A stretch of 64,000 bases of DNA, taken from positions 186,001-250,000 of the forward strand of contig NZ_BLZO01000091.1 in the NCBI RefSeq assembly GCF_014132355.1, written 5' to 3'. The stretch's first letter is position 1; each line of letters begins with the position of its first letter. The stretch comes from Okeania sp. KiyG1 (GTDB taxonomy: Bacteria; Cyanobacteriota; Cyanobacteriia; Cyanobacteriales; Microcoleaceae). The notes under the pieces were generated by a model. The model was not told the origin of the DNA, did not search any database, and saw nothing but the letters and a program-made list of their open reading frames with translations. Position numbers and translations under genes: made by a program. Shown in pieces: positions 1-64,000 of the stretch.

Positions 1-1
1 G

Positions 2-409
2 GATATTCACTTCAAACTGATTGCCGGCATGGTGGGGAGTCGGGCTAGTATAGCCTTTCGTCAAAGCCTCGCTACCCAACGGGGTCTGGGGCCTGAGCAA
101 CTCCTGTTGCAATATTCTAAGTATTCCAAACAGCTCAAAGACTTGGATATTCAGGACTTTGCCAGTTTGAACGAACGGGTGTTACTCTGGCTCAATACCG
201 GGCATTGCCCGGAAACAAAAGCAGATAATGCCCGCAAAAATCTGTTAAAATATCTCCAGTATCTCCGTAAGGCTAAACAACAGGAGGCGATCGCCCATTT
301 TTCCTCCCTAGTTCAGGGTCCTAAATTTAGCGATGCCATGGGGTTTGTCGCTGAATCGATGGATTTGATTGACTTTTTATCGGAGTATTTGGAGGCGATC
401 GAGGTATGA
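2..409 (+). CDS. C-terminal part of a probable MoxR-type AAA ATPase (partial at left edge)
   Basis: The reading frame is open to the left window edge, so the start is missing. The visible 135 residues are helical and charged, like the lid region that follows the AAA core in MoxR-type ATPases. No Walker motif is left in the window. The inference rests mainly on context: about 1.1 kb downstream lies a VWA/MIDAS protein on the same strand, and MoxR ATPases are commonly paired with VWA proteins as chaperone-like remodelling systems. A Uma2 nuclease gene and a MITE now separate the two. The family call is tentative; the sequence alone shows only a genuine C-terminal coding region. Confidence 0.5.
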   Translation, partial: DIHFKLIAGMVGSRASIAFRQSLATQRGLGPEQLLLQYSKYSKQLKDLDIQDFASLNERVLLWLNTGHCPETKADNARKNLLKYLQYLRKAKQQEAIAHFSSLVQGPKFSDAMGFVAESMDLIDFLSEYLEAIEV

Positions 410-471
410 ACCAAAATCCTTCTCTATATCCCCAAACCCTCTCTTGTCTTAATCTTTCGTACTGAATAACT

Positions 472-1092
472 ATGATTGCAACTTTAACAACACCCGTATC
501 ATTCGATGAATTTGTTGACTGGTATCCGGAAAACTCGACCGATAAATATGAACTACACAATGGAGCAATTGTCAAAATACCTTTAGGAACTGGAGAACAT
601 TCTGCCATTATCGGTTTTTTAATCGGAAAACTGGGAATTCACATCAAGCGTTACGAATTACCTTTCGCAATTCCAGGCGATTGCTTGCTGAAACCGATCC
701 ATGACGAATCAGGTTACCAACCTGACATTATTGTCCTCAATAAAGCGCAACTGGCAGAGGAACCCCGTTGGCAGAAAGAATCAATTATTACCAAGGGAAA
801 TTCCGTGGGATTGGCGATAGAGGTTGTCAGTACAAACTGGCAAGATGATTATCTAAGGAAAGTCGGGGAATACGAACTGATGGGTATACCCGAATACTGG
901 ATTGTGGATTATCTGGGTTTAGGCGGTCGGCGGTTTATCGGCAATCCCAAACAACCGACTCTCTCTGTTTACCAACTGGTGGATGGGGAGTATCAGGTAA
1001 CGCTGTTTACCGGAAACGACAGGATTGAGTCTTTGGCTTTCCCGGAATTGCAACTGAGCGCTGCAGATATTTTTGCAGCAAAAACTATATGA
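472..1092 (+). CDS. Uma2 family endonuclease (DUF820, PD-(D/E)XK fold)
   Basis: A 206-residue protein of the Uma2 family, restriction-endonuclease-fold proteins expanded in cyanobacterial genomes and of unknown cellular role. The diagnostic order is present: Pro84-Asp85 in QPDIIVL, Glu117 in LAIEVVS, then a conserved DDYLRKVGEYELMGIPEYWIVD-type segment (about residues 125-146) carrying the lysine that completes the site. Length is normal and no interruption is seen. The start is the first ATG; no strong Shine-Dalgarno sequence precedes it. A second, divergent member lies at 5309-5929. The family is clear, the substrate unknown. Confidence 0.85.
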   Translation: MIATLTTPVSFDEFVDWYPENSTDKYELHNGAIVKIPLGTGEHSAIIGFLIGKLGIHIKRYELPFAIPGDCLLKPIHDESGYQPDIIVLNKAQLAEEPRWQKESIITKGNSVGLAIEVVSTNWQDDYLRKVGEYELMGIPEYWIVDYLGLGGRRFIGNPKQPTLSVYQLVDGEYQVTLFTGNDRIESLAFPELQLSAADIFAAKTI

Positions 1093-1136
1093 GAAAGGTG
1101 TTGATAACTATAACTAAATTTGCTAGTTATGAATTC

Positions 1137-1467
1137 GATCCCCCCAGCCCCCCTTAATAAGCTATCCCTTATAAGGAACTCCTGAAAACCTTGTGTGACC
1201 CACCCCTAACCCCTCCGGTGGAGGGGAAGGGGAGTAGGGAGCAGGGGAGAAGGGAGAAAGAATCAATATGGAATAGGAAAAACTACTTAAGTTATCAAAA
1301 AAATCTACTTTTTAATCCACTTTTTCTCTGGCAAAAATCTTTGAAAGGCTAGTACATAACTTGTCGATTGTGTCAAATTTTATGTTAAGAAAGATGTTTA
1401 TTAAGCTATGCTTAATAAGGGGGGAGAATCCGGAAGTCCCCCTTATTAAGGGGGATTTAGGGGGATC
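1137..1467. repeat. MITE-like element with GATCCCCC terminal inverted repeats
   Basis: The left arm begins GATCCCCC and runs through CCCCCCTTAATAAG; the right end is its near-perfect inverse, CTTATTAAGGGGGAT...GGGGGATC. The roughly 330 bp between carries no ORF but includes a GC-rich palindromic unit (about 1200-1232) and a segment repeated near 47.7-48.25 kb. This fills the gap between the Uma2 and VWA genes. It is a likely non-autonomous element; no transposase for it is in the window. Confidence 0.6.
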
Positions 1468-1519
1468 AAAACTGCTATATTTATAACTAGCAACTCAAAT
1501 TAACCATATTAAATGCGAT

Positions 1520-2836
1520 ATGAGAACGAAACCGATCGCCCGTCACCGCATTGCTCGGATTGTGGAAAAGTGGCTGCTCATTGAGCCACTGTTGCTAGCC
1601 ACCTGGACGAGTCATGCTTTAGTTTCTGAGCCACGCATTCAAACGATTCGCGTTCAACGGGGCCGAATTGAGTACAATCCAGATTTTATTGAGCAGTTGA
1701 GCGATCGCCACCTGGAAGCTACCCTGCGCTTTGAAGCACTACGGATTCTTCTGAAACACCCCTACAGTCGTCGCCAAGCTCACTCCGCGATTAGCTATGC
1801 TGCCAGCAATTTAACGCTCCAGGAATATTTGCAAACTGAGCTGCCGTTTCCTCGGGCGCGGGATGTCTTTGGAAATCGCAGCTACGATCAACAATTCTTC
1901 GAGTTTTACTACCACAAGCTGCTTGACCAACAGCCCCCCAGTCCGGAGGAAGCAGTCTCTGGAGAATCGGGAGCAGGAAAGGGGGGAACTGATGCCGCAC
2001 CTGGATCTGGATCATCTGGTTCTGCTCAATCTGAATCATTTGAACCAGAATTGGCAGAGGATTCTGAGCCGACTTCAGAATCCAACGATAGCCCTCCGGA
2101 TCTCCTCTCAGTCTATACCGATCCAAACCTTAGCGGTGTTGAAAATACTAACCAGTGGGATCGAGATGAATTGTTGAGCGATCGCCTGGATGATCTGGTG
2201 AGAATGGCTCAAGTGAATGACAGTTGGGGCAGCATTGGGGGCAAGTTGCGGGAACAGATTTTGGCGAATCTGCACCCCAAGCTGGACTATCGGGCGGTTT
2301 TGCGCAAGTTTCGCACCTCTATCCTCAGCCAACAGCGGCGACTAACCCGGATGAAACCAAATCGTCGCTATGGGTTTGCTTATATGGGCAGTCGTCGTGA
2401 CTTTACTACCCGTTTGCTGTTTGCCATTGATGTTAGTGGCTCGATGGGGACGGAGGAGCTACGGCAGGGGTTTTCGGTGGTGAATCGCTTTTTTAATTAT
2501 GGCGTGGAGGCGATCGATGTGATTCAATTTGATGCTGAGATTACAACTGATGTGATGACGTTCCGTCGCGCCCAGCGGGAGATTCAGTTAACGGGACGAG
2601 GTGGGACGAATTTTAGCCCGGTTTTGGCGTATCTGGAGGAACACCGGGATTATGATGGTCTGATTATTTACACTGATGGTTATGCTCCTTGCCCTGCACC
2701 GCCGCAGAATCGGCGGACTCGTATTATGTGGTTGTTTGTGAGTGAGGCGCATTACCGGAGTTGTTATCCCAAGTTACAGCATTTGGGGCAAGGGGCTTAT
2801 CTTAAAACTAATGTGGCGACTCCTGCGCCAGTGTAA
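1520..2836 (+). CDS. VWA-like domain protein (DUF2201 type)
   Basis: A 438-residue cytosolic protein. Residues 1-130 resemble the N-terminal domain of the putative metallopeptidase family DUF2201, but the usual HExxH-like position reads FEALRILLKH (71-80), so zinc binding is doubtful. Residues 140-200 form an acidic, Gly/Ser-rich linker. The C-terminal VWA-like domain starts near 295 and has a MIDAS-type DVSGS at 304-308, followed by GRGGTNF and a downstream YTDG. This protein type usually works with the MoxR ATPase encoded just upstream (2-409) as a chaperone or remodelling pair. The start ATG is the first in frame after a MITE. Confidence 0.75.
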   Translation: MRTKPIARHRIARIVEKWLLIEPLLLATWTSHALVSEPRIQTIRVQRGRIEYNPDFIEQLSDRHLEATLRFEALRILLKHPYSRRQAHSAISYAASNLTLQEYLQTELPFPRARDVFGNRSYDQQFFEFYYHKLLDQQPPSPEEAVSGESGAGKGGTDAAPGSGSSGSAQSESFEPELAEDSEPTSESNDSPPDLLSVYTDPNLSGVENTNQWDRDELLSDRLDDLVRMAQVNDSWGSIGGKLREQILANLHPKLDYRAVLRKFRTSILSQQRRLTRMKPNRRYGFAYMGSRRDFTTRLLFAIDVSGSMGTEELRQGFSVVNRFFNYGVEAIDVIQFDAEITTDVMTFRRAQREIQLTGRGGTNFSPVLAYLEEHRDYDGLIIYTDGYAPCPAPPQNRRTRIMWLFVSEAHYRSCYPKLQHLGQGAYLKTNVATPAPV

Positions 2837-2945
2837 GTTAAGATTGCTCGAAGCAACAATTGAATAATGAAGCGATCGCTTAGAATTTAGATTGAGCTGT
2901 TTTCACCTTGCTGGCCCACTACGCCTAGAAAAAGGAATTTAAGTC

Positions 2946-3394
2946 AAAAAAAAAAATAAGTCAAAGAAGTCAGAAATTCTTCTGGGAAATCGTCTTATTT
3001 ACACAAGCAGTTTACAGGCAAGCTACTCAATCAGCAGATTGTCCAGTATTTGCACAATCACACGGCCAAATTTGGTGTTATACCACAAGTGCTAGACCAT
3101 AAGCTGCTCAAAGGAGTTATCCTGGACACGCTGTCTCAACGTCTAATCAAATTAGAACAAAAAAATAAGTCAAACAAGTCAGAAATTCTTGTTGGAAATC
3201 GTCTTATTTAGACAAGCAGTTTACAGGGGAGCTACTCAATAAGCAGATGATCCAGTATTTGCACAATCACACCCCAAAATTCGGTGTAGGACTACAAGTG
3301 CTAGATAATATGCTGCTCAAAGGAGTTATCCTGGACATGCTGTCTCAACGTCTAGTCAAAACTAATTCAACCCTATCTTAGGAAACCCAAAAAT
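2946..3394 (+). repeat. Tandem duplicated leader (two units) ahead of small secreted gene A
   Basis: Two head-to-tail copies of about 215 bp, each beginning in an A-run followed by AATAAGTCAAA and each containing GTATTTGCACAATCACAC, GTGCTAGA and CTGCTCAAAGGAGTTATCC. The first unit leads to no gene; the second runs into the start of the 3395 gene. A shorter third copy lies at 3885-4046, directly before the paralogous gene. The leader and the gene were therefore duplicated together. No ORF is supported in these units. Confidence 0.7.
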
Positions 3395-3819
3395 ATGCTT
3401 TTACGTTTTTTTCGGCTTTGTTAGCGTCTGTTATCGCTTTTTCCTGTCTTTTCCCCTCTGTTGCGGCAGCAGATACCAACTGGGAGTTCATCGGTCAGAT
3501 ACGAGACTATAAGAAAGATAACAATATCGATATCAATAAATCTGTGGCTGATAAATTGAACTATGCTGGAGTTGGTGTCGGAGCATCTGTAGAGCTAAGT
3601 AGCTCACTAAAAGATCTTATTATTTTTGGAAACAGCAGTAGCATAACTAAGCCTGGTTATACTTGGAAATACTTAAATACGCTCCAACCTAGCAAATTTT
3701 CTAATCCTGTAGATATATATAAAAGGATAGCAATAATAGCAAACGAGCAAGGTGCTGCGAGCGCAACAGTAACAATAGACTCAGATGCCAACTGGATTAT
3801 CTGGGGCTACACTAATTGA
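3395..3819 (+). CDS. Small secreted protein A (frameshifted in a T-run)
   Basis: Paralogue of the next gene. From ATG 3395, with TAGGAAACC upstream, the frame is lost after six codons because the T-run at 3406-3412 has seven Ts, where the paralogue has eight. One extra T would give a 141-residue protein with a signal peptide (LLASVIAFSCLFPSVAAA, cleavage near AAA-DTNW). An in-frame TTG at 3418 could start a shortened product lacking part of the signal peptide. The mature part has VGVGASV in the middle and ends in ANWIIWGYTN, both shared with the paralogue. No known domain is recognised. The shift may be a sequencing error or a real length switch. Confidence 0.6.
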
Positions 3820-3884
3820 CTTCTCCAAAAATAAGTATTTGGGAAGGGTAGCGTAAGGGTATCAGAACCTTTTCTGGAGAGGTA

Positions 3885-4046
3885 TAATCAATAAGCAGAT
3901 TGTCCGATATTTGCACAATCACACGCATAAATTCGGTGTAGGACTACAAGTGCTAGATAATATGCTGCTCAAAGGAGTTATCCTGAACATGCTTTCTAAA
4001 CGTCTAATCAAAACTAATTCAACCCTATCTTAGGAGACCAAAAAAT
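3885..4046 (+). repeat. Third copy of the duplicated leader
   Basis: About 160 bp that closely match 3230-3394, from AAGCAGATTGTCC through CTGCTCAAAGGAGTTATCC to AACCCTATCTTAGGAGACC directly before ATG 4047. The GGAG in TAGGAGACC is the ribosome binding site of the downstream gene. Confidence 0.7.
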
Positions 4047-4427
4047 ATGTTTTTACGTTTTTTTTCGGCTTTGTTAGCGTCTGTTATCGCTTTTTCCTGT
4101 CTTTTCCCCTCTGTTGCAATGGCAGCGGATACTAACTGGGTGTTAATCGGTAATTTCTACGGAAATGACCTTGTGGCTGAGGCATTGAACCAAGCTAAAG
4201 TTGGTGTCGGAGCATCTGTAGGTCTGAATATCGAAGGGACTCAGTTCACTGTTTTAGGGGACAACAAGAGCGTAGTCTTTCCAGGCTATAAGTGGAAGTC
4301 TATCGGTACCGGTGATACCTCAGAAAGTGACTTAGCGAATGTGGCAAATGATGCTGGTGCTGTGAGCACCGCAGAAACAGTAAACGCCAATGGCGACTGG
4401 GTTATCTGGGGCTACGTTCCGGATTAA
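4047..4427 (+). CDS. Small secreted protein B (paralogue of protein A)
   Basis: A 126-residue protein with a clear signal peptide: hydrophobic residues about 5-22 and cleavage near AMAA-DTNW. The start ATG is preceded by TAGGAG at good spacing. The mature domain of about 100 residues shares VGVGASV and a C-terminal DWVIWGY motif with protein A, but is otherwise diverged and carries different indels. The signal peptides and upstream leaders are nearly identical, which points to a recent cassette duplication with faster change of the mature part. The function is not recognised. Short Trp-rich strands would suit a small beta-sandwich (lectin-like or bacteriocin-like), but that is only inference. 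Confidence 0.7.
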   Translation: MFLRFFSALLASVIAFSCLFPSVAMAADTNWVLIGNFYGNDLVAEALNQAKVGVGASVGLNIEGTQFTVLGDNKSVVFPGYKWKSIGTGDTSESDLANVANDAGAVSTAETVNANGDWVIWGYVPD

Positions 4428-4607
4428 TTAGTTGGCAGACGGTCTACGCGAATGTTTGGTGCTAGAGGTAGCACTAGACATTCATCCGTTGTATGTCTTT
4501 TTTGGCTTTTCAAGAGTGTGAGCAGTGATCGTGTAGTGGATTGTTTCAGCTAAAATGTACATGCGGTCTAATACATAGTGTGTAAACAAGAGTTAAGGAG
4601 AAATGAC

Positions 4608-5016
4608 ATGGCTTACAATTTTCGTCAGGCAGAAAATGCAATGATAATTAAAGAGATGGAATATGGAACAGGTGAAAGAATTCAATTTTCACCATTTTCA
4701 TCTTGTCTAGGTGTGGTTGGGCGTACTGGAACTAATGTAACGGGTATACATTTAGTGGAGTATGATCGCGAGGGAGTACGTTTTAATGAGGAAATGGCAA
4801 CTGCAGTCAAAACTAAACTGAACGGTTGTGCAGAATGGATATTCATGGGTTTTGTAGATGATTGGTTAAGAATTTTTCCAAATGAGATGAAGATCATTGA
4901 ATCAATCCCAAATCAAAAAAAACTCAGTAAAAGGAGCTGATGGTGTGTATGGAGCAAAAGCAGAATTTAGTGAATTTGCCTATTTAAAAGCACCAAAGTA
5001 CATAAAGGTTACCTGA
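4608..5016 (+). CDS. Unknown protein with CheD/CNF1-like Cys-His pattern (frameshifted near the C terminus)
   Basis: The start chosen is ATG 4608, seven bases after AAGGAG; an in-frame upstream ATG at 4578 lacks such a site. There is no signal peptide. The open frame ends at 4940, but shifting at the A8 run (4915-4922) continues into 26 further coding-like residues (GADGVYGAKAEFSEF...) ending at TGA 5014-5016, so one base is probably extra. The intact protein would be about 135 residues. Residues 31-50 read SSCLGVVGRTGTNVTGIHLV. A Cys33 followed 15 residues later by a His48 in a hydrophobic strand is the active-site layout of CheD and CNF1-type glutamine deamidases. This is a motif resemblance only; no family is recognised. 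Confidence 0.5.
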
Positions 5017-5048
5017 GTACGATCACTGATAACTTAGGGTGCGTTAGC

Positions 5049-5080
5049 AGAGATTATCTATTAATAAATAGATAATCTCT
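5049..5080. other. Perfect 14-bp hairpin, possible terminator
   Basis: AGAGATTATCTATT and its exact inverse are separated by AATA. No T-run follows, so this is not a classical intrinsic terminator. A related imperfect hairpin with similar flanks (TTAGGGTG...CTAGCAG) lies at 13704-13736, so it is probably a dispersed repeat. It lies between the CheD-like gene and the Uma2 gene; the rest of 5017-5308 shows no gene. Confidence 0.6.
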
Positions 5081-5308
5081 GTTCCTGCGTAGAGCGCCAA
5101 AACCCTTTGCGGAACCAATCAAGTGACAGCAGTAAGGTGTGTTAACAAAGCGCAAACGTACCACAGGATTAACTCAACTCATCCTTGAACGTTTCCCTGT
5201 CTAGCCCTATGCTAAACCGAATAGCTTGGCGATCGTTATCCACACGAAATTACTTTTTGATGAAAATCTATCGCCTAAAATATAAACATATTGTTTGGGT
5301 AATATGCC

Positions 5309-5929
5309 ATGAAGCAAGATACTGCCAGAGTTGTCCCCCACTTAACACCACAGGAATATTTGGAATGGGAAGTCCAACAACCACTACGCTACGAATATTT
5401 TAATGGGGAAGCTTTTGCGATGGCAGGGGGAACTTTGCCCCATGCAGACATTGCCCTAAATTTGGCAAGCCTGTTACGAGAACCGTTACGGGGGCGCTGC
5501 AAGGTGCGTAACTCTGATGCCAAGGTGGGCATTACTGACGAGGGACCGTTTACCTATCCAGACCTTAGTATTAGCTGCGATGAGCGCGATCGTACCGCCC
5601 GACAATTTATCCGCTATCCCTGTGTCATTATTGAGGTGCTTTCTCCCAGTACGGAGGCTTACGATTCTCCTTCGGAGACGCTACGCGATCGCGGTGGTAA
5701 GTTTGCCCTGTACCGTCGTCTCTCAACCCTACAAGAATATGTTTTAGTGAGTTCTGAAACCAAAACGGTTGAGATTTTTCGGCGGGATGCTGTTGGAGAG
5801 TGGCGATTCATTCCTTACAGTGAAGGTGATACGATTGAGTTGATGAGTTTGGGAATTACCTTATCGCTAAATGCTATTTATGAAGATGTTGTTTTAGAGT
5901 GGGAGGATGAAGGGGGTGAAAAAAGGTAG
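5309..5929 (+). CDS. Uma2 family endonuclease with an 8-residue in-frame repeat insertion
   Basis: A 206-residue protein of the PD-(D/E)XK-fold Uma2 family. Seen: LTPQEYLEWE near the N terminus, Pro84-Asp85 in YPDLSIS, Glu109 in VIIEVLSPSTEAYD, and the lysine of GGKFALYR (Lys131). In usual family members STEAYD runs directly into RGGKF. Here 24 bases (5666-5689, beginning TCTCCTTCGGAGACG) add SPSETLRD between them. That insert has the form of a cyanobacterial small dispersed repeat with a small hairpin, TCTCC-TTCG-GGAGA-like. The frame is kept, and the loop is next to the active site. It is probably still folded; activity is unknown. Confidence 0.85.
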   Translation: MKQDTARVVPHLTPQEYLEWEVQQPLRYEYFNGEAFAMAGGTLPHADIALNLASLLREPLRGRCKVRNSDAKVGITDEGPFTYPDLSISCDERDRTARQFIRYPCVIIEVLSPSTEAYDSPSETLRDRGGKFALYRRLSTLQEYVLVSSETKTVEIFRRDAVGEWRFIPYSEGDTIELMSLGITLSLNAIYEDVVLEWEDEGGEKR

Positions 5930-6081
5930 CAATGCTTATCAGCATAAATATATTGGGGGGTGAAGGTAGTGTGATGACACTACAGCGTTTCAGTATTCAA
6001 AGGTAAGAGTCTATATTAGACATCTCCAAAATAGAAAATAAGGTAAAATTATCAAAACCATTTATGTATACAGTCTCCCAA

Positions 6082-6755
6082 ATGAATCCAACTTTAGAAT
6101 ATATTTATAATCATCCACTCATAAACAAAAAGAATTATTGGTATTACTTATGAACAGCTAATAAAATTAATAGAAAATGCCCAAAGAATAGAATCAGAAA
6201 AAAAGGAGGCGATGTAGCTGCCGCACTTGCTCCGCCAACGCCAAAACAGAAAAAAGATTAATTAAAGCAGGTGGAGGAAGAAAAAAGAATTTAACAAAGG
6301 AAGAAGAAATAATTTTAACGTGATTTTATTTACATCAAGTACCAACTTGTCAAACATTAGGAATTAACTTTGGTATAAGTGAATCAAGTGCTAATAATAT
6401 TTTTCGCGCTCTGGATAGATATTCTCAGAGAATTACTGCCAGCAAGTTTATTAGAACAAGTAAAAAAAAAGTTTTAGGTATTGGAATGGGTAAAGGAGAT
6501 ATTAACAGAATTAGAATTAATTGTAGATAGTACAGAACAAGGTAGAGAAAGACCAAGTGAATATAAAAACCAAGAAAAATATTACTCAGGAAACAAGAAA
6601 AATCATAATGAGTAAAAATCAAATAATAACGACACCAAAAGGAACAGAAATAGTGGATGTAATAGTAGGAGAAAAAGGTCCAGTAAGTGATGTAAAAATA
6701 TTAAGAAAACAACAGGATAAATTTGATAAAAAACAAAAATTCCAATATCCAATAG
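6082..6755 (+). pseudogene. Degenerate IS5-type transposase (HTH_Tnp_4 / DDE_Tnp_4)
   Basis: Pieces in several frames can be read: MNPTLEYIYNHP, then GITYEQLIKLIENAQRIESEKKEAM, a helix-turn-helix stretch ending NFGISESSANNIFRALDRYS, then ELELIVDSTEQGRERPSEYK with the first catalytic Asp, and KGTEIVDVIVGEKGPVSDVKI. Frameshifts, an internal TGA, and an inserted short repeat around 6214-6243 (TAGCTGCCGCACTTGCTCC) disrupt it. Coding similarity stops after KKQKFQ, exactly where the 58-bp array begins, so the last third of the transposase is missing. The family follows from the order of domains. It is inactive. Confidence 0.75.
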
Positions 6756-8031
6756 AACATCAATCTCAACAGAGCGATCGCCAATTAGTAGAGCAATAAC
6801 TATTGTCCAATAGAACATCAATCTCAACAGAGCGATCGCCAATTAGTAGAGCAATAACTATTGTCCAATAGAACATCAATCTCAACAGAGCGATCGTCAA
6901 TTAGCAGAGCAATAACTATTGTCCAATAGAACATCAATCTCAACAGAGCGATCATCAATTACCAGAGCAATAACTATTGTCCAATAGAACATCAATCTCA
7001 ACAGAGCGATCATCAATTAGCAGAGCAATAACTATTGTCCAATAGAACATCAATCTCAACAGAGCGATCGCCAATTAGTAGAGCAATAACTATTGTCCAA
7101 TAGAACATCAATCTCAACAGAGCGATCATCAATTACCAGAGCAATAACTATTGTCCAATAGAACATCAATCTCAACAGAGCGATCGCCAATTACCAGAGC
7201 AATAACTATTGTCCAATAGAACATCAATCTCAACAGAGCGATCATCAATTACCAGAGCAATAACTATTGTCCAATAGAACATCAATCTCAACAGAGCGAT
7301 CGCCAATTACCAGAGCAATAACTATTGTCCAATAGAACATCAATCTCAACAGAGCGATCGCCAATTACCAGAGCAATAACTATTGTCCAATAGAACATCA
7401 ATCTCAACAGAGCGATCATCAATTACCAGAGCAATAACTATTGTCCAATAGAACATCAATCTCAACAGAGCGATCATCAATTACCAGAGCAATAACTATT
7501 GTCCAATAGAACATCAATCTCAACAGAGCGATCATCAATTAGCAGAGCAATAACTATTGTCCAATAGAACATCAATCTCAACAGAGCGATCATCAATTAG
7601 TAGAGCAATAACTATTGTCCAATAGAACATCAATCTCAACAGAGCGATCATCAATTACCAGAGCAATAACTATTGTCCAATAGAACATCAATCTCAACAG
7701 AGCGATCATCAATTAGTAGAGCAATAACTATTGTCCAATAGAACATCAATCTCAACAGAGCGATCATCAATTACCAGAGCAATAACTATTGTCCAATAGA
7801 ACATCAATCTCAACAGAGCGATCATCAATTACCAGAGCAATAACTATTGTCCAATAGAACATCAATCTCAACAGAGCGATCATCAATTACCAGAGCAATA
7901 ACTATTGTCCAATAGAACATCAATCTCAACAGAGCGATCATCAATTACCAGAGCAATAACTATTGTCCAATAGAACATCAATCTCAACAGAGCGATCATC
8001 AATTACCAGAGCAATAACTATTGTCCAATAG
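6756..8031. repeat. Tandem array: 22 units of exactly 58 bp
   Basis: Units begin AACATCAATCTCAACAGAGC and end ACTATTGTCCAATAG; all 22 are the same length. They differ only at two dinucleotides. One follows GCGATC (GC, AT or once GT); the other follows CAATTA (GT, GC or CC). Six units (1, 2, 6, 8, 10 and 11) keep an intact HIP1 site; most of the rest have the AT version. Each unit holds the inverted repeat CTATTG-TC-CAATAG. Because 58 is not a multiple of three, no long ORF runs through. A degenerate half-unit follows at about 8032-8062. Uniform repeats without unique spacers rule out a CRISPR array. Confidence 0.95.
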
Positions 8032-8062
8032 ATCGATAGAACATCAATCTAAATAGAGCGAT

Positions 8063-8379
8063 ATAACTGCGGAATGGATGTTAAGAACGCTACTTTCATG
8101 CAACAAAGCCATTAGGGAGTCGTAAGGGCGTTAACGATAGTTATGCGAAGCAAATGGCATTTGCGCTCCGCAAAGCTGCACTTTATATGTTGCGCAGCAA
8201 AACGCCTGTATAGGAGTTAGAGCGGAGAAGAGGAATAAAAATAGGGTATTACAAGGAAAAATTTTTTTATCCCTAATTAAGCGGACATGATATTATGCAA
8301 ATTATGAAATAATACGCTATCTGTAGAGGGCAAATGCCATTTGCCCCTACCAAATATGGTGGTTCTGCGTAAGTCCTGA
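8063..8379. repeat. Gene-free stretch with short mobile repeats and a MITE end
   Basis: No gene is seen. It contains short dispersed repeats (around 8115-8160, GCGTTAACGATAGTTATGCG) and, at about 8300-8379, a member of the family with CAGGACTTACGCA inverted termini. The right end TGCGTAAGTCCTG (8367-8379) is intact and the left end is decayed. The core hairpin GGGCAAATGCCATTTGCCC is visible. Confidence 0.6.
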
Positions 8380-8396
8380 TAAAATAGGGGTTATTC

Positions 8397-8999
8397 ATGG
8401 CTTTTAGTGATTATAAAACTATTGCTCAAGTTCAAGAAGAGTATAAGATCAAGTATTTGGAAGCAGACTTTATTGAAATTACCGATTTAAAACCTTCCGA
8501 TCTGTTTGTTAAGGAATTGAAATTCAGCGAACAGAACATGGATATATACACATCTGAATACTCAAGATGCGAAAATATTATTTATCCAATTTTAAGGGAA
8601 GTTTATAAAACTTTTGTTGATAAATATACTCTTTGGAGCCACAAGTCCATAACATACGATGCTAAACTAAATGGAGCACCTGATTACTTGTTCTCAACAA
8701 AATCAGAATTAGGTAAAACCGTTTTGGGTTTTCCGATCGTCGTTGTTGTTGAAGCAAAAAAGAATGATTTTAGTGAGGGATGGGGGCAATGTCTAGCTGA
8801 GTTGATTGCCGTGCAAAAATTAAATAAAGCCGAGGAACTTCCCGTGTATGGGATAGTAACGGATGGAGAATTATGGCAATTTGGAAAATTAGTATCCGAT
8901 GAATTCACAAAAAGCAAGTTGAGAATTACTATTAGCGATTTAGATAAAATTTTTGGAACAATAAGTTTTCTATTGTCAAGCAAAAGGGAAGCAGATTGA
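8397..8999 (+). CDS. Predicted PD-(D/E)XK nuclease-like protein
   Basis: A 200-residue cytosolic protein of no named family that I recognise. The restriction-enzyme-fold signature is readable: Glu59 in the first helix, Pro95-Asp96 in NGAPDYLF, Glu119-x-Lys121 in VVVVEAKK, and Gln131 in the following helix. The C-terminal part (PVYGIVTDGELWQFGKL) is typical of type I restriction-like or phage-defence nuclease domains. The start ATG comes right after a MITE end. A fragment of its first 40 codons is repeated at 12090-12212, where the ATG has become ATA. No methylase or other partner is nearby. Confidence 0.65.
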   Translation: MAFSDYKTIAQVQEEYKIKYLEADFIEITDLKPSDLFVKELKFSEQNMDIYTSEYSRCENIIYPILREVYKTFVDKYTLWSHKSITYDAKLNGAPDYLFSTKSELGKTVLGFPIVVVVEAKKNDFSEGWGQCLAELIAVQKLNKAEELPVYGIVTDGELWQFGKLVSDEFTKSKLRITISDLDKIFGTISFLLSSKREAD

Positions 9000-9051
9000 A
9001 ATTAAACTCGGTTTTTTCTTGCCTTCAATACCAAGGTTTCATAGCCGTTAT

Positions 9052-9313
9052 TTACCGAAAAATTGGGTTTAAAGCCTCGCCCTTGTAGGGCGACTTTTTA
9101 TTTTATTTGCAAGTGAATTGAATATATGCTACACTATTATTAGTTGCCGAGGGGCACTCGGAAACTCTAAACGGACGTGGAGGGAAGCGTCAGACTACCG
9201 CCAAGGAAGCAGCACCCTGTGTTAGCGACAGCTATGCGAAGCAAAGCGTCAACCCGCCGAAGAGCTACGGCTCAGTAGGAATCCCCGTGCCTTTAGGCCG
9301 GGGAGGATGTCAA
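9052..9313 (+). mobile_element. TnpB-less IS200/IS605-type element with omega-RNA-like scaffold (copy 1)
   Basis: It begins after TTAC with CGAAAAATTGGG and a left-end hairpin (GCCTCGCCC-TTG-TAGGGCGA). A structured GC-rich tract follows, including CCGAG-GGGCA-CTCGG and CCCGCCGAAGAGCTACGGC. It ends in an imperfect hairpin (CCCCGTGCC-TTTA-GGCCGGGG) and GGATGTCAA. This arrangement matches the right end of cyanobacterial tnpB transposons, where the guide (omega) RNA scaffold is encoded, but there is no tnpB. Compared with the inverted copy at 17646-17885 it has gained about 23 bases at 9222-9244, a small dispersed repeat. The stretch 9000-9499 otherwise has no gene. Confidence 0.65.
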
Positions 9314-9334
9314 CCCCCATGTCCTTTATTGAAA

Positions 9335-9424
9335 CAGGACTTACGCAAAATATTAGACCAGACACTATCTGTAGGGGCGAACGGCCGTTCGCCCCTACCA
9401 CAACTGGTGTTTGCGTAAGTCGTG
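9335..9424. repeat. MITE, CAGGACTTACGCA family
   Basis: A 90-bp element with left end CAGGACTTACGCA and right end TTGCGTAAGTCGTG. The core palindrome GGGGCGAACGGCCGTTCGCCCC is complete (central positions 9374-9395). The flanks share TTGAAA on both sides, a candidate target duplication. It lies 21 bp from the end of the TnpB-less element. Confidence 0.75.
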
Positions 9425-9499
9425 TTGAAAATCAAATAGGGAGTCTCTCTCATCCCCTCTACAATCCAAGATTTGAAGAGGGGAAATCCCACTCCATTG

Positions 9500-10717
9500 T
9501 TAAATTTGGGCGAAATCAGCGGGATTTTGGTCGCGCCGATCGCGCACCGGAATGGGTATTCCTTGGCGATCGCCAGATAGAGCTGCCGTGGTTTCTAATG
9601 CTTCTCTCAGTCGTTTGGCGGCATAGATGGACATATCTCTCGGTACACTAATACGATCGCGCAGGTAGCGCAGGGCTGGATCGGAAGCTGATGGTGGCGG
9701 ACAGAGTTCTCCTGTCATCATGTAAGTCAGAGCGCAACGCAAGGCTTCATCAAAAAGGCGATCGTCCGCTGGATTAACGCGAATGATATTATGACGATGC
9801 TTGATCGTCCGGTGCAGAGCTTCTGTTCGAGACGTTTCTGGTTCTGGATACATAACATCTGGTAATCCGAACCAAGGACCGCAATCAACTCGTTTTTGAT
9901 TAATCTCAGTTTGAGATTCTTGGTTAGCATAGCATCCGCCCATTTGCGGTGGTAAATCGTGGGCATGGGTATGAAAATCGCTTTGTGTCCCTCGATAGGT
10001 GGATCGGGTTTCCATAGCATCAAACCAATCAGAGAACTTTGGGTTTTCTTCCCGCAATGAATAGCCTTTGTAATAGTAGAGGCTGGCATTCATCCGCTCG
10101 ACATAGGGAGTAAAAACCACATCAACTATACCAAATTCTTCCAGAAAATAAGGTCCTGGAGTACTGGCTAGAGCCGCTTCAACTTGAGCCACTATGGTGG
10201 TAAATTGATCTCGACTGCGTTGTTCCTCCCTTTGCGATCGCGTGGGGTAGCACAACCAAGTACACCAGCCACGAAACAGTAGGCGTTCTAGCTGGCGCAG
10301 AGGCAGCGCTTGGCTATCGCCCATTCCTATCTGATTTAATGGGCCAAATGCGTTTTCTAATGCTAATAAGATATCATCACTTTCTGTAATTAACTGACCG
10401 TCAAGTTCTAGTGCAGGAAGCATTCCTGATCGCACCTTTTGCTTATACCACTTTTCTTTCGTTCCATAACAGAACATAGTGACTTTCTCTATACGGTACG
10501 GAATCTGCTTTTCCTCTAACCACAGCCACACTTTTTGGCAATAAGGACACCAAGCATGATGATCGCGATAAAGAGTAACTCGCACATCTGATTCAGCTTG
10601 TCCAAACAGCCGCAATCTTGCTTGGGAATTAGTTGGTCCGTTCACCGTATCTCGCTCAAATGTGGCGAGTTGTTGTAGTTCTTCCCAACTCAAAGGCAAA
10701 GATTTGGTCGATATCAT
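9500..10717 (-). CDS. Glutathione S-transferase family protein
   Basis: A 405-residue cytosolic protein. A thioredoxin-like N-terminal GST domain starts near residue 45 ([26 protein letters not shown]), with a glutaredoxin-like CPYC at 57-60, the conserved cis-Pro in [10 protein letters not shown] and the glutathione-site motif ESDDIL. An all-helical C-terminal domain follows (about 150-260). About 130 further residues at the C terminus are unlike classical GSTs, which are usually 200-230 residues. The likely role is thiol-dependent reduction or conjugation of an unknown substrate; the CxxC favours reductase chemistry. It is monocistronic, and the TnpB wreck lies just upstream. Confidence 0.8.
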
Positions 10718-10809
10718 AAGTTACTGCTCCATAAAACTGATACAAAGTGTCACATAACGCAACAACTTGATGTTTACTTCCTGCTTCTACTGAGGCCGTC
10801 GGCGGTTTC

Positions 10810-11895
10810 TCATCCACAGGCATTAACGGTCAAGCCGACCGCATGTCTCAAATTTATACTAGCATTTAAATCTCTATCTATTGACAAGCCACACTCTGGG
10901 CAATCATAAGTCCTCAAATGCAATGGCATATCTTGAACATGACCACAATTCGAGCAAGTTTTTGAGGACGGGAAAAACCTATCAGCTACTACTAACTCAG
11001 AACCGTACCACTGAGTTTTATATTCTAACTGCCTACGAAATTCATAAAACCACTATCTGCTAACTGATTTAGCTAGCTTATGATTAGCCATCATTCCAGA
11101 GACATTAAGGTCTTCAATAACAACATGGCCGTGGTTCTTGGCTAAATGTGTTGTCAATTTATGAAGTGCATCTTTGCGGATGTTAGCTACTCGTCTGTGC
11201 TGTCTAGCTAGCTTGATTACAGCGTTGTGCCAGTTATTTGAATGTTTTACTTTCCTGCTCAGTTCGCGTTGCAATTTTGCTAGTTTATCTTGAGCTGTAC
11301 GGTAAGGTTTAATGCTTGGGAAAGCTTGACCAGTACTTAGTGTTGCTAGCGTTTTTACCCCTAAATCAACACCTACAACATCAGTAATTTTTGGTGTGGG
11401 AGTTGCACTAAATTCATAGCTCAAACTTAAGTACCAATTGCCCGCTTGTCTACTAATGGTTATTTTTTGAGTAGTCGCCTCAATTGGCTCATAAGTCTTA
11501 ACCCAACCAATAAAAGGTAATTTATGACTCCATCCGTTTAATTCCACTGGCTTTCCACAATTATCAATTGTGAAAGAATCTGATCTGCCTTTCTTCTTAA
11601 ACCGTGGACGTTTACCCAACCCTTGAAAAAACCTTTTAAATGCTTCACCCAAGTTTCGGAAAGCATATTGGTAAACTTTAGATGACAGGTTTTTCATCCA
11701 GGGATAAAGAGGTTTTGTGTGATTGGTAAAAACCTCTCTCAGTTTACGCGCGTTGGGCTTATAACCATCCTTGTAAGCAGCATTCCATAAACTTAAACCC
11801 CAGTTATAAACCCACCTTGAATAACCTGCGTGTTGGGCTAAGAACGTTTTTTGCTTATTATTTAGTTTAAGTTTGGTTTTGATTGACTTGTACAT
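10810..11895 (-). pseudogene. TnpB (IS200/IS605 family), one frameshift
   Basis: It starts at ATG 11895 (MYKSIKTKLKLNNKQKTFLAQHAG). RuvC-I reads VVGVDLGVKTLATLS and RuvC-II region VVIEDLNVSGMM. The frame breaks after LAKSVS near 11060; skipping one base restores DSGFYEFRRQLEYK, both zinc-finger CxxC pairs (CSNCG, CPECG), and RuvC-III DRDLNAS. Stop is at 10810-10812. With one base removed it would encode a full RNA-guided nuclease of about 360 residues. No TnpA is present and no intact right end follows directly. Decay looks recent. Confidence 0.85.
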
Positions 11896-12089
11896 ACTTC
11901 ATGGTCGCTTTCTATTTGAGTTTTATATTTTCTCAAGCCATATAGCCGACTTGAAAAACAATAGAGTATTGCCAAAATATCCTCAAGCATTTCTGCTTCT
12001 GGAGATAAATCATCGAGTATAGCTTGGCTCTAGAATTTCCTAATAATAGCATAAACCGGAAAGTGACAAAAGAGAGATAGAAGTTATTC

Positions 12090-12212
12090 ATAGCTTTTAG
12101 TGATTATAAAACTATTGCTCAAGTTCAACAAGAGTATAATATCAAGTATTTGGAAGAATACTTTATTGAAATTACCGATCTAAAACCTTCTGATTTTTTT
12201 GTTAAGAATTAA
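12090..12212 (+). pseudogene. 5' fragment duplicate of the PD-(D/E)XK gene at 8397
   Basis: These 123 bases match the first 40 codons of the 8397 gene (AFSDYKTIAQVQ, then ITDLKPSD). ATG is replaced by ATA and an early TAA follows VKN. The two copies bracket the segment with the orphan element, GST and TnpB genes. A duplication followed by insertions would explain this. No product is expected. Confidence 0.8.
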
Positions 12213-12269
12213 GGCTGCACTAGGAAAGATTGTAAAATATAAGTCCTAATAAAATCAGAGGCGCTATAA

Positions 12270-13457
12270 ATGTCTAAATCTAGTCAAGTTTTAATTAATG
12301 CTTTTCTCACTGAGCGTAATACACCAAATCCTCTCGGTGACCGTAGTCCTACCTGGGGTCGTCATGTAGACGAGCTTTCTCTGGTCGATCCTGGAGAAAT
12401 TGCAGAAAGTGTTGTAGTTATTGAACCCTGGGAGCATGTTGGCGAACGACCCAAGGATAAGGTTGGGGTCATTGCATCAGAGAACGTGGCCTATATTGTC
12501 GATCAAATCCTGGGTTTACCCACCCTTATTGTGCCCGCTTGGAAGCATGGTATTTCTGACCTAAAGCGCTTTGCTGCCCTGGCAAGCGTAGCCAAACTTA
12601 TAGTATTGGAAGGAGGCGAACCCGATGTTCATGTAAAAGATACTTTTTCGCCAGCATTTCCTCGTTCAGATGCTACGCAACTGATTGTTGAATTCCTCTT
12701 AAAACAGGTACCTTTCATTGGCATTTGTCTCTCTCATCAGCTTACGGCGCAGGCTCATGTAGAATTAATCCGTGAATCTGTGGATCGTCTAGAAAAATCA
12801 CAACAACCAGCGTTTGTTGCTGTCAGTCGTCGCATTGCCGAGATGGCAAATCGCCTAAAGGTCGAAAAGAGTTATGGTACTGTTGCCCAATCTTGGAACG
12901 ATGAATCGTTTGCCGTTGCTAAGAATGAAGAAATTAGTCATTCTAATACACGGTTATACCCCTACCGGGATATCGATATTCCTCATGTTCCAACTGAAAT
13001 CACAGAGACATATCGTGTAGTAGCAAAACGTTTTGATGCCATCATTGATGTAGCACTCCAGTACGAGAACGATTTGCACATTCAGGCATTTCATGGCAAT
13101 GAAGTATCAGAAGAATCAATGCGGTTCGTATGTTGGGCTTATCAGCAAATTCACCATGCGATAACTGCTTACAGCCTTGAAGCGGCCTCAATACTCGACC
13201 TACAAAGCCTAATGTCTGCACCCATTGGTGTCGAAATTTTAGCTTCAACACATACTCAGAGTGGCGATCCGCTATGTGAGGTGGCAGCAACCGGTATTTA
13301 TTGGGATAACGGCCGGAAAGCACTAACTACCCAGTTTCACCCAGAACTTGATGAATCTTTAATAACAGCATCTGAAGGTTGGGCACTTTCCTGGGAAGAT
13401 ATGAAAAATTCTGATGGAATTCGTTTGTTAGCACGTATCCTTCAGTCAGTTCTCTAA
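12270..13457 (+). CDS. Class I glutamine amidotransferase-like protein
   Basis: A 395-residue cytosolic protein. The nucleophile-elbow motif GICLSHQL places Cys153 as catalytic cysteine (the family norm is GxCxGHQ), and TQFHPELDE supplies His357 and Glu359, the rest of the triad. The preceding strand holds the typical LIVLEGGEPD. About 180 residues between these blocks (170-350) are an insertion compared with small GATase domains. No synthetase domain is fused and no obvious acceptor enzyme is adjacent, so the substrate that receives ammonia, or whether it is a hydrolase on another gamma-glutamyl compound, is unknown. The start ATG has GAGGCGC a few bases upstream. Confidence 0.65.
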   Translation: MSKSSQVLINAFLTERNTPNPLGDRSPTWGRHVDELSLVDPGEIAESVVVIEPWEHVGERPKDKVGVIASENVAYIVDQILGLPTLIVPAWKHGISDLKRFAALASVAKLIVLEGGEPDVHVKDTFSPAFPRSDATQLIVEFLLKQVPFIGICLSHQLTAQAHVELIRESVDRLEKSQQPAFVAVSRRIAEMANRLKVEKSYGTVAQSWNDESFAVAKNEEISHSNTRLYPYRDIDIPHVPTEITETYRVVAKRFDAIIDVALQYENDLHIQAFHGNEVSEESMRFVCWAYQQIHHAITAYSLEAASILDLQSLMSAPIGVEILASTHTQSGDPLCEVAATGIYWDNGRKALTTQFHPELDESLITASEGWALSWEDMKNSDGIRLLARILQSVL

Positions 13458-13490
13458 AAATGAGTGACAAACCGCTTCCCTCTGACCACT

Positions 13491-13618
13491 TATATCAAAT
13501 CCGGTTGAATACTTATTATATGAGATGGGGAGATGGGGAGATGGGGGGATGAGGAGATTTAAGGCGAGAAAGTGTGGATAGAGTTATAAACATATACTGT
13601 ATAACCGGATTGTATATT
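13491..13618. repeat. MITE-like element, TATCAAATCCGGTT family
   Basis: It starts TATATCAAATCCGGTTGAATA and ends in the related inverse ATAACCGGATTGTATATTA. The interior is mostly a GGGGAGAT repeat. No ORF is seen. Related elements with stronger termini lie at 13827-13949 and 37052-37294. Confidence 0.5.
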
Positions 13619-13703
13619 ATCCTAAACACAATAATTTTCTTCAAGTGCGATAGTCCGATTTTGTAGTAATGAGCGATCGCCGAACGTTTAGGGTGAGCTA
13701 GCA

Positions 13704-13736
13704 GGAGAGCAATCTATCAATAAATGGATGCTCTCC
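13704..13736. repeat. Dispersed hairpin repeat
   Basis: GGAGAGC and GCTCTCC enclose AATCTATCAATAAATGGAT. The flanks resemble those of the perfect hairpin at 5049-5080. A heptamer repeat (AAAAGTC/AAAAGTT) follows at about 13755-13785. Confidence 0.45.
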
Positions 13737-13826
13737 GTCGCCATTCCCTTGAGAAGTTAAAAGTTAAAAGTCAAAAGTCAAAAGTAAGATTTGAGAGGTT
13801 TCAAACCTCAACCGAGCTGATAACTG

Positions 13827-13949
13827 ATATAGAATCCGGTTATATAGTATATGTTGATAATTCTATAATTACTTCAAGCCTTTAATCTCCCCCACTCCCC
13901 CACTCCCCTACTGCAAACTATACAATAACTATTCAACCGGATTCTATAT
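13827..13949. repeat. MITE with perfect ATATAGAATCCGGTT terminal inverted repeats
   Basis: The terminal arms ATATAGAATCCGGTT and AACCGGATTCTATAT are exact inverses, 123 bp end to end. A pyrimidine-rich core (CCCCCACTCC units) fills the middle. No ORF is supported. Confidence 0.7.
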
Positions 13950-13989
13950 GAGTCAGGTACAATTTTCATAGCTCCCCTGTAATTATTGA

Positions 13990-14030
13990 CAACTGATAAC
14001 TGATAACTGATAACTGATAACTGATAACTG
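13990..14030. repeat. Heptamer short tandem repeat (AACTGAT)
   Basis: About six consecutive AACTGAT copies. Heptamer tandem repeats of this kind are a known hallmark of filamentous cyanobacteria. Confidence 0.85.
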
Positions 14031-14108
14031 AAATGACCTTTGCTCTTCTTGTTCAGTTCTAACTTCTGCAACCAGAACGCCGGAATAGATGCCATGACTT
14101 TGTTAGAT

Positions 14109-14231
14109 TTCTGCTCGGAGGGAATTTAAACATTCTAAAGCTTTTTGAAATTGGCGCTCGCCTTCACCAGAGATTCTATCGCTTCTTTCTGGAAAAAACT
14201 TATCATGAGCGCTTAAACAGTAAATCTTTCT
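14109..14231 (-). pseudogene. Coding remnant of an unknown protein (C-terminal end)
   Basis: Read on the minus strand, this stretch gives KIYCLSAHDKFFPERSDR, then ISGEGERQFQKALECLNSL and RAEI-stop, in one clean frame with protein-like composition. It begins abruptly next to low-complexity sequence, so the rest of the gene is gone. The family is not recognised. Length is only about 40 codons, so chance cannot be excluded. Confidence 0.35.
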
Positions 14232-14381
14232 ATTTTCCCTACTCCCCCCACTCCCCTACTCAAAAAAATATGGGGTGTTGGTAATTTGAGGTATGATATC
14301 ATTTCCTGATAAGAGCGCGATAGAAGTCCATGACCTTTAGGCGACCAAAAAACTTTATCCTTCTACTCCCGTTTCAACTTC

Positions 14382-14516
14382 ATTCTCCCCTCCTGGGAGG
14401 GGTTGGGGGTGGGTTTACTCCTGACTCCTGAGTTCCCCTCCCCTCCTGGGAGGGGTTAGGGGTGGGTTGGGAGGGGTTAGGGGTGGGTTGGGAAGGGTTA
14501 GGGGTGGGTTTACTCC
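14382..14516. repeat. Cluster of GC-rich palindromic units (CCCCTCC-GGAGGGG type)
   Basis: Four successive units of the pattern GGAGGGGTTAGGGGTGGGTT. The same unit occurs singly or in clusters near 1.2, 37.1-37.26, 38.45, 39.5, 45.8, 46.4, 50.66 and 59.1 kb, twice inside tnpB genes. Confidence 0.7.
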
Positions 14517-14571
14517 TAAGTAATTAAGATTAATATCATACACGCGCTTTACCAACGCTAAATATGGTCTT

Positions 14572-14756
14572 ATATCATGTCCGGATAATTAGTGATACAA
14601 AAACTTTCTCCTTCTTCTCCTGTTCTTGTTCTTCCTTCTTCCTTCTTTCTTCTTCCTTTTTTCTTCTTCTTTCTTCTTTCTTCTTTCTTCCCTCCTGACT
14701 CCTGACTCCTGACTCCTCGGTCGTTATTTATAACTGTTCAACCGGACATGATATTA
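14572..14756. repeat. MITE with ATATCATGTCCGG termini and pyrimidine tract
   Basis: The left end ATATCATGTCCGG is mirrored by CCGGACATGATAT at the right end, which abuts the stop codon of the glycosyltransferase gene. The interior holds a TTCTTCC/TTCTTCT tract (about 14620-14690) and four CTCCTGA copies. The right end could affect 3'-end formation of the gene, but this is inference. Confidence 0.6.
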
Positions 14757-15692
14757 ATTCTTATCCTCAAATCCTGCCACTTCAGATAAAGTATAAAGAG
14801 GTCTACCTTTAACTTCTTCATAAATACGTCCGATATATTCTCCTAAAATTCCAATACTTACTAATTGTACTGCTCCTAAAAAGAAAATTGCCATGATAAT
14901 TGTTGTCAAACCAGTTAATGGTGAATCTGGATAAAAAATCCGCCAATATAACACTAAACAAGCCATCAATAAAGCCACACAAGCAGCAAATAATCCTACA
15001 TAAGTAGACAGTCGTAAAGGTACTTTAGAAAAAGAGACTAAACCATTAATTGCTAAAGCTAAAGATTTGGCAAAAGTATATTGAATATCACCAGCAAAAC
15101 GAGGTTCGCGCTCAAATTTAATTGCTGTTTGTTTAAAACCAACCCATGCTCTTAAACCTCGAATATAACGATTAGTTTCTGGCATTTTATTTAACAGATC
15201 CACTACACATCTATCCATTAAACAAAAATCTCCTGTATCAATGGGAATTTCTACATCTGCTAAATGTTTTAAAATCCGATAATATAGAAAAGCAGGCAAT
15301 TTTTTTAACCAACTTTCTTGATGTCTTTTTGTGCGTTGAGCATAGACAACTTGATAACCTTGTCGCCACTTTTCAATTAAGTCTGGAATTAATTCTGGTG
15401 GGTCTTGCAAATCTCCATCTAAGACTACAATAGCTTTCCCCCTAGCAAAATTTAAACCAGCAGTAACAGCAATTTGATGTCCGAAATTACGGGCAAAACT
15501 TAAGTAACAAATTCGAGAGTCTTGTTGATGTAATTCTCGGAGTATTTGTAGAGAGCGATCGCGACTCCCATCATTAATTAAAATTAATTCTACATCTCCA
15601 TCCATTCTATTGAGAATGGTACTCATACGCCGATATAATTCTGGGAGATTTTTCTCTTCATTATAAATAGGAATTACTATAGAATATTTCAT
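14754..15692 (-). CDS. Family 2 glycosyltransferase, GtrB/DPM1-like, membrane-anchored
   Basis: 312 residues. An N-terminal GT-A domain starts [15 protein letters not shown]; the nucleotide/metal site is [10 protein letters not shown] (Asp92, Asp94), and [10 protein letters not shown] plus the RxxRG-type segment RYIRGLRAW follow. Two C-terminal transmembrane helices (about 232-255 and 264-288) are followed by [16 protein letters not shown]. This is the layout of polyprenyl-phosphate hexosyltransferases such as GtrB and ArnC, which load undecaprenyl phosphate with a sugar at the inner membrane face. The donor is unknown. It fits the surface-polysaccharide theme of the window but is not in an operon. 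Confidence 0.88.
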
Positions 15693-15699
15693 AACAGAA

Positions 15700-15873
15700 G
15701 AAGGAAGAAGGAAGAAGGAAGAAGGAAGAAGGAAGAGGGAAGAGGGAAGAAGGAAGAAGGAAGAAGGAAGGAGAAAGAAATAATAATTTCCTCATTATGT
15801 AGGGGCGAATGGCATTGGCTAGCGCCAAGCTCCGCTAACGCCCTCTTGATTTAGTGTTCGTGCGTAAGTCCTG
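15700..15873. repeat. GAAGGAA low-complexity tract and MITE right half
   Basis: 15700-15778 is a purine tract of GGAAGAA units, the strand-opposite of tracts at 14.63 and 35.04 kb. 15801-15873 carries TAGGGGCGAATGGCATT, short dispersed repeat pieces and the end TGCGTAAGTCCTG of the CAGGACTTACGCA family. Nothing else is seen in 15693-16057. Confidence 0.6.
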
Positions 15874-16057
15874 TAAAAAAATAAAGAGGGAAGCAGGAAT
15901 AATTTCCTATTAAAATATATTTTCCCAGAAATCATATCACCCTTTCCAACCAACTATTGTAGTACTTTAGATGGAACATATTTACATTTTTGGAGATGTC
16001 TAATAATATTGATTGAAATATAATACCATGAGATGAATTTTCGGGAAATGAAATATT

Positions 16058-16693
16058 ATGATATCAAATAATTTATGGAAAATAAATCAACAATTAGCAA
16101 CAGTCTGTTTATCCCATCCTTTTGTGCAAGGAATTGCTGACGGTACACTGCCTCATAAAAGTTTTGCCTATTATGTGGGGCAAGATGCTTTTTTCCTCAG
16201 AGCATTTGCTCGTGCTTACAGTATTGCTGCAGCTAAGTCCCCAGATTGGAAAATATTTGAACTGTTTCATACTCTCGCAGGTGCGGTGAAAGAGGAACTA
16301 CAACTGCATCAAAACTATGCTGCTAAATGGGGAGTAAATCTAGAAACTATTACGCCAGGATTTTCTACACGACGTTACACAGATTTTCTGCTAGCAACAG
16401 CATGGAGTAATAATATTGGAGCGATCGCTGCAGCAATGACTCCTTGTATGCGACTTTATGCTTTCTTGGGACAACAGTTAGCTACACCAGAAATCCCAGA
16501 GCATCAATATTCTGAATGGATTCGTACTTACAGCAGTCAGCAATTTGAACATTTGACGCAAAAGCTGGAGAAAGTGATAGACAGTTATGCAGACAATATT
16601 CAAGAAGCAGAATCAACCTACTGTTATGCCATGCTCTGCGAACGAGATTTCTTTCAAGCAGCTTGGGAAATGGGAGCTGAAGTCAGAATTTAG
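16058..16693 (+). CDS. tenA: TenA family protein (aminopyrimidine aminohydrolase / thiaminase II)
   Basis: A 211-residue all-helical protein of the TenA/PQQC fold. Seen: LSHPFVQGIADGTLPHKSF and YVGQDAFFLRAFAR near the N terminus (Asp43), catalytic Cys130 in MTPCMRLYAFLG, and Glu195 in YAMLCERDFFQAAW near the C terminus. TenA salvages the pyrimidine half of degraded thiamine by hydrolysing aminopyrimidines to HMP. Length is normal (about 220 in the family). No thi genes or TPP riboswitch were seen beside it, so its setting does not prove the thiamine role. The start ATG was chosen because it precedes the conserved N-terminal helix. Confidence 0.88.
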   Translation: MISNNLWKINQQLATVCLSHPFVQGIADGTLPHKSFAYYVGQDAFFLRAFARAYSIAAAKSPDWKIFELFHTLAGAVKEELQLHQNYAAKWGVNLETITPGFSTRRYTDFLLATAWSNNIGAIAAAMTPCMRLYAFLGQQLATPEIPEHQYSEWIRTYSSQQFEHLTQKLEKVIDSYADNIQEAESTYCYAMLCERDFFQAAWEMGAEVRI

Positions 16694-16721
16694 AATTCAG
16701 AATTTAGAATTCAGAAGCGAT

Positions 16722-16836
16722 CAGGACTTACACAAAATATCAAATCATACACCACCTGTAGGGGTGATTCGCGTTTGCGCAGCATCTCCGTTGGAAATCG
16801 CCCCTACCAGATTATGGTGGTTCTGCCTAAATCCTG
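16722..16836. repeat. MITE, CAGGACTTACGCA family, with internal insertion
   Basis: The left end CAGGACTTACACA and right end TCTGCCTAAATCCTG are slightly decayed. The core palindrome is split by extra bases GCGTTTGCGCAGCATCTCCG, a small dispersed repeat. Confidence 0.65.
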
Positions 16837-17015
16837 ATAAATAATTATTCTCCAACGCCAGCAAAATTATAGTAAAGTATTCAAATATATAGAGAGACCA
16901 AAAAGAATAAGGAACCTCTAGAAGCATTGGCGTCGTCATCTCGGTGACCAAGGTAGGGAAGTTGCCTCTAGCAGTTACCCAAAAGTTGACGAATATAGTT
17001 AAGGACAAGAAAAAC

Positions 17016-17441
17016 ATGAACATCAAAAAGATATTCGGTATGTTCATAGCCCTAAGTGCTGTATTGTGTATTATATTAGCGTTGCTAGTTAATGCTTTAG
17101 CTGCGGAACTGAAGAGCATACCCCTGTCTGCCTCAAATGGATACAAGATTGCTAGCGGTTCGACGATTCCAGGCCGGACATCGTGGGTTGTCTACCCCCC
17201 AAATAGTATATATGTAGATATCAATACCCGCAAGGCAGGCTTTAGCGAAACTCCACTTTACTTCACTTCTATCGGTGGTGACCACAGCCATTTTATGACT
17301 CAGGGCGCTACCTCAATCTACAGGCCATCGCCGACGGGATTCCGTGTGTACATATACAAAGGAGAGCTCAAATTTTCTCTGACTCCCGATAAGGCGAATA
17401 GCCTCTTGTGGCATATTAACTGGATGGCGATCGGTAAGTAA
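17016..17441 (+). CDS. Small secreted protein, possibly H-type-lectin-like
   Basis: Start ATG 17016 with AAGGA at 17001-17005; the frame is open further upstream, but only this start gives a proper signal peptide (IKKIFGMFIALSAVLCIIL..., cleavage near ALAAE). The mature part has about 110 residues with alternating beta-type segments, TPLYFTSIGGDHSHF, SPTGFRVYIY and the C-terminal HINWMAIGK. The ending resembles the last strand of H-type lectin domains (WxAIG), so a sugar-binding beta-sandwich is plausible but unproven. It has no operon partners and is flanked by MITEs on both sides. Confidence 0.65.
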   Translation: MNIKKIFGMFIALSAVLCIILALLVNALAAELKSIPLSASNGYKIASGSTIPGRTSWVVYPPNSIYVDINTRKAGFSETPLYFTSIGGDHSHFMTQGATSIYRPSPTGFRVYIYKGELKFSLTPDKANSLLWHINWMAIGK

Positions 17442-17540
17442 GACTCAGAGTGCAACGGCAAACTGACGCTAGCTGATAGACTTTCCAAATATCCCGATAA
17501 CCTTCCTAAAGCTAAGACTTCAGGAGGGATTTAATATTTT

Positions 17541-17632
17541 CAAGACTTATGCAGAACCGCCATATCTAGTAGGGGCGAATGGCATTCGCCCCATACAGAT
17601 AGTGTATTATCTAAAAATTTGGGTAAGTCCTG
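17541..17632. repeat. MITE, CAGGACTTACGCA family (inverse orientation)
   Basis: It runs from CAAGACTTATGCAGAAC to GGGTAAGTCCTG with the core GGGGCGAATGGCATTCGCCCC (21-base palindrome centred near 17582). It ends 13 bp from the copy-2 IS200/IS605-type element. Confidence 0.7.
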
Positions 17633-17645
17633 ATTGTAATCTCCT

Positions 17646-17885
17646 TTGACATCCTCCCCGGCCTAAAGGCACGGGGATTCCTACTAAGCCGTAGCTCCTC
17701 GGCGGGTTGACGCTTCACCGGGTGCTGCTTCCTTGACGGTAGTCTAACGCTTCCCTCCACATCCGTTTAGAGTTTCCGAGTGCCCCTCGGCAACTAATAA
17801 CAGTCTAGCATATATTCAATTCACTTGCAAATAAAATAAAAAGTCGCCCTACAAGGGCGAGGCTTTAAACCCAATTTTTCGGTAA
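17646..17885 (-). mobile_element. TnpB-less IS200/IS605-type element with omega-RNA-like scaffold (copy 2)
   Basis: Inverted copy of 9052-9313. On the minus strand it runs from TTAC-CGAAAAATTGGG through the same hairpins to GGATGTCAA. It lacks the roughly 23-base insertion of copy 1, and most of the remaining differences are single bases. The base sequence just past GTCAA, where the guide of an omega RNA would lie, differs from copy 1, as expected for independent insertions. No tnpA or tnpB is attached. Confidence 0.65.
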
Positions 17886-18086
17886 AAAGATAGATACAGC
17901 AGTTTTCAGGTCAATGAACCAGAAAAAAGTGATAACCCTTTAAGGACGTTGCATACAAGGTCTCTACATTATGCTCTACTCAAATTACATTAATGTCAGA
18001 GGGTTTAACTCAATTAATCAAGACTGTACAGAACTCTTAAAACTCCTGAAAACTATTGTCAAATTAGCCAAATCAAATAATTATCA

Positions 18087-18202
18087 CAGGACTTACGCAA
18101 AATGTGAAATTATACACCAATTGTAGTGGGCGCCATTCGGAGCTTTGCGGAACGCAAATGCCATTCGCCCCTACTAGATATGGTGGTTATGCGTAAGTCC
18201 TG
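18087..18202. repeat. MITE, CAGGACTTACGCA family, with perfect termini
   Basis: CAGGACTTACGCA at the left and TGCGTAAGTCCTG at the right are exact inverses. A short dispersed repeat (GGAGCTTTGCGGAACGCAAA) sits in the core. TATCA flanks both sides, a candidate target duplication. The remainder of 17886-18250 shows no gene; ATTATTCATT decamer repeats lie at 18210-18250. Confidence 0.75.
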
Positions 18203-18250
18203 TATCAATTATTAATTATTAATTATTCATTATTCATTATTCATTATTAA

Positions 18251-19558
18251 CTAACGCCCCAACTTATTCGGAATACCTTCACAACCACCAGGTATCTTTC
18301 TCCTACTTTTTTCCCCAGACCAAGCACAACAATAATAACGTTGTTCGTCAGACAACTTCTTGACTACATTAAAGTCAACATTTTCTACCACTGCACCAGT
18401 ACAAATACCTGTTTGATAATTAGGTACATGAGTACGACTACGAGGAGTAGCAGTTTCTGCACTGCCATAGAAAAATCTCGTTCCCCTCAAGTCAGCACCC
18501 ACCAGACTTGCTTCATACAAAATAGTACGGGAAAAATTAGCTTTTACTAAGTCACAATAACTAAGATTAGCTCTGACAAGATTAGCATCACTTAATTCTG
18601 TCCACCGCAAATCTGTTTTTGCCAGGTCAGCTCCTGCTAACATTACTCCTAAGTCAATCACACGAATACCATATTCCCTATCTTCCGCATAACCCCCATT
18701 ACCATCTAAAATAGGCCGACCAAGTTGCCGATCGCGCTTAATCGGTGTTATTAGTCTAGACTGAGATAAAAATCTGAGAATTTTCGCTTTACCTTCTCCA
18801 TCTACACTTTTAATAATAGCTGCTGTACGTCCTTCAGCGATCGCTCGTTCCTGTGGCCAATCTTCCAATAAACCTTTTTCATCCATTGCCAAATCGGAAA
18901 CTCCTTGAAAGTAAGCATCAATGGTTTGTTGTTGAGTGATGCGGTTTTGCTGAATGGTCAAATCTTTGGAAATAACATATTGTCGCCAAGCTACATATAC
19001 AGCAATAATCGCAATTAAGATTTGACCTAAAGCTCCGATGAGTTCGCCCACCGCTCCAATGGCATCCCAGTTAATCTGAATATTACGAGTACCTGGTTCT
19101 TGGTTTGCTCCACTTAACATTAGTAAGCCAACAATAGCGGTTAAGATACCAAAGCAAGCAATAATCAGGTTACGCCAAACTGGAGGAATCAGGGTTTTCC
19201 AGACTTTACCCCAACTAGGCCAAATCATTCTGATGGAAGCTACCATTACCACAACTGCACTGCTATAACCAAGCAGTACATTATCTATGGCTAACCCCAG
19301 AATCATTAACGCAATTGCTGTCAGGGAGACAATGGACGCAATTCGATTCTTTGGCCCTTCATCTACTTGATTGTTTGCCAAACCATTGAGCTGGGTGGGA
19401 GAGGAGGGTAGCATTTTTTCTATTTCGTTGTCTACCAAGTTTAATTGGTCTATTGATGTTTTTACAGGAGCGATCGCTGCTTTTGTGCCATTAGAATTTT
19501 CTGAGGTAGGACTGGTGTTTGGAGAATTAGCTGGAGAAGAGTTTGAATCATTATTCAT
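18251..19558 (-). CDS. Pentapeptide-repeat membrane protein
   Basis: 435 residues. A Ser/Asn-rich N terminus (1-60) is followed by two pairs of hydrophobic segments (about 75-120 and 130-195), so a membrane anchor. Then comes a soluble region with a coiled helix (about 205-250). The C-terminal part has pentapeptide repeats A(D/N)Lxx: GADLAKTDLRW, DANLVRANLSYCDLVKANFS, ASLVGADLRGTRF (about 315-370). Such repeats form a right-handed beta helix; their role in cyanobacterial membrane proteins is mostly unknown. The end CCAWSGEKSRRK is Cys-containing. It is monocistronic with heptamer repeats upstream. Confidence 0.8.
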   Translation of the reverse strand: MNNDSNSSPANSPNTSPTSENSNGTKAAIAPVKTSIDQLNLVDNEIEKMLPSSPTQLNGLANNQVDEGPKNRIASIVSLTAIALMILGLAIDNVLLGYSSAVVVMVASIRMIWPSWGKVWKTLIPPVWRNLIIACFGILTAIVGLLMLSGANQEPGTRNIQINWDAIGAVGELIGALGQILIAIIAVYVAWRQYVISKDLTIQQNRITQQQTIDAYFQGVSDLAMDEKGLLEDWPQERAIAEGRTAAIIKSVDGEGKAKILRFLSQSRLITPIKRDRQLGRPILDGNGGYAEDREYGIRVIDLGVMLAGADLAKTDLRWTELSDANLVRANLSYCDLVKANFSRTILYEASLVGADLRGTRFFYGSAETATPRSRTHVPNYQTGICTGAVVENVDFNVVKKLSDEQRYYCCAWSGEKSRRKIPGGCEGIPNKLGR

Positions 19559-19734
19559 AGAATTTTTAATTTTGATTTTTTGATAGACAATTAATTAGTT
19601 AAGTTTTTGTAATATCTATCAGGAGCCAGAAAGATGAGGAAAGATGAGTTATATCAATAATTTTACGGGTAAGTTTGGCTAGAGTTTAGGTTTTATATCA
19701 ATTATATTGGGACTAAATCTATCAAGACATTAGA

Positions 19735-19872
19735 AGTCAAAAGTCAAAAGTTAAAAGTTAAAAGTTAAAAGTCAAAAAATATTGGTTAATCTAAGACTCA
19801 GTCCAAATTTAGAAGTCAAAAGTCAAAAGTCAAAAGTTAAAAGTTAAAAGTTAAAAGTCAAAAAATATTGAT
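19735..19872. repeat. Heptamer short tandem repeats, two blocks
   Basis: Two blocks of AAAAGTC/AAAAGTT heptamers, each ending AAAAAATATTG and each preceded by TTAGAAG. The rest of 19559-20060 holds no gene; a GATA repeat (19990-20005) lies upstream of def. Confidence 0.85.
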
Positions 19873-20060
19873 TTAGGACCCAGGGGGTTTTGATTAATTA
19901 ATATCAGGACTTTGACTTTGAGTAGGATGTCATAAGTTGGCTTGACTATTCATGACTCAAAGGCCGTGTATATTTTATTAGGTATTAGGATAGATAGATA
20001 GATAGAGGTACTGTAAATACCTCTGTTTAAAATTTAGCCATTTTTTGTAAATGTAAAATT

Positions 20061-20627
20061 ATGACAACTTCTGAAATTTTAGTTAAGAAAGAAAAATTAG
20101 AGAACCCACCTTTGGAAATAAATTATTTGGGCGATCGCTCTTTGCGTCAGTCAGCGAAGCGCGTGACTAAGGTAGATGATGATATTCGGAAACTGATACG
20201 AGAAATGCTCCAAACTATGTATAGTGCTGATGGTATTGGTCTGGCGGCTCCCCAGGTGGCTGTCCAAAAACAAGTCATTGTTATAGACTGCGAGCTAGAT
20301 AATGCTGCTACGCCCCCTCTAGTTTTGATTAATCCTACGATTAAAAGGTATGGTAAAGAAGTTTGTCTTTTCCAAGAAGGGTGTCTGAGTATTCCTGGGG
20401 TTTATTTAGATGTTAAACGTCCGGCAATAATTGAAGTTGCATACAAAGATGAAAATGGTCGTCCCAAAACCCTTCAGGCTAAAGAATTATTATCTAGAGC
20501 AATTCAGCATGAAATGGACCATCTTCAAGGGGTGCTATTTGTAGACCGAGTAGAAAATAAATTGGCACTGAATGAAGAGTTGACTAAGCATAAGTTCTCT
20601 CCTAAAGCTGTTAAATCTGTTACTTGA
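20061..20627 (+). CDS. def: Peptide deformylase
   Basis: A 188-residue cytosolic metalloenzyme that removes the formyl group from the N-terminal methionine of new proteins. All three motifs are intact: GIGLAAPQ (58-65), EGCLS (106-110, metal ligand Cys108) and QHEMDHLQG (149-157, ligands His150 and His154, catalytic Glu151). Length is typical for type 1B bacterial enzymes. It has no operon with fmt here. The start is the first ATG, in an AT-rich context without a strong Shine-Dalgarno sequence. Confidence 0.95.
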   Translation: MTTSEILVKKEKLENPPLEINYLGDRSLRQSAKRVTKVDDDIRKLIREMLQTMYSADGIGLAAPQVAVQKQVIVIDCELDNAATPPLVLINPTIKRYGKEVCLFQEGCLSIPGVYLDVKRPAIIEVAYKDENGRPKTLQAKELLSRAIQHEMDHLQGVLFVDRVENKLALNEELTKHKFSPKAVKSVT

Positions 20628-21232
20628 AATAGCAGTCAGCGGTCAGCGGTCAGCTATTCCTACGGAATGCTGCGCAAACAGCTTCTCTGGTGTCTTTATA
20701 TAGGGGATACTCAAGAGAAGCAGCTCCGCGTCTACAAACTCCCATAAAAGACGCACCACGCGCTTTTTCAAATATAGTGGGGGACGCCGAACCCTTGGAT
20801 TTTTAGCTGAAGTCCGCAGTTCCTCTGCAAGAGGCTAGCTAAATGCTGGCAAGGGTCCCATGACTATCACGAAAAGCTAATAGCTAGTTAAAGTCTGGCA
20901 AAATTAATAGACATCTCGGAGTAGGGAGTAGGGAGTAGTAGGGACGTTGCATACAACATCCCTACAGAATAGGAGAAAATAATTGATGATTTATGTACGG
21001 TAATTGATTTTATAGCAAGGAACGAGTTGGTGTTTGACTTATGTTGATGATGAATCTTAGGCAGAGAAATTCTTTTCCCACTCTTGCCTTTTGCCTGTTC
21101 CCTGCTATATTTTTGATTTTTGGAGATGTCTAATACAAAAGCAATAGTCCAAAAGTTGAAGATTTATCAGTTCTTAACTTTAGTGCTTATCATAAAAAAT
21201 TAAAACAGTCAATATTTTTGGAGAAGAAAGTT
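20628..21232. other. Gene-free stretch with dispersed repeats
   Basis: No gene is seen. It contains tandem GTCAGCG units (20635-20652), short dispersed repeats near 20655-20690 and 20710-20765, GGGAGTA repeats around 20925, and TTTTTGGAGATGTCTAATA (21112-21133), a short motif also seen near 15990. Confidence 0.5.
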
Positions 21233-21433
21233 ATGGTAGGAACTCCTAAATCAACATTGCTTTTGGGTGGGTGTTGTATAGCAGCGATCGCAGCAGTGGG
21301 TTCTATTTTTGAGTTATCCTCTGGAGAACCAGAATTAGGTGGCCTAGTAACAGGAATAATTTTGAGTCTGAGCATTCCTCTAGCCACTTTACTCTTTTAT
21401 TTAGCAATTCAAGACGCTAAAGCGAATCAGTAG
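21233..21433 (+). CDS. Small membrane protein, unknown
   Basis: 66 residues from ATG 21233, with GGAGAAG at 21220-21226 as ribosome binding site; a TTG start five codons earlier would overlap that site. Two hydrophobic helices (about 8-26 and 36-58) are separated by SSGEPELGG. The C terminus ends AIQDAKANQ. The composition is that of a genuine small cyanobacterial membrane protein, but no family is recognised. Confidence 0.6.
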   Translation: MVGTPKSTLLLGGCCIAAIAAVGSIFELSSGEPELGGLVTGIILSLSIPLATLLFYLAIQDAKANQ

Positions 21434-21463
21434 AAATTAAGCAATGAACAATGAACAATTTTT

Positions 21464-21621
21464 GGCATTGCTGAATTAAGGTATGAAAGTAGGTTTATAG
21501 GTATGGAGGGAACATTTAACATAGAACAGGGAACAGTTAATATTAACAAGTAGTTTAAACCATCCAAAATCCAAAATCCAAAATCCAAAATCATCAAATC
21601 ATACCCAGAATCAGCAACACC
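21464..21621. repeat. MITE with GGCRTTGCTGA termini and 8-bp target duplication
   Basis: The left end GGCATTGCTGAATTAAGG and right end CAGAATCAGCAACACC are imperfect inverses. CAATTTTT is present directly on both sides, an 8-bp target duplication. The interior contains AAAATCC repeats. It belongs with 39632-39846 and 45977-46187. Confidence 0.8.
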
Positions 21622-21697
21622 CAATTTTTAATTGATAATTAATTGTTCATTGCATACAAATAATTATTTTGACTAAAAATTTTAAAGATATCTAAAA

Positions 21698-23065
21698 ATG
21701 GCATTTCTGCGACAACTGTCTACAAGAGGGGTATATGAGGAAAAACTCATAAAAGAGTATCTATCTGAGACAGAGGAGGTAGTGCTAGGACGCGATCCCA
21801 GGTGTCAAATTGTCCTAGAGACAAAATTTTATACAACGGTTTCTCGCCGTCATGCCCTAATTCGTATTCATACCAAACAGGCCAAAACTACTGGTTTAGT
21901 ATGGGAAATCTGCGACCTCAATAGTTCTAATGGTACTTATATTAATGGACGAAGAATACAGGGAAGTCAAATTCTACAGGTGGGCGATCGTATTAGTCTG
22001 GGCTACAAAGGGCCGGAATTTATTTTCGATAATTTATCCCACCAAAAATCAACCTCATTAGTATCACCATCAGTCAACCCTACTTCACTTCCTGTTAATT
22101 CTGTTGGCAGTGCTAAAGTTGAAGATGTTGGAGATACTGACTCGATAACTTTGACCCAGTTATTTCCTATTGCTTCTACAGGAAAGCAATTAGCTAAAAA
22201 AGCCTATCTTTATCCAGGTATTATCACTGTATTTTTTGTGATTTTAATGTTTTTAACCGTGGGTAAAGCAATAGCTTTTAATTTTTTATTAGCAGCTTAT
22301 ATTGCTGGTGCAGCTTATTATTTTGTTTATCAACTTTGTGGCAAAGAAAAACCTTGGTGGGTATTATTCGGATCATCTTTAACCACTGTTTTTATCTTAT
22401 TAAGTCCAATTTTAACATTGTTTATTGGAGTATTTCGTTTTATACTTCCTGGTGATATATCAGTAAATCCTCAGCAAGTTGGCTTTCTTGATTTCCTGAT
22501 TAGAATGTTTTTTGGCGCGGGATTAATGGAAGAGTTGTTAAAAGCATTACCCGTGTTTTTAATACTATTAATAGGTCGTAATTTACCTTCTCCCTGGCGG
22601 AAGAAAATTGGTGTTTGGGAACCTTTAGATGGAATTTTATTAGGAACAGCTTCTGCAGTAGGATTTACTTTATTAGAAACTCTGGGACAATATGTTCCGA
22701 GTATTGTGGATAGTGCGAGTTTACAGTTGGGAGTAGATGCGGGTCAATTGGTAGGATTACAATTGTTAATTCCCAGAATTTTAGGTTCAGTAGCTGGACA
22801 TATGGCTTATAGTGGTTATTTTGGTTATTTTATCGGATTAAGTGTTTTAAAGCGTCGTAATAGTTGGTTGATTTTAGGGGTTGGGTATTTGACTGCATCT
22901 ATTCTTCATGCTTTATGGAACGCTTCTGGAGTTTTAAATATATTTCTTTTGGCTTTTGTGGGAGTGATTTCTTATGCTTTTTTGGGGGCGGCTATTTTAA
23001 AAGCGAGAGTTCTTTCTCCTACAAGAGATGAAAATTTTGCTACTCAGGTTATCATTAACAAATGA
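21698..23065 (+). CDS. FHA domain-PrsW intramembrane protease fusion
   Basis: 455 residues. Residues 1-110 form an FHA phosphothreonine-binding domain (GRDPRC at 31-36, SRRH 49-52, NGTYING 78-84). A linker leads to a multi-pass membrane domain from about 172. PrsW-type signature residues are present: MEELLKALP (Glu278, Glu279), GFTLLETLG (Glu327), GHMAYSGYFGY (His368) and LHALWNASG (His404). PrsW proteins are glutamate-type intramembrane proteases that cleave anti-sigma factors or other membrane substrates. The FHA domain suggests that the protease is recruited by Ser/Thr phosphorylation. The substrate is unknown and no kinase or anti-sigma gene is adjacent. Confidence 0.85.
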   Translation: MAFLRQLSTRGVYEEKLIKEYLSETEEVVLGRDPRCQIVLETKFYTTVSRRHALIRIHTKQAKTTGLVWEICDLNSSNGTYINGRRIQGSQILQVGDRISLGYKGPEFIFDNLSHQKSTSLVSPSVNPTSLPVNSVGSAKVEDVGDTDSITLTQLFPIASTGKQLAKKAYLYPGIITVFFVILMFLTVGKAIAFNFLLAAYIAGAAYYFVYQLCGKEKPWWVLFGSSLTTVFILLSPILTLFIGVFRFILPGDISVNPQQVGFLDFLIRMFFGAGLMEELLKALPVFLILLIGRNLPSPWRKKIGVWEPLDGILLGTASAVGFTLLETLGQYVPSIVDSASLQLGVDAGQLVGLQLLIPRILGSVAGHMAYSGYFGYFIGLSVLKRRNSWLILGVGYLTASILHALWNASGVLNIFLLAFVGVISYAFLGAAILKARVLSPTRDENFATQVIINK

Positions 23066-23129
23066 AATTGTATTGGAGGGGAAAAAATAGTATTCACTAT
23101 AGCCTATAGGTTTTGGCTTTGTCATCATA

Positions 23130-23223
23130 TTACCGAAAAATTTAGGTATAAAGCCTCTCCATTCATGGAGAAAAAAGGAAAAAAATCCATCGATCCAATC
23201 CTCTTATTTATAAGAAGAGGTAA
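23130..23223. repeat. Miniature TTACCGAAAAATT...GAGGTAA element
   Basis: It starts TTACCGAAAAATTTAGG with hairpin CTCTCCATTCATGGAGA and ends in a hairpin CCTCTT-ATTTATA-AGAAGAGG plus TAA. It is a sibling of 26451-26545, 33012-33107 and the large insert at 58934-59478. The left end matches that of the TnpB-less elements, which suggests mobilisation by the same transposase. Confidence 0.55.
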
Positions 23224-24046
23224 CTCTAAATTCTAAATTCTTAATTTTTAATTCTTGAAATTTAGTTAGCCCCATAATTTGACTAATTTCACCAGAAGTT
23301 ATTTGATTTTATTTGATAGGGGAAAATGTTGATAGAGTGCTTCTAATCCTTAGCTTAGGTAAAGTATTTTTTTTATTCCTTATTCCTTCCTGTTCCCTAA
23401 AATCCCAAACTTGTATATCTCACTAATTTTAAAAATTTTATATATAAAGATATTACCCAGTTAAATATATTTAACTGAGTGATAAAACCCACATTCCGTA
23501 CTTTAATTTGTAACATGAAAATTAGTATAAAATCCTTAGGTTGCTTAAATATTTATACTATATAAATTATCTTCATTTACCTCGATCAAGAGTCAAATTC
23601 TCAGTTAAATATTAAGCATAAATACTTATTGAATTGTTAATTCCTATTGACCACTATAATTTTCTTCTTAATGCATGACTTTTGAATGCATGACTTTTGA
23701 CTTAGATTTTTATGCTACATTTTGTGGTGCGGAATGTGGGATAATAAAGATGCCTAGTTTAAGCTTTGAAAAGCCGTTTGAGCGCTATTTATTTTTCTAC
23801 GTCCTCCGATCATACAGCACTTTCCACTGCTATGGGTACAGCCCGAAGATGCCAAGATTGCCTCACTGCAATATTTTCACCATTTACCTTGTAGATCATT
23901 TGCCCGAAATATGCTGTAAATTACAACTTTGAATTAATCAAGAGTTGCTTAAAATTGGTGTGACTTGACTAGCTTTCCTATACTTTACTGATTCACTACC
24001 CATGAGATGAATTGATAAGAAAATGTTTAGAGAAATCTAGAGGAAA
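23224..24046. other. Long gene-free stretch
   Basis: AT-rich, no supported gene. Decamer repeats (TTCTAAATTC) lie at 23225-23265, and a short direct repeat of GCATGACTTTTGA near 23672-23699. A possible 85-codon ORF (23675-23932) has Cys-rich, random-looking composition and was not accepted. Confidence 0.5.
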
Positions 24047-26338
24047 ATGATCCCAAAGAAAAAATTGATAATTTGGCTGCTAACTATGTTCTTAACGGTG
24101 ATAGCAGTTATAGTTATTACTAACCTTCAGGAACAAAATCAAAAAAATATAACAATCGCGATCGCTGCTCCCTTAAGCAATACCGGACAAGTGACACAAG
24201 AATTAGGCAAATCGATGGTTAGAGCAGCGCAACTCTGCATCGATCAGGTAAATAAAGCTGGCGGAATTGAAGGTAGGAAGGTACAACTAAAAATTTATGA
24301 CGACCAAGGGAAAATAGACGTAGCAGAGAAAGTAGCTAGAGAGATTGTCGAATCTCCAGCGATCGCCGTCATTGGTCACTATTCTAGTAGCACATCTCTG
24401 GCAGCTGGAAAAATTTATCAAGCTGCTGGGATTCCAGCAATCAGTGGTTCAGCAACTGCTGATGCAGTAACCGCCGACAATGATTGGTACTTCCGCACAA
24501 TTTTTAACGACAGCTTTCAAGGCAAATTTATCGCTACTTACTTGAGAAAAGTTCTAGGATATTCAGAAATTAGTATTATTCGGGGCTACGATGTTTATGG
24601 TTTAAACTTAGGAAGAACTGTTGAAACAGCTTTTCGAGAATTAGGAGGAGAAATAGTAGCTCAGTGGCAACTACCAACAAACCAAAACCTTGCAAGCGAT
24701 CGGAGCATTATCGAAGAATTGCAGGAACTCAAAAAGTCTGATCGATTTCCACAAGCAATTGTGTTAGCTACTAATCGTGCTCAAGTGAGAAGCTTACTCA
24801 GGGAAATCAAAAATCGCAATCTGAATTTATCCCTATTTGGTGGTGATGACATAGGTGATGTAAGTATTGCTCAATCCTTTAGTAACCTTCTTAAAGAACA
24901 AGAAACTCCAGGCTTCTTTACCAATGGCCTTTACGCCACAGTACCAACTATGTATGACGTGGCTAATGATCGAACTCAACAATTTAGGAAAACATTTGAA
25001 GAAGTTTACAAAATGTCCCCTGGCTGGTCTGCTGCTTCTTACTATAATGCTACCACCGCAATTGTCGAAGCTATTCATCGTACTCTATTAACAGAGAAAG
25101 ATTTAGCAAAATCAGCTTTTACTGGTAAAGATATTAAAAAAGATCGTTCTAGGGTTAGAGAGGGTTTGCTTCGGATCAACAGTCCCGATACTGCTGTCGC
25201 AACAGGAACAAAAAGATTTTACTTTAATAGGAATAATACTGTTACTTTTCCTCCTAGTGTGGGAATTTTTGACCGTGGTCAGCTTGTATCGGCTTTTACC
25301 CAACTACAAATAGTTCCCAATATCGAGGCAATTTTAAATTCAGAAGCCAAAATCCCTAGTGAGAATATTTTACAAATAGGGCAGCAATACTTGCAAAAAA
25401 CTGACATTGTTTATGTAGGTCTTGACATCAACAAAGTTAGCTATCTAGACGAGAAAAGTTCAACCTATCTTGTGGATTTTTATTTGTGGTTTAGATATAA
25501 AGGTAATCTGAATCCTGATCAAATTGAGTTTAGCAACTATGGAATTGATCGCTTAGACTCTGGAGAAAGGTTAGCTATCGAAGAACCAATACAAAGGGGG
25601 GAAGACAATGGAGTTAAGTATAAAATATATAGAATTAAAGCCGATTTTCACGAAGAGTTTGATTTTCGCAATTACCCCTTTGATAAACAGCATTTAAGTG
25701 TAAGATTTCGACATACAGAGTTAACAAGAAATCGGTTGATTTATGCTATTGACTTAATTGGTATGCAAGATATTACTCGAAAGGAATTATTTAACCAGTG
25801 GAAAGAAAAAGTTTTCAACGAAATTACCTCTTGGACACCTACAAAAATAACTTTTTTCCAGGATACTTTAGTAAAAGATTCTACACTAGGCTATCGGCAA
25901 TTGATCGACACTAAGTCAAATTTAGAATACTCCCAGTTTAATGCTGTGATTGAGATTAAAAGGAAATTACTCAGTTTCAGTATCAAAAATTTGCTGCCTC
26001 TGTGGTTTTTTATTGCTGTGGCATATCAGTTTTTGTTTTTGCCTTTCGATCTACTCTCAGCCGAGTTATTGAGTGGGCTATTACTAGCGGTTGTATTTTA
26101 CCATTTGAGTTTACTAGATGCTCTGCCTGATGGAGTGGGTTATGTTGTTGCCCTTGACTATGCTTTTTATTTAGTTTACCTCTTATTTGGGTTAGAATTA
26201 ACCCTAGTAACAGTAGGGTCTAGCGACAAGTTTAAGAATAATGAAGCACAGCGTAAAAAGTTACTCTTGTTAGGGAGAGTGCTGTTCCCAATGATTGTGT
26301 TCGTTGGCTCTATATGGCTTTATTTGCTGTATGTATAG
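24047..26338 (+). CDS. Periplasmic-binding-protein / pentameric ligand-gated ion channel fusion
   Basis: 763 residues. A signal anchor (about 8-26) is followed by a type 1 periplasmic binding domain of the branched-chain amino-acid receptor kind (about 35-425: ITIAIAAPLSNTGQ, AAQLCIDQVNKAGGIEGRKV, IGHYSSSTSLAA). Residues 450-640 form a second beta domain with pLGIC hallmarks: YLDEKSSTYLVDFYLWFRY and the Pro-loop motif DFRNYPFDKQHL (YPFD 543-546). Four transmembrane helices follow (about 647-667, 671-690, 696-723, 741-762) with a short intracellular loop. Topology and motifs match prokaryotic channels such as GLIC, here with a ligand sensor on top. It is likely a ligand-gated channel in the plasma membrane; ligand and ion are unknown. 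No transporter genes adjoin. Confidence 0.85.
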   Translation: MIPKKKLIIWLLTMFLTVIAVIVITNLQEQNQKNITIAIAAPLSNTGQVTQELGKSMVRAAQLCIDQVNKAGGIEGRKVQLKIYDDQGKIDVAEKVAREIVESPAIAVIGHYSSSTSLAAGKIYQAAGIPAISGSATADAVTADNDWYFRTIFNDSFQGKFIATYLRKVLGYSEISIIRGYDVYGLNLGRTVETAFRELGGEIVAQWQLPTNQNLASDRSIIEELQELKKSDRFPQAIVLATNRAQVRSLLREIKNRNLNLSLFGGDDIGDVSIAQSFSNLLKEQETPGFFTNGLYATVPTMYDVANDRTQQFRKTFEEVYKMSPGWSAASYYNATTAIVEAIHRTLLTEKDLAKSAFTGKDIKKDRSRVREGLLRINSPDTAVATGTKRFYFNRNNTVTFPPSVGIFDRGQLVSAFTQLQIVPNIEAILNSEAKIPSENILQIGQQYLQKTDIVYVGLDINKVSYLDEKSSTYLVDFYLWFRYKGNLNPDQIEFSNYGIDRLDSGERLAIEEPIQRGEDNGVKYKIYRIKADFHEEFDFRNYPFDKQHLSVRFRHTELTRNRLIYAIDLIGMQDITRKELFNQWKEKVFNEITSWTPTKITFFQDTLVKDSTLGYRQLIDTKSNLEYSQFNAVIEIKRKLLSFSIKNLLPLWFFIAVAYQFLFLPFDLLSAELLSGLLLAVVFYHLSLLDALPDGVGYVVALDYAFYLVYLLFGLELTLVTVGSSDKFKNNEAQRKKLLLLGRVLFPMIVFVGSIWLYLLYV

Positions 26339-26450
26339 CACTGTTCGATGGCCGAAGAGATATTCTAGGGTTTGCGCTCAAAAGTCTTTTTTAAGGAGTA
26401 GGGGAGTAGGGGAGTAGGGGAGTAGGGGAGTGGGGGAGTGTGGGAAGAAA

Positions 26451-26545
26451 TTACCAAAAAATTGGGTTTAAAGCCTGCCCTTTTAAGGGGATAATAAATA
26501 AAAATTTTCCTGTTCGTCAATCCTCTTCTTTTCAAGGAGAGGTAA
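26451..26545. repeat. Miniature TTACC...GAGGTAA element
   Basis: TTACCAAAAAATTGGG with hairpin GCCCTTTTAAGGGG at the left, and CAATCCTCTTCTTTTCAAGG plus AGAGGTAA at the right. A GGGGAGTA repeat precedes it at 26396-26440. Nothing else is seen between 26339 and 26623. Confidence 0.55.
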
Positions 26546-26623
26546 TTCGCGCATTCTAAATTTTTGAAAAAAAAATATATATCTTCGCCATTACTATGCA
26601 GGATTACCAATTTATCTACCAAA

Positions 26624-27024
26624 CTAAGGCCATAAAACCTGGACAAAAAAATCATTCAAAATCTTGTTACATTGAAATGCCAGTTGATTTTGGTCTAATT
26701 CATCTTTAGTAAAATAAGCTAAACGCTGACCTTCATTAAGTTTAATTTGCTTTAAATCTAAGTCTATTTGCTTCCAGAAAACGTAATGTTCTCTATCATA
26801 AATATTGTACTTTTGAAAAAGTTAATATCTGTTAATTCAATTTCGATTTCTTCTCTTATTTCTCTGCATATACATTCTTCAGGAAGTTCACCATTTTCAA
26901 TAAATCCTCCTAATAAATTCCAAGTATTAGGAAAAGGAATAGAGTTTTTATCATCCCTAAGTACCAGCAAAATTTCATTATTGCTATTCAATAAAATAAT
27001 TACAGAACCTTGAATTTTATTCAT
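26624..27024 (-). CDS. NUDIX hydrolase, frameshifted in an A-run
   Basis: It starts at ATG 27024 (MNKIQGSVIILLNSNNEILLVLRD). The Nudix box is readable as GGFIENGELPEECICREIREEIEIE, with GxxxxxE and REIREE correct. After NFF the frame is lost at the A5 run 26816-26820 (plus strand). One more base gives QKYNIYDREHYVFWKQ, then LNEGQRLAYFTKDEL and an end at 26624-26626, a normal length of about 133 residues. It would hydrolyse a nucleoside-diphosphate derivative; the substrate cannot be read. The intact downstream half argues for a sequencing indel rather than old decay. Confidence 0.75.
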
Positions 27025-27696
27025 ATTTTTATCCTAATTAAAAAGTTGCAAGATTTTATTGTAGGGGTTTAGTCTTCAAACCCCATTTTTACTTGGGTTG
27101 GGAAACCAATATAGTTTTTTTCACGAATCATTTTATGTTGCTATAGCGATCGCCTCATTCCTTCATTCTAAATCTAAAATCCTTCTTATATTATTTGCTA
27201 ACTATCAGAAAAAATTAATCAGCTTTTTACAAATTAAGTATTTTTCACGTTTTTGTGAAAACTAAGTAAAGATGAAAATTCAGTGATAATACTACTCCTT
27301 TTTTAAAATAATTGTTAAATTAAATCTAATAAATCACTTAATAAAGTGAATCTTCAGGGTAAATGTTTGTATTTGCTTTGGTGGGTTACAGCGTACATTA
27401 AAGCAGGAAAATTACAGTCATAATCCCGCCCAACTAACCCTACTAGAGCGTCAAGCTTAAAGTAGTGGAATAGATTTTTGATGTCAAGCTTTGAAAAATT
27501 AGCATCCTACCATTTTCCTAAAGTAACATTTAAGGCTTGACACGGCACTACAAGGGCTTAAGTTTTTGTTTATAAACAGTCTCTAAATGAAAATTTAGGG
27601 ATTACATTATCGAAGTTCACATCTGTATCAAGCTTTATAAAAACAGGTGAGATAAACCTTCCATTTCCTAACTATATGTACAAGGAGTCAATAATT
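27025..27696. other. Gene-free upstream region of the PEP-CTERM gene
   Basis: AT-rich, no ORF with coding character. AAGGAG at 27682-27687 is the ribosome binding site for ATG 27697. I see no confident promoter boxes or conserved RNA structure. Confidence 0.5.
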
Positions 27697-28389
27697 ATGA
27701 AAATTGGAACTACATTCAGTAAATTATTAACAGTTACTGGAGGATTAATTGTTGCAGTAGGAGCTAGTGGAAATGCTCATGCAGCAACACTAGGTGTTGA
27801 ACTGGTGCAAAATGGCAATGCGGAAACAGGAGATACTACTGGATGGTTAAGCACAGGTATAAATACTGTTCCCACTTCGGCACCGTTTTTGTTACCTTCT
27901 CCAGTAGATATTGGTTTATTTTCTTTTACAGGTGGCACAGGTCCTGCTGATTCTCAAGCGTTGCTACAGTCAATAGATGTTAGCTCTCTAGCTCTGCAAA
28001 TTGATGAGGGTGATATTGTCTCTTCGTTTAGCGTTTTATTACAATCTCGTAGAACTGATATTGCAAAAGCAACCTTATCATTTTTGGATGAAAGTAACAA
28101 TGTACTTGAATCAGAAATTTTTATTGATAATACTGTTGCGAGTATCTTTGACTGGAATCAATTTGTTGATGAAAGAATAGTACCTGTACAAACCCGTTCT
28201 ATAGAAATTATTCTTGATTCAAGTCGTAGTAATGCAGGCATATCTTCTGATAGTTTTTTTGACGAAGTTTCTCTAACCCTTAATTCGTCGGACAATCAAT
28301 CTGTGCCAGAACCTACATCTGTACTAAGTTTAATTGGTTTGGGTGTTCTAGGTTTAGGTTCACGTTTACTAAAGCGAACATCACGGTAG
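27697..28389 (+). CDS. PEP-CTERM sorting-domain exported protein
   Basis: 230 residues from ATG 27697, with AAGGAG nine bases upstream; an ATG seven codons earlier overlaps that site. The signal peptide runs to AHAAT (about 1-29). The mature domain begins GVELVQNGNAETGDTTGW, typical of galactose-binding-like (DUF642/CBM-type) beta-sandwiches found on PEP-CTERM proteins. The C terminus has the sorting signal: VPEPTS, a hydrophobic helix (VLSLIGLGVLGLGSRL) and a basic tail KRTSR. It should be exported and processed by exosortase, probably as part of surface or extracellular matrix. No exosortase gene is in the window. Confidence 0.85.
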   Translation: MKIGTTFSKLLTVTGGLIVAVGASGNAHAATLGVELVQNGNAETGDTTGWLSTGINTVPTSAPFLLPSPVDIGLFSFTGGTGPADSQALLQSIDVSSLALQIDEGDIVSSFSVLLQSRRTDIAKATLSFLDESNNVLESEIFIDNTVASIFDWNQFVDERIVPVQTRSIEIILDSSRSNAGISSDSFFDEVSLTLNSSDNQSVPEPTSVLSLIGLGVLGLGSRLLKRTSR

Positions 28390-28569
28390 TAAATCTGTGC
28401 TGTACCTGTAAGGAAAAGTTTTGGTAATTTCGTTTAGTCAGTTTTTCCACAAGAAAACGTCTGATATACCAATAGTAAAGGTAGGGGTTTAGTCACCGAA
28501 CCCCTACAGAAGATTAGCTATGTTGAAATAATGGTCTTGTGTAGAAGCCACTTGGTGTATTTGTCTGAA

Positions 28570-30690
28570 GTTTCCCAATTTCCCATCCATCACTCCTGAG
28601 TGAAAAAACACCAACATTCTCATTCTATGAAGCTCCTGGAAAAATCGCGCCTCAAAGGATTTTCGGTTCCATCCTCACAATTTTTGTGATATTCTAAAGC
28701 TTAGATGGAGTTGCTCGCCCCTACACATGACTTTTTATTCAACTAAAATTCCCGACTCAGAAACAACCAGATATTCAGGAATTTTTCCCGCAAGCAAGAG
28801 TAACGCAGAAATATTTTCATCTTGTGTAGCTTCCGGTAAATGTTTGTTTTGCCTCGTCAAAATTTTCCATCCATCACTTCTGAGTGAAAAAACACCAACA
28901 TTTTCATTTTATGAAGCTCTGAAAAAATCGCGCTTCAAAAGATTTTCGGCTGCATTCTCACAATTTTTGTGATATTCTAAAGCTTAGATGGAGTTGCTTG
29001 CCCCTGCACATGACTTTTTATTCAACTAAAATTCCCGACTCAGAAACAACCAGGTATTCAGAAATTTTTCCAGCAGGCAACAAGAGTAACACAGAAATAT
29101 TTTCATCTTCTGGAGCTTCCAATATCTTTGTTTTGCCTCGTCAAAATTTCCCATCCATCACCCCTGAGTGGAAAACCACCAATATTTTCATTCTCGAAAG
29201 CTCCTAAAAAAACGCGTCTCAAAGGATTTTCGGTTGCATCCTCACAATTTTTGTGATATTCTAAAGCTTAAATGGAGTTGCTTGCCCCTATACATGACTT
29301 TTTATTCAACTAAAATTCCCGACTCAGAAACAACCAGGTATTCAGAAATTTTTCCAGCAAGCAACAAGAGTAACACAGAAATATTTTCATCTTCTGGAGC
29401 TTCCAATATCTTTGTTTTGCCTCGTCAAAATTTCCCATCCATCACCCCTGAGTGGAAAACCACCAATATTTTTATTCTCGAAAGCTCCTAAAAAAAAACG
29501 CGCCTCAAAGGATTTTCGGTTGCATCCTCACAATTTTTGTGATATTCTAAAGCTTAGATGGAGTTGCTTTCCCCTGAACATGACTTTTTATTCAACTAAA
29601 ATTCCCGACTCAGAAACAACCAGGTATTTAGGAATTTTTCCAACAAGCAGGAGTAACGAAGTCAGAACTCAGAACTCAGAACTCAGAAGTTATTTTTGTA
29701 AAGGGGATTTGAGCAACTCTCCAAAAACCCGATCACCGATCAAGGCGGGGTTGCGCGACCCAATCCTGTTTGATAATACAGAAGTATTTTCATCTTGTAG
29801 AGCTTCAGAGAAATGTTTGTTTTGCCTCGTCAAAATTTCCCATCCATCACTCCTGAGTAGAAAACCACCAACATTTTCATTCTCTGAAGCTCATAAAAAA
29901 ATTGCGCCTCAAAAGATTTTCGGTTGCATCCTCACAATTTTTGTGATATTCTAAAGCTTAAATGAGGTTGTTCGCCTCTACAAATGACTTTTTATTCAAC
30001 TAAAATTCCGACTCAGAAACAACCAAGTATTTAGGAATTTTTCCCGCAAGCAAGGAATCGCAGAAATATTTTCATCTTGTGGAGCTTCAGAGAAATGTTT
30101 GTTTTGCCTCGTCAAAATTTCCCATCCATAACTCCTGAGTGTAAAACCACCAATATTTTCATTCTCGAAAGCTCCTAAAAAAACGCGTCTCAAAGGATTT
30201 TCGGTTGCATCCTCACAATTTTTGTGATATTCTAAAGCTTAGATGGGGTTGTTCGCCCCTAAACATGACTTTTTATTCAACTAAAATTCCCGACTCACAA
30301 ACAACCAGGTATTCAGGAATTTTTCCAGGAGGCAGGAGTAAGGAAGTCAGAAGTCAGAAGTCAGAAGTCATTTTTGTAAAGGGGATTTGAGCAACTCTCC
30401 AAAAATATTTCGCTTTAAAAGGCAGGGTTGCGTGACCCAATCCGGTTTGATAATACAGAAGTACTTTCATCTTGTGGAGCTTCAGAGAAATGTTTGTTTT
30501 GCCTCGTCAAAATTTCCCATCCATAACTCCTGAGTGGAAAACCACCAACATTTTCATTCTCTGAAGCTCCTGAAAAAATCGCGTCTCAAAGGATTTTCGG
30601 CTGCATCCTCACAATTTTTGTGATATTCTAAAGCTTAGATGGGGTTGTTCGCCCCTACGCATGACTTTTTATTCAACTAAAATATGCTAA
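28570..30690. repeat. Tandem array of about 285-bp units (seven-fold, with two long units)
   Basis: Each unit contains ATGACTTTTTATTCAACTAA, CCCGACTCAGAAACAACCAG, GCCTCGTCAAAATTTCCC, and a hairpin CACAA-TTT-TTGTG followed by ATATTCTAAAGCTTAGATGG. Unit starts fall near 28.70, 28.98, 29.27, 29.55, 29.96, 30.24 and 30.63 kb. Two units are about 115 bp longer because of an insert with TCAGAAG repeats and GGGGATTTGAGCAACTCTCC. ORFs of 60-180 codons in the array change frame between units and are not accepted as genes. Confidence 0.9.
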
Positions 30691-30749
30691 AAAGTATAAA
30701 TCTTGGAAGATAAAAAGTTAAATTAGAACCAACTCCAGGCAAATAATTA

Positions 30750-32974
30750 TCAGTAGTTATCTCCAGAAAATTTTCTCTCGTAATCAACAATAAGATTATT
30801 GATTACCCATCCACATTTATCCGTTAATTCATCCCTATCAATAGTCATATTTTCCAGAAGTAAATAAACCGAATTTTTACCAGCGAGTGAAAAATTCAAG
30901 TCAGAAAAATCTCCAGGAAAATAATTATTGGCAGTTGTCTCAAGCAAATTTCCTTGCTCATCTAAAGAAGAAAATGCAACAGACAAACCATCACATTCTT
31001 GATTCAGAAAATTTAGTTGACCAGTAATTTTTACTGATTCAGATACTTGCCCTAAATAGAGAAAATATTTAGAGGTTTGTTTAGTAACATCCGAGGGGTC
31101 TGTCATTAATTTATAACTATTTTCAGAAGTTTGAATAACTGCCGAATAATTATATGTAATATAAGGAGATTGATTTAAACTCATCCAGTCTAACTGTCTA
31201 CCTGGACGTTGAGGAATTTGTTTTTGTACTGCTGATAAAGTTTGTACAGCAGTTGCTATAGAAGTAGGGCGAAATCTTTGATAAAAACTGACAGTAATTC
31301 CACCATCTAAGATAAATTCTTCTGGCAATTTTTGGAAATCTTGAGCAATGGGAAAATTTTGAGTAAAAGCATCATAGACAAATTTAACTAAATCTTGTTG
31401 CCCTGGTTTTAAGACTTGTTCATCAGTTAATAATACTTTCTGAAATGGGTGAGCAATAACTATATATTGTGCTTCTAATAATTCTGGCAATGGGTAAGTA
31501 TCACGGGTGTCGATGTGTGGTTTACTTATTGCTCTTAAATTCGACCAACTTTCAGGATTAATTATCCGATTAGCGTTTCTAATAATATTGGCATTAAATA
31601 GATTTGAAGAAGCAGCTACATATACTAATTCTTTATTTTTGGCTAATTTACTTAGATAATCACTCAAACGTAAAACTTCATCATAGTCGGAACGAATTAA
31701 CGGAGAAAAATTAGTGGCAAATAATGGTCGTAGAGGATTATTAAATTTGCCAATTGTAGTTAAACCAAGGACAAAATTTCCAAGTAACAATATTCCCGTG
31801 AGAGTTAAAATGATTAATCTAGTTTTGTCTCGGAAAGTATTAATGGTCGTCCAGATAAATGAAGCTAATCCTAAAACTATTATTGGCGTGAAATGTAGAG
31901 AGTAATGAATATTGCCATAACGGAGTAAAATCAACCATTCACCTAGAGAAAAATTCCGAATAATAAGAGAAAAATAGTAGTAGATGGAATTAAAGATTTT
32001 GTCAGAACACCAACAGAAAATCCTGTGGCAACTAATAGTAAAGTTATTAATCCATAAAAACAGGCATAACGCCAGAAGATGTCAGGTATTGATAAACTCC
32101 AAGCAGCATAGAGAGTTCGATAATTTTCTGTCAAAGAACTTTGGATAAAACCCCAAGCAAAAATTGATATAGTCAGGAAACTACTGAGAGAAATCAGACT
32201 AATTTTTATGGCACTTTCTAAAAGTCTTTTCCAGGAATTATTGACAGAATTGAAAGTAGTCAAAAAGTTAATTATAGTTTGGCAACTAACAGCAGCAAGA
32301 AAAGCTATTGCGCTATAAGCAAAATGTCTCCTTAAAACAATAGATATTCCTAAACATAATCCAATCAAAGGAATTTGCCACCAAGCAGTCAATCTAATAT
32401 TTTGTAAGTAAATTAAAGTTGCCAATAAAATAAATAGAGTCGCTCCAATATCAGGATATCCTCTCAAACTAGGACTCCAGGTCATAGGTATTAGTAGAGC
32501 GATCGCTACTGTTGACCAAAATACCCACCGAGAAGGAACTGGAATTAATTTTGTTGCGATAGAACCGAGCAGCAAACTAAATGGTAATAAATAGACCAGA
32601 TTAATACTCAGAATATAAACAATTCTTTGATTACCAAACAGATAAAGAAATGGGATTAATGGCAGGACGACCAAATAATTTTTCTGTTGAGATAAAGAAC
32701 CGAAAATATCATCAATAGCTCTTTGAGGTGATGATCGAAATAAATTTGTTAAATTATTTGCTGCGTTCTGATATCCCACAAAGTCCCACCAATAAATTGT
32801 ATGTTCATTGGATATATATATAGATGTTATGACCGTAATTATCAAAACTACAATGAAGAAAATAATGCTATTAATCTGAAAGCTAGACTGTGAATTAAGT
32901 TTAGTATTTAATGATTTTAAAAAAGAGTTATTTTTCATATTTATCCCGAAATTAGATAGCTGTGTTCTTGCCAT
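30750..32974 (-). CDS. Large multi-pass membrane protein, frameshifted in an A-run
   Basis: Two abutting reading frames (31943-32974 and 30750-31934) are halves of one protein of about 740 residues. Shifting at one of the A5 runs at 31949-31953 or 31970-31974 joins them through RNFSLGEWLILLRYGN. The N-terminal two thirds hold about ten hydrophobic helices with an early EHTIYWWDFVGYQNAA extracytoplasmic loop, as in GT-C-type (ArnT/GT39-like) membrane glycosyltransferases. The C-terminal 300 residues are soluble, probably periplasmic. The general class is inferred from topology; no specific family is recognised. Tandem arrays lie on both sides. Confidence 0.6.
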
Positions 32975-33011
32975 ATAATTCTATTTAGCTAATATCAAAC
33001 TTTTCTTAATT

Positions 33012-33154
33012 TTACCGAATAATTAAGGTTAAAATTCTCTCCTTTAAAAGAGAAACAATGAATTAATTTTCCTTTTATTCAATCCTATCCGTTTTAGGTA
33101 GAGGTAATTATCAATTATCAATTATCAATTATCAATTATCAATTATCAATTATT
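33012..33154. repeat. Miniature TTACC...GAGGTAA element plus decamer repeat
   Basis: 33012-33107 runs from TTACCGAATAATTAAGG with hairpin TCTCC-TTTAAAA-GAGA to TAGAGGTAA. It is followed by five AATTATC(AATTATC) units at 33107-33154. Confidence 0.55.
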
Positions 33155-33289
33155 GAAGCTCTTATTCTATCCTTGAAAATACTATTTATAGTAATTCCCA
33201 AGAAGCGTGAGGTACAAAATTCCTTTGTTGTGCGGGGGTAGGGAGTAGAGAATAGGGAATATAAAAGAAGAAAAACAACTGTACCTCCA

Positions 33290-35030
33290 ATTGATTCAAA
33301 ATTTTCCCACAGAAAAAATTTCTTATTTTTTTTGCCATTTTCCCAAGATAGTCACAATTAATTGATGGATAATTTTCCCTGATGAGGGAGAAATTTTTTC
33401 CCCTCCTCAGTAGTGGAGTTTTTTGGCAAAATTTCACAGAACTTTCCCACAGAAAAAATCTCTTATCCTCTGTGTCACTTTCTCAAAATAGTGAGAATTA
33501 ATTGATTCAGAATTTTCCCTGATGAGGGAGAAATTTTTTCCCCTCCTCAGTAGTGGAGTTTTTTGGCAAAATTTCACAGAATTTCCCCACAAAAAATCTC
33601 TTATCCTGTGTGTCACTTTCTCAAAATAGTGAGAATTAATTGATGGATAATTTTCCCTAATGAAGGAGAAATTTGTCTGTTCTTCAGTAGTAGAGTTTTT
33701 TGGCAAAATTTCACAGAACTTTCCCACAGAAAAAATCTCTTATCCTCTGTGTCACTTTCTCAAAATAGTGAGAATTAATTGATTCAGAATTTTCCCTGAT
33801 GAGGGAGAAATTTTTTCCCCTCCTCAGTAGTGGAGTTTTTTGGCAAAATTTCACAGAATTTCCCCACAAAAAATCTCTGACCCTGTGTATCACTTTCTCA
33901 AAATAGTGAGAATTAATTGATGGATAATTTTCCCTAATGAAGGATAAATTTGTCTGTTCTTCAGTAGTAGAGGTTTTTGGCAAAATTCACAGAACTTTCC
34001 CACAGAAAAATCTCTTATCCTCTGTGTCACTTTCTCAAAATAGTGAGAATTAATTGATGGATAATTTTCCCTAATGAAGGATAAATTTGTCTGTTCTTCA
34101 GTAGTAGAGGTTTTTGGCAAAAATTCACAGAACTTTCCCACAGAAAAAATCTCTTATCCTCTGTGTCACTTTCTCAAAATAGTGAGAATTAATTGATGGA
34201 TAACTTTCCCTAATGAAGGATAAATTTGTCTGTTCTTCAGTAGTAGAGGTTTTTGGCAAAAATTCACAGAACTTTCCCACAGAAAAAATCTCTTATCCTC
34301 TGTGTCACTTTCTCAAAATAGTGAGAATTAATTGATGGATAACTTTCCCTAATGAAGGATAAATTTGTCTGTTCTTCAGTAGTAGAGGTTTTTGGCAAAA
34401 TTCACAGAACTTTCCCACAGAAAAATCTCTTATCCTCTGTGTCACTTTCTCAAAATAGTGAGAATTAATTGATGGATAACTTTCCCTAATGAAGGATAAA
34501 TTTGTCTGTTCTTCAGTAGTAGAGGTTTTTGGCAAAATTCACAGAACTTTCCCACAGAAAAATCTCTTATCCTCTGTGTCACTTTCTCAAAATAGTGAGA
34601 ATTAATTGATGGATAACTTTCCCTAATGAAGGATAAATTTGTCTGTTCTTCAGTAGTAGAGGTTTTTGGCAAAATTTCACAGAATTTCCCCACAGAAAAA
34701 ATCTCTTATCCTCTGTGTCACTTTCTCAAAATAGTGAGAATTAATTGATGGATAACTTTCCCTAATGAAGGATAAATTTGTCTGTTCTTCAGTAGTGGAG
34801 TTTTTTGGCAAAATTTCACAGAATTTCCCCACAGAAAAAATCTCTTATCCTCTGTGTCACTTTCTCAAAATAGTGAGAATTAATTGATGGATAACTTTCC
34901 CTAATGAAGGATAAATTTGTCTGTTCTTCAGTAGTGGAGGTTTTTGGCAAAAATTCACAGAACTTTCCCACAGAAAAAATCTCTTATCCTATTTATCACT
35001 TGACAAAAATAGTCACAATTAATTGACTAA
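33290..35030. repeat. Tandem array: about 13 units of 136-140 bp
   Basis: Units carry CACAGAACTTTCCCACAG, AAATCTCTTATCCTCTGTG, TCACTTTCTCAAAATAGTG, AGAATTAATTGATGGATAA, and TCTTCAGTAGTAGAGG before TTTTTGGCAAAA. Junctions lie near 33435, 33575, 33712, 33852, 33988, 34126, 34265, 34403, 34540, 34678, 34817 and 34956. Most of the length variation comes from A-run or T-run changes. Minus-strand ORFs (KTSTTEEQTNLSFIREN-type) span two units at most and shift frame, so coding is not supported. Confidence 0.9.
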
Positions 35031-35035
35031 TAGTT

Positions 35036-35130
35036 TTTTCTTCTTCCTTCTTCCCTCTTCCTTCTTCCTTCTTACTTCTTCCCTCTTCCTTCTTCCTTCT
35101 TACTTCTTCCCTCTTCCTTCTTCCTTCTTA
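35036..35130. repeat. CTTCTTCC pyrimidine tract
   Basis: A run of TTCTTCC/CTCTTCC units, including two identical 40-bp blocks. It is equivalent to the tracts at 14.63 and, inverted, 15.7 kb. Confidence 0.8.
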
Positions 35131-35201
35131 TGCTAAAGTGAGAAAAAATTCAGCCCTAAGAACAAAAACTACAACAAAAATCCGCAATTGGAAATATTGA
35201 T

Positions 35202-36296
35202 ATGAAAGCATTAATTCTCTCTGGTGGAAAAGGTACAAGGTTACGTCCTCTTACTTATACAGGAGCAAAGCAATTAGTACCAGTTGCGAATAAACCTATT
35301 TTGTGGTATGGAATTGAGGGTATTATCGCAGCAGGTATTACCGACATTGGCATTGTTATTAGTCCAGAAACTGGAAAAGAAGTACAAGAATTAACAGGAA
35401 ACGGTGAAAAATTCGGGGCTAATATTACCTATATCCTGCAAGAGCAACCTGCTGGTTTAGCTCATGCTGTAAAAATTGCCCAACCATTTTTGGCAGATTC
35501 TCCTTTCATAATGTATTTAGGAGATAATATTATTGAAAGTCAACTAGAACAATTTTTAGATACTTTCAAAAAAGAACAATTAGATGCTTTAATTCTGCTG
35601 CGAAAAGTGCCTAACCCCACAGCGTTTGGTGTTGCAAAAGTAGATGAAAAGGGAAAAGTTTTAGGGTTAGTAGAAAAACCAAAAGTTCCCCCATCTGATT
35701 TGGCACTGGTGGGAATATATTTCTTCTCAAATAAAATACATAATGCCATTGCTAATATTAAACCTTCAGCTAGAGGAGAATTAGAAATTACTGATGCTAT
35801 TCAATATTTAATTGACCAACAAACATCCGGTGCAGATAAAGAAATTTCTGTTGAAGCGCGTACCTTAGAAGGTTGGTGGTTAGATACAGGTAAAAAAGAT
35901 GATTTACTTAGTGCTAATCAAATTATTTTAGATACTCGTTTAACTAATTCAATAAATGGGGAAATAGATTCTCAAAGTCAAATTATTGGACGGGTAAAAA
36001 TTGGTGAAAATACTAAACTAATTAATTGTAGTATTCGTGGTCCGGTGATTATTGGAGAGAATTGTCACCTAGAAAATTGTTTTATCGGTCCTTATAGTAG
36101 TATTGCCGATAATGTGACTTTAATTGATGTTGATCTTGAGCATAGTGTGATATTACAAGGAGCAAAAATTATTGAAATTCATCAACGTATTGTTGATAGT
36201 TTACTCGGTCGTCGTGCCCAACTAATTAATGCTCCACAACGTCCTAAAGCATTACGGTTTATGATTGGAGATGATAGTCAAATAGAACTAACATAA
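35202..36296 (+). CDS. rmlA: Glucose-1-phosphate thymidylyltransferase, long form
   Basis: 364 residues. The N-terminal nucleotidyltransferase domain has the signature LSGGKGTRLRPLT (7-18) and PVANKPI, then YILQEQPAGLAHAV, YLGDNII and VEKPKVPPSDLALVGIYFF. The C-terminal 110 residues (from about 250) hold hexapeptide-like repeats (VKIGENTKLINCSIRGP, VIIGENCHLENCFIGP) forming a left-handed beta helix, as in the long RmlA subfamily. It makes dTDP-glucose from glucose-1-phosphate and dTTP, the first step to dTDP-rhamnose and other deoxysugars for surface glycans. No rmlBCD genes are nearby. Uridylyl specificity cannot be excluded. Confidence 0.87.
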   Translation: MKALILSGGKGTRLRPLTYTGAKQLVPVANKPILWYGIEGIIAAGITDIGIVISPETGKEVQELTGNGEKFGANITYILQEQPAGLAHAVKIAQPFLADSPFIMYLGDNIIESQLEQFLDTFKKEQLDALILLRKVPNPTAFGVAKVDEKGKVLGLVEKPKVPPSDLALVGIYFFSNKIHNAIANIKPSARGELEITDAIQYLIDQQTSGADKEISVEARTLEGWWLDTGKKDDLLSANQIILDTRLTNSINGEIDSQSQIIGRVKIGENTKLINCSIRGPVIIGENCHLENCFIGPYSSIADNVTLIDVDLEHSVILQGAKIIEIHQRIVDSLLGRRAQLINAPQRPKALRFMIGDDSQIELT

Positions 36297-36326
36297 TCAG
36301 ACTTTATAGCATAGAGTTAATTTTGG

Positions 36327-36360
36327 CATAAGCTTATGGTATTGAGCCATAAGCTTATGG
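36327..36360. terminator. Paired palindromes between convergent genes
   Basis: CATAAGCTTATG and CCATAAGCTTATGG are separated by 8 bases and can pair with each other as well as with themselves. They lie between the end of rmlA and the convergent broken gene, where a two-way terminator would be expected. No clear T-run follows. Confidence 0.4.
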
Positions 36361-36425
36361 GAGTCATTGAGAACTCGGAGAATTAGAAATTATACCGAGA
36401 GCTTTCTGCCATGTTCACAACTTGA

Positions 36426-38107
36426 CTATTGACATAATTGAACTTTTACTGCATCAATGAGGAAACCAAAACCATCCTCTTTCTCATTAAGGTTATCAAA
36501 ACTCAAAGTAGCGCTAGTTGTAGTAGCTTCAAGTTTGTCGTCGGTATAAGTCTGCCATACAGCATCTTTCTCTGTTTTCTCCAGATTGAGAACATTCTTA
36601 TTTCCCCAACGAACGTTTAGTATATTTTGTATGGAAGAATTAGCTTTGAATCCAAAGGAGAGTTTGTATTTCTTGCCGATCTTTGAAAGTTTGGTTTGCT
36701 GCGCCAACAGGAGGAATACCACTCAATTCTCCTGTATTGGAATCTACAGTTAACCAACTAAGGGAAGAAACTGAACCAAAACTATAGCTAAGTGTGTCAT
36801 TATCACGATCGCTGAAATACCCATCTAGTTTCAGATCGTATTTGACACCCTCTGTAGCTGATTCACTAATAGATGTCTGATTAGCTTTAGGAGGTTGATT
36901 AACTGACTTAACTGTTTGGATGAATCTCATTTCACCGAGAAGATAACCATCAAACTCGCCATCAATCATACTTACTTGCAAACCAGCAACCTTACTACTG
37001 TCATCATCCGTAGCAAAACCAAAAAATTCATCTCCCCGTCGATGATTACTAATATCAAATCCGTTTAATTCGGCACGTAAAAAATGTTCCATCTTCAACG
37101 ATTACCAAATATTTCTCCCCTCCAGGGAGGGGTTAGGGGTGGGTCCCCATCCCCCATCCTCCCATATTCCCCTCCAGGGAGGGGTTAGGGGTGGGTCCCC
37201 CATCCCCACATTCCCCTCCAGGGAGGGGTTAGGGGTGGGTCCCCCATCCCCCCATCTCCCCATCTAATTACACCGATGCTACCGGATTTGATATAACTTG
37301 ACCTAAAAGCTGACCTTGGCGATCGTACACTTTAATTAATGTATGACCTATACTATCAAAGCCCAAAACTCTGACACCAACACTAGCTACATCTTTATCA
37401 AAAAGGGCGCTGTAAGCAGCGTGATCTTCAGTATCCAAAACATAGCCACCTGAAGCAGTGCTTTCTTCTTTTGTACGACTAGAGCGTACAACAGCTGTGG
37501 AAGCTAAAGATAGAGGAGAAGAAGAGTCATTAACTATACAACCAAGTTCACTAGAAAACCCACAATCTTTGCTAGTTTCGTCAGAATAACCTTGCCCTTC
37601 AAAGAAAGCTCTAAAGCTTATGGTTGGAGCTTGAGACCCTGCACCATAGTCCTTGGGTTCATACTTTACTGTCCAGAGATCAGAGGTATGTTCTTTGAAA
37701 GTAATATAACCTGTAGAATTCTTGAAAGCATCTGTATATACTAGATGTACACCATTCAACTTGGCATCAGAATAAGTGACAGTTTTTGGCTTAACATTAG
37801 CTTGGTAAGCTTTTTGAATAAAACTTAAGTCACCAATTTTGAAGCCTCTCACTTCTGGATTAACTAAGCTCAACTGTATGCCAGCAATTTTGTCAGTATT
37901 GTCATCAGTGCCAAAACTAATGAACTCATTACCTGTTTCTTGATTGCTAACTTGTTTGAGTAGAGTACCCTGGCGATCGAAAAACTTAACTGCTACACTA
38001 CCCACATTATCCAACCTCAATACGGATACTCCAATAGCTGCCACATCTTTATCAAACAAAATACTATAGGCAGCATTATCCTGAGTTATCAAAGCACGGT
38101 TCATTGG
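36426..38107 (-). pseudogene. Broken secreted DUF642-type protein (paralogue of 41200-42396)
   Basis: On the minus strand, parts of one gene can be joined: NRALITQDNAAYSILFDKDVA..., a second repeat ending GQLLGQV, then after a 243-bp insert SNHRRGDEFFGFATDDDSS, an Ig-like segment (DLKLDGYFSDRDNDTLSYSF) and a DUF642 C terminus (SFGFKANSSIQNILNVRWGN ... LIDAVKVQLCQ). Breaks: the 5' end with signal peptide is missing where the TnpB element (38.1-39.3 kb) lies, the MITE insert at 37052-37294, and a deletion/frameshift near 36.65-36.72 kb. It once had two copies of the DNAAYSxLFDKD domain; the intact relative has one. Confidence 0.75.
37052..37294. mobile_element. MITE inserted in the DUF642-type gene (ATATCAAATCCG termini)
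   Basis: The exact terminal inverse pair ATATCAAATCCG and CGGATTTGATAT encloses three tandem GC-rich palindromic units (37110-37250). Removing it rejoins codons for GQLLGQV and SNHRRGDEFFGF in one frame, matching the paralogue's LLGEVTNSKTGNEYLGF. TAA flanks both sides of a TATCAAATCCG terminus, a candidate 3-bp duplication. Confidence 0.8.
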
Positions 38108-38216
38108 AGCTAGCTTCCTGCGCGTGCTGACGCAATGCTGCGCAAACATTGAAGAACACTGACCTCAGTCTGCAACTTATCTTCGAGAGCAGGCTTGAAA
38201 TCGGTGGGAACTCCAC

Positions 38217-39314
38217 CTACTTATTCACATAGTTTTCTAGATTGACAGCAGCATTAAAGTCTCTGTCAGTTTCAAATCCGCAGTTAGCACAATTATACGT
38301 TCTCACATTTAACGGCATTTTCTGTTGATGTCCACAGTGAGAACATATTTGAGAACTTGGATAAAATCTATCTGCTATCACTAGCTGGCTTCCATACCAC
38401 TCACACTTGTATGCAAGTTGACGCTTGAACTCATAAAACCCACAGTCTGCACCCACCCCCATCCCCTCCCGGGAGGAGCTAGAGAGGGTGGGTTGTGATT
38501 TTTCAGCATTCCACTGACATTCAAATCTTCTATCACTATGGTGCTGTGGTTTTTAGCTAACCATGCTGTGAGTTTATGCAGTGTATCGGCTCTGATATAA
38601 GCTACTTTTTTGTGCAGTTTTGCTAGTTTTTTGATAGCTTTGGCTCTGTTTTTGGAGCCTATCTCTTTTTTGTTGACACGGCGTTGAGAACGAGTTAGTT
38701 GTTTTTTCGCTTGCTTATATGCTTTGACGTTAGCATAGGTTGTTCCATCGCTACAGGTAGCTAGGGTGTTTATACCTACATCTACACCAATCACAGGTCG
38801 TTTTTTCAGAGGCGGTAATAGTGCTGGTTCCCAATCATATTTAAAACTGATATACCAATTATCTGCACGTTTTGATATGGTAACATTTTTGACAGGCACA
38901 GATGGTAAGATTTCATAAGTTTTTACTATTCCTATTCTGGGTAGTTTGATATAGTTTCCTTTCAGGATTTTAATACTTCCTTCTAAGTATAAACTATCTT
39001 TTTTACCTTTTTCTTAAACTTAGAAATCCACGTTTAGGAATAGTCAAAAAGTTTTTGAATGCCCTTTCTAAATCTCTTAATGCTTGTTGAGGGGCGCACT
39101 TTGATACTTCATAATACTAGGGATTTTTACTTTTGACTTCCCTTACCAAACGTTTATGTAAAGTGATAGCACTCAGTCGTTTCTTGGTTGATTGGTATTC
39201 AGTAATGCAAGTTGCTAATCCCCAGTTATAAGCAGTCAGGGGCTACACCAGCGTGTTTGGCAAGTATGGTTTTTGTTTATTATTAATTTTGAGTTTAGTT
39301 TTTATTGATTTCAT
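38217..39314 (-). pseudogene. TnpB (IS200/IS605 family), several disruptions
   Basis: It starts at ATG 39314 (MKSIKTKLKINNKQKTILAKH) and is soon frameshifted. The middle reads RPVIGVDVGINTLATCSDG (RuvC-I) and TIVIEDLNVSGML (RuvC-II); the end has CSHCG, CANCG and TDRDFNAAVN (RuvC-III), stopping near 38217. A GC-rich palindrome (38451-38493) is inserted right after LKNH and replaces KLAK-like residues, shifting the frame. The element appears to have entered the DUF642-type gene, whose 5' end is lost here. Inactive. Confidence 0.85.
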
Positions 39315-39631
39315 TTCAATTGGTCAGCTACCTCTTTTATCAGAATTAGTTCTATGGGAATTCTAAGCGATCGGCAATAGGTCCGATCTTTCTCTGTTTA
39401 GAATGGTCTGCAAAATCAACCATTTCCCAAATAGTATACCATCTCTTGCTTGTTTGAGTTGTTATTTCATGTTCGGTTGAATACTTAGACTTTGGAGGTC
39501 CGAAGGCAGAAGGCAACCCACCCCTAACCCCGACCGTGGAGGGGAAGGCAGAAGGGAAAGAAAGGTTCAACGCCAGAAGTTTTTTTTATAACTAATTATC
39601 CGGACATGATATTATACCAATTTGAAAAAAG

Positions 39632-39846
39632 GGCGTTGCTGATTCTGGGTATGATGCAGAGCTAGCCGAGCAAGCCAATGGGTGGGGGGAATAAAACTCT
39701 AAAAGTCCCCCTTTATTAATCCCCTCCCGTCCCCCGCAGGATCGGGGGAAGCCAGAGGATGCTGCGCTTTTTGTTGAATGGGGGACCAGCGGGGGCGAAG
39801 GCGAGAACCAAACAATCGCGCATTCATACTTCAATTCAGCAACGCC
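39632..39846. repeat. MITE with GGCGTTGCTGA termini and 8-bp target duplication
   Basis: 215 bp; the left end GGCGTTGCTGATTCTGGG and right end TTCAATTCAGCAACGCC are imperfect inverses. GAAAAAAG directly flanks both sides. The interior matches 45977-46187 almost throughout (for example GGGGGAATAAAACTC, GAGAACCAAACAATCGCGC). Nothing else that looks like a gene is seen in 39315-39970. Confidence 0.85.
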
Positions 39847-39970
39847 GAAAAAAGAATGTTACAAATAAACTGGCTAGTAAATAACTAATAATCCACCTAA
39901 AACCTAAAACTAGCACCTACCACCTAAAACCTAGAAAATTATTTGTAGCAAACATTTATCACGCTTGGTA

Positions 39971-41089
39971 TTATGGATTAACAGTTAAGTTAAATGAACT
40001 GTTTACTACATGACCATCATGGTCGTCAACAGTAATAGGTACAGCAAAAGAACCAGAGGATTGTGGTCCAGGGGGTGGTGGTGAAGATGGGTCAACAATT
40101 ATACTTTTTGTTGTGGAGTCAAATGTTAATCCCGGGGGTAGGTCAAGATCCGAGACTGTGTAAGTCCAGGAATTTGCAGATGGATTGAAAACTGTTGATA
40201 CATCAATAGGTAGATTTGTTGTTTGCCCCTGGGTTAAGGTTGGAGCACTAAAACTAGAATTGACAGTAGGGATAGAACCAGAAGGAGAACTCCCTGTCAC
40301 AATTGAGCGAACAATATTTTCAATGGTATCTTGATTTACCGTTGCAGTAGAAGCGAACATAACTAAGTAGAAGTTCTTAAAGTAGAGAGTTACCGAATTC
40401 CTACCCACGTTACTGTTGACAAAAAGCAAGACGCTTCTCCCACGATTCCTAATTACCCTTGATTGGGGGGAAATTAATAGCTCTGAAGGAAGGGTGTCTT
40501 CTGCAATCAAGAGTTGGTGAACGGTGGGAGCATAGGGATTATTACTGGGCAAAGATGCCCAACTAACAGCATTATTATCGACTTGGAATGGTTGTCTTAT
40601 TTTGATGCCCCCTGGACCATAGTCTGGACTTAGCCAAAAGTCTCCAATATGAGTGTGAAAAGGCTTTGTTAAGAGGTTCACCCCTATGATTGCTAATTCA
40701 GGGTGTTGCCGTGTAAAATAACGTCCTAATTGATGACCTGATGTTGAAGGAATATTCACCACATGGTTTTCAGAATTAGGTAAATCAGGAACTCTCTCAC
40801 CATACTCGTAAAAATCCAGAAAACCATACAACCTCAAACATCCGTAGCCCCCAGGGGAGCCATAGTAATTAAAGATTGTCTTATCGGTCAACCCGTGATT
40901 CCCACAAAGACTTGGTTTGTCCCGCCCAACTTCCAGGTTATGAAGACCAGGGATGACATTGCCGATCGCCTGATGGTTACGGTTTATACCTGCCAGCACT
41001 TGATCTATATGATCGGCAGCCGCTGGTCTTGGGAAGCCTAAGAGTACTACTAGGCAACCCACGAGTATGAACATCAGAAATTTTTTCAT
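39971..41089 (-). CDS. Secreted protein with C-terminal Ig-like (putative-Ig/cadherin-type) domain
   Basis: The start is ATG 41089 because GGAGG lies just upstream and a signal peptide follows (KKFLMFILVGCLVVLLGFP..., cleavage near PAAAD); a 40-codon upstream extension of the frame is basic and unlikely. The 372-residue product has an unrecognised middle domain (about 25-270) with ADHIDQVLAGINRNHQAIGN and many Gly/Tyr/Asn residues. An Ig-like domain follows (about 285-372: DLDLPPGLTFDSTTKSIIVDP, then VTVDDHDGHVVN-type strands). It is probably an extracellular adhesin or matrix protein. Neighbours on both sides are secreted proteins too. Confidence 0.75.
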   Translation of the reverse strand: MKKFLMFILVGCLVVLLGFPRPAAADHIDQVLAGINRNHQAIGNVIPGLHNLEVGRDKPSLCGNHGLTDKTIFNYYGSPGGYGCLRLYGFLDFYEYGERVPDLPNSENHVVNIPSTSGHQLGRYFTRQHPELAIIGVNLLTKPFHTHIGDFWLSPDYGPGGIKIRQPFQVDNNAVSWASLPSNNPYAPTVHQLLIAEDTLPSELLISPQSRVIRNRGRSVLLFVNSNVGRNSVTLYFKNFYLVMFASTATVNQDTIENIVRSIVTGSSPSGSIPTVNSSFSAPTLTQGQTTNLPIDVSTVFNPSANSWTYTVSDLDLPPGLTFDSTTKSIIVDPSSPPPPGPQSSGSFAVPITVDDHDGHVVNSSFNLTVNP

Positions 41090-41199
41090 TGTTTTCCTCC
41101 ATTGGAAAAAAGTTACTTTTTGGTTTAGATATTTATATCCAGCTATCGCCCCTTGCTTGTTTAAATAGAGCGATCGCTTCACAGCTGAGGAATATCTGA

Positions 41200-42396
41200 C
41201 TATTGGCATAAGTTCAGACTTACTCCATCAAGATGAATACCATAACTATTAGGTGTTTCATTGAGATTATCAAAGCTCAGAACTGTTTCAGTGCTTTTGG
41301 CTTCCAGGTTGTAAGTTTTCTCCTCCCATGGAGTCTCACTGTCAAGTTTATCTAGTGCTTCAACTAATTCATTTCCCCAATGTACATTCAGCTTTTGATG
41401 TTCGACTGTAGCTGGATTATAACTAGCTTTAAATGCAAAAGTTAGCTTGTAAGTCTTTCCTACCTGAGTGGCAATTTTCTGAGAAATTTTAGTTGTTGAA
41501 TTATAACTATCTAAATCCACAGTTTGTCTACCATCGCGGGGGTCGTTGATGTATTTATTAATTTCGATGTATTGACCCTGGTCTAACTCCCAGCCTTCAA
41601 TTGCATTTTCAAAACTATAAACGCCAGCTAATACTGGTTTTTCAAAGCTGCCATTTACCACTAAATTGTTTGGTGCTGTATTTTGGCATAAAACCTGCTG
41701 AGGCATTTCTTGGATAAAACTGATGTCACCAATTAAATAACCATCATTTTCAGCACCAGCTAAACTCAGTTGTACCCCGGCAATTTTCTCCTTGTCGTCA
41801 TCAGTGGCAAAACCAAGGTACTCATTACCTGTTTTACTGTTAGTTACCTCTCCCAATAGCCCTCCGGTGCGGTCGAAAACTTTGATTTTGACAGCACCTA
41901 CTGCATCAAGGTCTCCTACTGTTATCCCCACACTGGCTACATCTTTGTCGAACAAAATGCTATAAGCTGCATTCTTTTGAGTAGCAATGACTCTACCGTC
42001 TGAGAAAGCAGGGTTAGAAATAATACTAACTACACGAGTCCGGATATCTGTAGATAGAGATAAGGGGTTGCTTGGGTTTCCAATAATGCAACCAAGAGCT
42101 GTTGCCCCTGGACAATCTGTTGCTGTATTACGCGAATAGCTTTGGCCTGCAAACATTGCTTTGAAGGTCAGGGTAGGGGCAGTAGCATCTCCACCATATT
42201 CAGCAGGTGTATAGACAGGTTCGAGAGTCTCGTTAGGCAATTCATTAAAGGTGATGTTACCTGTGGGAGCATTCAAGTCTGAGGCCATAATAGTATGAAT
42301 GCCGTTGAGAGTTCCACTGTGGGCTAGAGCTGGCTGAACTATCCAAGTTGCCAAGCTTAAAGTTAGGACGATTAAATACGATATTAGTTGTTTCAT
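41200..42396 (-). CDS. Secreted DUF642-type protein
   Basis: 398 residues with a signal peptide (about 1-25, ending PALAH). Residues 40-225 form a domain with NAAYSILFDKDVASVGITVGDLD and LGFATDDDKEKIAGVQLSL, which occurs twice in the broken paralogue at 36426-38107. Residues 240-398 match DUF642 (galactose-binding-like): NLVVNGSFEKP, GQYIEINKY, DGRQTVDLDSYN, YKLTFAFKA, ending DGVSLNLCQ. DUF642 proteins are carbohydrate-binding cell-wall or matrix proteins in plants and bacteria. The gene precedes the 41089 gene in the same direction and may be co-transcribed with it. Confidence 0.82.
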   Translation of the reverse strand: MKQLISYLIVLTLSLATWIVQPALAHSGTLNGIHTIMASDLNAPTGNITFNELPNETLEPVYTPAEYGGDATAPTLTFKAMFAGQSYSRNTATDCPGATALGCIIGNPSNPLSLSTDIRTRVVSIISNPAFSDGRVIATQKNAAYSILFDKDVASVGITVGDLDAVGAVKIKVFDRTGGLLGEVTNSKTGNEYLGFATDDDKEKIAGVQLSLAGAENDGYLIGDISFIQEMPQQVLCQNTAPNNLVVNGSFEKPVLAGVYSFENAIEGWELDQGQYIEINKYINDPRDGRQTVDLDSYNSTTKISQKIATQVGKTYKLTFAFKASYNPATVEHQKLNVHWGNELVEALDKLDSETPWEEKTYNLEAKSTETVLSFDNLNETPNSYGIHLDGVSLNLCQ

Positions 42397-43171
42397 GGGT
42401 TTAATTTTCCAAAAATCATGAGAATCTTGAACAATAAGATCATTTCAGTTATCACTTATCAGTACCTCTGCAATAAGGAGGCTTGACATCAGGAATAGTC
42501 TCTTTCTCTTGGTCGATTAGATATGGCGAGGAGACCTAGCCATTTCTCGACCGCTCACCAAAGTCGCCTCAGATTGCCAGGAAGGGCGATCGTTAAAGTT
42601 TAGAGTCTACAGTTAATAGAAATTCTACCATATCAGGGATATTTATTCAATTGATTACTGAATGAAAAACGCCTTATGTTTCATCTACTTTTTAACTCAA
42701 TTCTCTACCAAAATCAACATATTTATTTGAAACTTTACTATTAAATTTTGTGAATAATTCTGGTCGTTCTAGGACACAGGATTTATGTTATTCGATCTCA
42801 AATTGGAGTCCAAAAAACTATCATATCATATCCAATTAATTTAGGCATTTCATAGTCTTTCAGACTTCGCCCGTGAGGGTCTCAAAACCTGTAACTAAAA
42901 AGCCCATACTCCAGCCCATAGAAGCTTATTTGCCCGATAACATAATTCTTAATAAACCCTATAACCTAAATTTTTAAATCCTGAATTTACCCCAAATTTT
43001 TATTTGACTTTTTCCTAAAATATTCTTAACTATGAAATGTACTTAATTCATCGCAATAGTCAAAAAACTATGAGTAACGATTGAGCTAGTTTAAAGAAAT
43101 AAATGTCCTTAGCCTCAATCAAACTTATTTGCATGACTACTCCTGATTGATGAAAACAATGGAGCTTAAAA
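42397..43171. other. Divergent intergenic region with a long hairpin repeat
   Basis: No gene is seen. 42511-42552 is a hairpin repeat: GGTCGA...ATATGGCGAGG opposed by CCTAGCCAT...TCGACC, a near copy of 59388-59429. The rest is AT-rich and must hold the promoters of the two divergent secreted-protein genes; no boxes can be assigned with confidence. Confidence 0.5.
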
Positions 43172-45730
43172 GTGATCGAGAAACTTTATAAGTCACTGAT
43201 AGCAGTCTTAATGGCGATCGCCTTAACGATCGTCGGACCTGGCATGGCTCAGGCCACACCCAATACCGTCACATATATAGAAGGTAGTCCGCCGATTCCA
43301 ATTAACAGCAGTCTCAACTTTTCTTGTGGTTTAGAATATGGAGACGGTGAACTGCGGTTTAGTCTCAGCAACGGTACCCCCAACGACCAGTTGAACCTTA
43401 CCAGCGCTACCAACCCCAATGCCAAAGGAGCAATCTCAGTAGATAATTCCGGCAGCATTTTCTTAGGCAATGGAACTGAGACTAATCGTATTGGTTCGAT
43501 CCTGGAAACTGAAGATGGAACTAATGGCAAAGCCTTAACCATTCGCTTTTCCAGTCCCCTGACCAATGCCGGGTTTGAAACCGGGGATCTGACTGGCTGG
43601 ACAGCCTTTCAGAAAAATTACAGTACTGTCCAAAACCTCAATGGTCAAAGCATTGCCTACGATTTCAACGGTAGCACTGGCACGGGCAAAATTATTGTCT
43701 CTACACCCAATGGTTCTCCTAAGTATACCGTTAGTATAGACAACAAAACTGTAGGCAGTGGCAACTACGCTCTGCGCCTAGTCAGTAATGGTGGCATCAC
43801 TGGCCCCAGTGGTAGCGATCGTCCATCGGGCAATGGTTCTCTCCACGGCCCTTATGTTCGTAGTGATTCCTTTGAAGCCTTTGCAGGGGACAGCATCACC
43901 TTGGATTTTTCGGCTCAAAGGGGAAGTGATGCCTACGAAGTTTTTGGCTTTTTAATTGGGACAGGTAGCGATAATAGCTTTGGCAGTAGTGATGACACTC
44001 GTACCCAACTGTTTGCCAAGCGTGGCGACAAAGTTCCTTTCAATTCTGTCAGCGCTACCATCCCCGCAGATGGTCAGTACCAGTTTGAATTTGTTTGCGG
44101 GACCTATGACAAAACTGGTGGACTAGGCCTCGGTGCAAGCTTGTTTGTAGACAACGTGCGTTTGGTTTCTGCAACTTCCGTTACAGATGCTGTAATACAA
44201 GCTATTAGCGATGGTGTCACCTATAACAATATTTCTCACAACCCCAATACTGATACCCGTCATCTGAACATCACTCGCAAGACTGCTAATAATATGACAG
44301 ATTCTACTGCAGTAGATATTCTGTTCACGGCGGTGAATGATGCTCCGACGATCGCCAATAATGATGGTGCAACAGTGAATGAAGGAGAATCAGTAACAAT
44401 CGGATCGGCTAACCTCAGTGGTACAGATTTAGATAACAACAATGCTGACTTGACTTACATCCTGAACACTAACCCTAGCCATGGCAGTATTCAAGTTTCT
44501 GGAGTCAATACCACTCAGTTTACGCAAGCCGATCTGGATGCAGGCCTTGTCACATATATTCACGACGGCTCCGAAACCATTGCCGACAGCTTTAATTTTG
44601 AGTTAACGGATGGAGTTACCTCTGTTACCGAAACATTTAACTTGAATGTCATCCCTCAAAATGACATCCCGGTAGTGGTTAATCCCATTGACGATCAAAC
44701 AATTTACTCCCGGCGTTTATGGAATTTCCCTATTCCCATCGATACCTTCGAGGATGCAGATGGAGACATTCTCACCTTGAGTCTTAGTATGGCTGATGGC
44801 AGTCCCTTACCGGCTTGGCTAACTTTTGAATCAGACACAGGAATATTTGGCATCCCCAGCAATGATGACGTGGGAATCCTTAACCTGGTTGTTACTGCAG
44901 ATGACGGTCATGGTGGCAGTGCTAGTACTGGTTTTGTTGTTACTATTGAGCGTGGTAACTATGCTCCTGTTGTGGTCAACCCTATTGACGATCTCAGCAC
45001 AGTAGTGACTAAACCTTTCAGTTTTACTGTCCCTGGGACAACGTTTAGCGATCCCGATAGCGATCCACTAAGCCTCAGCGCGAGTTTGGCTAATGGCGCT
45101 TCTTTGCCTACTTGGTTAAGCTTTGACCAAGCAACAGGGATGTTCAGCGGTACTCCTCCTAAAACCGACATCGGTACCCTTTGCTTGGTAGTAACTGCAG
45201 ATGATGGACAGGGAGCACAGGTGAGCGATCGCTTTAGCCTGAATGTTGAATCCTTGCTTTCTCTGAAGGAAACCTACACCAATCCTGACAACGGACACAT
45301 TTACTTCTTAACCAAAGTTGGCACTTGGACTGATACCCAAGCTGAAGCAGAAGAGGTAGACGGCAACCTTGTTACCATCAACGATGAAGCCGAACATGAT
45401 TGGTTGTGGGGCACTTTTGGCACTGGCGAGCCGTTCTGGATCGGTCTCAATGATGCGAATAACGAAGGCACCTTTAGCTGGATTAGTGGTCAAGACTTTG
45501 ACTATGAATATTGGCATCCCATTAAGCCTGACAGTGGCTATTATGGTGGTGAGGACGAAGATTATGTCGTGATGAATTGGCGTGACCTCCGTGAGCCTGG
45601 GAATGGTTGGGCTGATGTGGAAAACGATGGTCCTTACTACGGCGACCCTGTTCAGGGTATTGTTGAGGTTGAACCCGAAAGCCTTGATTATTCCCTCAAT
45701 GGTGATTCTGATGCTTGTGATGAAGTCTAA
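43172..45730 (+). CDS. Large secreted adhesin-like protein: cadherin/Ig-like repeats plus C-type lectin domain
   Basis: 852 residues. GTG 43172 is chosen: GGAG lies seven bases upstream and the signal peptide follows (to about AQATP, residue 29); the ATG at 43159 is out of frame. After a beta domain with NAGFETGDLTGW (about 130-340), a CSPG/cadherin-3-like repeat (about 390-495, DAPTIANNDGATVNEGE) and two Ig-like repeats (about 498-690, both beginning PVVVNPIDD) follow. The C-terminal C-type-lectin-like domain (about 695-830) has WTDTQAEAEEVDGNLVTIND, FWIGLNDANNEGTFSWISG and NGWADVEND. It is expected to bind surface glycans or calcium outside the cell. There is no membrane anchor or sorting signal. 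Confidence 0.82.
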   Translation: MIEKLYKSLIAVLMAIALTIVGPGMAQATPNTVTYIEGSPPIPINSSLNFSCGLEYGDGELRFSLSNGTPNDQLNLTSATNPNAKGAISVDNSGSIFLGNGTETNRIGSILETEDGTNGKALTIRFSSPLTNAGFETGDLTGWTAFQKNYSTVQNLNGQSIAYDFNGSTGTGKIIVSTPNGSPKYTVSIDNKTVGSGNYALRLVSNGGITGPSGSDRPSGNGSLHGPYVRSDSFEAFAGDSITLDFSAQRGSDAYEVFGFLIGTGSDNSFGSSDDTRTQLFAKRGDKVPFNSVSATIPADGQYQFEFVCGTYDKTGGLGLGASLFVDNVRLVSATSVTDAVIQAISDGVTYNNISHNPNTDTRHLNITRKTANNMTDSTAVDILFTAVNDAPTIANNDGATVNEGESVTIGSANLSGTDLDNNNADLTYILNTNPSHGSIQVSGVNTTQFTQADLDAGLVTYIHDGSETIADSFNFELTDGVTSVTETFNLNVIPQNDIPVVVNPIDDQTIYSRRLWNFPIPIDTFEDADGDILTLSLSMADGSPLPAWLTFESDTGIFGIPSNDDVGILNLVVTADDGHGGSASTGFVVTIERGNYAPVVVNPIDDLSTVVTKPFSFTVPGTTFSDPDSDPLSLSASLANGASLPTWLSFDQATGMFSGTPPKTDIGTLCLVVTADDGQGAQVSDRFSLNVESLLSLKETYTNPDNGHIYFLTKVGTWTDTQAEAEEVDGNLVTINDEAEHDWLWGTFGTGEPFWIGLNDANNEGTFSWISGQDFDYEYWHPIKPDSGYYGGEDEDYVVMNWRDLREPGNGWADVENDGPYYGDPVQGIVEVEPESLDYSLNGDSDACDEV

Positions 45731-45781
45731 GTTGTTGATTTACTAATATCATATTCGGATCAGCGCGTTATAATATTGTAG

Positions 45782-45930
45782 TGGACTGTTTCATCTTAAA
45801 TGTTGCATTAGAAAATGGGGTGATGGGAACCCACCCTAGCCCCTCCCCTCCGGTGGAGGGGAATTTGGGGGTGATGGGGGGATGGGGTGACGAAAAAAGC
45901 GCTCTGCACTATTTTAGGTGAAACAGTCCA
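45782..45930. repeat. MITE with TGGACTGTTTCA termini
   Basis: TGGACTGTTTCATCT and AGGTGAAACAGTCCA are near-perfect inverses, and GTAG flanks both sides. A GC-rich palindromic unit lies inside (45826-45862). A lone, decayed end of the same family (TGGATTGTTTCAGCT) lies near 4537-4551. Confidence 0.75.
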
Positions 45931-45976
45931 GTAGGCTGAGTGCAACCCAACCTACAGAACTGCCCATAATATTTTG

Positions 45977-46187
45977 GGCGTTGCTGATTCTGGGTATGAT
46001 GCAGAGCTACCCGAGCAAGCCAAAATTGGGGGGAATAAAACTCTAAAAGTCCCCCTTTAATCCCCTCCCGTCCCCCGCCGGATCGGGGGAAGCCAGAAGA
46101 TGCTGCGCTTTTTGTTGAATGGGGGATGCGCGGGGGCGAAGGCGAGAACCAAACAATCGCGCATTCATACTTCAATTCAGCAACGCC
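45977..46187. repeat. MITE with GGCGTTGCTGA termini
   Basis: 211 bp, a near copy of 39632-39846 with the same interior and termini. TATTTTG flanks both sides (7 bp). Confidence 0.85.
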
Positions 46188-46677
46188 TATTTTGAAACTG
46201 CAACTGGAATGAGCAGGAAAAATTATGAAGATCGGGATTTAGGCAGTAATTCTAGAAATAGAGTTGCTGCCTAATATAGAACCCCTAAACGGATCTATTA
46301 AGCATCTCCTCCACGCATAGGGAGTAGGGAGTAGGGAGTAGGGACGCCCTTATGCAACGTCCGTACAGAGTAGGGAACCCACCCTCGCCCCTCCCCTCCC
46401 AGGAGGGGAAGAATTGATGAATAACAGTGCAATAATTGATTTGATTTTTGATTGTTGGAGATATCTATCTATAGTAATTAAATATCAATATCCTCACTTC
46501 TTGACCTAAAAACCCTACCGCGTGCAAAGATATGATCGGGGCTTCTATAAAGTGCGATTGATTAGCAATTACATTTGAGTGATCGGTTAAATTGGAGTGC
46601 GCTATATATACTATCTTTGCGTAAGTCCTGATTAAGTAAAAAATCAAAAGTGAACTTGTAGATTAGGAGAAACTAAT
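46188..46677. other. Gene-free stretch with short repeats
   Basis: No gene is seen. GGGAGTA repeats lie at 46319-46342 and a GC-rich palindromic unit at 46378-46412. A right end of the CAGGACTTACGCA MITE (TTTGCGTAAGTCCTG) lies at about 46617-46631. Confidence 0.5.
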
Positions 46678-47550
46678 ATCAATACAAATTCTTCCATATA
46701 CTTTCTCACAGTTAATTACTATTCCACTCAATTAATTCAAAAATTAATCAATTCCATTAAATTAACTCCCCAACTGTTTCAGCAAATTATCATTATTAAT
46801 AACTCGACCGATGATAATTCTATTTATCAACTCCAAAACCATACCACAATTATTATCAACTCAGAAACTAATTTAGGATATGGTAAAGCCTGTAATTTAG
46901 GATTAAATTGGATTTATGTTCGAAATCCCCAAGCAATAATTTGGTTAATTAATCCCGATGCTTATTTATTGCCAAATGCCCTAGAAAAAGCACATCATTT
47001 TTTAGCAGAATATCCAGATTTTTCTATATTAGGAACAACAGTCTACGAACCCACAGGAAAAGTTTGGTTTGGTGGGGGAAATTTTATCCCTGAAACTGGC
47101 AAAATAATTGCTAATGAATTTCTCTCCAACACAGAAACATCAACCACAGATTGGGTGACAGGGTGCAGTATGTTAATTAACTTCAAAAACTTTAAAAGCT
47201 GTCCTGAATTTGATGAGGATTATTTTTTATATTATGAAGATTTTGATTTTTGTAGACGCTATGCAAAACAAGGTCATAAAATAGCTATAACTCAAAAAAT
47301 ATCTGTAGTTCATCAACCATCTTCCATTACTAATAAAAATCCCGAATTAAAATTTGAGCATAGCATCTATAGCTACCTATTGAGTTTAGAAAAACATACA
47401 AATAAATTGGTTTTAATATATAGATTAATTAGAATTACTATAGCAGCCCTGATTCTGCTACCTATAAATTATAAAATAGCTTATGTTAAAATCAAAGCAA
47501 TAGGTAAATTTATCAGACATAATTGTAGGTTGGGTAGAACGAAGTGTTAG
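46678..47550 (+). CDS. Family 2 glycosyltransferase lacking an ATG/GTG/TTG start
   Basis: The coding frame is open well upstream of the first ATG (46969): NTNSSIYFLTVNYYSTQLIQ, then NLGYGKACNLGLNWIY and the nucleotide-sugar/metal motif WLINPDAYLLPNA must be part of the protein. AGGAG at 46665-46669 stands eight bases before ATC 46678, so the start is either this rare ATC or a mutated ATG. The protein of about 290 residues resembles rhamnosyltransferase-like GT2 enzymes, with TTDWVTGCSMLI and EDFDFCRR later. The last residues (from about CRLGRTKC) are read from a MITE starting at 47524. It is probably a glycan-assembly enzyme acting in the cytoplasm. Confidence 0.75.
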   Translation: MNTNSSIYFLTVNYYSTQLIQKLINSIKLTPQLFQQIIIINNSTDDNSIYQLQNHTTIIINSETNLGYGKACNLGLNWIYVRNPQAIIWLINPDAYLLPNALEKAHHFLAEYPDFSILGTTVYEPTGKVWFGGGNFIPETGKIIANEFLSNTETSTTDWVTGCSMLINFKNFKSCPEFDEDYFLYYEDFDFCRRYAKQGHKIAITQKISVVHQPSSITNKNPELKFEHSIYSYLLSLEKHTNKLVLIYRLIRITIAALILLPINYKIAYVKIKAIGKFIRHNCRLGRTKC

Positions 47551-47668
47551 CGGAGCTTATCCGTTAGGATAAACCCAACAAAGCATGATTTGATTGAACT
47601 AATTTTTGTCTGATCTAAAATAGATTGGGTGAAAATGTTGGGTTTCGTTTTTCAACCCAACCTACACT
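47524..47668. repeat. MITE with TGTAGGTTGGGT termini overlapping a gene end
   Basis: It starts TGTAGGTTGGGTAGAACGAAG and ends CAACCCAACCTACA-like, with inner GTTGGGTTTCGTTTTTC. It supplies the last codons and stop of the 46678 glycosyltransferase. A half copy (CAACCCAACCTACAG) occurs at 45943. Confidence 0.7.
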
Positions 47669-47701
47669 ATAGCATTTCTCTGTTTAATATGGTACATTCA
47701 C

Positions 47702-48255
47702 GATCCCCCGCGCATCCCCCTTAAAAAGCTATCCCTTATAAGGAACTCCTGAAACCCTTGTAGGAGGATGGGGAGGAGGGGGAAGAGGGGGAAGAGGGGG
47801 AGTAAGAATTTTGTCTACAGTCCTCAAAAAAGTGTATTTTTCAATACAATTTTCTCCCGAAAAAGCTGAACCCAGACTTACCCATAACTTGTCTGTTTTG
47901 TCAAGTTTTATGTTAAGAAAGATGTTTATAAAGCATAGCTTAAAAAGGGGGACTTTGAAGGCTCACCCCCCCTAAATCCCCCTTAAAAAGGAGACTTTGA
48001 AGGCTCCCCCCTTTTTAAGCTATCCCTTACCCATAACTCCTGAAACCCTTGTGGGAGGGTGGGGAGGATGGGGAGGATGGGGAGGAGCGGGAGGAAGAAT
48101 CCTGTCTACAGTTATCAAAAAACGTATTTTTCAATACATTTTTCTCCCGAAAAAGACGAACTAAGACTTACCCATAACTTGTCAATAATGTCTACGTTTT
48201 ATGTTAAGAACTATGTGGGTAAAGCATAGCTTATTAAGGGGGGTTAGGGGGTATC
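47702..48255. repeat. Two tandem relatives of the GATCCCCC MITE
   Basis: Both contain GCTATCCCTTA, GGAACTCCTGAAACCCTTG or a close form, TTTTCTCCCGAAAAAG, AGACTTACCCATAACTTGTC, and TTTTATGTTAAGAA before AAGCATAGCTTA. The same series occurs in 1137-1467. The left end CGATCCCCCGCGCATCCCCC is at 47701. This fills the gap before the next glycosyltransferase. Confidence 0.65.
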
Positions 48256-48329
48256 TGGGGGCAGAGGGGGTCTAAAACTGTACCTCATAGATTAAAGAAC
48301 TGCTATATTTAAAATTTTTTGCTCTATAA

Positions 48330-49412
48330 ATGTCTAATCAACTTCTAATCAATCTATCAGTATTAATCCCACAACCAACAGGAATATCCATCTACGCAAA
48401 TAACATCCTGCCGCAACTTCAACAACTCAATCCTACTCTGTTAGTTGCTAATAATATTCCCAATTTTAACTGCCATCTAATCCCTAACAATATGACACCA
48501 GCTCAGGGAACTAAAGGTCATTTACGACGATTATTATGGACTCAATTTCAACTATCAAAAATCTATAAAAAATTACAAGCAAATCTACTTTTTTCTCCCC
48601 TTCCAGAAGCACCATTATATTCTCAGTGTCGTTATATAGTAATGGCTCACGATTTAATTCCTTTACGTTTTCCTAAACCTGGTTCTCGCTTAACTGCTTA
48701 TTTCAAATATTATATTCCCCAAGTATTAAGTCAGGCAGAACATATTATTTGTAATTCTCAAGCTACGGCAACAGATATTACTGATTTTTTCCAAATACCA
48801 CCTCAAAAAATTACGCCTATTCCTTTAGGTTATGATTCTCAAAGATTCCGATTTTTAGACTTACCCACAAAAAATTACTTTCTTTATCTCGGTCGCCACG
48901 ACCATTATAAAAATCTGCATCGGTTAATAGAAGCATTTGCTAAATTGCCTAATTTTTCCGAGTATGAATTATGGTTTGCCGGACCTACAGATAATACCTA
49001 TACACCAACATTAAAAACTCAAATCAAAGAATTAGGTTTAACAAAATTAGTCAAATTTCTTGACTATGTTCCTGATTCAGAATTACCCAAAATAATAAAT
49101 CAGGCGATCGCTCTGGTTTTTCCTAGTCTGTGGGAAGGGTTTGGTTTTCCAGTATTGGAAGCAATGGCGTGTGGTACTCCAGTTATTACTTCTAATATTT
49201 CATCCCTGCCAGAAGTTGCTGGAGATGCAGCTATTTTAGTTAACCCGAAAAATGTGGGAGAAATAACAGATGCGATGAATATTATTGCTAAAGATGGGGG
49301 AGAGCGATCGCGCCTCTCAACCTTAAGTTTAGGTAGAGCTAGAGAGTTTAGTTGGAAACAAACTGGTTTAGCTACTAGGCAGATAATTCTGAATTATCTG
49401 ATTAAGGTTTAA
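48330..49412 (+). CDS. Family 4 glycosyltransferase (GT-B fold)
   Basis: 360 residues. The N-terminal Rossmann half begins with QPTGISIYANNILPQL, typical of mannosyl/glucosyl transferases of the GT4 group, with VMAHDLIPLRFP in the middle. The C-terminal half has YLGRHDHYKNLHRLIEAF and the donor-binding E(x7)E motif in FPSLWEGFGFPVLEAMACGTPV. It is cytosolic or membrane-associated and adds a hexose from an NDP-sugar to a glycan or lipid. With the GT2 gene just upstream it may form a small glycan-assembly pair, separated by a repeat cluster. Confidence 0.85.
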   Translation: MSNQLLINLSVLIPQPTGISIYANNILPQLQQLNPTLLVANNIPNFNCHLIPNNMTPAQGTKGHLRRLLWTQFQLSKIYKKLQANLLFSPLPEAPLYSQCRYIVMAHDLIPLRFPKPGSRLTAYFKYYIPQVLSQAEHIICNSQATATDITDFFQIPPQKITPIPLGYDSQRFRFLDLPTKNYFLYLGRHDHYKNLHRLIEAFAKLPNFSEYELWFAGPTDNTYTPTLKTQIKELGLTKLVKFLDYVPDSELPKIINQAIALVFPSLWEGFGFPVLEAMACGTPVITSNISSLPEVAGDAAILVNPKNVGEITDAMNIIAKDGGERSRLSTLSLGRAREFSWKQTGLATRQIILNYLIKV

Positions 49413-49543
49413 ATAATTAGGGCGATCGCTCCTTTTTGATTTGGGAATTTAAATTAACTGTGAATTGCTAACATTAAAACCCCAGTTATTGAAGTTCAAC
49501 CAATGGTTATATAATACTTGTTAACCATTAAAATTGATTACAA

Positions 49544-49936
49544 TTACTCGTACTTCAAAGTGCCATCAATATTAGCAATGTGCTCGTCTAGATTGATTCC
49601 AGCTGGTACCCATACCTGATCGCGTGTTTTACACTCACCAACTAGAAAACTAGGGCCAGACAATTGAGTATAGCGACAAGTCTGAATAAAGTTGCCTGGT
49701 TGCCACATGAGACTTCCATCAACATTTTCTATGTATGGATTCAAGTTTATCTGTGTTGGATTTAGGTAACCACTAATAGTCCTGCAAGTTGAAAACAGAG
49801 TTGAACCACTAATGCCAGAGTCGTAGCAACTTTGGCTAAAATCACCCAAGGCCCAAGCTTGGTTAGCGAACATACCGAAGGACATTGCAACAGTAAATAT
49901 GAAGGCAACTACAGCCTTAAAGAATCCATTTTTCAT
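49544..49936 (-). CDS. Cyanovirin-N homologue with signal peptide
   Basis: The start is ATG 49936: it gives a clean signal peptide (KNGFFKAVVAFIFTVAMSF..., cleavage near WA-LGDFSQ); a 13-codon upstream extension is unlikely. The mature part is exactly 101 residues, the length of cyanovirin-N, and begins LGDFSQSCYD and ends HIANIDGTLKYE. Cysteines at mature positions 8, 22, 58 and 73 match the two disulfides. The internal two-fold repeat is visible (IENVDGSLMWQ and IANIDGTLKYE). By my alignment from memory about two thirds of residues are identical to Nostoc cyanovirin-N. It is expected to bind high-mannose glycans outside the cell; the natural role is unknown. Confidence 0.93.
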   Translation of the reverse strand: MKNGFFKAVVAFIFTVAMSFGMFANQAWALGDFSQSCYDSGISGSTLFSTCRTISGYLNPTQINLNPYIENVDGSLMWQPGNFIQTCRYTQLSGPSFLVGECKTRDQVWVPAGINLDEHIANIDGTLKYE

Positions 49937-50071
49937 GACAATTAAGTTTTCTTTCTGAACTAGGGTAAATAACAAAGGTTTGCCAGATTACCTTGATTTA
50001 GGATTATCTGGTTTGATCTTGAGGTTCCTTTTAAGTTCCTCTGCAATTAAGACGATCTAGGAGGGCAGTTT

Positions 50072-50236
50072 ATGATTTTTTTTTTAGGCGCTTTTCTACT
50101 AATAGTTACAGACTTCGGATTGATATTATCTGGCAAGATTTCATAAGTTTTTACCCATCCAATTCTTGGTAGTTTAATATGATTAAAGCCTACCGATATT
50201 GAGCCATCTAAAGTAAAGCTATCTTCCGTTCTTAGA
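50072..50236 (-). pseudogene. Internal fragment of a TnpB gene
   Basis: A minus-strand remnant matching the segment GSISVGFNxIKLPRIGWVKT then YEILPDNINPKSVTISRK of the neighbouring TnpB at 50335-51513, cut off on both sides. It is therefore a partial second copy, duplicated or from another insertion. Confidence 0.7.
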
Positions 50237-50334
50237 AACCTATGATAATCTATAGAAATCTATGATTATCTGTTCTATTCCTGTTTCTATCTGGCAACGT
50301 CGGCGTTATCCAGTCCACAGGCTGTCACGGCCGT

Positions 50335-51513
50335 TCGCGCTAGCGTTGCGGAGCAAACTGACCGCCATAGCTAAATTTAACGCTGCATTCAAGTCTCGTT
50401 CGCGCTAGCGTTGCGGAGCAATCGCAACTAAAATTGCAGTGTTCGCAATTGAAAACGCGCTCTGATAAAAACAGAGACTCTTTAACAGTTCCACACCTAC
50501 TGCAAGTTTTAGAACTAGGAAACCATCTATCCACAATGGTGAGTTGAGAACCATATAACTCACACTTGTACTCTAACTGTCTGCGAAACTCGTAAAAACC
50601 CATATCTGCAACAGCCTTAGCTAGCTTGTGATTTGACATCATTCCTGATACATTTAGGTCTTCACCCACCCCTCTAGCTCCCTCCCGGGAGGATGGGGTG
50701 GGTTGTGGTTTTTAGCCAAGTAAGTAGTAAGTTTATGCAATGTATCTTTTCTGATATTAGCTATTTTGCTATGCAATTGAGCTATCTTAAGTTGCGCTTT
50801 TTTCCAGTTGTTAGAGAACTTGGTTTTATGTCGGTTCAGGTATTGCAGTCGGGATAGTTTAGCTTCTAACTTTTTGCATATGTTTACCACCATCGAATAC
50901 TTCACCTGTTGACAATGTTGCCAAAGTTTTAACTCCTAAGTCTACACCAACTACATCTACTGATTTTTCAATGTTTTGAGATTCTCTTTCTACTTTAAAG
51001 CTGACAAACCAACGATTAGCTTTTCTACTAATGGTTACAGACTTGGGATTGATATTATCTGGTAATATTTCATGCATTTTTCACCCATCCAATTCGGGGT
51101 AATTTAATTTGATTAAAACCTACCGAGATTGAGCCATCTAGAGTGTTTGCGTAGCATTCCGCAGGAAAACTATCGTCTCTACCTTTTTTCTTGAATTTAG
51201 GTTGATCAGACACTTTGCTAAAGCAACGTTTCCAAGCATTTGATAAATACCTCAAAGCATATTGAGGCGCTGTTTTAGAGACTTCATAATACCAATAGTT
51301 ATTCGGTTTAACCATTGCCACCAAAAGTTTATGCAGGTCGATTGCGGTAGGAAATTTCAGTTTACCTGAAGGATTATTTGAATTGTGATCGAGAATGTTC
51401 CTAGTTAACCATAGTCCCCAATTATAGGCATGACGGGCTACACCAGCGTGTTTAGCCAGCAATGTTTTTTGCCCTTTTGTGGGGTGTAACTCAGTTTTGA
51501 ATCCAAGTAGCAT
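50335..51513 (-). pseudogene. TnpB (IS200/IS605 family) riddled with small repeat insertions
   Basis: It starts at ATG 51513 (MLLGFKTELHPTKGQKTLLAKHAG). RuvC-I is VVGVDLGVKTLATLSTG, RuvC-II EDLNVSGMM and the zinc finger CSRCG/CEHCN. Insertions: about 21 bp at 51145-51165 adding PAECYAN in frame inside DDSF-TLDGS; a GC-rich palindrome at 50664-50703 after LAKNH, replacing GHVVI; and 22 bp at 50399-50420 inside RuvC-III, splitting CD from RDLNAALN, with an identical 22-mer at 50334-50355. A frameshift near 50.87-51.07 kb also divides it. Dead. Confidence 0.85.
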
Positions 51514-51563
51514 AAACAGATAATCCCAGATTTTTATAGATAATACCAGATTTTAGCCAACAG

Positions 51564-52898
51564 TTACAAGCCCCCTGTATCCGTCAACGACCTATGCCAA
51601 ATCTGAATATCCTTCAATGAACTCCGAACATTCAGGAAAAGTTTCATCTCTCCCATTAACCGAGAGCTTAACCAATATTTAGTATTATCCCCTGTCAAAC
51701 TCTGCCACATAACATACGGTTTCAACCATCGCGATCGCTTCCTTGATAAGCAACAGGGAAAATATTTTTTCTGGTGACTTTTGTTTACAGTTGATAGGCA
51801 ACAGGCAACAGACAACAAGGAAGCAATTTTTTCAGATCGTGGGTGGTGCAAAAAAAAACTTTTCTGATCACCTTTGCTTACTGTTCTATAGAATGGTTGA
51901 ATAAAATTATTGATTTTCTGGATATCTCTATTATCCTTTGACACCACCAAACTTTGGACACGCCCATCTTTTTCTGCCTCAACTACCTCTTCTGGTGATG
52001 GGGTGATGTGGGTGATGGGGTGATGGGGTGATGTGGGTGATGGGGTGATGGGGTGATGGGGTGATGTGGGTGATGGGGTGATGGGGTGATGGGGTGATGT
52101 AGGTGATGGGGTGATGGGGTGATGGGATGATGTGGGTGATGGGGTGATGGGGTGATGGGGTGATGGATAAATAGAATGGCCATCAAATGTAGGGCAATCG
52201 CCTTGCAATTGTTTCGTCCCTATCTCTAACCCTTTCCTTTCTTCCGACTCAATTCTCTGCTGCTTTTCCCCATATTTCCTTTGGGTAGACAACTTCCGAC
52301 CCACCCCTGCCGTAACACTTACTTTCTTCCCCGTCCCTAGAAAATAGTTGCTCAACTTCTCTTTGAGCTTTTTCTTGGCCACATATATCCGCCTGGATAC
52401 ATTGTTGTAAGATATCCCTTGCCGTTCCGCAATTTCTATATGGGAAAGCTCTTCGTAAAAATGTAAAATAAAAGTCTCCCGTAACGTTTCCGATAAATCA
52501 GCGATCGCCCGTCGAATCTCAATAGACTTCTCCTCTCTCTCCAGACAACTCTCCGGCGACTCCACCGAAGACGCAATACCCATCTCATCTGTCTCGCCCA
52601 CTAATTCAATACTTTCAACACCTGTAGCGCCTCGAGAACGTTCTCGAATAATATCAATACAAAGATTGCGAGTCAGCTTGATGGACCAGGCCCTAAAATT
52701 AGTAATTTTCCCCTCAAACTTTTGCACCTTTTCCCAAGCTTTTAGCGTCGCCCGACTCAGAGCATCCTCCGCATCTGTTCGGTTAGAATTCATTAACCTG
52801 AGACAGCACTGATAAAGTATGTCTTGATGTTCAGTCCATTGCTCCCAAAACTGATAAACCAGACCGGAATTGCCCCTCTCGGTTAAAGCAAAGTCCAT
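51564..52898 (-). CDS. ECF-type sigma factor with repeat-encoded Pro/His tail
   Basis: 444 residues, against about 190-220 for typical ECF sigma factors. Region 2 spans about 25-95 (TDAEDALSRATLKAWEKV, NFRAWSIKLTRNLCIDIIRER) and region 4 about 130-183 (LSETLRETFILHFYEELSHIEIAERQGISYNNVSRRIYVAKK). From about 244 to 302 the protein is a HHPITPSPTSP repeat read from a GATGGGGTG minisatellite (51995-52165). The 140 residues beyond look non-conserved. It would direct RNA polymerase to a stress or envelope regulon; no anti-sigma gene adjoins. The tail may be read-through of repeats rather than a selected domain. Confidence 0.8.
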   Translation of the reverse strand: MDFALTERGNSGLVYQFWEQWTEHQDILYQCCLRLMNSNRTDAEDALSRATLKAWEKVQKFEGKITNFRAWSIKLTRNLCIDIIRERSRGATGVESIELVGETDEMGIASSVESPESCLEREEKSIEIRRAIADLSETLRETFILHFYEELSHIEIAERQGISYNNVSRRIYVAKKKLKEKLSNYFLGTGKKVSVTAGVGRKLSTQRKYGEKQQRIESEERKGLEIGTKQLQGDCPTFDGHSIYPSPHHPITPSPTSSHHPITPSPTSPHHPITPSPTSPHHPITPSPTSPHHPITHITPSPEEVVEAEKDGRVQSLVVSKDNRDIQKINNFIQPFYRTVSKGDQKSFFLHHPRSEKIASLLSVACCLSTVNKSHQKKYFPCCLSRKRSRWLKPYVMWQSLTGDNTKYWLSSRLMGEMKLFLNVRSSLKDIQIWHRSLTDTGGL

Positions 52899-53426
52899 TA
52901 TATTTCTCTTCCATCTGCTGACTATCTACATAGAAAAGACGTAAGGAAATTTACCTGTATGACTCATCAAACTTCATATAAAACCTCATATAATTAGGCA
53001 CCGTTTTTAGCTATCCTCACAAGTCAAATCATTTGTCAATCTCATAAAACCTACAAATACTACTACTTTCACAAGTCGAATCATTTGTCAACCCTATAAA
53101 CTCTATATGAATATTTATTCAACAAACAATAGACAGCAAGCATTAACGAAGTCAGAAGTCAGAAGTTAGAAGTCAAATGTACAATCTGAGTCCCATCTCC
53201 CCTACTCCCCAGAGGGAGGCCAGAAGCTCCTACTTCAAAGGCCCAGGAGTAGGCTGAAAAAAAAAGCGATCGCCTCCTTCTTAGCTATGGAGCGATCGCC
53301 CTTAATTTGCCAAAATTCTCAAAATGACTGACTAGGTAAATAATTCAAAATTATGTATTCAATCCGGAAGTGCTATTCTCTTTGTTGAGAGTGAGAATAA
53401 CTTAATCTTGACGAGGAGTGAAAATT
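52899..53426. other. Divergent intergenic region with HIP1 hairpin
   Basis: No gene. Similar segments CTCATAAAACCT and ACAAGTCAAATCATTTGTCAA recur (52.98-53.10 kb). 53266-53299 is a hairpin whose arms each carry a HIP1 site (GCGATCGCCTCC and GGAGCGATCGC). GAGGAG at 53413-53418 is the ribosome binding site for glmM. Confidence 0.55.
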
Positions 53427-54887
53427 ATGGTAGCAACACCATCATTCAAACCAACTTATGGACAAAAAACCTTTAACTTATCGCCCACAGCAATAACAAC
53501 AACATTACCTTGGAATAATACCTCATTGCCCACAACACCCCTATTCGGCACAGATGGCATCCGGGGTAAAGCAGGAGAACTACTTAATGCCCCCCTAGCT
53601 CTACAAATAGGTTTTTGGGCAGGACAAGTGTTACGCGAATATTCTCAAAATCCCGGCCTTGTAATCATGGGTCAAGATACCAGAAACTCTGGCAATATGT
53701 TAGCCATGGCTCTATCAGCAGGTTTAACAGCAGCAGGATTAGAAGTTTGGAATTTAGGTTTATGCCCCACTCCTTGCGTTGCCTATCTCACAAGTGTTTC
53801 AGAAGCCATAGGTGGAGTAATGATTTCTGCTAGTCATAATCCACCCGAAGATAATGGAATAAAATTTTTTGGCTCCGATGGTACAAAGCTTTCTTCAGAA
53901 TTACAGAAACAGATAGAATCTGGAATTAGAGGAACAGCAGATTTTCCAGCCATCCACAGTAACTGGGGACAGCATTACCATCGACCAGAATTAGTCAAGG
54001 AGTACCAAGCATCTCTACATTCTCCTTTAATACCAGGACATTTCCAAGGAATGAAAATAGTTCTGGACTTGGCCTGGGGAGCAGCAGTTCATACCGCCCC
54101 AGAAGTTTTTCAGGCAATGGGGGCAGAAGTTATTTGCTTACATGACCAACCAAACGGCGATCGTATTAATGTCAACTGTGGTTCGACCCACCTACATCAT
54201 CTCCAGCAAGCAGTAGTAGAAAACAAAGCTGATATAGGATTTGCCTTTGATGGAGATGCTGACCGAGTATTAGCAGTAGATTCTCAAGGTCGTTCTATTG
54301 ATGGAGATTATATACTCTACTTCTGGGGTCAAAGCTTAAGTCAAGCTGGCTTACTACCAAACAATTTGATTGTCACTACAGTTATGGCCAATTTAGGATT
54401 TGAACGTGCTTGGCACAAACAGGGTGGACAAATATTAAGGACAAAAGTAGGAGACCAATATGTTCATGCAGAAATGCAGCGGACGGGTTCAATGTTAGGA
54501 GGGGAACAATCAGGACATATTCTCTGTCCTCACTATGGCATTTCAGGAGATGGTCTTATGACGGCCTTACATTTAGCAACCCTAGTCAAAAATTCTGGAG
54601 TCTCCCTAGGAGAATTAGTAGACCAAAGCTTCCAGACATATCCTCAACTGCTCCAAAATGTCCGGGTTGAAGACCGCGATCGCCGAGCCAACTGGCAAAA
54701 GTGCGAAGCATTAGTCAGAGCTATAGACGAAGCAGAAATAGCTTTAGCAGATGTAGGGCGGGTTTTAGTCCGAGCCTCTGGCACAGAACCACTAATTAGA
54801 GTTATGGTAGAGGCAATTAATGCTGAACTTGCAAGCTACTGGACAGAGAACTTAGTCTTAGCAGTCCAGCAACATCTCAGGAATTGA
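53427..54887 (+). CDS. glmM: Phosphoglucosamine mutase
   Basis: 486 residues from ATG 53427, nine bases after GAGGAG; a GTG three codons earlier overlaps that site. All alpha-D-phosphohexomutase motifs are present: [13 protein letters not shown] near 39-51, the phosphoserine loop [17 protein letters not shown] (Ser136), the metal loop [12 protein letters not shown] near 274, the sugar loop GGEQSGH, and the phosphate site [15 protein letters not shown] near the C terminus. It converts glucosamine-6-phosphate to glucosamine-1-phosphate for UDP-GlcNAc, feeding peptidoglycan and surface glycans. The first 35 residues are an unusual low-homology extension. Phosphomannomutase activity cannot be excluded by sequence alone. 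Confidence 0.88.
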
Positions 54888-55295
54888 GAATTTAGAATGC
54901 AGAATGTAGAATTAACAAGAATTGAGAATTTAGAATGCAGAATACAGAATTAACGAGAATTTAGAATGCAGAATACAGAATTAACGAGAATTTAGAATGC
55001 AGAATGCAGAATTAACGAGAATTTAGAATGCAGAATGCAGAATGCAGAATTAACGAGAATTTAGAATGCAGAATGCAGAATGCAGAATTAACGAGAATTT
55101 AGAATGCAGAATGCAGAATGCAGAATTATTAAATTAAGAAATTAACAAGTTAACCATTATTTTTTAATTCTCAATTCTCAATTCTCAATTCATATAGACA
55201 ATTGTTGAATTCTAAATTCTAAATTCTAAATTCTAAATTCTAAATTCTAAATTCTAAATTCTAAATTCTAAATTCTAAATTCTAAATTTATCAGA
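54888..55295. repeat. Two blocks of short tandem repeats
   Basis: 54888-55130: repeated GAATTTAGAATGCAGAATGC blocks with TTAACGA between them. 55204-55285: about ten copies of a TTCTAAA-TTC decamer. No gene is seen. The second block ends just before the hpsL start, so it lies in its leader. Confidence 0.9.
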
Positions 55296-56926
55296 ATGCC
55301 GACAAAACAAAAGTCTAAAAAAAAATCAAAAAGCAAATCAAAAAAGAAAGGCAAACCTGCTGCTCCTCCCATTAGCAAAAAGGAATTAGCTGCCAGAAAG
55401 CGTCAAAGAGCTAAACAAATTCAGCAGGCTATTGGTGCTCTTGTTACTTATGGTGGTCTTGGTCTTGTTATTGGTATAACGTTATATTTCGTAGCGGAAC
55501 CAAAAATAGCCCTTGCTGGTGGTGGTGGTGTGGCAGTTTTAGGTCTTTCCTTTAAATATCCAATGTTGGGGCTTTGGGGATTTATGATTTATATGCCCTT
55601 TGCTGGCACCGTGACTTACTGGATCGGTGGAGGAAGTCCCATATTTCAGTTAGCTAAAGATGGCTTTTTTATTCCTGCAATGATTGGCATTGGTATGTGG
55701 TGCAAGCAGACAGGAAATCCATTCATCATTCCCAAGGCACTAAAAAAATCCCTTATACATTTTATTGGGCTTTTGTCTGCTCACTCTACTATTGGTTAAT
55801 GGTGCTCAACAGCTTGACCCACCCAGACCAGGGGATAAGCCTATTTTGATGGGAATATTGGGACTCAAAGCACTTATTGGTTACCTACCTTTAATTACAG
55901 GTGCTTATTATAAGCTCAAAACCAAAAAAAGAATTACTACTTGCTGCCCGTCTTACGCTAATTCTAGCTATTATCTGTTGTTTATTGGGTATAGTACAGT
56001 ACCAATTCTTGAGTTCAGGTAAGTGTGTTGGTACTCGTGGTAAAACCGGAGATGAATTATTTAGGGCAAGCCTTGAAGCTAAATGTTTAGTAGGAGGCGC
56101 TCTACTATTTAGCCCCGACCAAGGTACAATTCGTTTACCTGGTACTTTTGTTGCACCTTGGCAGTGGGGATGGTTCTTGATTTCTAATGCTGCCTTTACC
56201 TTTGCAGTTGCTTTTAGTGACCCCTCTCCTCTGTGGCGGATAGGAGGTTTATTTGGAATGGCAGTAGTTTTTGTTAATGCAGCTATTAGCGGTCAAAGAA
56301 TTGCTCTAGCTCTAGTTCCCACAGTAACTATAATTCTTCTGGTGCTGACAGGTCAGATCGCTAACCTCAAAAAGTTTCTTCCCATTGGTATTGGACTCGG
56401 CGTTGTCCTCGGAGGAGCAATAGTATCCAATCCCGCAGTTGTTCAACAACGGATAGATAGTTTTGTGAGTCGTTGGAATGCCTCACCACCAACTGCTTTT
56501 ATTAGTCAACAATTTGAGGAGTCTAACCATGGACAAGATGGATTTTTTGGCAATGGGTTAGGGCGAGCGACCAACGCAGCCCGAGCTTTTGGTAAAACTA
56601 GGTTAATTGAGACTTATTATCCTAAGTTAATTTACGAAATAGGGCCGATAGGTACAATTGCAATGTTACTCTTAGTAACAGTTATTACTTTTACTGGTTT
56701 CAAAGCTTATCGCTCTGTTAAGGACAAGAGTCTACGAAGTTATGGTGCTAGCTATTGGGTTTTTGTTTTGATTATTAGCTACAACACTTATTACTATCCT
56801 CTAGATGTAGACCCAGTTGCGGTTTATTACTGGTATTTTGCTGGGGTAGTTCTGAGGTTGCCAGCAATTGATAAACAAGAGCAAGCAAGAATTAAAGCGG
56901 AAGAAGAAATGGAAAATAGTAAATAA
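55296..56926 (+). CDS. hpsL: HpsL-like hormogonium polysaccharide membrane protein, two A-run frameshifts
   Basis: Three overlapping frames are one protein of about 540 residues. The breaks are at A7 runs 55742-55748 and 55924-55930; reading A6 at each joins IPKALKNPLYILLGF and KLKTKKELLLAARLTL. A highly basic Lys/Ser N terminus (1-50) is followed by about ten membrane helices, with MYMPFAGTVTYWIGGG-type and GQRIALALVPT segments as in O-antigen ligase/Wzy-like proteins. It is a probable polymerase or ligase for secreted polysaccharide. The gene order HpsL, HpsN-like GT2, then a GT4 supports the name. The call rests on topology, context and remembered family features. Confidence 0.65.
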
Positions 56927-56937
56927 GAAGGAGAAAA

Positions 56938-57948
56938 ATGAACGCACAATCTCTAAACGAAGAAAACCAACAATTAACTATTCCTATTTCTGTTGTCATT
57001 CCTACCTATAACCGGGAAGAAGCTCTGGTAGATACGATCGCTGATGTTATTGAACAAGACTATCCGAATTTTGAAGTTTTGGTAGTGGACCAGACTGCTA
57101 CTCATAAACCAGAGACTCAAGCTTATTTAGAAGAACAAGCAAGTGCTGGAAAAATTAAATTGTTCCGTCTGACTTGGGCGAGTTTACCAGGAGCAAGGAA
57201 TTATGCAGTCAGACATTGTAGTGGCGAAATAATTATTTTTATTGATGATGATGTACGCTTGGAAAAAGGATTTTTGGCTGCCCATGCTCGTAACTATGTC
57301 GATCGCACAGAGATAGGTGCAGTGGCGGGACGAGTATTCGATCGCATGAAATTAGGAGATTCTGGTGGAGAGTTAGAAATAGAAGATTTGCCCCCTGAAG
57401 CTTCAGACCCTGGTATTGCTTGGTATCATATCGATCTGGTACATACAGTTAAGCCTCAACGAGTGATATCAGCTAGAGGCTGTAATATGTCTTATCGCCG
57501 AGAGATTTTTACTAAGTATGGTCTTAGTTTTGATGAGCGGTTTCGGGGTAGTGCTGTACGCGAAGAGTCAGATTTTTGTTTGAGGTTACGACAAACTGGT
57601 TATCAAATTTGGTTTGACCCAGAAGCTTCTTTAGTTCACTTGGGTGAAGAAAGTGGGGGTTGCCATGATATTTCAACGCGATCGCTCAAATATCAAGTTA
57701 CTTTTTATCACAATCACTTTTTCATGGGATTAAAAAATCTTACTCCTACTCAATGTGCGCGTTTCTTTGCCAAATTATTTGATTGTCATGTATTGGGGAA
57801 CCCTCCTTGCTATAAAAGTGGCTCCCCTATCAAAATAATTACCCGTGGAGGTTTCTATACTCTTGGTTTTTTGAGTGCTGTTCAAACAAGGGTTAAATCT
57901 ATTTGGGATGACGGGCAAATTTATACAAAGAAAGCCAAAATTGAATAA
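56938..57948 (+). CDS. hpsN: HpsN-like family 2 glycosyltransferase
   Basis: 336 residues; ATG 56938 follows GAAGGAG and lies 11 bases after the hpsL stop, so the two are co-transcribed. The GT-A fold shows ISVVIPTYNREEALVDTI near the N terminus, the DXD-type site IIFIDDDVRLEKG (Asp103-105), GARNYAVRHCSG before it, and the acceptor-side ARGCNMSYRREIF with EESDFCLRLRQTG. It has no membrane helix beyond a weak C-terminal segment. It likely adds one sugar of the hormogonium slime polysaccharide that supports gliding; the sugar is unknown. The family call is good, the Hps assignment inferred from the operon. Confidence 0.8.
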   Translation: MNAQSLNEENQQLTIPISVVIPTYNREEALVDTIADVIEQDYPNFEVLVVDQTATHKPETQAYLEEQASAGKIKLFRLTWASLPGARNYAVRHCSGEIIIFIDDDVRLEKGFLAAHARNYVDRTEIGAVAGRVFDRMKLGDSGGELEIEDLPPEASDPGIAWYHIDLVHTVKPQRVISARGCNMSYRREIFTKYGLSFDERFRGSAVREESDFCLRLRQTGYQIWFDPEASLVHLGEESGGCHDISTRSLKYQVTFYHNHFFMGLKNLTPTQCARFFAKLFDCHVLGNPPCYKSGSPIKIITRGGFYTLGFLSAVQTRVKSIWDDGQIYTKKAKIE

Positions 57949-58165
57949 ATTCAAAAGTCAAAAGTCAAAAGTCAAAAGTAAGAAGGTAATAATTCAAAAG
58001 TCAAAAGTCAAAAGTCAAAAGTAAGAAGGTAATAATTCAAAAGTCAAAAGTCAAAAGTCAAAAGTAAGAATTAAAGAAAATCAAAAGTCAAAAGTAAGGA
58101 TTAAAAAAGTTACAAGTTAAAAGAAAGTCAAAAGTCAAAAGTAAGAATTAAAGAAAGTTACAAGT
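57949..58165. repeat. Heptamer short tandem repeats (AAAAGTC)
   Basis: Three near-identical blocks of CAAAAGT heptamers followed by AAGAAGGTAATAATT or AAGAATTAAAGAAA. They lie between hpsN and the Rpn-type gene. Confidence 0.9.
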
Positions 58166-58933
58166 TCAAGGAAATTGTTTATATGAGATTTATTAATCCT
58201 AAAACAGATTATGCCTTCAAAAAAATCTTTAGTTCTGCACAGAGTAAAAATATTCTGATTAGTTTTCTGAATGCACTACTCTATGAAGGTCAAAATACTA
58301 TCCGTGACTTAGAATTTATTGATACATATCAACCAGGGTCAGTAGCCATTCTCAAAGATTCATATTTAGATGTGAGAGCTAAACTTGATAATGGCTCCAC
58401 AGTCATTATTGAAATGCAGGTATTAAATATAGAAGGTTTCAATAAACGGGTTATTTACTATGCTGCAAAAGTTTATGTTAATCAACTCCAGCGAGGTAAA
58501 ATTTATACAGGTCTAAAACCAGTAATTTCTTTAACTATTGCTGATTTTACGATGTTTAAGGAGAGTGAAAAAATTATTACACGCTTTGCATTTAAAGAAT
58601 GGGAGAATTCTTTTGTTTATCCAGACAGCGATATAGAACTATTTTTTGTGGAGTTACCTAAATTTAAGAAAAATTGGCAAATTTAGAAAGTATTACAGAT
58701 AAATGGCTCTACTTTATGAAACATACTAATAGTTTGGAGGTCGTACCGGAATCAATGGAAGTAGTTCCTGAAATTAGTCAAGCTTTTACTATTGCTAATG
58801 AGGCTAATTTAACTATAGATGAATTGCAACAATTGGAAAAGCAAGAGCAATTTATTCTTGACCGGAAAGGAGCAATTGCTTTTAGTAAAGAAGAAGTTCA
58901 AGAATTTAGAATTTAGAATGCGCGAATTTAGAA

Positions 58934-59478
58934 TTACCTCTCCTTGAAAAGAAAAGGATTGGGTTATATCAAATCCGGTTAAATAACCTCACAATCAATA
59001 GATATCTCCAGTAGGGAGTAGGGAGTAGGGAGTAGGGAGTAGGGAGTAGGGAGTAGGGAGTAGGGAGTAGGGAACCCACCCCTAACCCCTCCGGTGGAGG
59101 GGAATAATTGATAATTTATGTAAGATAATTGATTTTATTTTTTATTATTGCAGATGCCTAATAGCTTAAAATCCTGATTATGACGTTATTGGATCTATGT
59201 GCAATTAGGCGGATTTGATATTAAAAGGAATTTTTTTCTTCTCTTGGTCTCATGGATATGGCGAGGGGACCCGTTCTTGCAGACCCGCTCCGCTGTTAGC
59301 GTTTGCGGTAGCATTCCGGAACGGAAAGCTTTGCGGTAGCAAACGCCATCCCACCCTACGGGAAGCTCCGCTAACGACCGCTGTCTTGGTCGATTGGATA
59401 TGGCGAGGGGACCTCGCCATCCCTCGACCGCTTTTTTCTCCATGAATGGAGAGGCTTTATACCTTAATTTTTCGGTAA
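58934..59478 (-). mobile_element. Large TTACC...GAGGTAA element inserted in the Rpn-type gene
   Basis: On the minus strand it begins TTACCGAAAAATTAAGG with hairpin CTCTCC-ATTCAT-GGAGA and ends CTTTTCAAGGAGAGGTAA. These are the ends of the 95-bp miniature elements at 23.1, 26.5 and 33.0 kb. The roughly 450-bp interior holds other repeats (GGGAGTA tandem 59012-59070, GC palindrome, short dispersed repeats 59275-59378, hairpin 59388-59429) and no ORF with coding character. Confidence 0.6.
59388..59429. repeat. Long hairpin repeat (GGTCGA...TCGACC)
   Basis: GGTCGATTGGATATGGCGAG and CTCGCCATCCCTCGACC can pair over most of their length around GGGGAC. It is a near copy of 42511-42552, with a broken third copy beginning near 59242. 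Confidence 0.65.
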
Positions 59479-59641
59479 AAGAGAGGGTCGTGAAGAAGGA
59501 AGAAGGGAATTAATTCTAAGTTTAATAGAACGTTTATTAGGCAGAATTGATGCCAATACAAAAGAACGCTTTAATCAATTATCAAATAGGGAATTAGAAG
59601 TATTAAGTCAGGCAATGTTAGAATTCAAAAATGTATCTTAA

Positions 59642-60009
59642 TTTATACCAATTCGACCTGATGTTGCGCTTAATAAAAGATAACAGCTATTAGTAAAATT
59701 CAGGTTTTGGTAAGAATTATTAAGCGGATTGTTACAGAGAAATGGTATTAGTAGCTTGGTTAGAGCAAGTCAGAGATGAAGAGTGACACAAATAGGTAGT
59801 AAATAGGGAAACTATTTTTTTGATAAAAAATCAAGATTTAAGTAATACTAAGAGAAAATTAACATCATACAAGGGAGGGCGAATGCCATATACAAGGGAG
59901 GACGAATGCGATATACAAGGGAGGGCGAATGCCATTCGCCCCTACAAGCTGTTTTCTAAAAATTCTAACACATACTCCTTCATCAATAGTAAATTATCCA
60001 ATAAAAACC
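59642..60009. other. Gene-free stretch with a three-fold GGGAGGGCGAATG repeat
   Basis: No gene. ATACAAGGGAGGGCGAATGC is repeated three times with changes (59868-59936), the last copy running into the MITE-type palindrome core GCCATTCGCCCC. Confidence 0.5.
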
Positions 60010-61176
60010 ATGAAAATATTAGTAGCTAGCCACACTTATATTGTTGACTTAAACCGGGAAAAGTTACGCGCTTTAGCTCACCTTGAACCAGGGATTGAAG
60101 TTACGGTTGTTGTTCCTAAACGTTGGAACCCTAAAGGAGTACAAAGTCAAATCGTTGAAACCCAATTTATTGATGAGGGTTCTTTTCAAGTAGTACCGAT
60201 TTCTAATTACAGTGAAAATAATCAAGCTTTACTGACTTTCGGTCCTGACTTAATTAGTTTGCTACGAAAATTCAAGCCCGATATTATTCAAGTAGAACAG
60301 GGTTCTAAAGCTTTAACTTATGCTCAATTTATTACTTTTAATAAGCTTTTAGGACTCAAAGCTAAAAATCTATTTTTTACTTGGTGGAATTTACCTTATA
60401 CTCTCAAGTTTCCCATTTCTTTACTAGAATCTTATAATCTCAAAAATACTGATGGAATTGTTGCTGGAAATAAAGATGGAGAAGATATTTTAAGAGAACG
60501 AGGCTATAAGGGGCCGATTAAAGTTATGCCTCAATTGGGGGTAGATGAAAGTTTGTTTAAACCAGAATCTCAGCCAGAATTAAAAGATAGTTTGGGAATT
60601 AAAATTGATGATTTTGTGGTGGGTTTTGTAGGTCGTTTTGTTGAGGAAAAGGGATTACTCACATTAACTGAAGCCTTGGCAGGTTTACGAGAAAAACCTT
60701 GGAAATGGTTATTATTAGGAAGGGGTGAGTTACAATCGACTTTGTTAGAAAAAGCAGCAGAATTAGGAATTAAAGACAGACTAATTTTAGTAGAAAGTGT
60801 GCCTCACGACCATGTACAAAAATATATTAATCTGATGAATACTTTAGTATTGCCATCAGAAACTACTTATAAGTTTAAAACTTTAACTTCTGTGGGGTGG
60901 AAGGAACAATTTGGTCATGTTTTAATTGAAGCAATGGCTTGTAAAGTGCCTGTAATAGGTTCTGATTCTGGAGAAATTCCTTATGTAATTGGGGATACTG
61001 GTTTGGTGTTTCCAGAGGGAAATGTTGAGGAATTGAGAAGTTGTTTAATGCAGTTGATGGAGCAAAAAGAATTAGCTGAGGGATTAGGGAAAAAGGGTTA
61101 TGAAAAAGCAATGAATCAGTATACAAATCAAGCTTTGGCTAGGCAGTTATTTAATTTTTATCAGGAGTTGATGTAA
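60010..61176 (+). CDS. hpsO: Family 4 glycosyltransferase, possibly HpsO
   Basis: 388 residues. The start is ATG 60010 (MKILVASHTYIVDLNREKL); an open frame upstream starts inside repeats. It is a GT-B enzyme: the N-terminal half has PDIIQVEQGSKALTYAQF, and the C-terminal half has VGFVGRFVEEKGLLTLTEAL, the LLGRGEL strand and FGHVLIEAMACKVPVIGSDSGEIPYV with the donor-site E(x7)E. It is expected to transfer a hexose from an NDP-sugar. Its place after hpsL/hpsN matches the hpsLMNOP type of locus, from which the name is inferred; repeats and the broken Rpn gene intervene. Confidence 0.75.
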   Translation: MKILVASHTYIVDLNREKLRALAHLEPGIEVTVVVPKRWNPKGVQSQIVETQFIDEGSFQVVPISNYSENNQALLTFGPDLISLLRKFKPDIIQVEQGSKALTYAQFITFNKLLGLKAKNLFFTWWNLPYTLKFPISLLESYNLKNTDGIVAGNKDGEDILRERGYKGPIKVMPQLGVDESLFKPESQPELKDSLGIKIDDFVVGFVGRFVEEKGLLTLTEALAGLREKPWKWLLLGRGELQSTLLEKAAELGIKDRLILVESVPHDHVQKYINLMNTLVLPSETTYKFKTLTSVGWKEQFGHVLIEAMACKVPVIGSDSGEIPYVIGDTGLVFPEGNVEELRSCLMQLMEQKELAEGLGKKGYEKAMNQYTNQALARQLFNFYQELM

Positions 61177-61581
61177 TTTCAAATTTTAAGCATAAATAAA
61201 GAAGGGAAGACAAGATTTTAATCAGGGTAAGAGTATCTCAATTATTCTTGACACAAGGAATCAGAGGAGTCTATTGTAGACTCAAGAAAACAACAACAGA
61301 GAAGTTGAATCATATAATCGTTAAATTTTGTGTATTCAACTTTTACCTTCCACATAGTATTCTATCTGCTAGGTTGTCTACTAGCGCGTCTGTAAGTATT
61401 CAGCTATTAGTAGTTAGCTATCAGCAATTAGTAATGAAAATTACTTCTTAGGTTTATAAATGGGACTTTGGCAGTAAATTTTTATTCTTTCTCAATTTAA
61501 AAGGTTGCTTTTACCTTCTCCAAAATTAATATTAATAGCTGATAGCTAATAGCTGAATGCTTACGCGAGTCTTATTTAAAA
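61177..61581. other. Gene-free stretch
   Basis: AT-rich, with TTAGCTATCAGC/GCTGATAGCTAATAGC inverted segments (61400-61430 and 61535-61556). I see no gene. Confidence 0.5.
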
Positions 61582-62546
61582 TCAATATTCTAGTTGATAT
61601 TCTTTTGGATAATCTTGAATCAATATTTCTGGATATTCCCTAACAATTTTTTGATTATTTTCAACATAAAAGCCATCAGTTATTCTATCAATATATTCTT
61701 TTTCAGAAACAAGTGATTTTTGAGTATCATTGACTATTAATCTATAAAGTAGTCCTAATACATTTACAATATACTTATTCTTTGTCTTAATAATTAATTT
61801 AATCTTATTAATGGCTATTGTTCTATGAAGTTTATTAACATCAAATTTTTCATTGACTCTATCAGATAATAAGCTGGTGTCAAAATTTTCGATTTTATCT
61901 TCTAGGATATTTTCTAACTGAGAAATGATATTTTGGGCATTTGAGCGAAACTGTTCGTATAGAAAAATATGAACTTTGGGAAAGTTATCTTTATAAAGTT
62001 TAATTAATTCGTAATAACATAAATCAATTAAATTGATATTGTGTGATAGATAGTTGTAAGATCGAGTATTTTTATTCCACCTAAATTTATTCATGGATAA
62101 ATCATCTTTATAATCATCGTAAGTATATTCTTTTTAGAATACCAAATATATTTTTTGATATTTCCTGTATAACCCATTTTTACTGCTTGATTATAGCTAG
62201 ACATAAGCAGAGATTGCTGACCTCTAAGAAAAATAATAATTTCTGCTTGAGGAAATGCTTGTTTGAGTCGTCTAACAATTAGAGTTCTATTAATAGTCAA
62301 ATTAGTCCCACAAAATATCTCATCGGAAATAAGTATTTTGGATGCGGCTATTTTCCCTATTTCTTTTTTTATTTCTTCTGGATCATAATAACAATCATCT
62401 GCATACTGTAACTGATTAAAAGTCTTACTTTGTTGAGTATAGGGTCTACTAATCAAAGTTGTATTATTGAGTCTGGGAAAAATTTTATCCTGTAAAAAAG
62501 TTGTTGCTGTCTTAGGCAAACCTACATGAATAAAAGTGCGTGTCAT
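61582..62546 (-). CDS. Sulfotransferase-like protein, frameshifted in a T-run
   Basis: Two adjoining frames (62091-62546 and 61582-62094) make one protein of about 320 residues when one base is added at the T5 run 62131-62135 (plus strand), giving KKEYTYDDYKDDLSMNKFRW. The N terminus has the PAPS 5'-phosphosulfate loop FIHVGLPKTATTFLQ, and IIIFLRGQQSLLMSSYNQAV matches the 3'-phosphate site. FLYEQFRSNAQNIISQLENIL is the usual following helix. It would transfer sulfate from PAPS to a sugar or other acceptor. The location beside glycan genes suggests sulfated extracellular polysaccharide, which is inference. Confidence 0.75.
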
Positions 62547-62895
62547 TCTAGATTCTCCTTGAAAAGATAAGTTAATTATGAAAATTTTAACAATAAATAT
62601 GCAATACTGATATTTTATTTATGAAGCTTTTGTCAAGCCAGCTTTTCAGTTAGGGAGTAGGGAGTAGGGAGCAGGGAAGAAATTTAAAAGATACTCTTGA
62701 GAAACACTTGTTCCCTGTTACATATATTAAAATACAAATTTTGATAAATATTAAATTAGTATCAATTAAGGATAAAAATATAGGATAATCTTATAATAGT
62801 ATTCTAAAGTTATCTGGATATTGCTGTCAGGGTTACGACTAAGAGATATACTAGATTTTTGTCCAATACATATACATATCAATCAATCACATCGA
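62547..62895. other. Divergent intergenic region
   Basis: No gene. GGGAGTA repeats lie at 62653-62672; the remainder is AT-rich and must hold promoters for the two divergent genes. No boxes could be assigned. Confidence 0.5.
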
Positions 62896-64000
62896 ATGTC
62901 CAATCTCTACTTTGATTCTGAAAATAATTCCAAATCTTTTGAATTACCAGGTGCTAAACCCCATTATAACCCCGATCGTCCAGGCCAAGTAGAACATATT
63001 TTCCTCGATCTAGAACTCGACATTCCTAATCACAGTTTTCATGGCAATTGTATCATTAGTATAAACCCTGTACGGAGTGGCATTGATAAATTAACCCTTG
63101 ATGCGGTTGACTTAGAAATTCAATCTATTAAAATTAACGACACTGAACAAACTTTTGATTACGACGGCGAAGAATTACAGATTTATCTGCAACCAGCTAC
63201 TGAAGCAGGTAAACGAATAAAAGTAGCGATCGCCTATGCTGCAAACAACCCTCAACGAGGTATCTATTTCATCACTCCCGACAAACATTATCCAAACAAA
63301 CCCACCCAAGTCTGGACTCAAGGGGAAGACGAAGACTCTCGTTACTGGTTTCCCTGTTTCGACTACCCCGGTCAACTATCGACATCAGAAATTCGTGTCA
63401 AAGTACCCCATAAATTTATTGCTATCTCCAATGGCGAACTTATCAACACCGAAGAAAGTGAAGATAGCAAAACTTATCATTGGATGCAAAAACAAGTTCA
63501 CCCGACATATTTAATGACTTTAGCAGTGGGTAAATTTGTCGAAATTCAAGATGAATGGAATGGTATACCCGTTACTTATTATGTAGAAAAAAAACGTGAA
63601 GATGATGCTCTACGAACTATGGGCAAAACTCCCCAAATGATAGAATTTTTTAGTCAAGAATTTGGCTATAAATATCCCTACCCTAAATATGCTCAAGTTT
63701 GCGTTAATGAATTTATTTTTGGAGGGATGGAAAATACCTCTACAACTTTACTGACAGATAGATGTTTACTAGATGAAAGAGCAGCCTTAGATAACCGTAA
63801 TTCTGAAACTTTAGTGGCTCACGAACTTGCTCATCAATGGTTTGGCGATTTAATTGTCATTAAACATTGGTCTCATGCCTGGATTAAAGAAGGAATGGCT
63901 ACCTACTCAGAAGTATTATGGACAGAGCATGAATATGGTCAAGATGATGCTGCTTATTATCTATTGAAAGAAGCTCGAAGTTATATTGCTGAGGATAAAT
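62896..64000 (+). CDS. pepN: M1 family metallopeptidase (aminopeptidase N type), cut by the window edge
   Basis: The first 368 residues of a protein that in this family is usually 800-900 long. The start is ATG 62896 with no signal peptide. The N-terminal beta domain (1-215) includes RYWFPCFDYPGQLSTSEIRV. The exopeptidase motif GGMEN is at 276-280, zinc site HELAH at 309-313 with catalytic Glu310, and the third ligand Glu332 in WIKEGMATYSE. It removes N-terminal residues from peptides in the cytosol. The frame is open and intact to the right edge. Confidence 0.95.
   Translation, partial: MSNLYFDSENNSKSFELPGAKPHYNPDRPGQVEHIFLDLELDIPNHSFHGNCIISINPVRSGIDKLTLDAVDLEIQSIKINDTEQTFDYDGEELQIYLQPATEAGKRIKVAIAYAANNPQRGIYFITPDKHYPNKPTQVWTQGEDEDSRYWFPCFDYPGQLSTSEIRVKVPHKFIAISNGELINTEESEDSKTYHWMQKQVHPTYLMTLAVGKFVEIQDEWNGIPVTYYVEKKREDDALRTMGKTPQMIEFFSQEFGYKYPYPKYAQVCVNEFIFGGMENTSTTLLTDRCLLDERAALDNRNSETLVAHELAHQWFGDLIVIKHWSHAWIKEGMATYSEVLWTEHEYGQDDAAYYLLKEARSYIAEDK

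Follow-up and report, generated by a model that had tools for sequence, protein, structure and literature searches.

The question raised by this locus is whether a cyanobacterium makes an ion channel that carries its own solute sensor and, if so, how such a sensor might act on the pore. Within the window (the whole stretch of 64,000 nucleotides that was analyzed), a single ORF with an ATG start joins a type 1 periplasmic binding (PBP-I) domain to a pentameric ligand-gated ion channel (pLGIC), in the order that the earlier note had read from the letters alone (Table 1). Scanned as a whole protein against Pfam, it matches two families, Peripla_BP_6 with E 2.3e-40 over residues 36-351 and ANF_receptor with E 1.1e-27, and in a phmmer search of PDB sequences its first half is matched by LivJ-type proteins (best 3hut, E 7.2e-23). 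For the channel half, a separate search of which the earlier note had proposed as a check, the Pfam scan of residues 442-763 returned none of that database's families, yet a core profile of 20 relatives, the fusion protein included, matches GLIC across both the extracellular domain (ECD) and the transmembrane domain at E about 5e-18. The same profile matches DeCLIC (6v4a) at E 3.6e-17, the best stretch being the membrane part. NCBIfam gives a weak LIC match in the C-terminal half (E 0.038), and by phmmer the GLIC chains in the PDB match residues 520-762 (best E 7e-5).

The AF2 monomer, computed from an alignment of 53 rows (pLDDT 86.8, pTM 0.81), has a helix at residues 4-30, a two-lobed alpha/beta head, ten strands within 441-639 and four helices within 641-762. 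The beta domain and the four C-terminal helices, on which the earlier note had staked its channel call, are thus present in the predicted fold, and the YPFD Pro-loop that it reported is there in the translated sequence. When this model is compared with the PDB by Foldseek, LivJ/LivK-type proteins rank first and the ligand domains of metabotropic glutamate and calcium-sensing receptors come at ranks 22-50 with 14-18% identity; PBPs fill the best 50 ranks and no pLGIC is among them, so that the evidence for a channel comes from the profile match together with the helices and motifs. A beta-sandwich ECD followed by four transmembrane helices (from AF2 and the GLIC profile) and a proline, P544, at the tip of the beta6-beta7 loop place the protein in the pLGIC superfamily, fold and sequence family alike place its head among PBP-I proteins, and both memberships, as judged from sequence, are secure.

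Table 1. Features of the fusion gene, in positions of the window. Counts refer to the 81 aligned fusion proteins described in the text, divided by pore class.
Feature	Position	Strand	Evidence
PBP-I/pLGIC fusion gene, 763 aa	24047..26338	+	single ORF; full-length relatives
Hydrophobic N-terminal helix, residues 4-30; signal peptide or uncleaved anchor	24056..24136	+	AF2 helix; N-termini of ten family members
LivJ-type PBP-I domain, residues 35-425	24149..25321	+	Pfam 36-351, E 2.3e-40; Foldseek top matches LivJ/LivK-type
S114, opposite LivJ S79	24386..24388	+	alignment; Ser 52/60 pLGIC-pore, 20/21 MscS-pore
T137, opposite LivJ T102	24455..24457	+	alignment; Thr 41/60 pLGIC-pore, 18/21 MscS-pore
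Y184, opposite LivJ Y150	24596..24598	+	alignment; Tyr 46/60 pLGIC-pore, 19/21 MscS-pore
D267, opposite LivJ E226	24845..24847	+	alignment; Asp 37/60 pLGIC-pore, 15/21 MscS-pore
pLGIC extracellular beta domain, residues ~441-640	25367..25966	+	AF2 strands 441-639; GLIC profile match
Pro-loop YPFD, residues 543-546	25673..25684	+	P544 in 60/60 pLGIC-pore vs 1/21 MscS-pore members
M1 helix, residues 641-662	25967..26032	+	AF2
M2 pore helix, residues 672-692; acidic E673 near cytoplasmic end	26060..26122	+	AF2; sequences
M3 helix, residues 701-724	26147..26218	+	AF2
M4 helix, residues 733-762	26243..26332	+	AF2

Joining these two domains is not in itself new, since PBP-I/ART-LGIC fusions were reported in 2005 from Magnetospirillum magnetotacticum and Bradyrhizobium japonicum (Tasneem et al. 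2005, PMC549065, in the portion of its text available). Those proteins also carry PBP-I N-terminal to the pLGIC core, but they are alphaproteobacterial, unlike the cyanobacterial fusion protein, and the comparison is one of descriptions rather than sequences. In the same portion of PMC549065 the cyanobacterial members known at the time are plain. As far as we have searched, then, the architecture class has been known since 2005 and the cyanobacterial clade is apparently a new branch of it, so that what stands of the novelty claimed in the earlier note is the branch, which may be new, and not the fusion; its acknowledgment that N-terminally extended prokaryotic pLGICs were already known was correct. 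GLIC from Gloeobacter and the stand-alone cyanobacterial pLGICs have the same beta domain, Pro-loop and four helices but lack an N-terminal sensor domain, and the fusion protein further differs from GLIC in having Ser at the presumed M2 0' position and Tyr484 where GLIC has Trp. DeCLIC and the Cache-type pLGICs resemble it in bearing extra periplasmic N-terminal domains, although the domain types differ: in the available text of PMC12664993 the N-terminal lobes of DeCLIC resemble calcium-binding regulatory domains, among others. Cache-like pLGICs seem to be present in cyanobacteria too, where one protein (L111) matches dCache_1 at E 1.7e-9 with 38 bits, under the Pfam cut-off of 45.

The parallel with animal glutamate receptors drawn in the earlier note holds for the metabotropic glutamate and calcium-sensing receptors, whose ligand domains have the PBP-I fold in common with the fusion protein, and does not extend to the ionotropic glutamate site. 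Even the metabotropic and calcium-sensing receptors differ in output, which is that of a GPCR and not of a channel, and the glutamate site of NMDA-type receptors is in their PBP-II domain. The PBP-I domain of NMDA-type receptors is the amino-terminal one, and PBP-II is the second (PMC549065, available portion).

A set of 60 related genomes contains full-length relatives at 85, 85, 69, 51 and 34-35% identity, and six peptide patterns taken from the fusion protein led to 53 loci with fusion relatives in named genomes, a way of finding them that makes the counts below something other than prevalences. The cyanobacterial hosts of these loci include Okeania, Microcoleus, Symploca, Moorena, Xenococcus and Pleurocapsa, and the other hosts include Ca. 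Parabeggiatoa, Ca. Halobeggiatoa, Thiomargarita, Desulfobacterota, SAR324, Chloroflexota, Verrucomicrobiota, Planctomycetota, Electrothrix and a Leptospiraceae MAG. One idea is that the hosts may be enriched in filamentous gliding bacteria (Okeania, Microcoleus, Beggiatoa-like bacteria, Desulfonema, Electrothrix, Anaerolineae). Among 386 cyanobacterial genomes, 35 have the pLGIC core; in 7 of the 35 the match covers the whole core and falls in frames of 751-1188 aa, with the PBP confirmed in one gene each, and the remaining core frames listed are mostly of 330-440 aa, or of 646-785 aa without PBP-I (as read in L111, L113, L114 and L117). A draw of 297 genomes from the phylum of Desulfonema magnum contained 8 with any match, two of them (G422 and G642) with the PBP on the same ORF.

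Within Okeania, the full gene is present at 85% identity in two of five congeners, and three of the five give PBP-type matches only. The gene is missing from G002, G003 and G005, where tblastn found just one 14-residue match (E 0.71), and these genomes keep both flanks, FHA-PrsW on the left (93-96% DNA identity) and Nudix on the right, spaced by ~520 bases in G002 and by ~2.7-2.8 kb of other sequence in G003 and G005. Absent from three of five congeners, the fusion gene is therefore accessory. The genome that hosts it here is 10.98 Mb in size.

ORFs with both PBP and ECD in the 53 loci come in three architectures. The first, A, is that of the fusion protein, with no detected tail (39 ORFs, fragments included); the second, B, has an SBP_bac_1-type domain, hence a second binding protein, after M4, where the end of a pLGIC lies on the periplasmic side (8 ORFs); and in the third, C, PBP-I and ECD sit on an MscS pore, with a C-terminal domain resembling the cNMP_binding domain of L063 in all 13 ORFs. 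All three occur together in a Halobeggiatoa genome, G424. Ca. Parabeggiatoa gives 14 matches to the beta-domain profile, Ca. Halobeggiatoa HSG11 gives 17 and Desulfonema magnum 9, in a count that takes pieces of a single gene separately and for which the PBP is confirmed in part only.

To compare residues across pores we used 81 aligned proteins, namely the fusion protein, 55 ORFs of the named loci and 25 ORFs of other genomes; identical copies and ORFs whose PBP-to-ECD span is under 500 residues are left out, as are, by hand, L001, L008, L036, L058, L084, L090-L092, L136, L160, L161 and L002-L035 except L007, L009, L010 and L011. An MscS pore lies under the PBP-I and pLGIC beta domains in 21 of the 81, of which 19 have a cyclic-nucleotide-binding-type domain and two, of ~980 aa, do not; this classing is by Pfam for L063, L135, L142, L146, L147 and L148 or their copies and by phmmer against segments of L063 for the rest. 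Class C relatives L063, L146-L148 and L173 carry MS_channel_2nd and cNMP_binding, in common with MscS-type channels that have a cyclic-nucleotide-binding domain, which we take to be the bCNG type; class C adds to these the PBP-I and the pLGIC beta domain, and the fusion protein itself has no MscS part. L063 is encoded on the complete chromosome of Desulfonema magnum, so mis-assembly is disfavored, and its AF2 model (pLDDT 81.7, pTM 0.60) has ten strands in the order seen in the beta domain of the fusion protein, then helices and the C-terminal domain. Another class C protein, AZL_RS21580 (WP_042444963.1) on plasmid pAB510b of Azospirillum sp. B510, is annotated merely as an ABC transporter substrate-binding protein. 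A search of titles, abstract starts and best matches in the open-access literature found no description of an MscS pore bearing the beta domain of a pLGIC, and the term MscS is absent from the available portion of PMC2950845. These pore-swapped relatives, undescribed in the searchable literature, raise the interest of the finding.

The two pore classes conserve partly different residues. The Pro-loop proline divides the 81 proteins by pore (Table 1), as does Pro-loop D546 (52/60 with the pLGIC pore vs 1/21 with the MscS pore), and the pre-M1 residue R639 is Arg in 57 and Lys in 3 of the 60 pLGIC-pore proteins and Arg in 1 and Lys in 10 of the 21 on MscS. Other residues are kept in both classes: W481 (59/60 and 21/21), D569 (59/60 and 21/21), S629 (56/60 and 21/21), and G615 in the loop before the last beta-domain strand (53/60 and 21/21). 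In the first two strands the two classes agree on the consensus residue at 79% of positions; the figure is 29% for the Pro-loop, which is nearly invariant with the pLGIC pore and free with the MscS pore. It is not the sole stretch that differs, since the consensus is common at 10% of positions in residues 576-595 and at 46-54% in the other ECD segments. In pLGICs the Pro-loop contacts the membrane domain. In the available text of PMC4795631, which names the Pro-loop and gives its proline as the sole absolutely conserved residue, conserved pLGIC residues sit at the interface with the membrane domain. That the Pro-loop is constrained only where the four-helix membrane domain exists supports the reading of the fusion protein as a channel, and it also supports treating the PBP and beta domains as a unit of their own.

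How often the pore was exchanged depends on the tree. With PBP and ECD together (81 rows, 621 columns, quick search) all 21 MscS members lie beyond one branch (SH-aLRT 98), and the SBP tails require 6 changes; with the ECD only (99 rows, 220 columns) the MscS group is not kept on one branch and 3 pore changes are needed, 2 of them forced by starred branches, and a single exchange is therefore not certain. Outgroup rooting of the ECD tree gave no root, the 23 PBP-less rows being one side of no branch and 5 falling on the wrong side, so we infer which way the swap went from how widely pLGIC pores are distributed.

The head offers some hints about the ligand. LivJ S79, T102, Y150 and E226, which we take to hold the ligand (S79 as a backbone anchor, E226 contacting the amino group), align with S114, T137, Y184 and D267, so that the backbone-holding S79, T102 and E226 all have counterparts, the last with Glu changed to Asp. 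On a short list of residues chosen beforehand, S114 is at the 92nd percentile of conservation within the head across the 81 proteins, Y184 at the 86th, T137 at the 81st and D267 at the 75th, and S135 and D155, opposite LivJ A100 and D121, reach the 64th only. The counterparts of LivJ Y202, L77, C78 and Y18, presumably the side-chain end of the pocket, are less conserved across the same 81 proteins (N243 at the 47th percentile, Y112 at the 44th, S113 at the 30th and L53 at the 4th); these positions differ from LivJ and vary across the family. Position 267, where it is not Asp in pLGIC-pore members, is N, S, Q or T. Kept anchors and a variable pocket fit a receptor family for different amino-acid-like solutes; the conserved anchors do not identify the ligand, and an amino-acid-type one is what they would suggest.

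We propose the following model. Five subunits would assemble, and an amino-acid-like solute in the periplasm would close the two-lobed PBP head. Two parts of the beta domain, its conserved second strand (DFYLWFRY) and the loop that precedes its last strand, would relay the motion of the head to the Pro-loop and the pre-M1 arginine, and the M2 pore would open. The resulting ion flux, perhaps of cations, as M2 has an acidic residue toward its inner end, would signal solute availability to the cyanobacterium. To the core of this model, that an amino-acid-like ligand closes the PBP head and thereby acts through the beta domain to open the pore, we lend slightly more belief than doubt. The suggestion in the earlier note that the extra domain is a solute sensor was right as an idea, and the captured ligand would be what gates the channel.

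As for the ions, a gap-free alignment with GLIC puts Ser671 at M2 0', Glu673 at 2' and Leu at 9', and in the MAFFT alignment of the family, which introduces a gap, E673 faces an Arg in 33 of the 60 pLGIC-pore proteins. Across the pLGIC superfamily 0' is basic (R/K) in 79% and 9' is Leu in 75% (PMC4795631, available portion). All 11 members of the cyanobacterial clade to which the fusion protein belongs have Glu or Asp at position 673. The two registers of M2 conflict, the prime number of E673 is therefore uncertain and any statement on selectivity weak, and cation selectivity of the predicted pore is a guess.

Another way to connect these parts is that gating starts in the pLGIC core, at its orthosteric site or by protons as in GLIC, and that the PBP head only concentrates ligand or modulates the channel. 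This comes close to the available text of PMC549065, which proposes that fused PBP-I domains may pre-concentrate or sense ligands that go on to bind the ligand domain of the channel; DeCLIC, with an N-terminal domain of another kind, is activated by calcium depletion (PMC9897478, available portion), and the retention of G615 in both pore classes would suit this arrangement too. We think it rather unlikely, as PBP and beta domain also occur as a pair on an unrelated pore, which is easier to square with a unit that gates jointly than with a head that does no more than concentrate ligand. It is also conceivable that the protein does not conduct at all and that its membrane domain is an anchor or a signaling scaffold, which would agree with our finding no current from a PBP-fused pLGIC in the literature searched and with a pLGIC half too diverged for Pfam. 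But the Pro-loop proline in 60/60 and Arg or Lys before M1 in 60/60 have their simplest reason in selection for coupling to a pore, and those of the 81 proteins without the four-helix pore have a channel domain, MscS, in its place; we consider a non-conducting protein improbable. That an ABC-transporter binding protein was accidentally fused to a decaying channel gene is close to refuted, even if automatic annotation can name such proteins substrate-binding, as with the Azospirillum protein, because the fusion is kept across several phyla, has no premature stop, shows dN/dS below 0.5 in four comparisons (0.445 and 0.426 against two congeners, 0.229 and 0.246 against two more distant relatives) and has no ABC-transporter family, and so no adjoining permease or ATPase gene, among the 13 neighboring ORFs scanned with Pfam (12.3-41.2 kb of the window).

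Several further readings were tried and rejected. An ORF artifact or chance fusion is ruled out by the full-length relatives, the 53 loci, the tree and dN/dS. An operon with transport genes finds no ABC transporter in those 13 ORFs, and neighbors are almost never common to relatives: among the neighborhoods of nine relatives, that of the congener L037 alone shares genes with the window, and the only other common neighbor is one weak match (L038 vs L040). In 12 of the 53 loci the fusion gene has an SBP_bac_5-type gene on its own strand no more than 1.5 kb away, and fusion genes stand as a tandem pair at 8 of the 53; neither is the case here. A known defense protein is not indicated, PADLOC giving 0 families for the fusion protein and matching L063 only in its cyclic-nucleotide-type region. 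L150 looked like an unfused PBP-I/pLGIC operon and is at least as likely a frame-broken fusion gene, its second ORF starting at the first beta-domain strand, with no signal sequence, 2 bases past the first stop and in another frame; the same goes for L084 and L156, and none of the three is counted as evidence here.

Having set these aside, we return to gating by the ligand-closed head, and to what it would mean. As of 2016 no biological role was given for any pLGIC of a unicellular organism, and a study of domain architecture was expected to be a possible source of insight (PMC4795631, available portion). A head with an amino-acid-type pocket would suggest directly what sort of ligand a prokaryotic pLGIC may respond to, and the MscS-pore relatives are a natural experiment that sorts beta-domain residues into those serving the pore and those serving the sensor: the Pro-loop leaves with the pore, and W481, D569 and S629 stay with the sensor. 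Because homologues bear it on an unrelated, MscS-type pore, the unit of PBP and beta domain looks like a portable gating cassette. We go further only tentatively, with doubt somewhat the stronger, in proposing that PBP-I plus beta domain may be a transplantable gating cassette that works on two pores, gives coincidence detection and has expanded into receptor repertoires. The MscS of E. coli is heptameric. Were the unit to gate both pores, the ECD of a pLGIC could work away from its own membrane domain, perhaps beyond five-fold symmetry, and could serve as a part for engineered ligand-gated channels. If the proposal is true, the version with MscS and a cyclic-nucleotide-type domain would detect a solute outside and a nucleotide inside together, and some large sulfur and sulfate-reducing bacteria would possess repertoires of receptors that turn chemical signals into electrical ones.

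The pairing of a LivJ-type sensor head (PBP-I) with a pLGIC beta domain is not confined to one kind of pore: 21 of the 81 aligned fusion proteins carry an MscS pore instead, and 19 of these 21 have a cyclic-nucleotide-type domain. The one from Azospirillum sp. B510 is annotated as a substrate-binding protein. At L051 (L numbers denote loci from other genomes), an MscS channel domain is joined directly to SBP_bac_5 (Pfam E-values 4.1e-19 and 1.2e-79, respectively).

Elsewhere the modules lie in adjacent ORFs. At L150, PBP-I and pLGIC ORFs in different frames are separated by two bases, and the second lacks a signal sequence; either this is one fusion gene broken by a frameshift, or the two halves are genuinely split. 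Three ORFs stand consecutively in the cable bacterium Ca. Electrothrix aarhusensis (L084).

Around the window's own fusion gene, the NUDIX ORF is probably a truncated gene, with 86 aa versus 137 aa in congeners (L170 and L171). Repeats related to the window's two long tandem arrays occupy the syntenic place in congeners.

Coordinates of the features (within each locus or the window)
Feature	Location	Strand	Remark
PBP-I + SBP_bac_5-type gene, two tandem PBP-I/pLGIC genes	L055:3025-10422
same	L056:861-8163
SBP_bac_5/MscS fusion	L051:961-3840		Pfam
PBP-I/pLGIC gene downstream of it	L051:5372-7690
PBP-I/pLGIC + SBP_bac_1 after M4	L044:5998-9561
same	L046:5743-9507
same	L078:5647-9558
PBP-I + pLGIC beta domain + MscS pore	L063:5989-9432		Desulfonema magnum
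same	L173:3411-6782		Azospirillum sp. B510
PBP-I ORF + pLGIC ORF	L150:204-2548	-
PBP-I ORF, short ECD-TM ORF, 718-aa PBP-I/ECD ORF	L084:4652-9341
FHA domain + PrsW-type intramembrane protease, one fusion	window 21698-23065
NUDIX ORF, 86 aa	window 26764-27024	-	Pfam profile 7-67 of 134
Tandem arrays, 282-284-bp and 139-bp units	window 28577-30326 and 33303-35026

In six loci (L055, L056, L057, L059, L061 and L080), a PBP-I + SBP_bac_5-type protein of ~908-960 aa precedes two tandem PBP-I/pLGIC genes, and it is possible that these encode a heteromeric channel with a partner protein. Three further PBP-I/pLGIC proteins (L044, L046, L078) carry a second solute-binding protein, SBP_bac_1, C-terminal to M4, so they may have sensors at both periplasmic ends.
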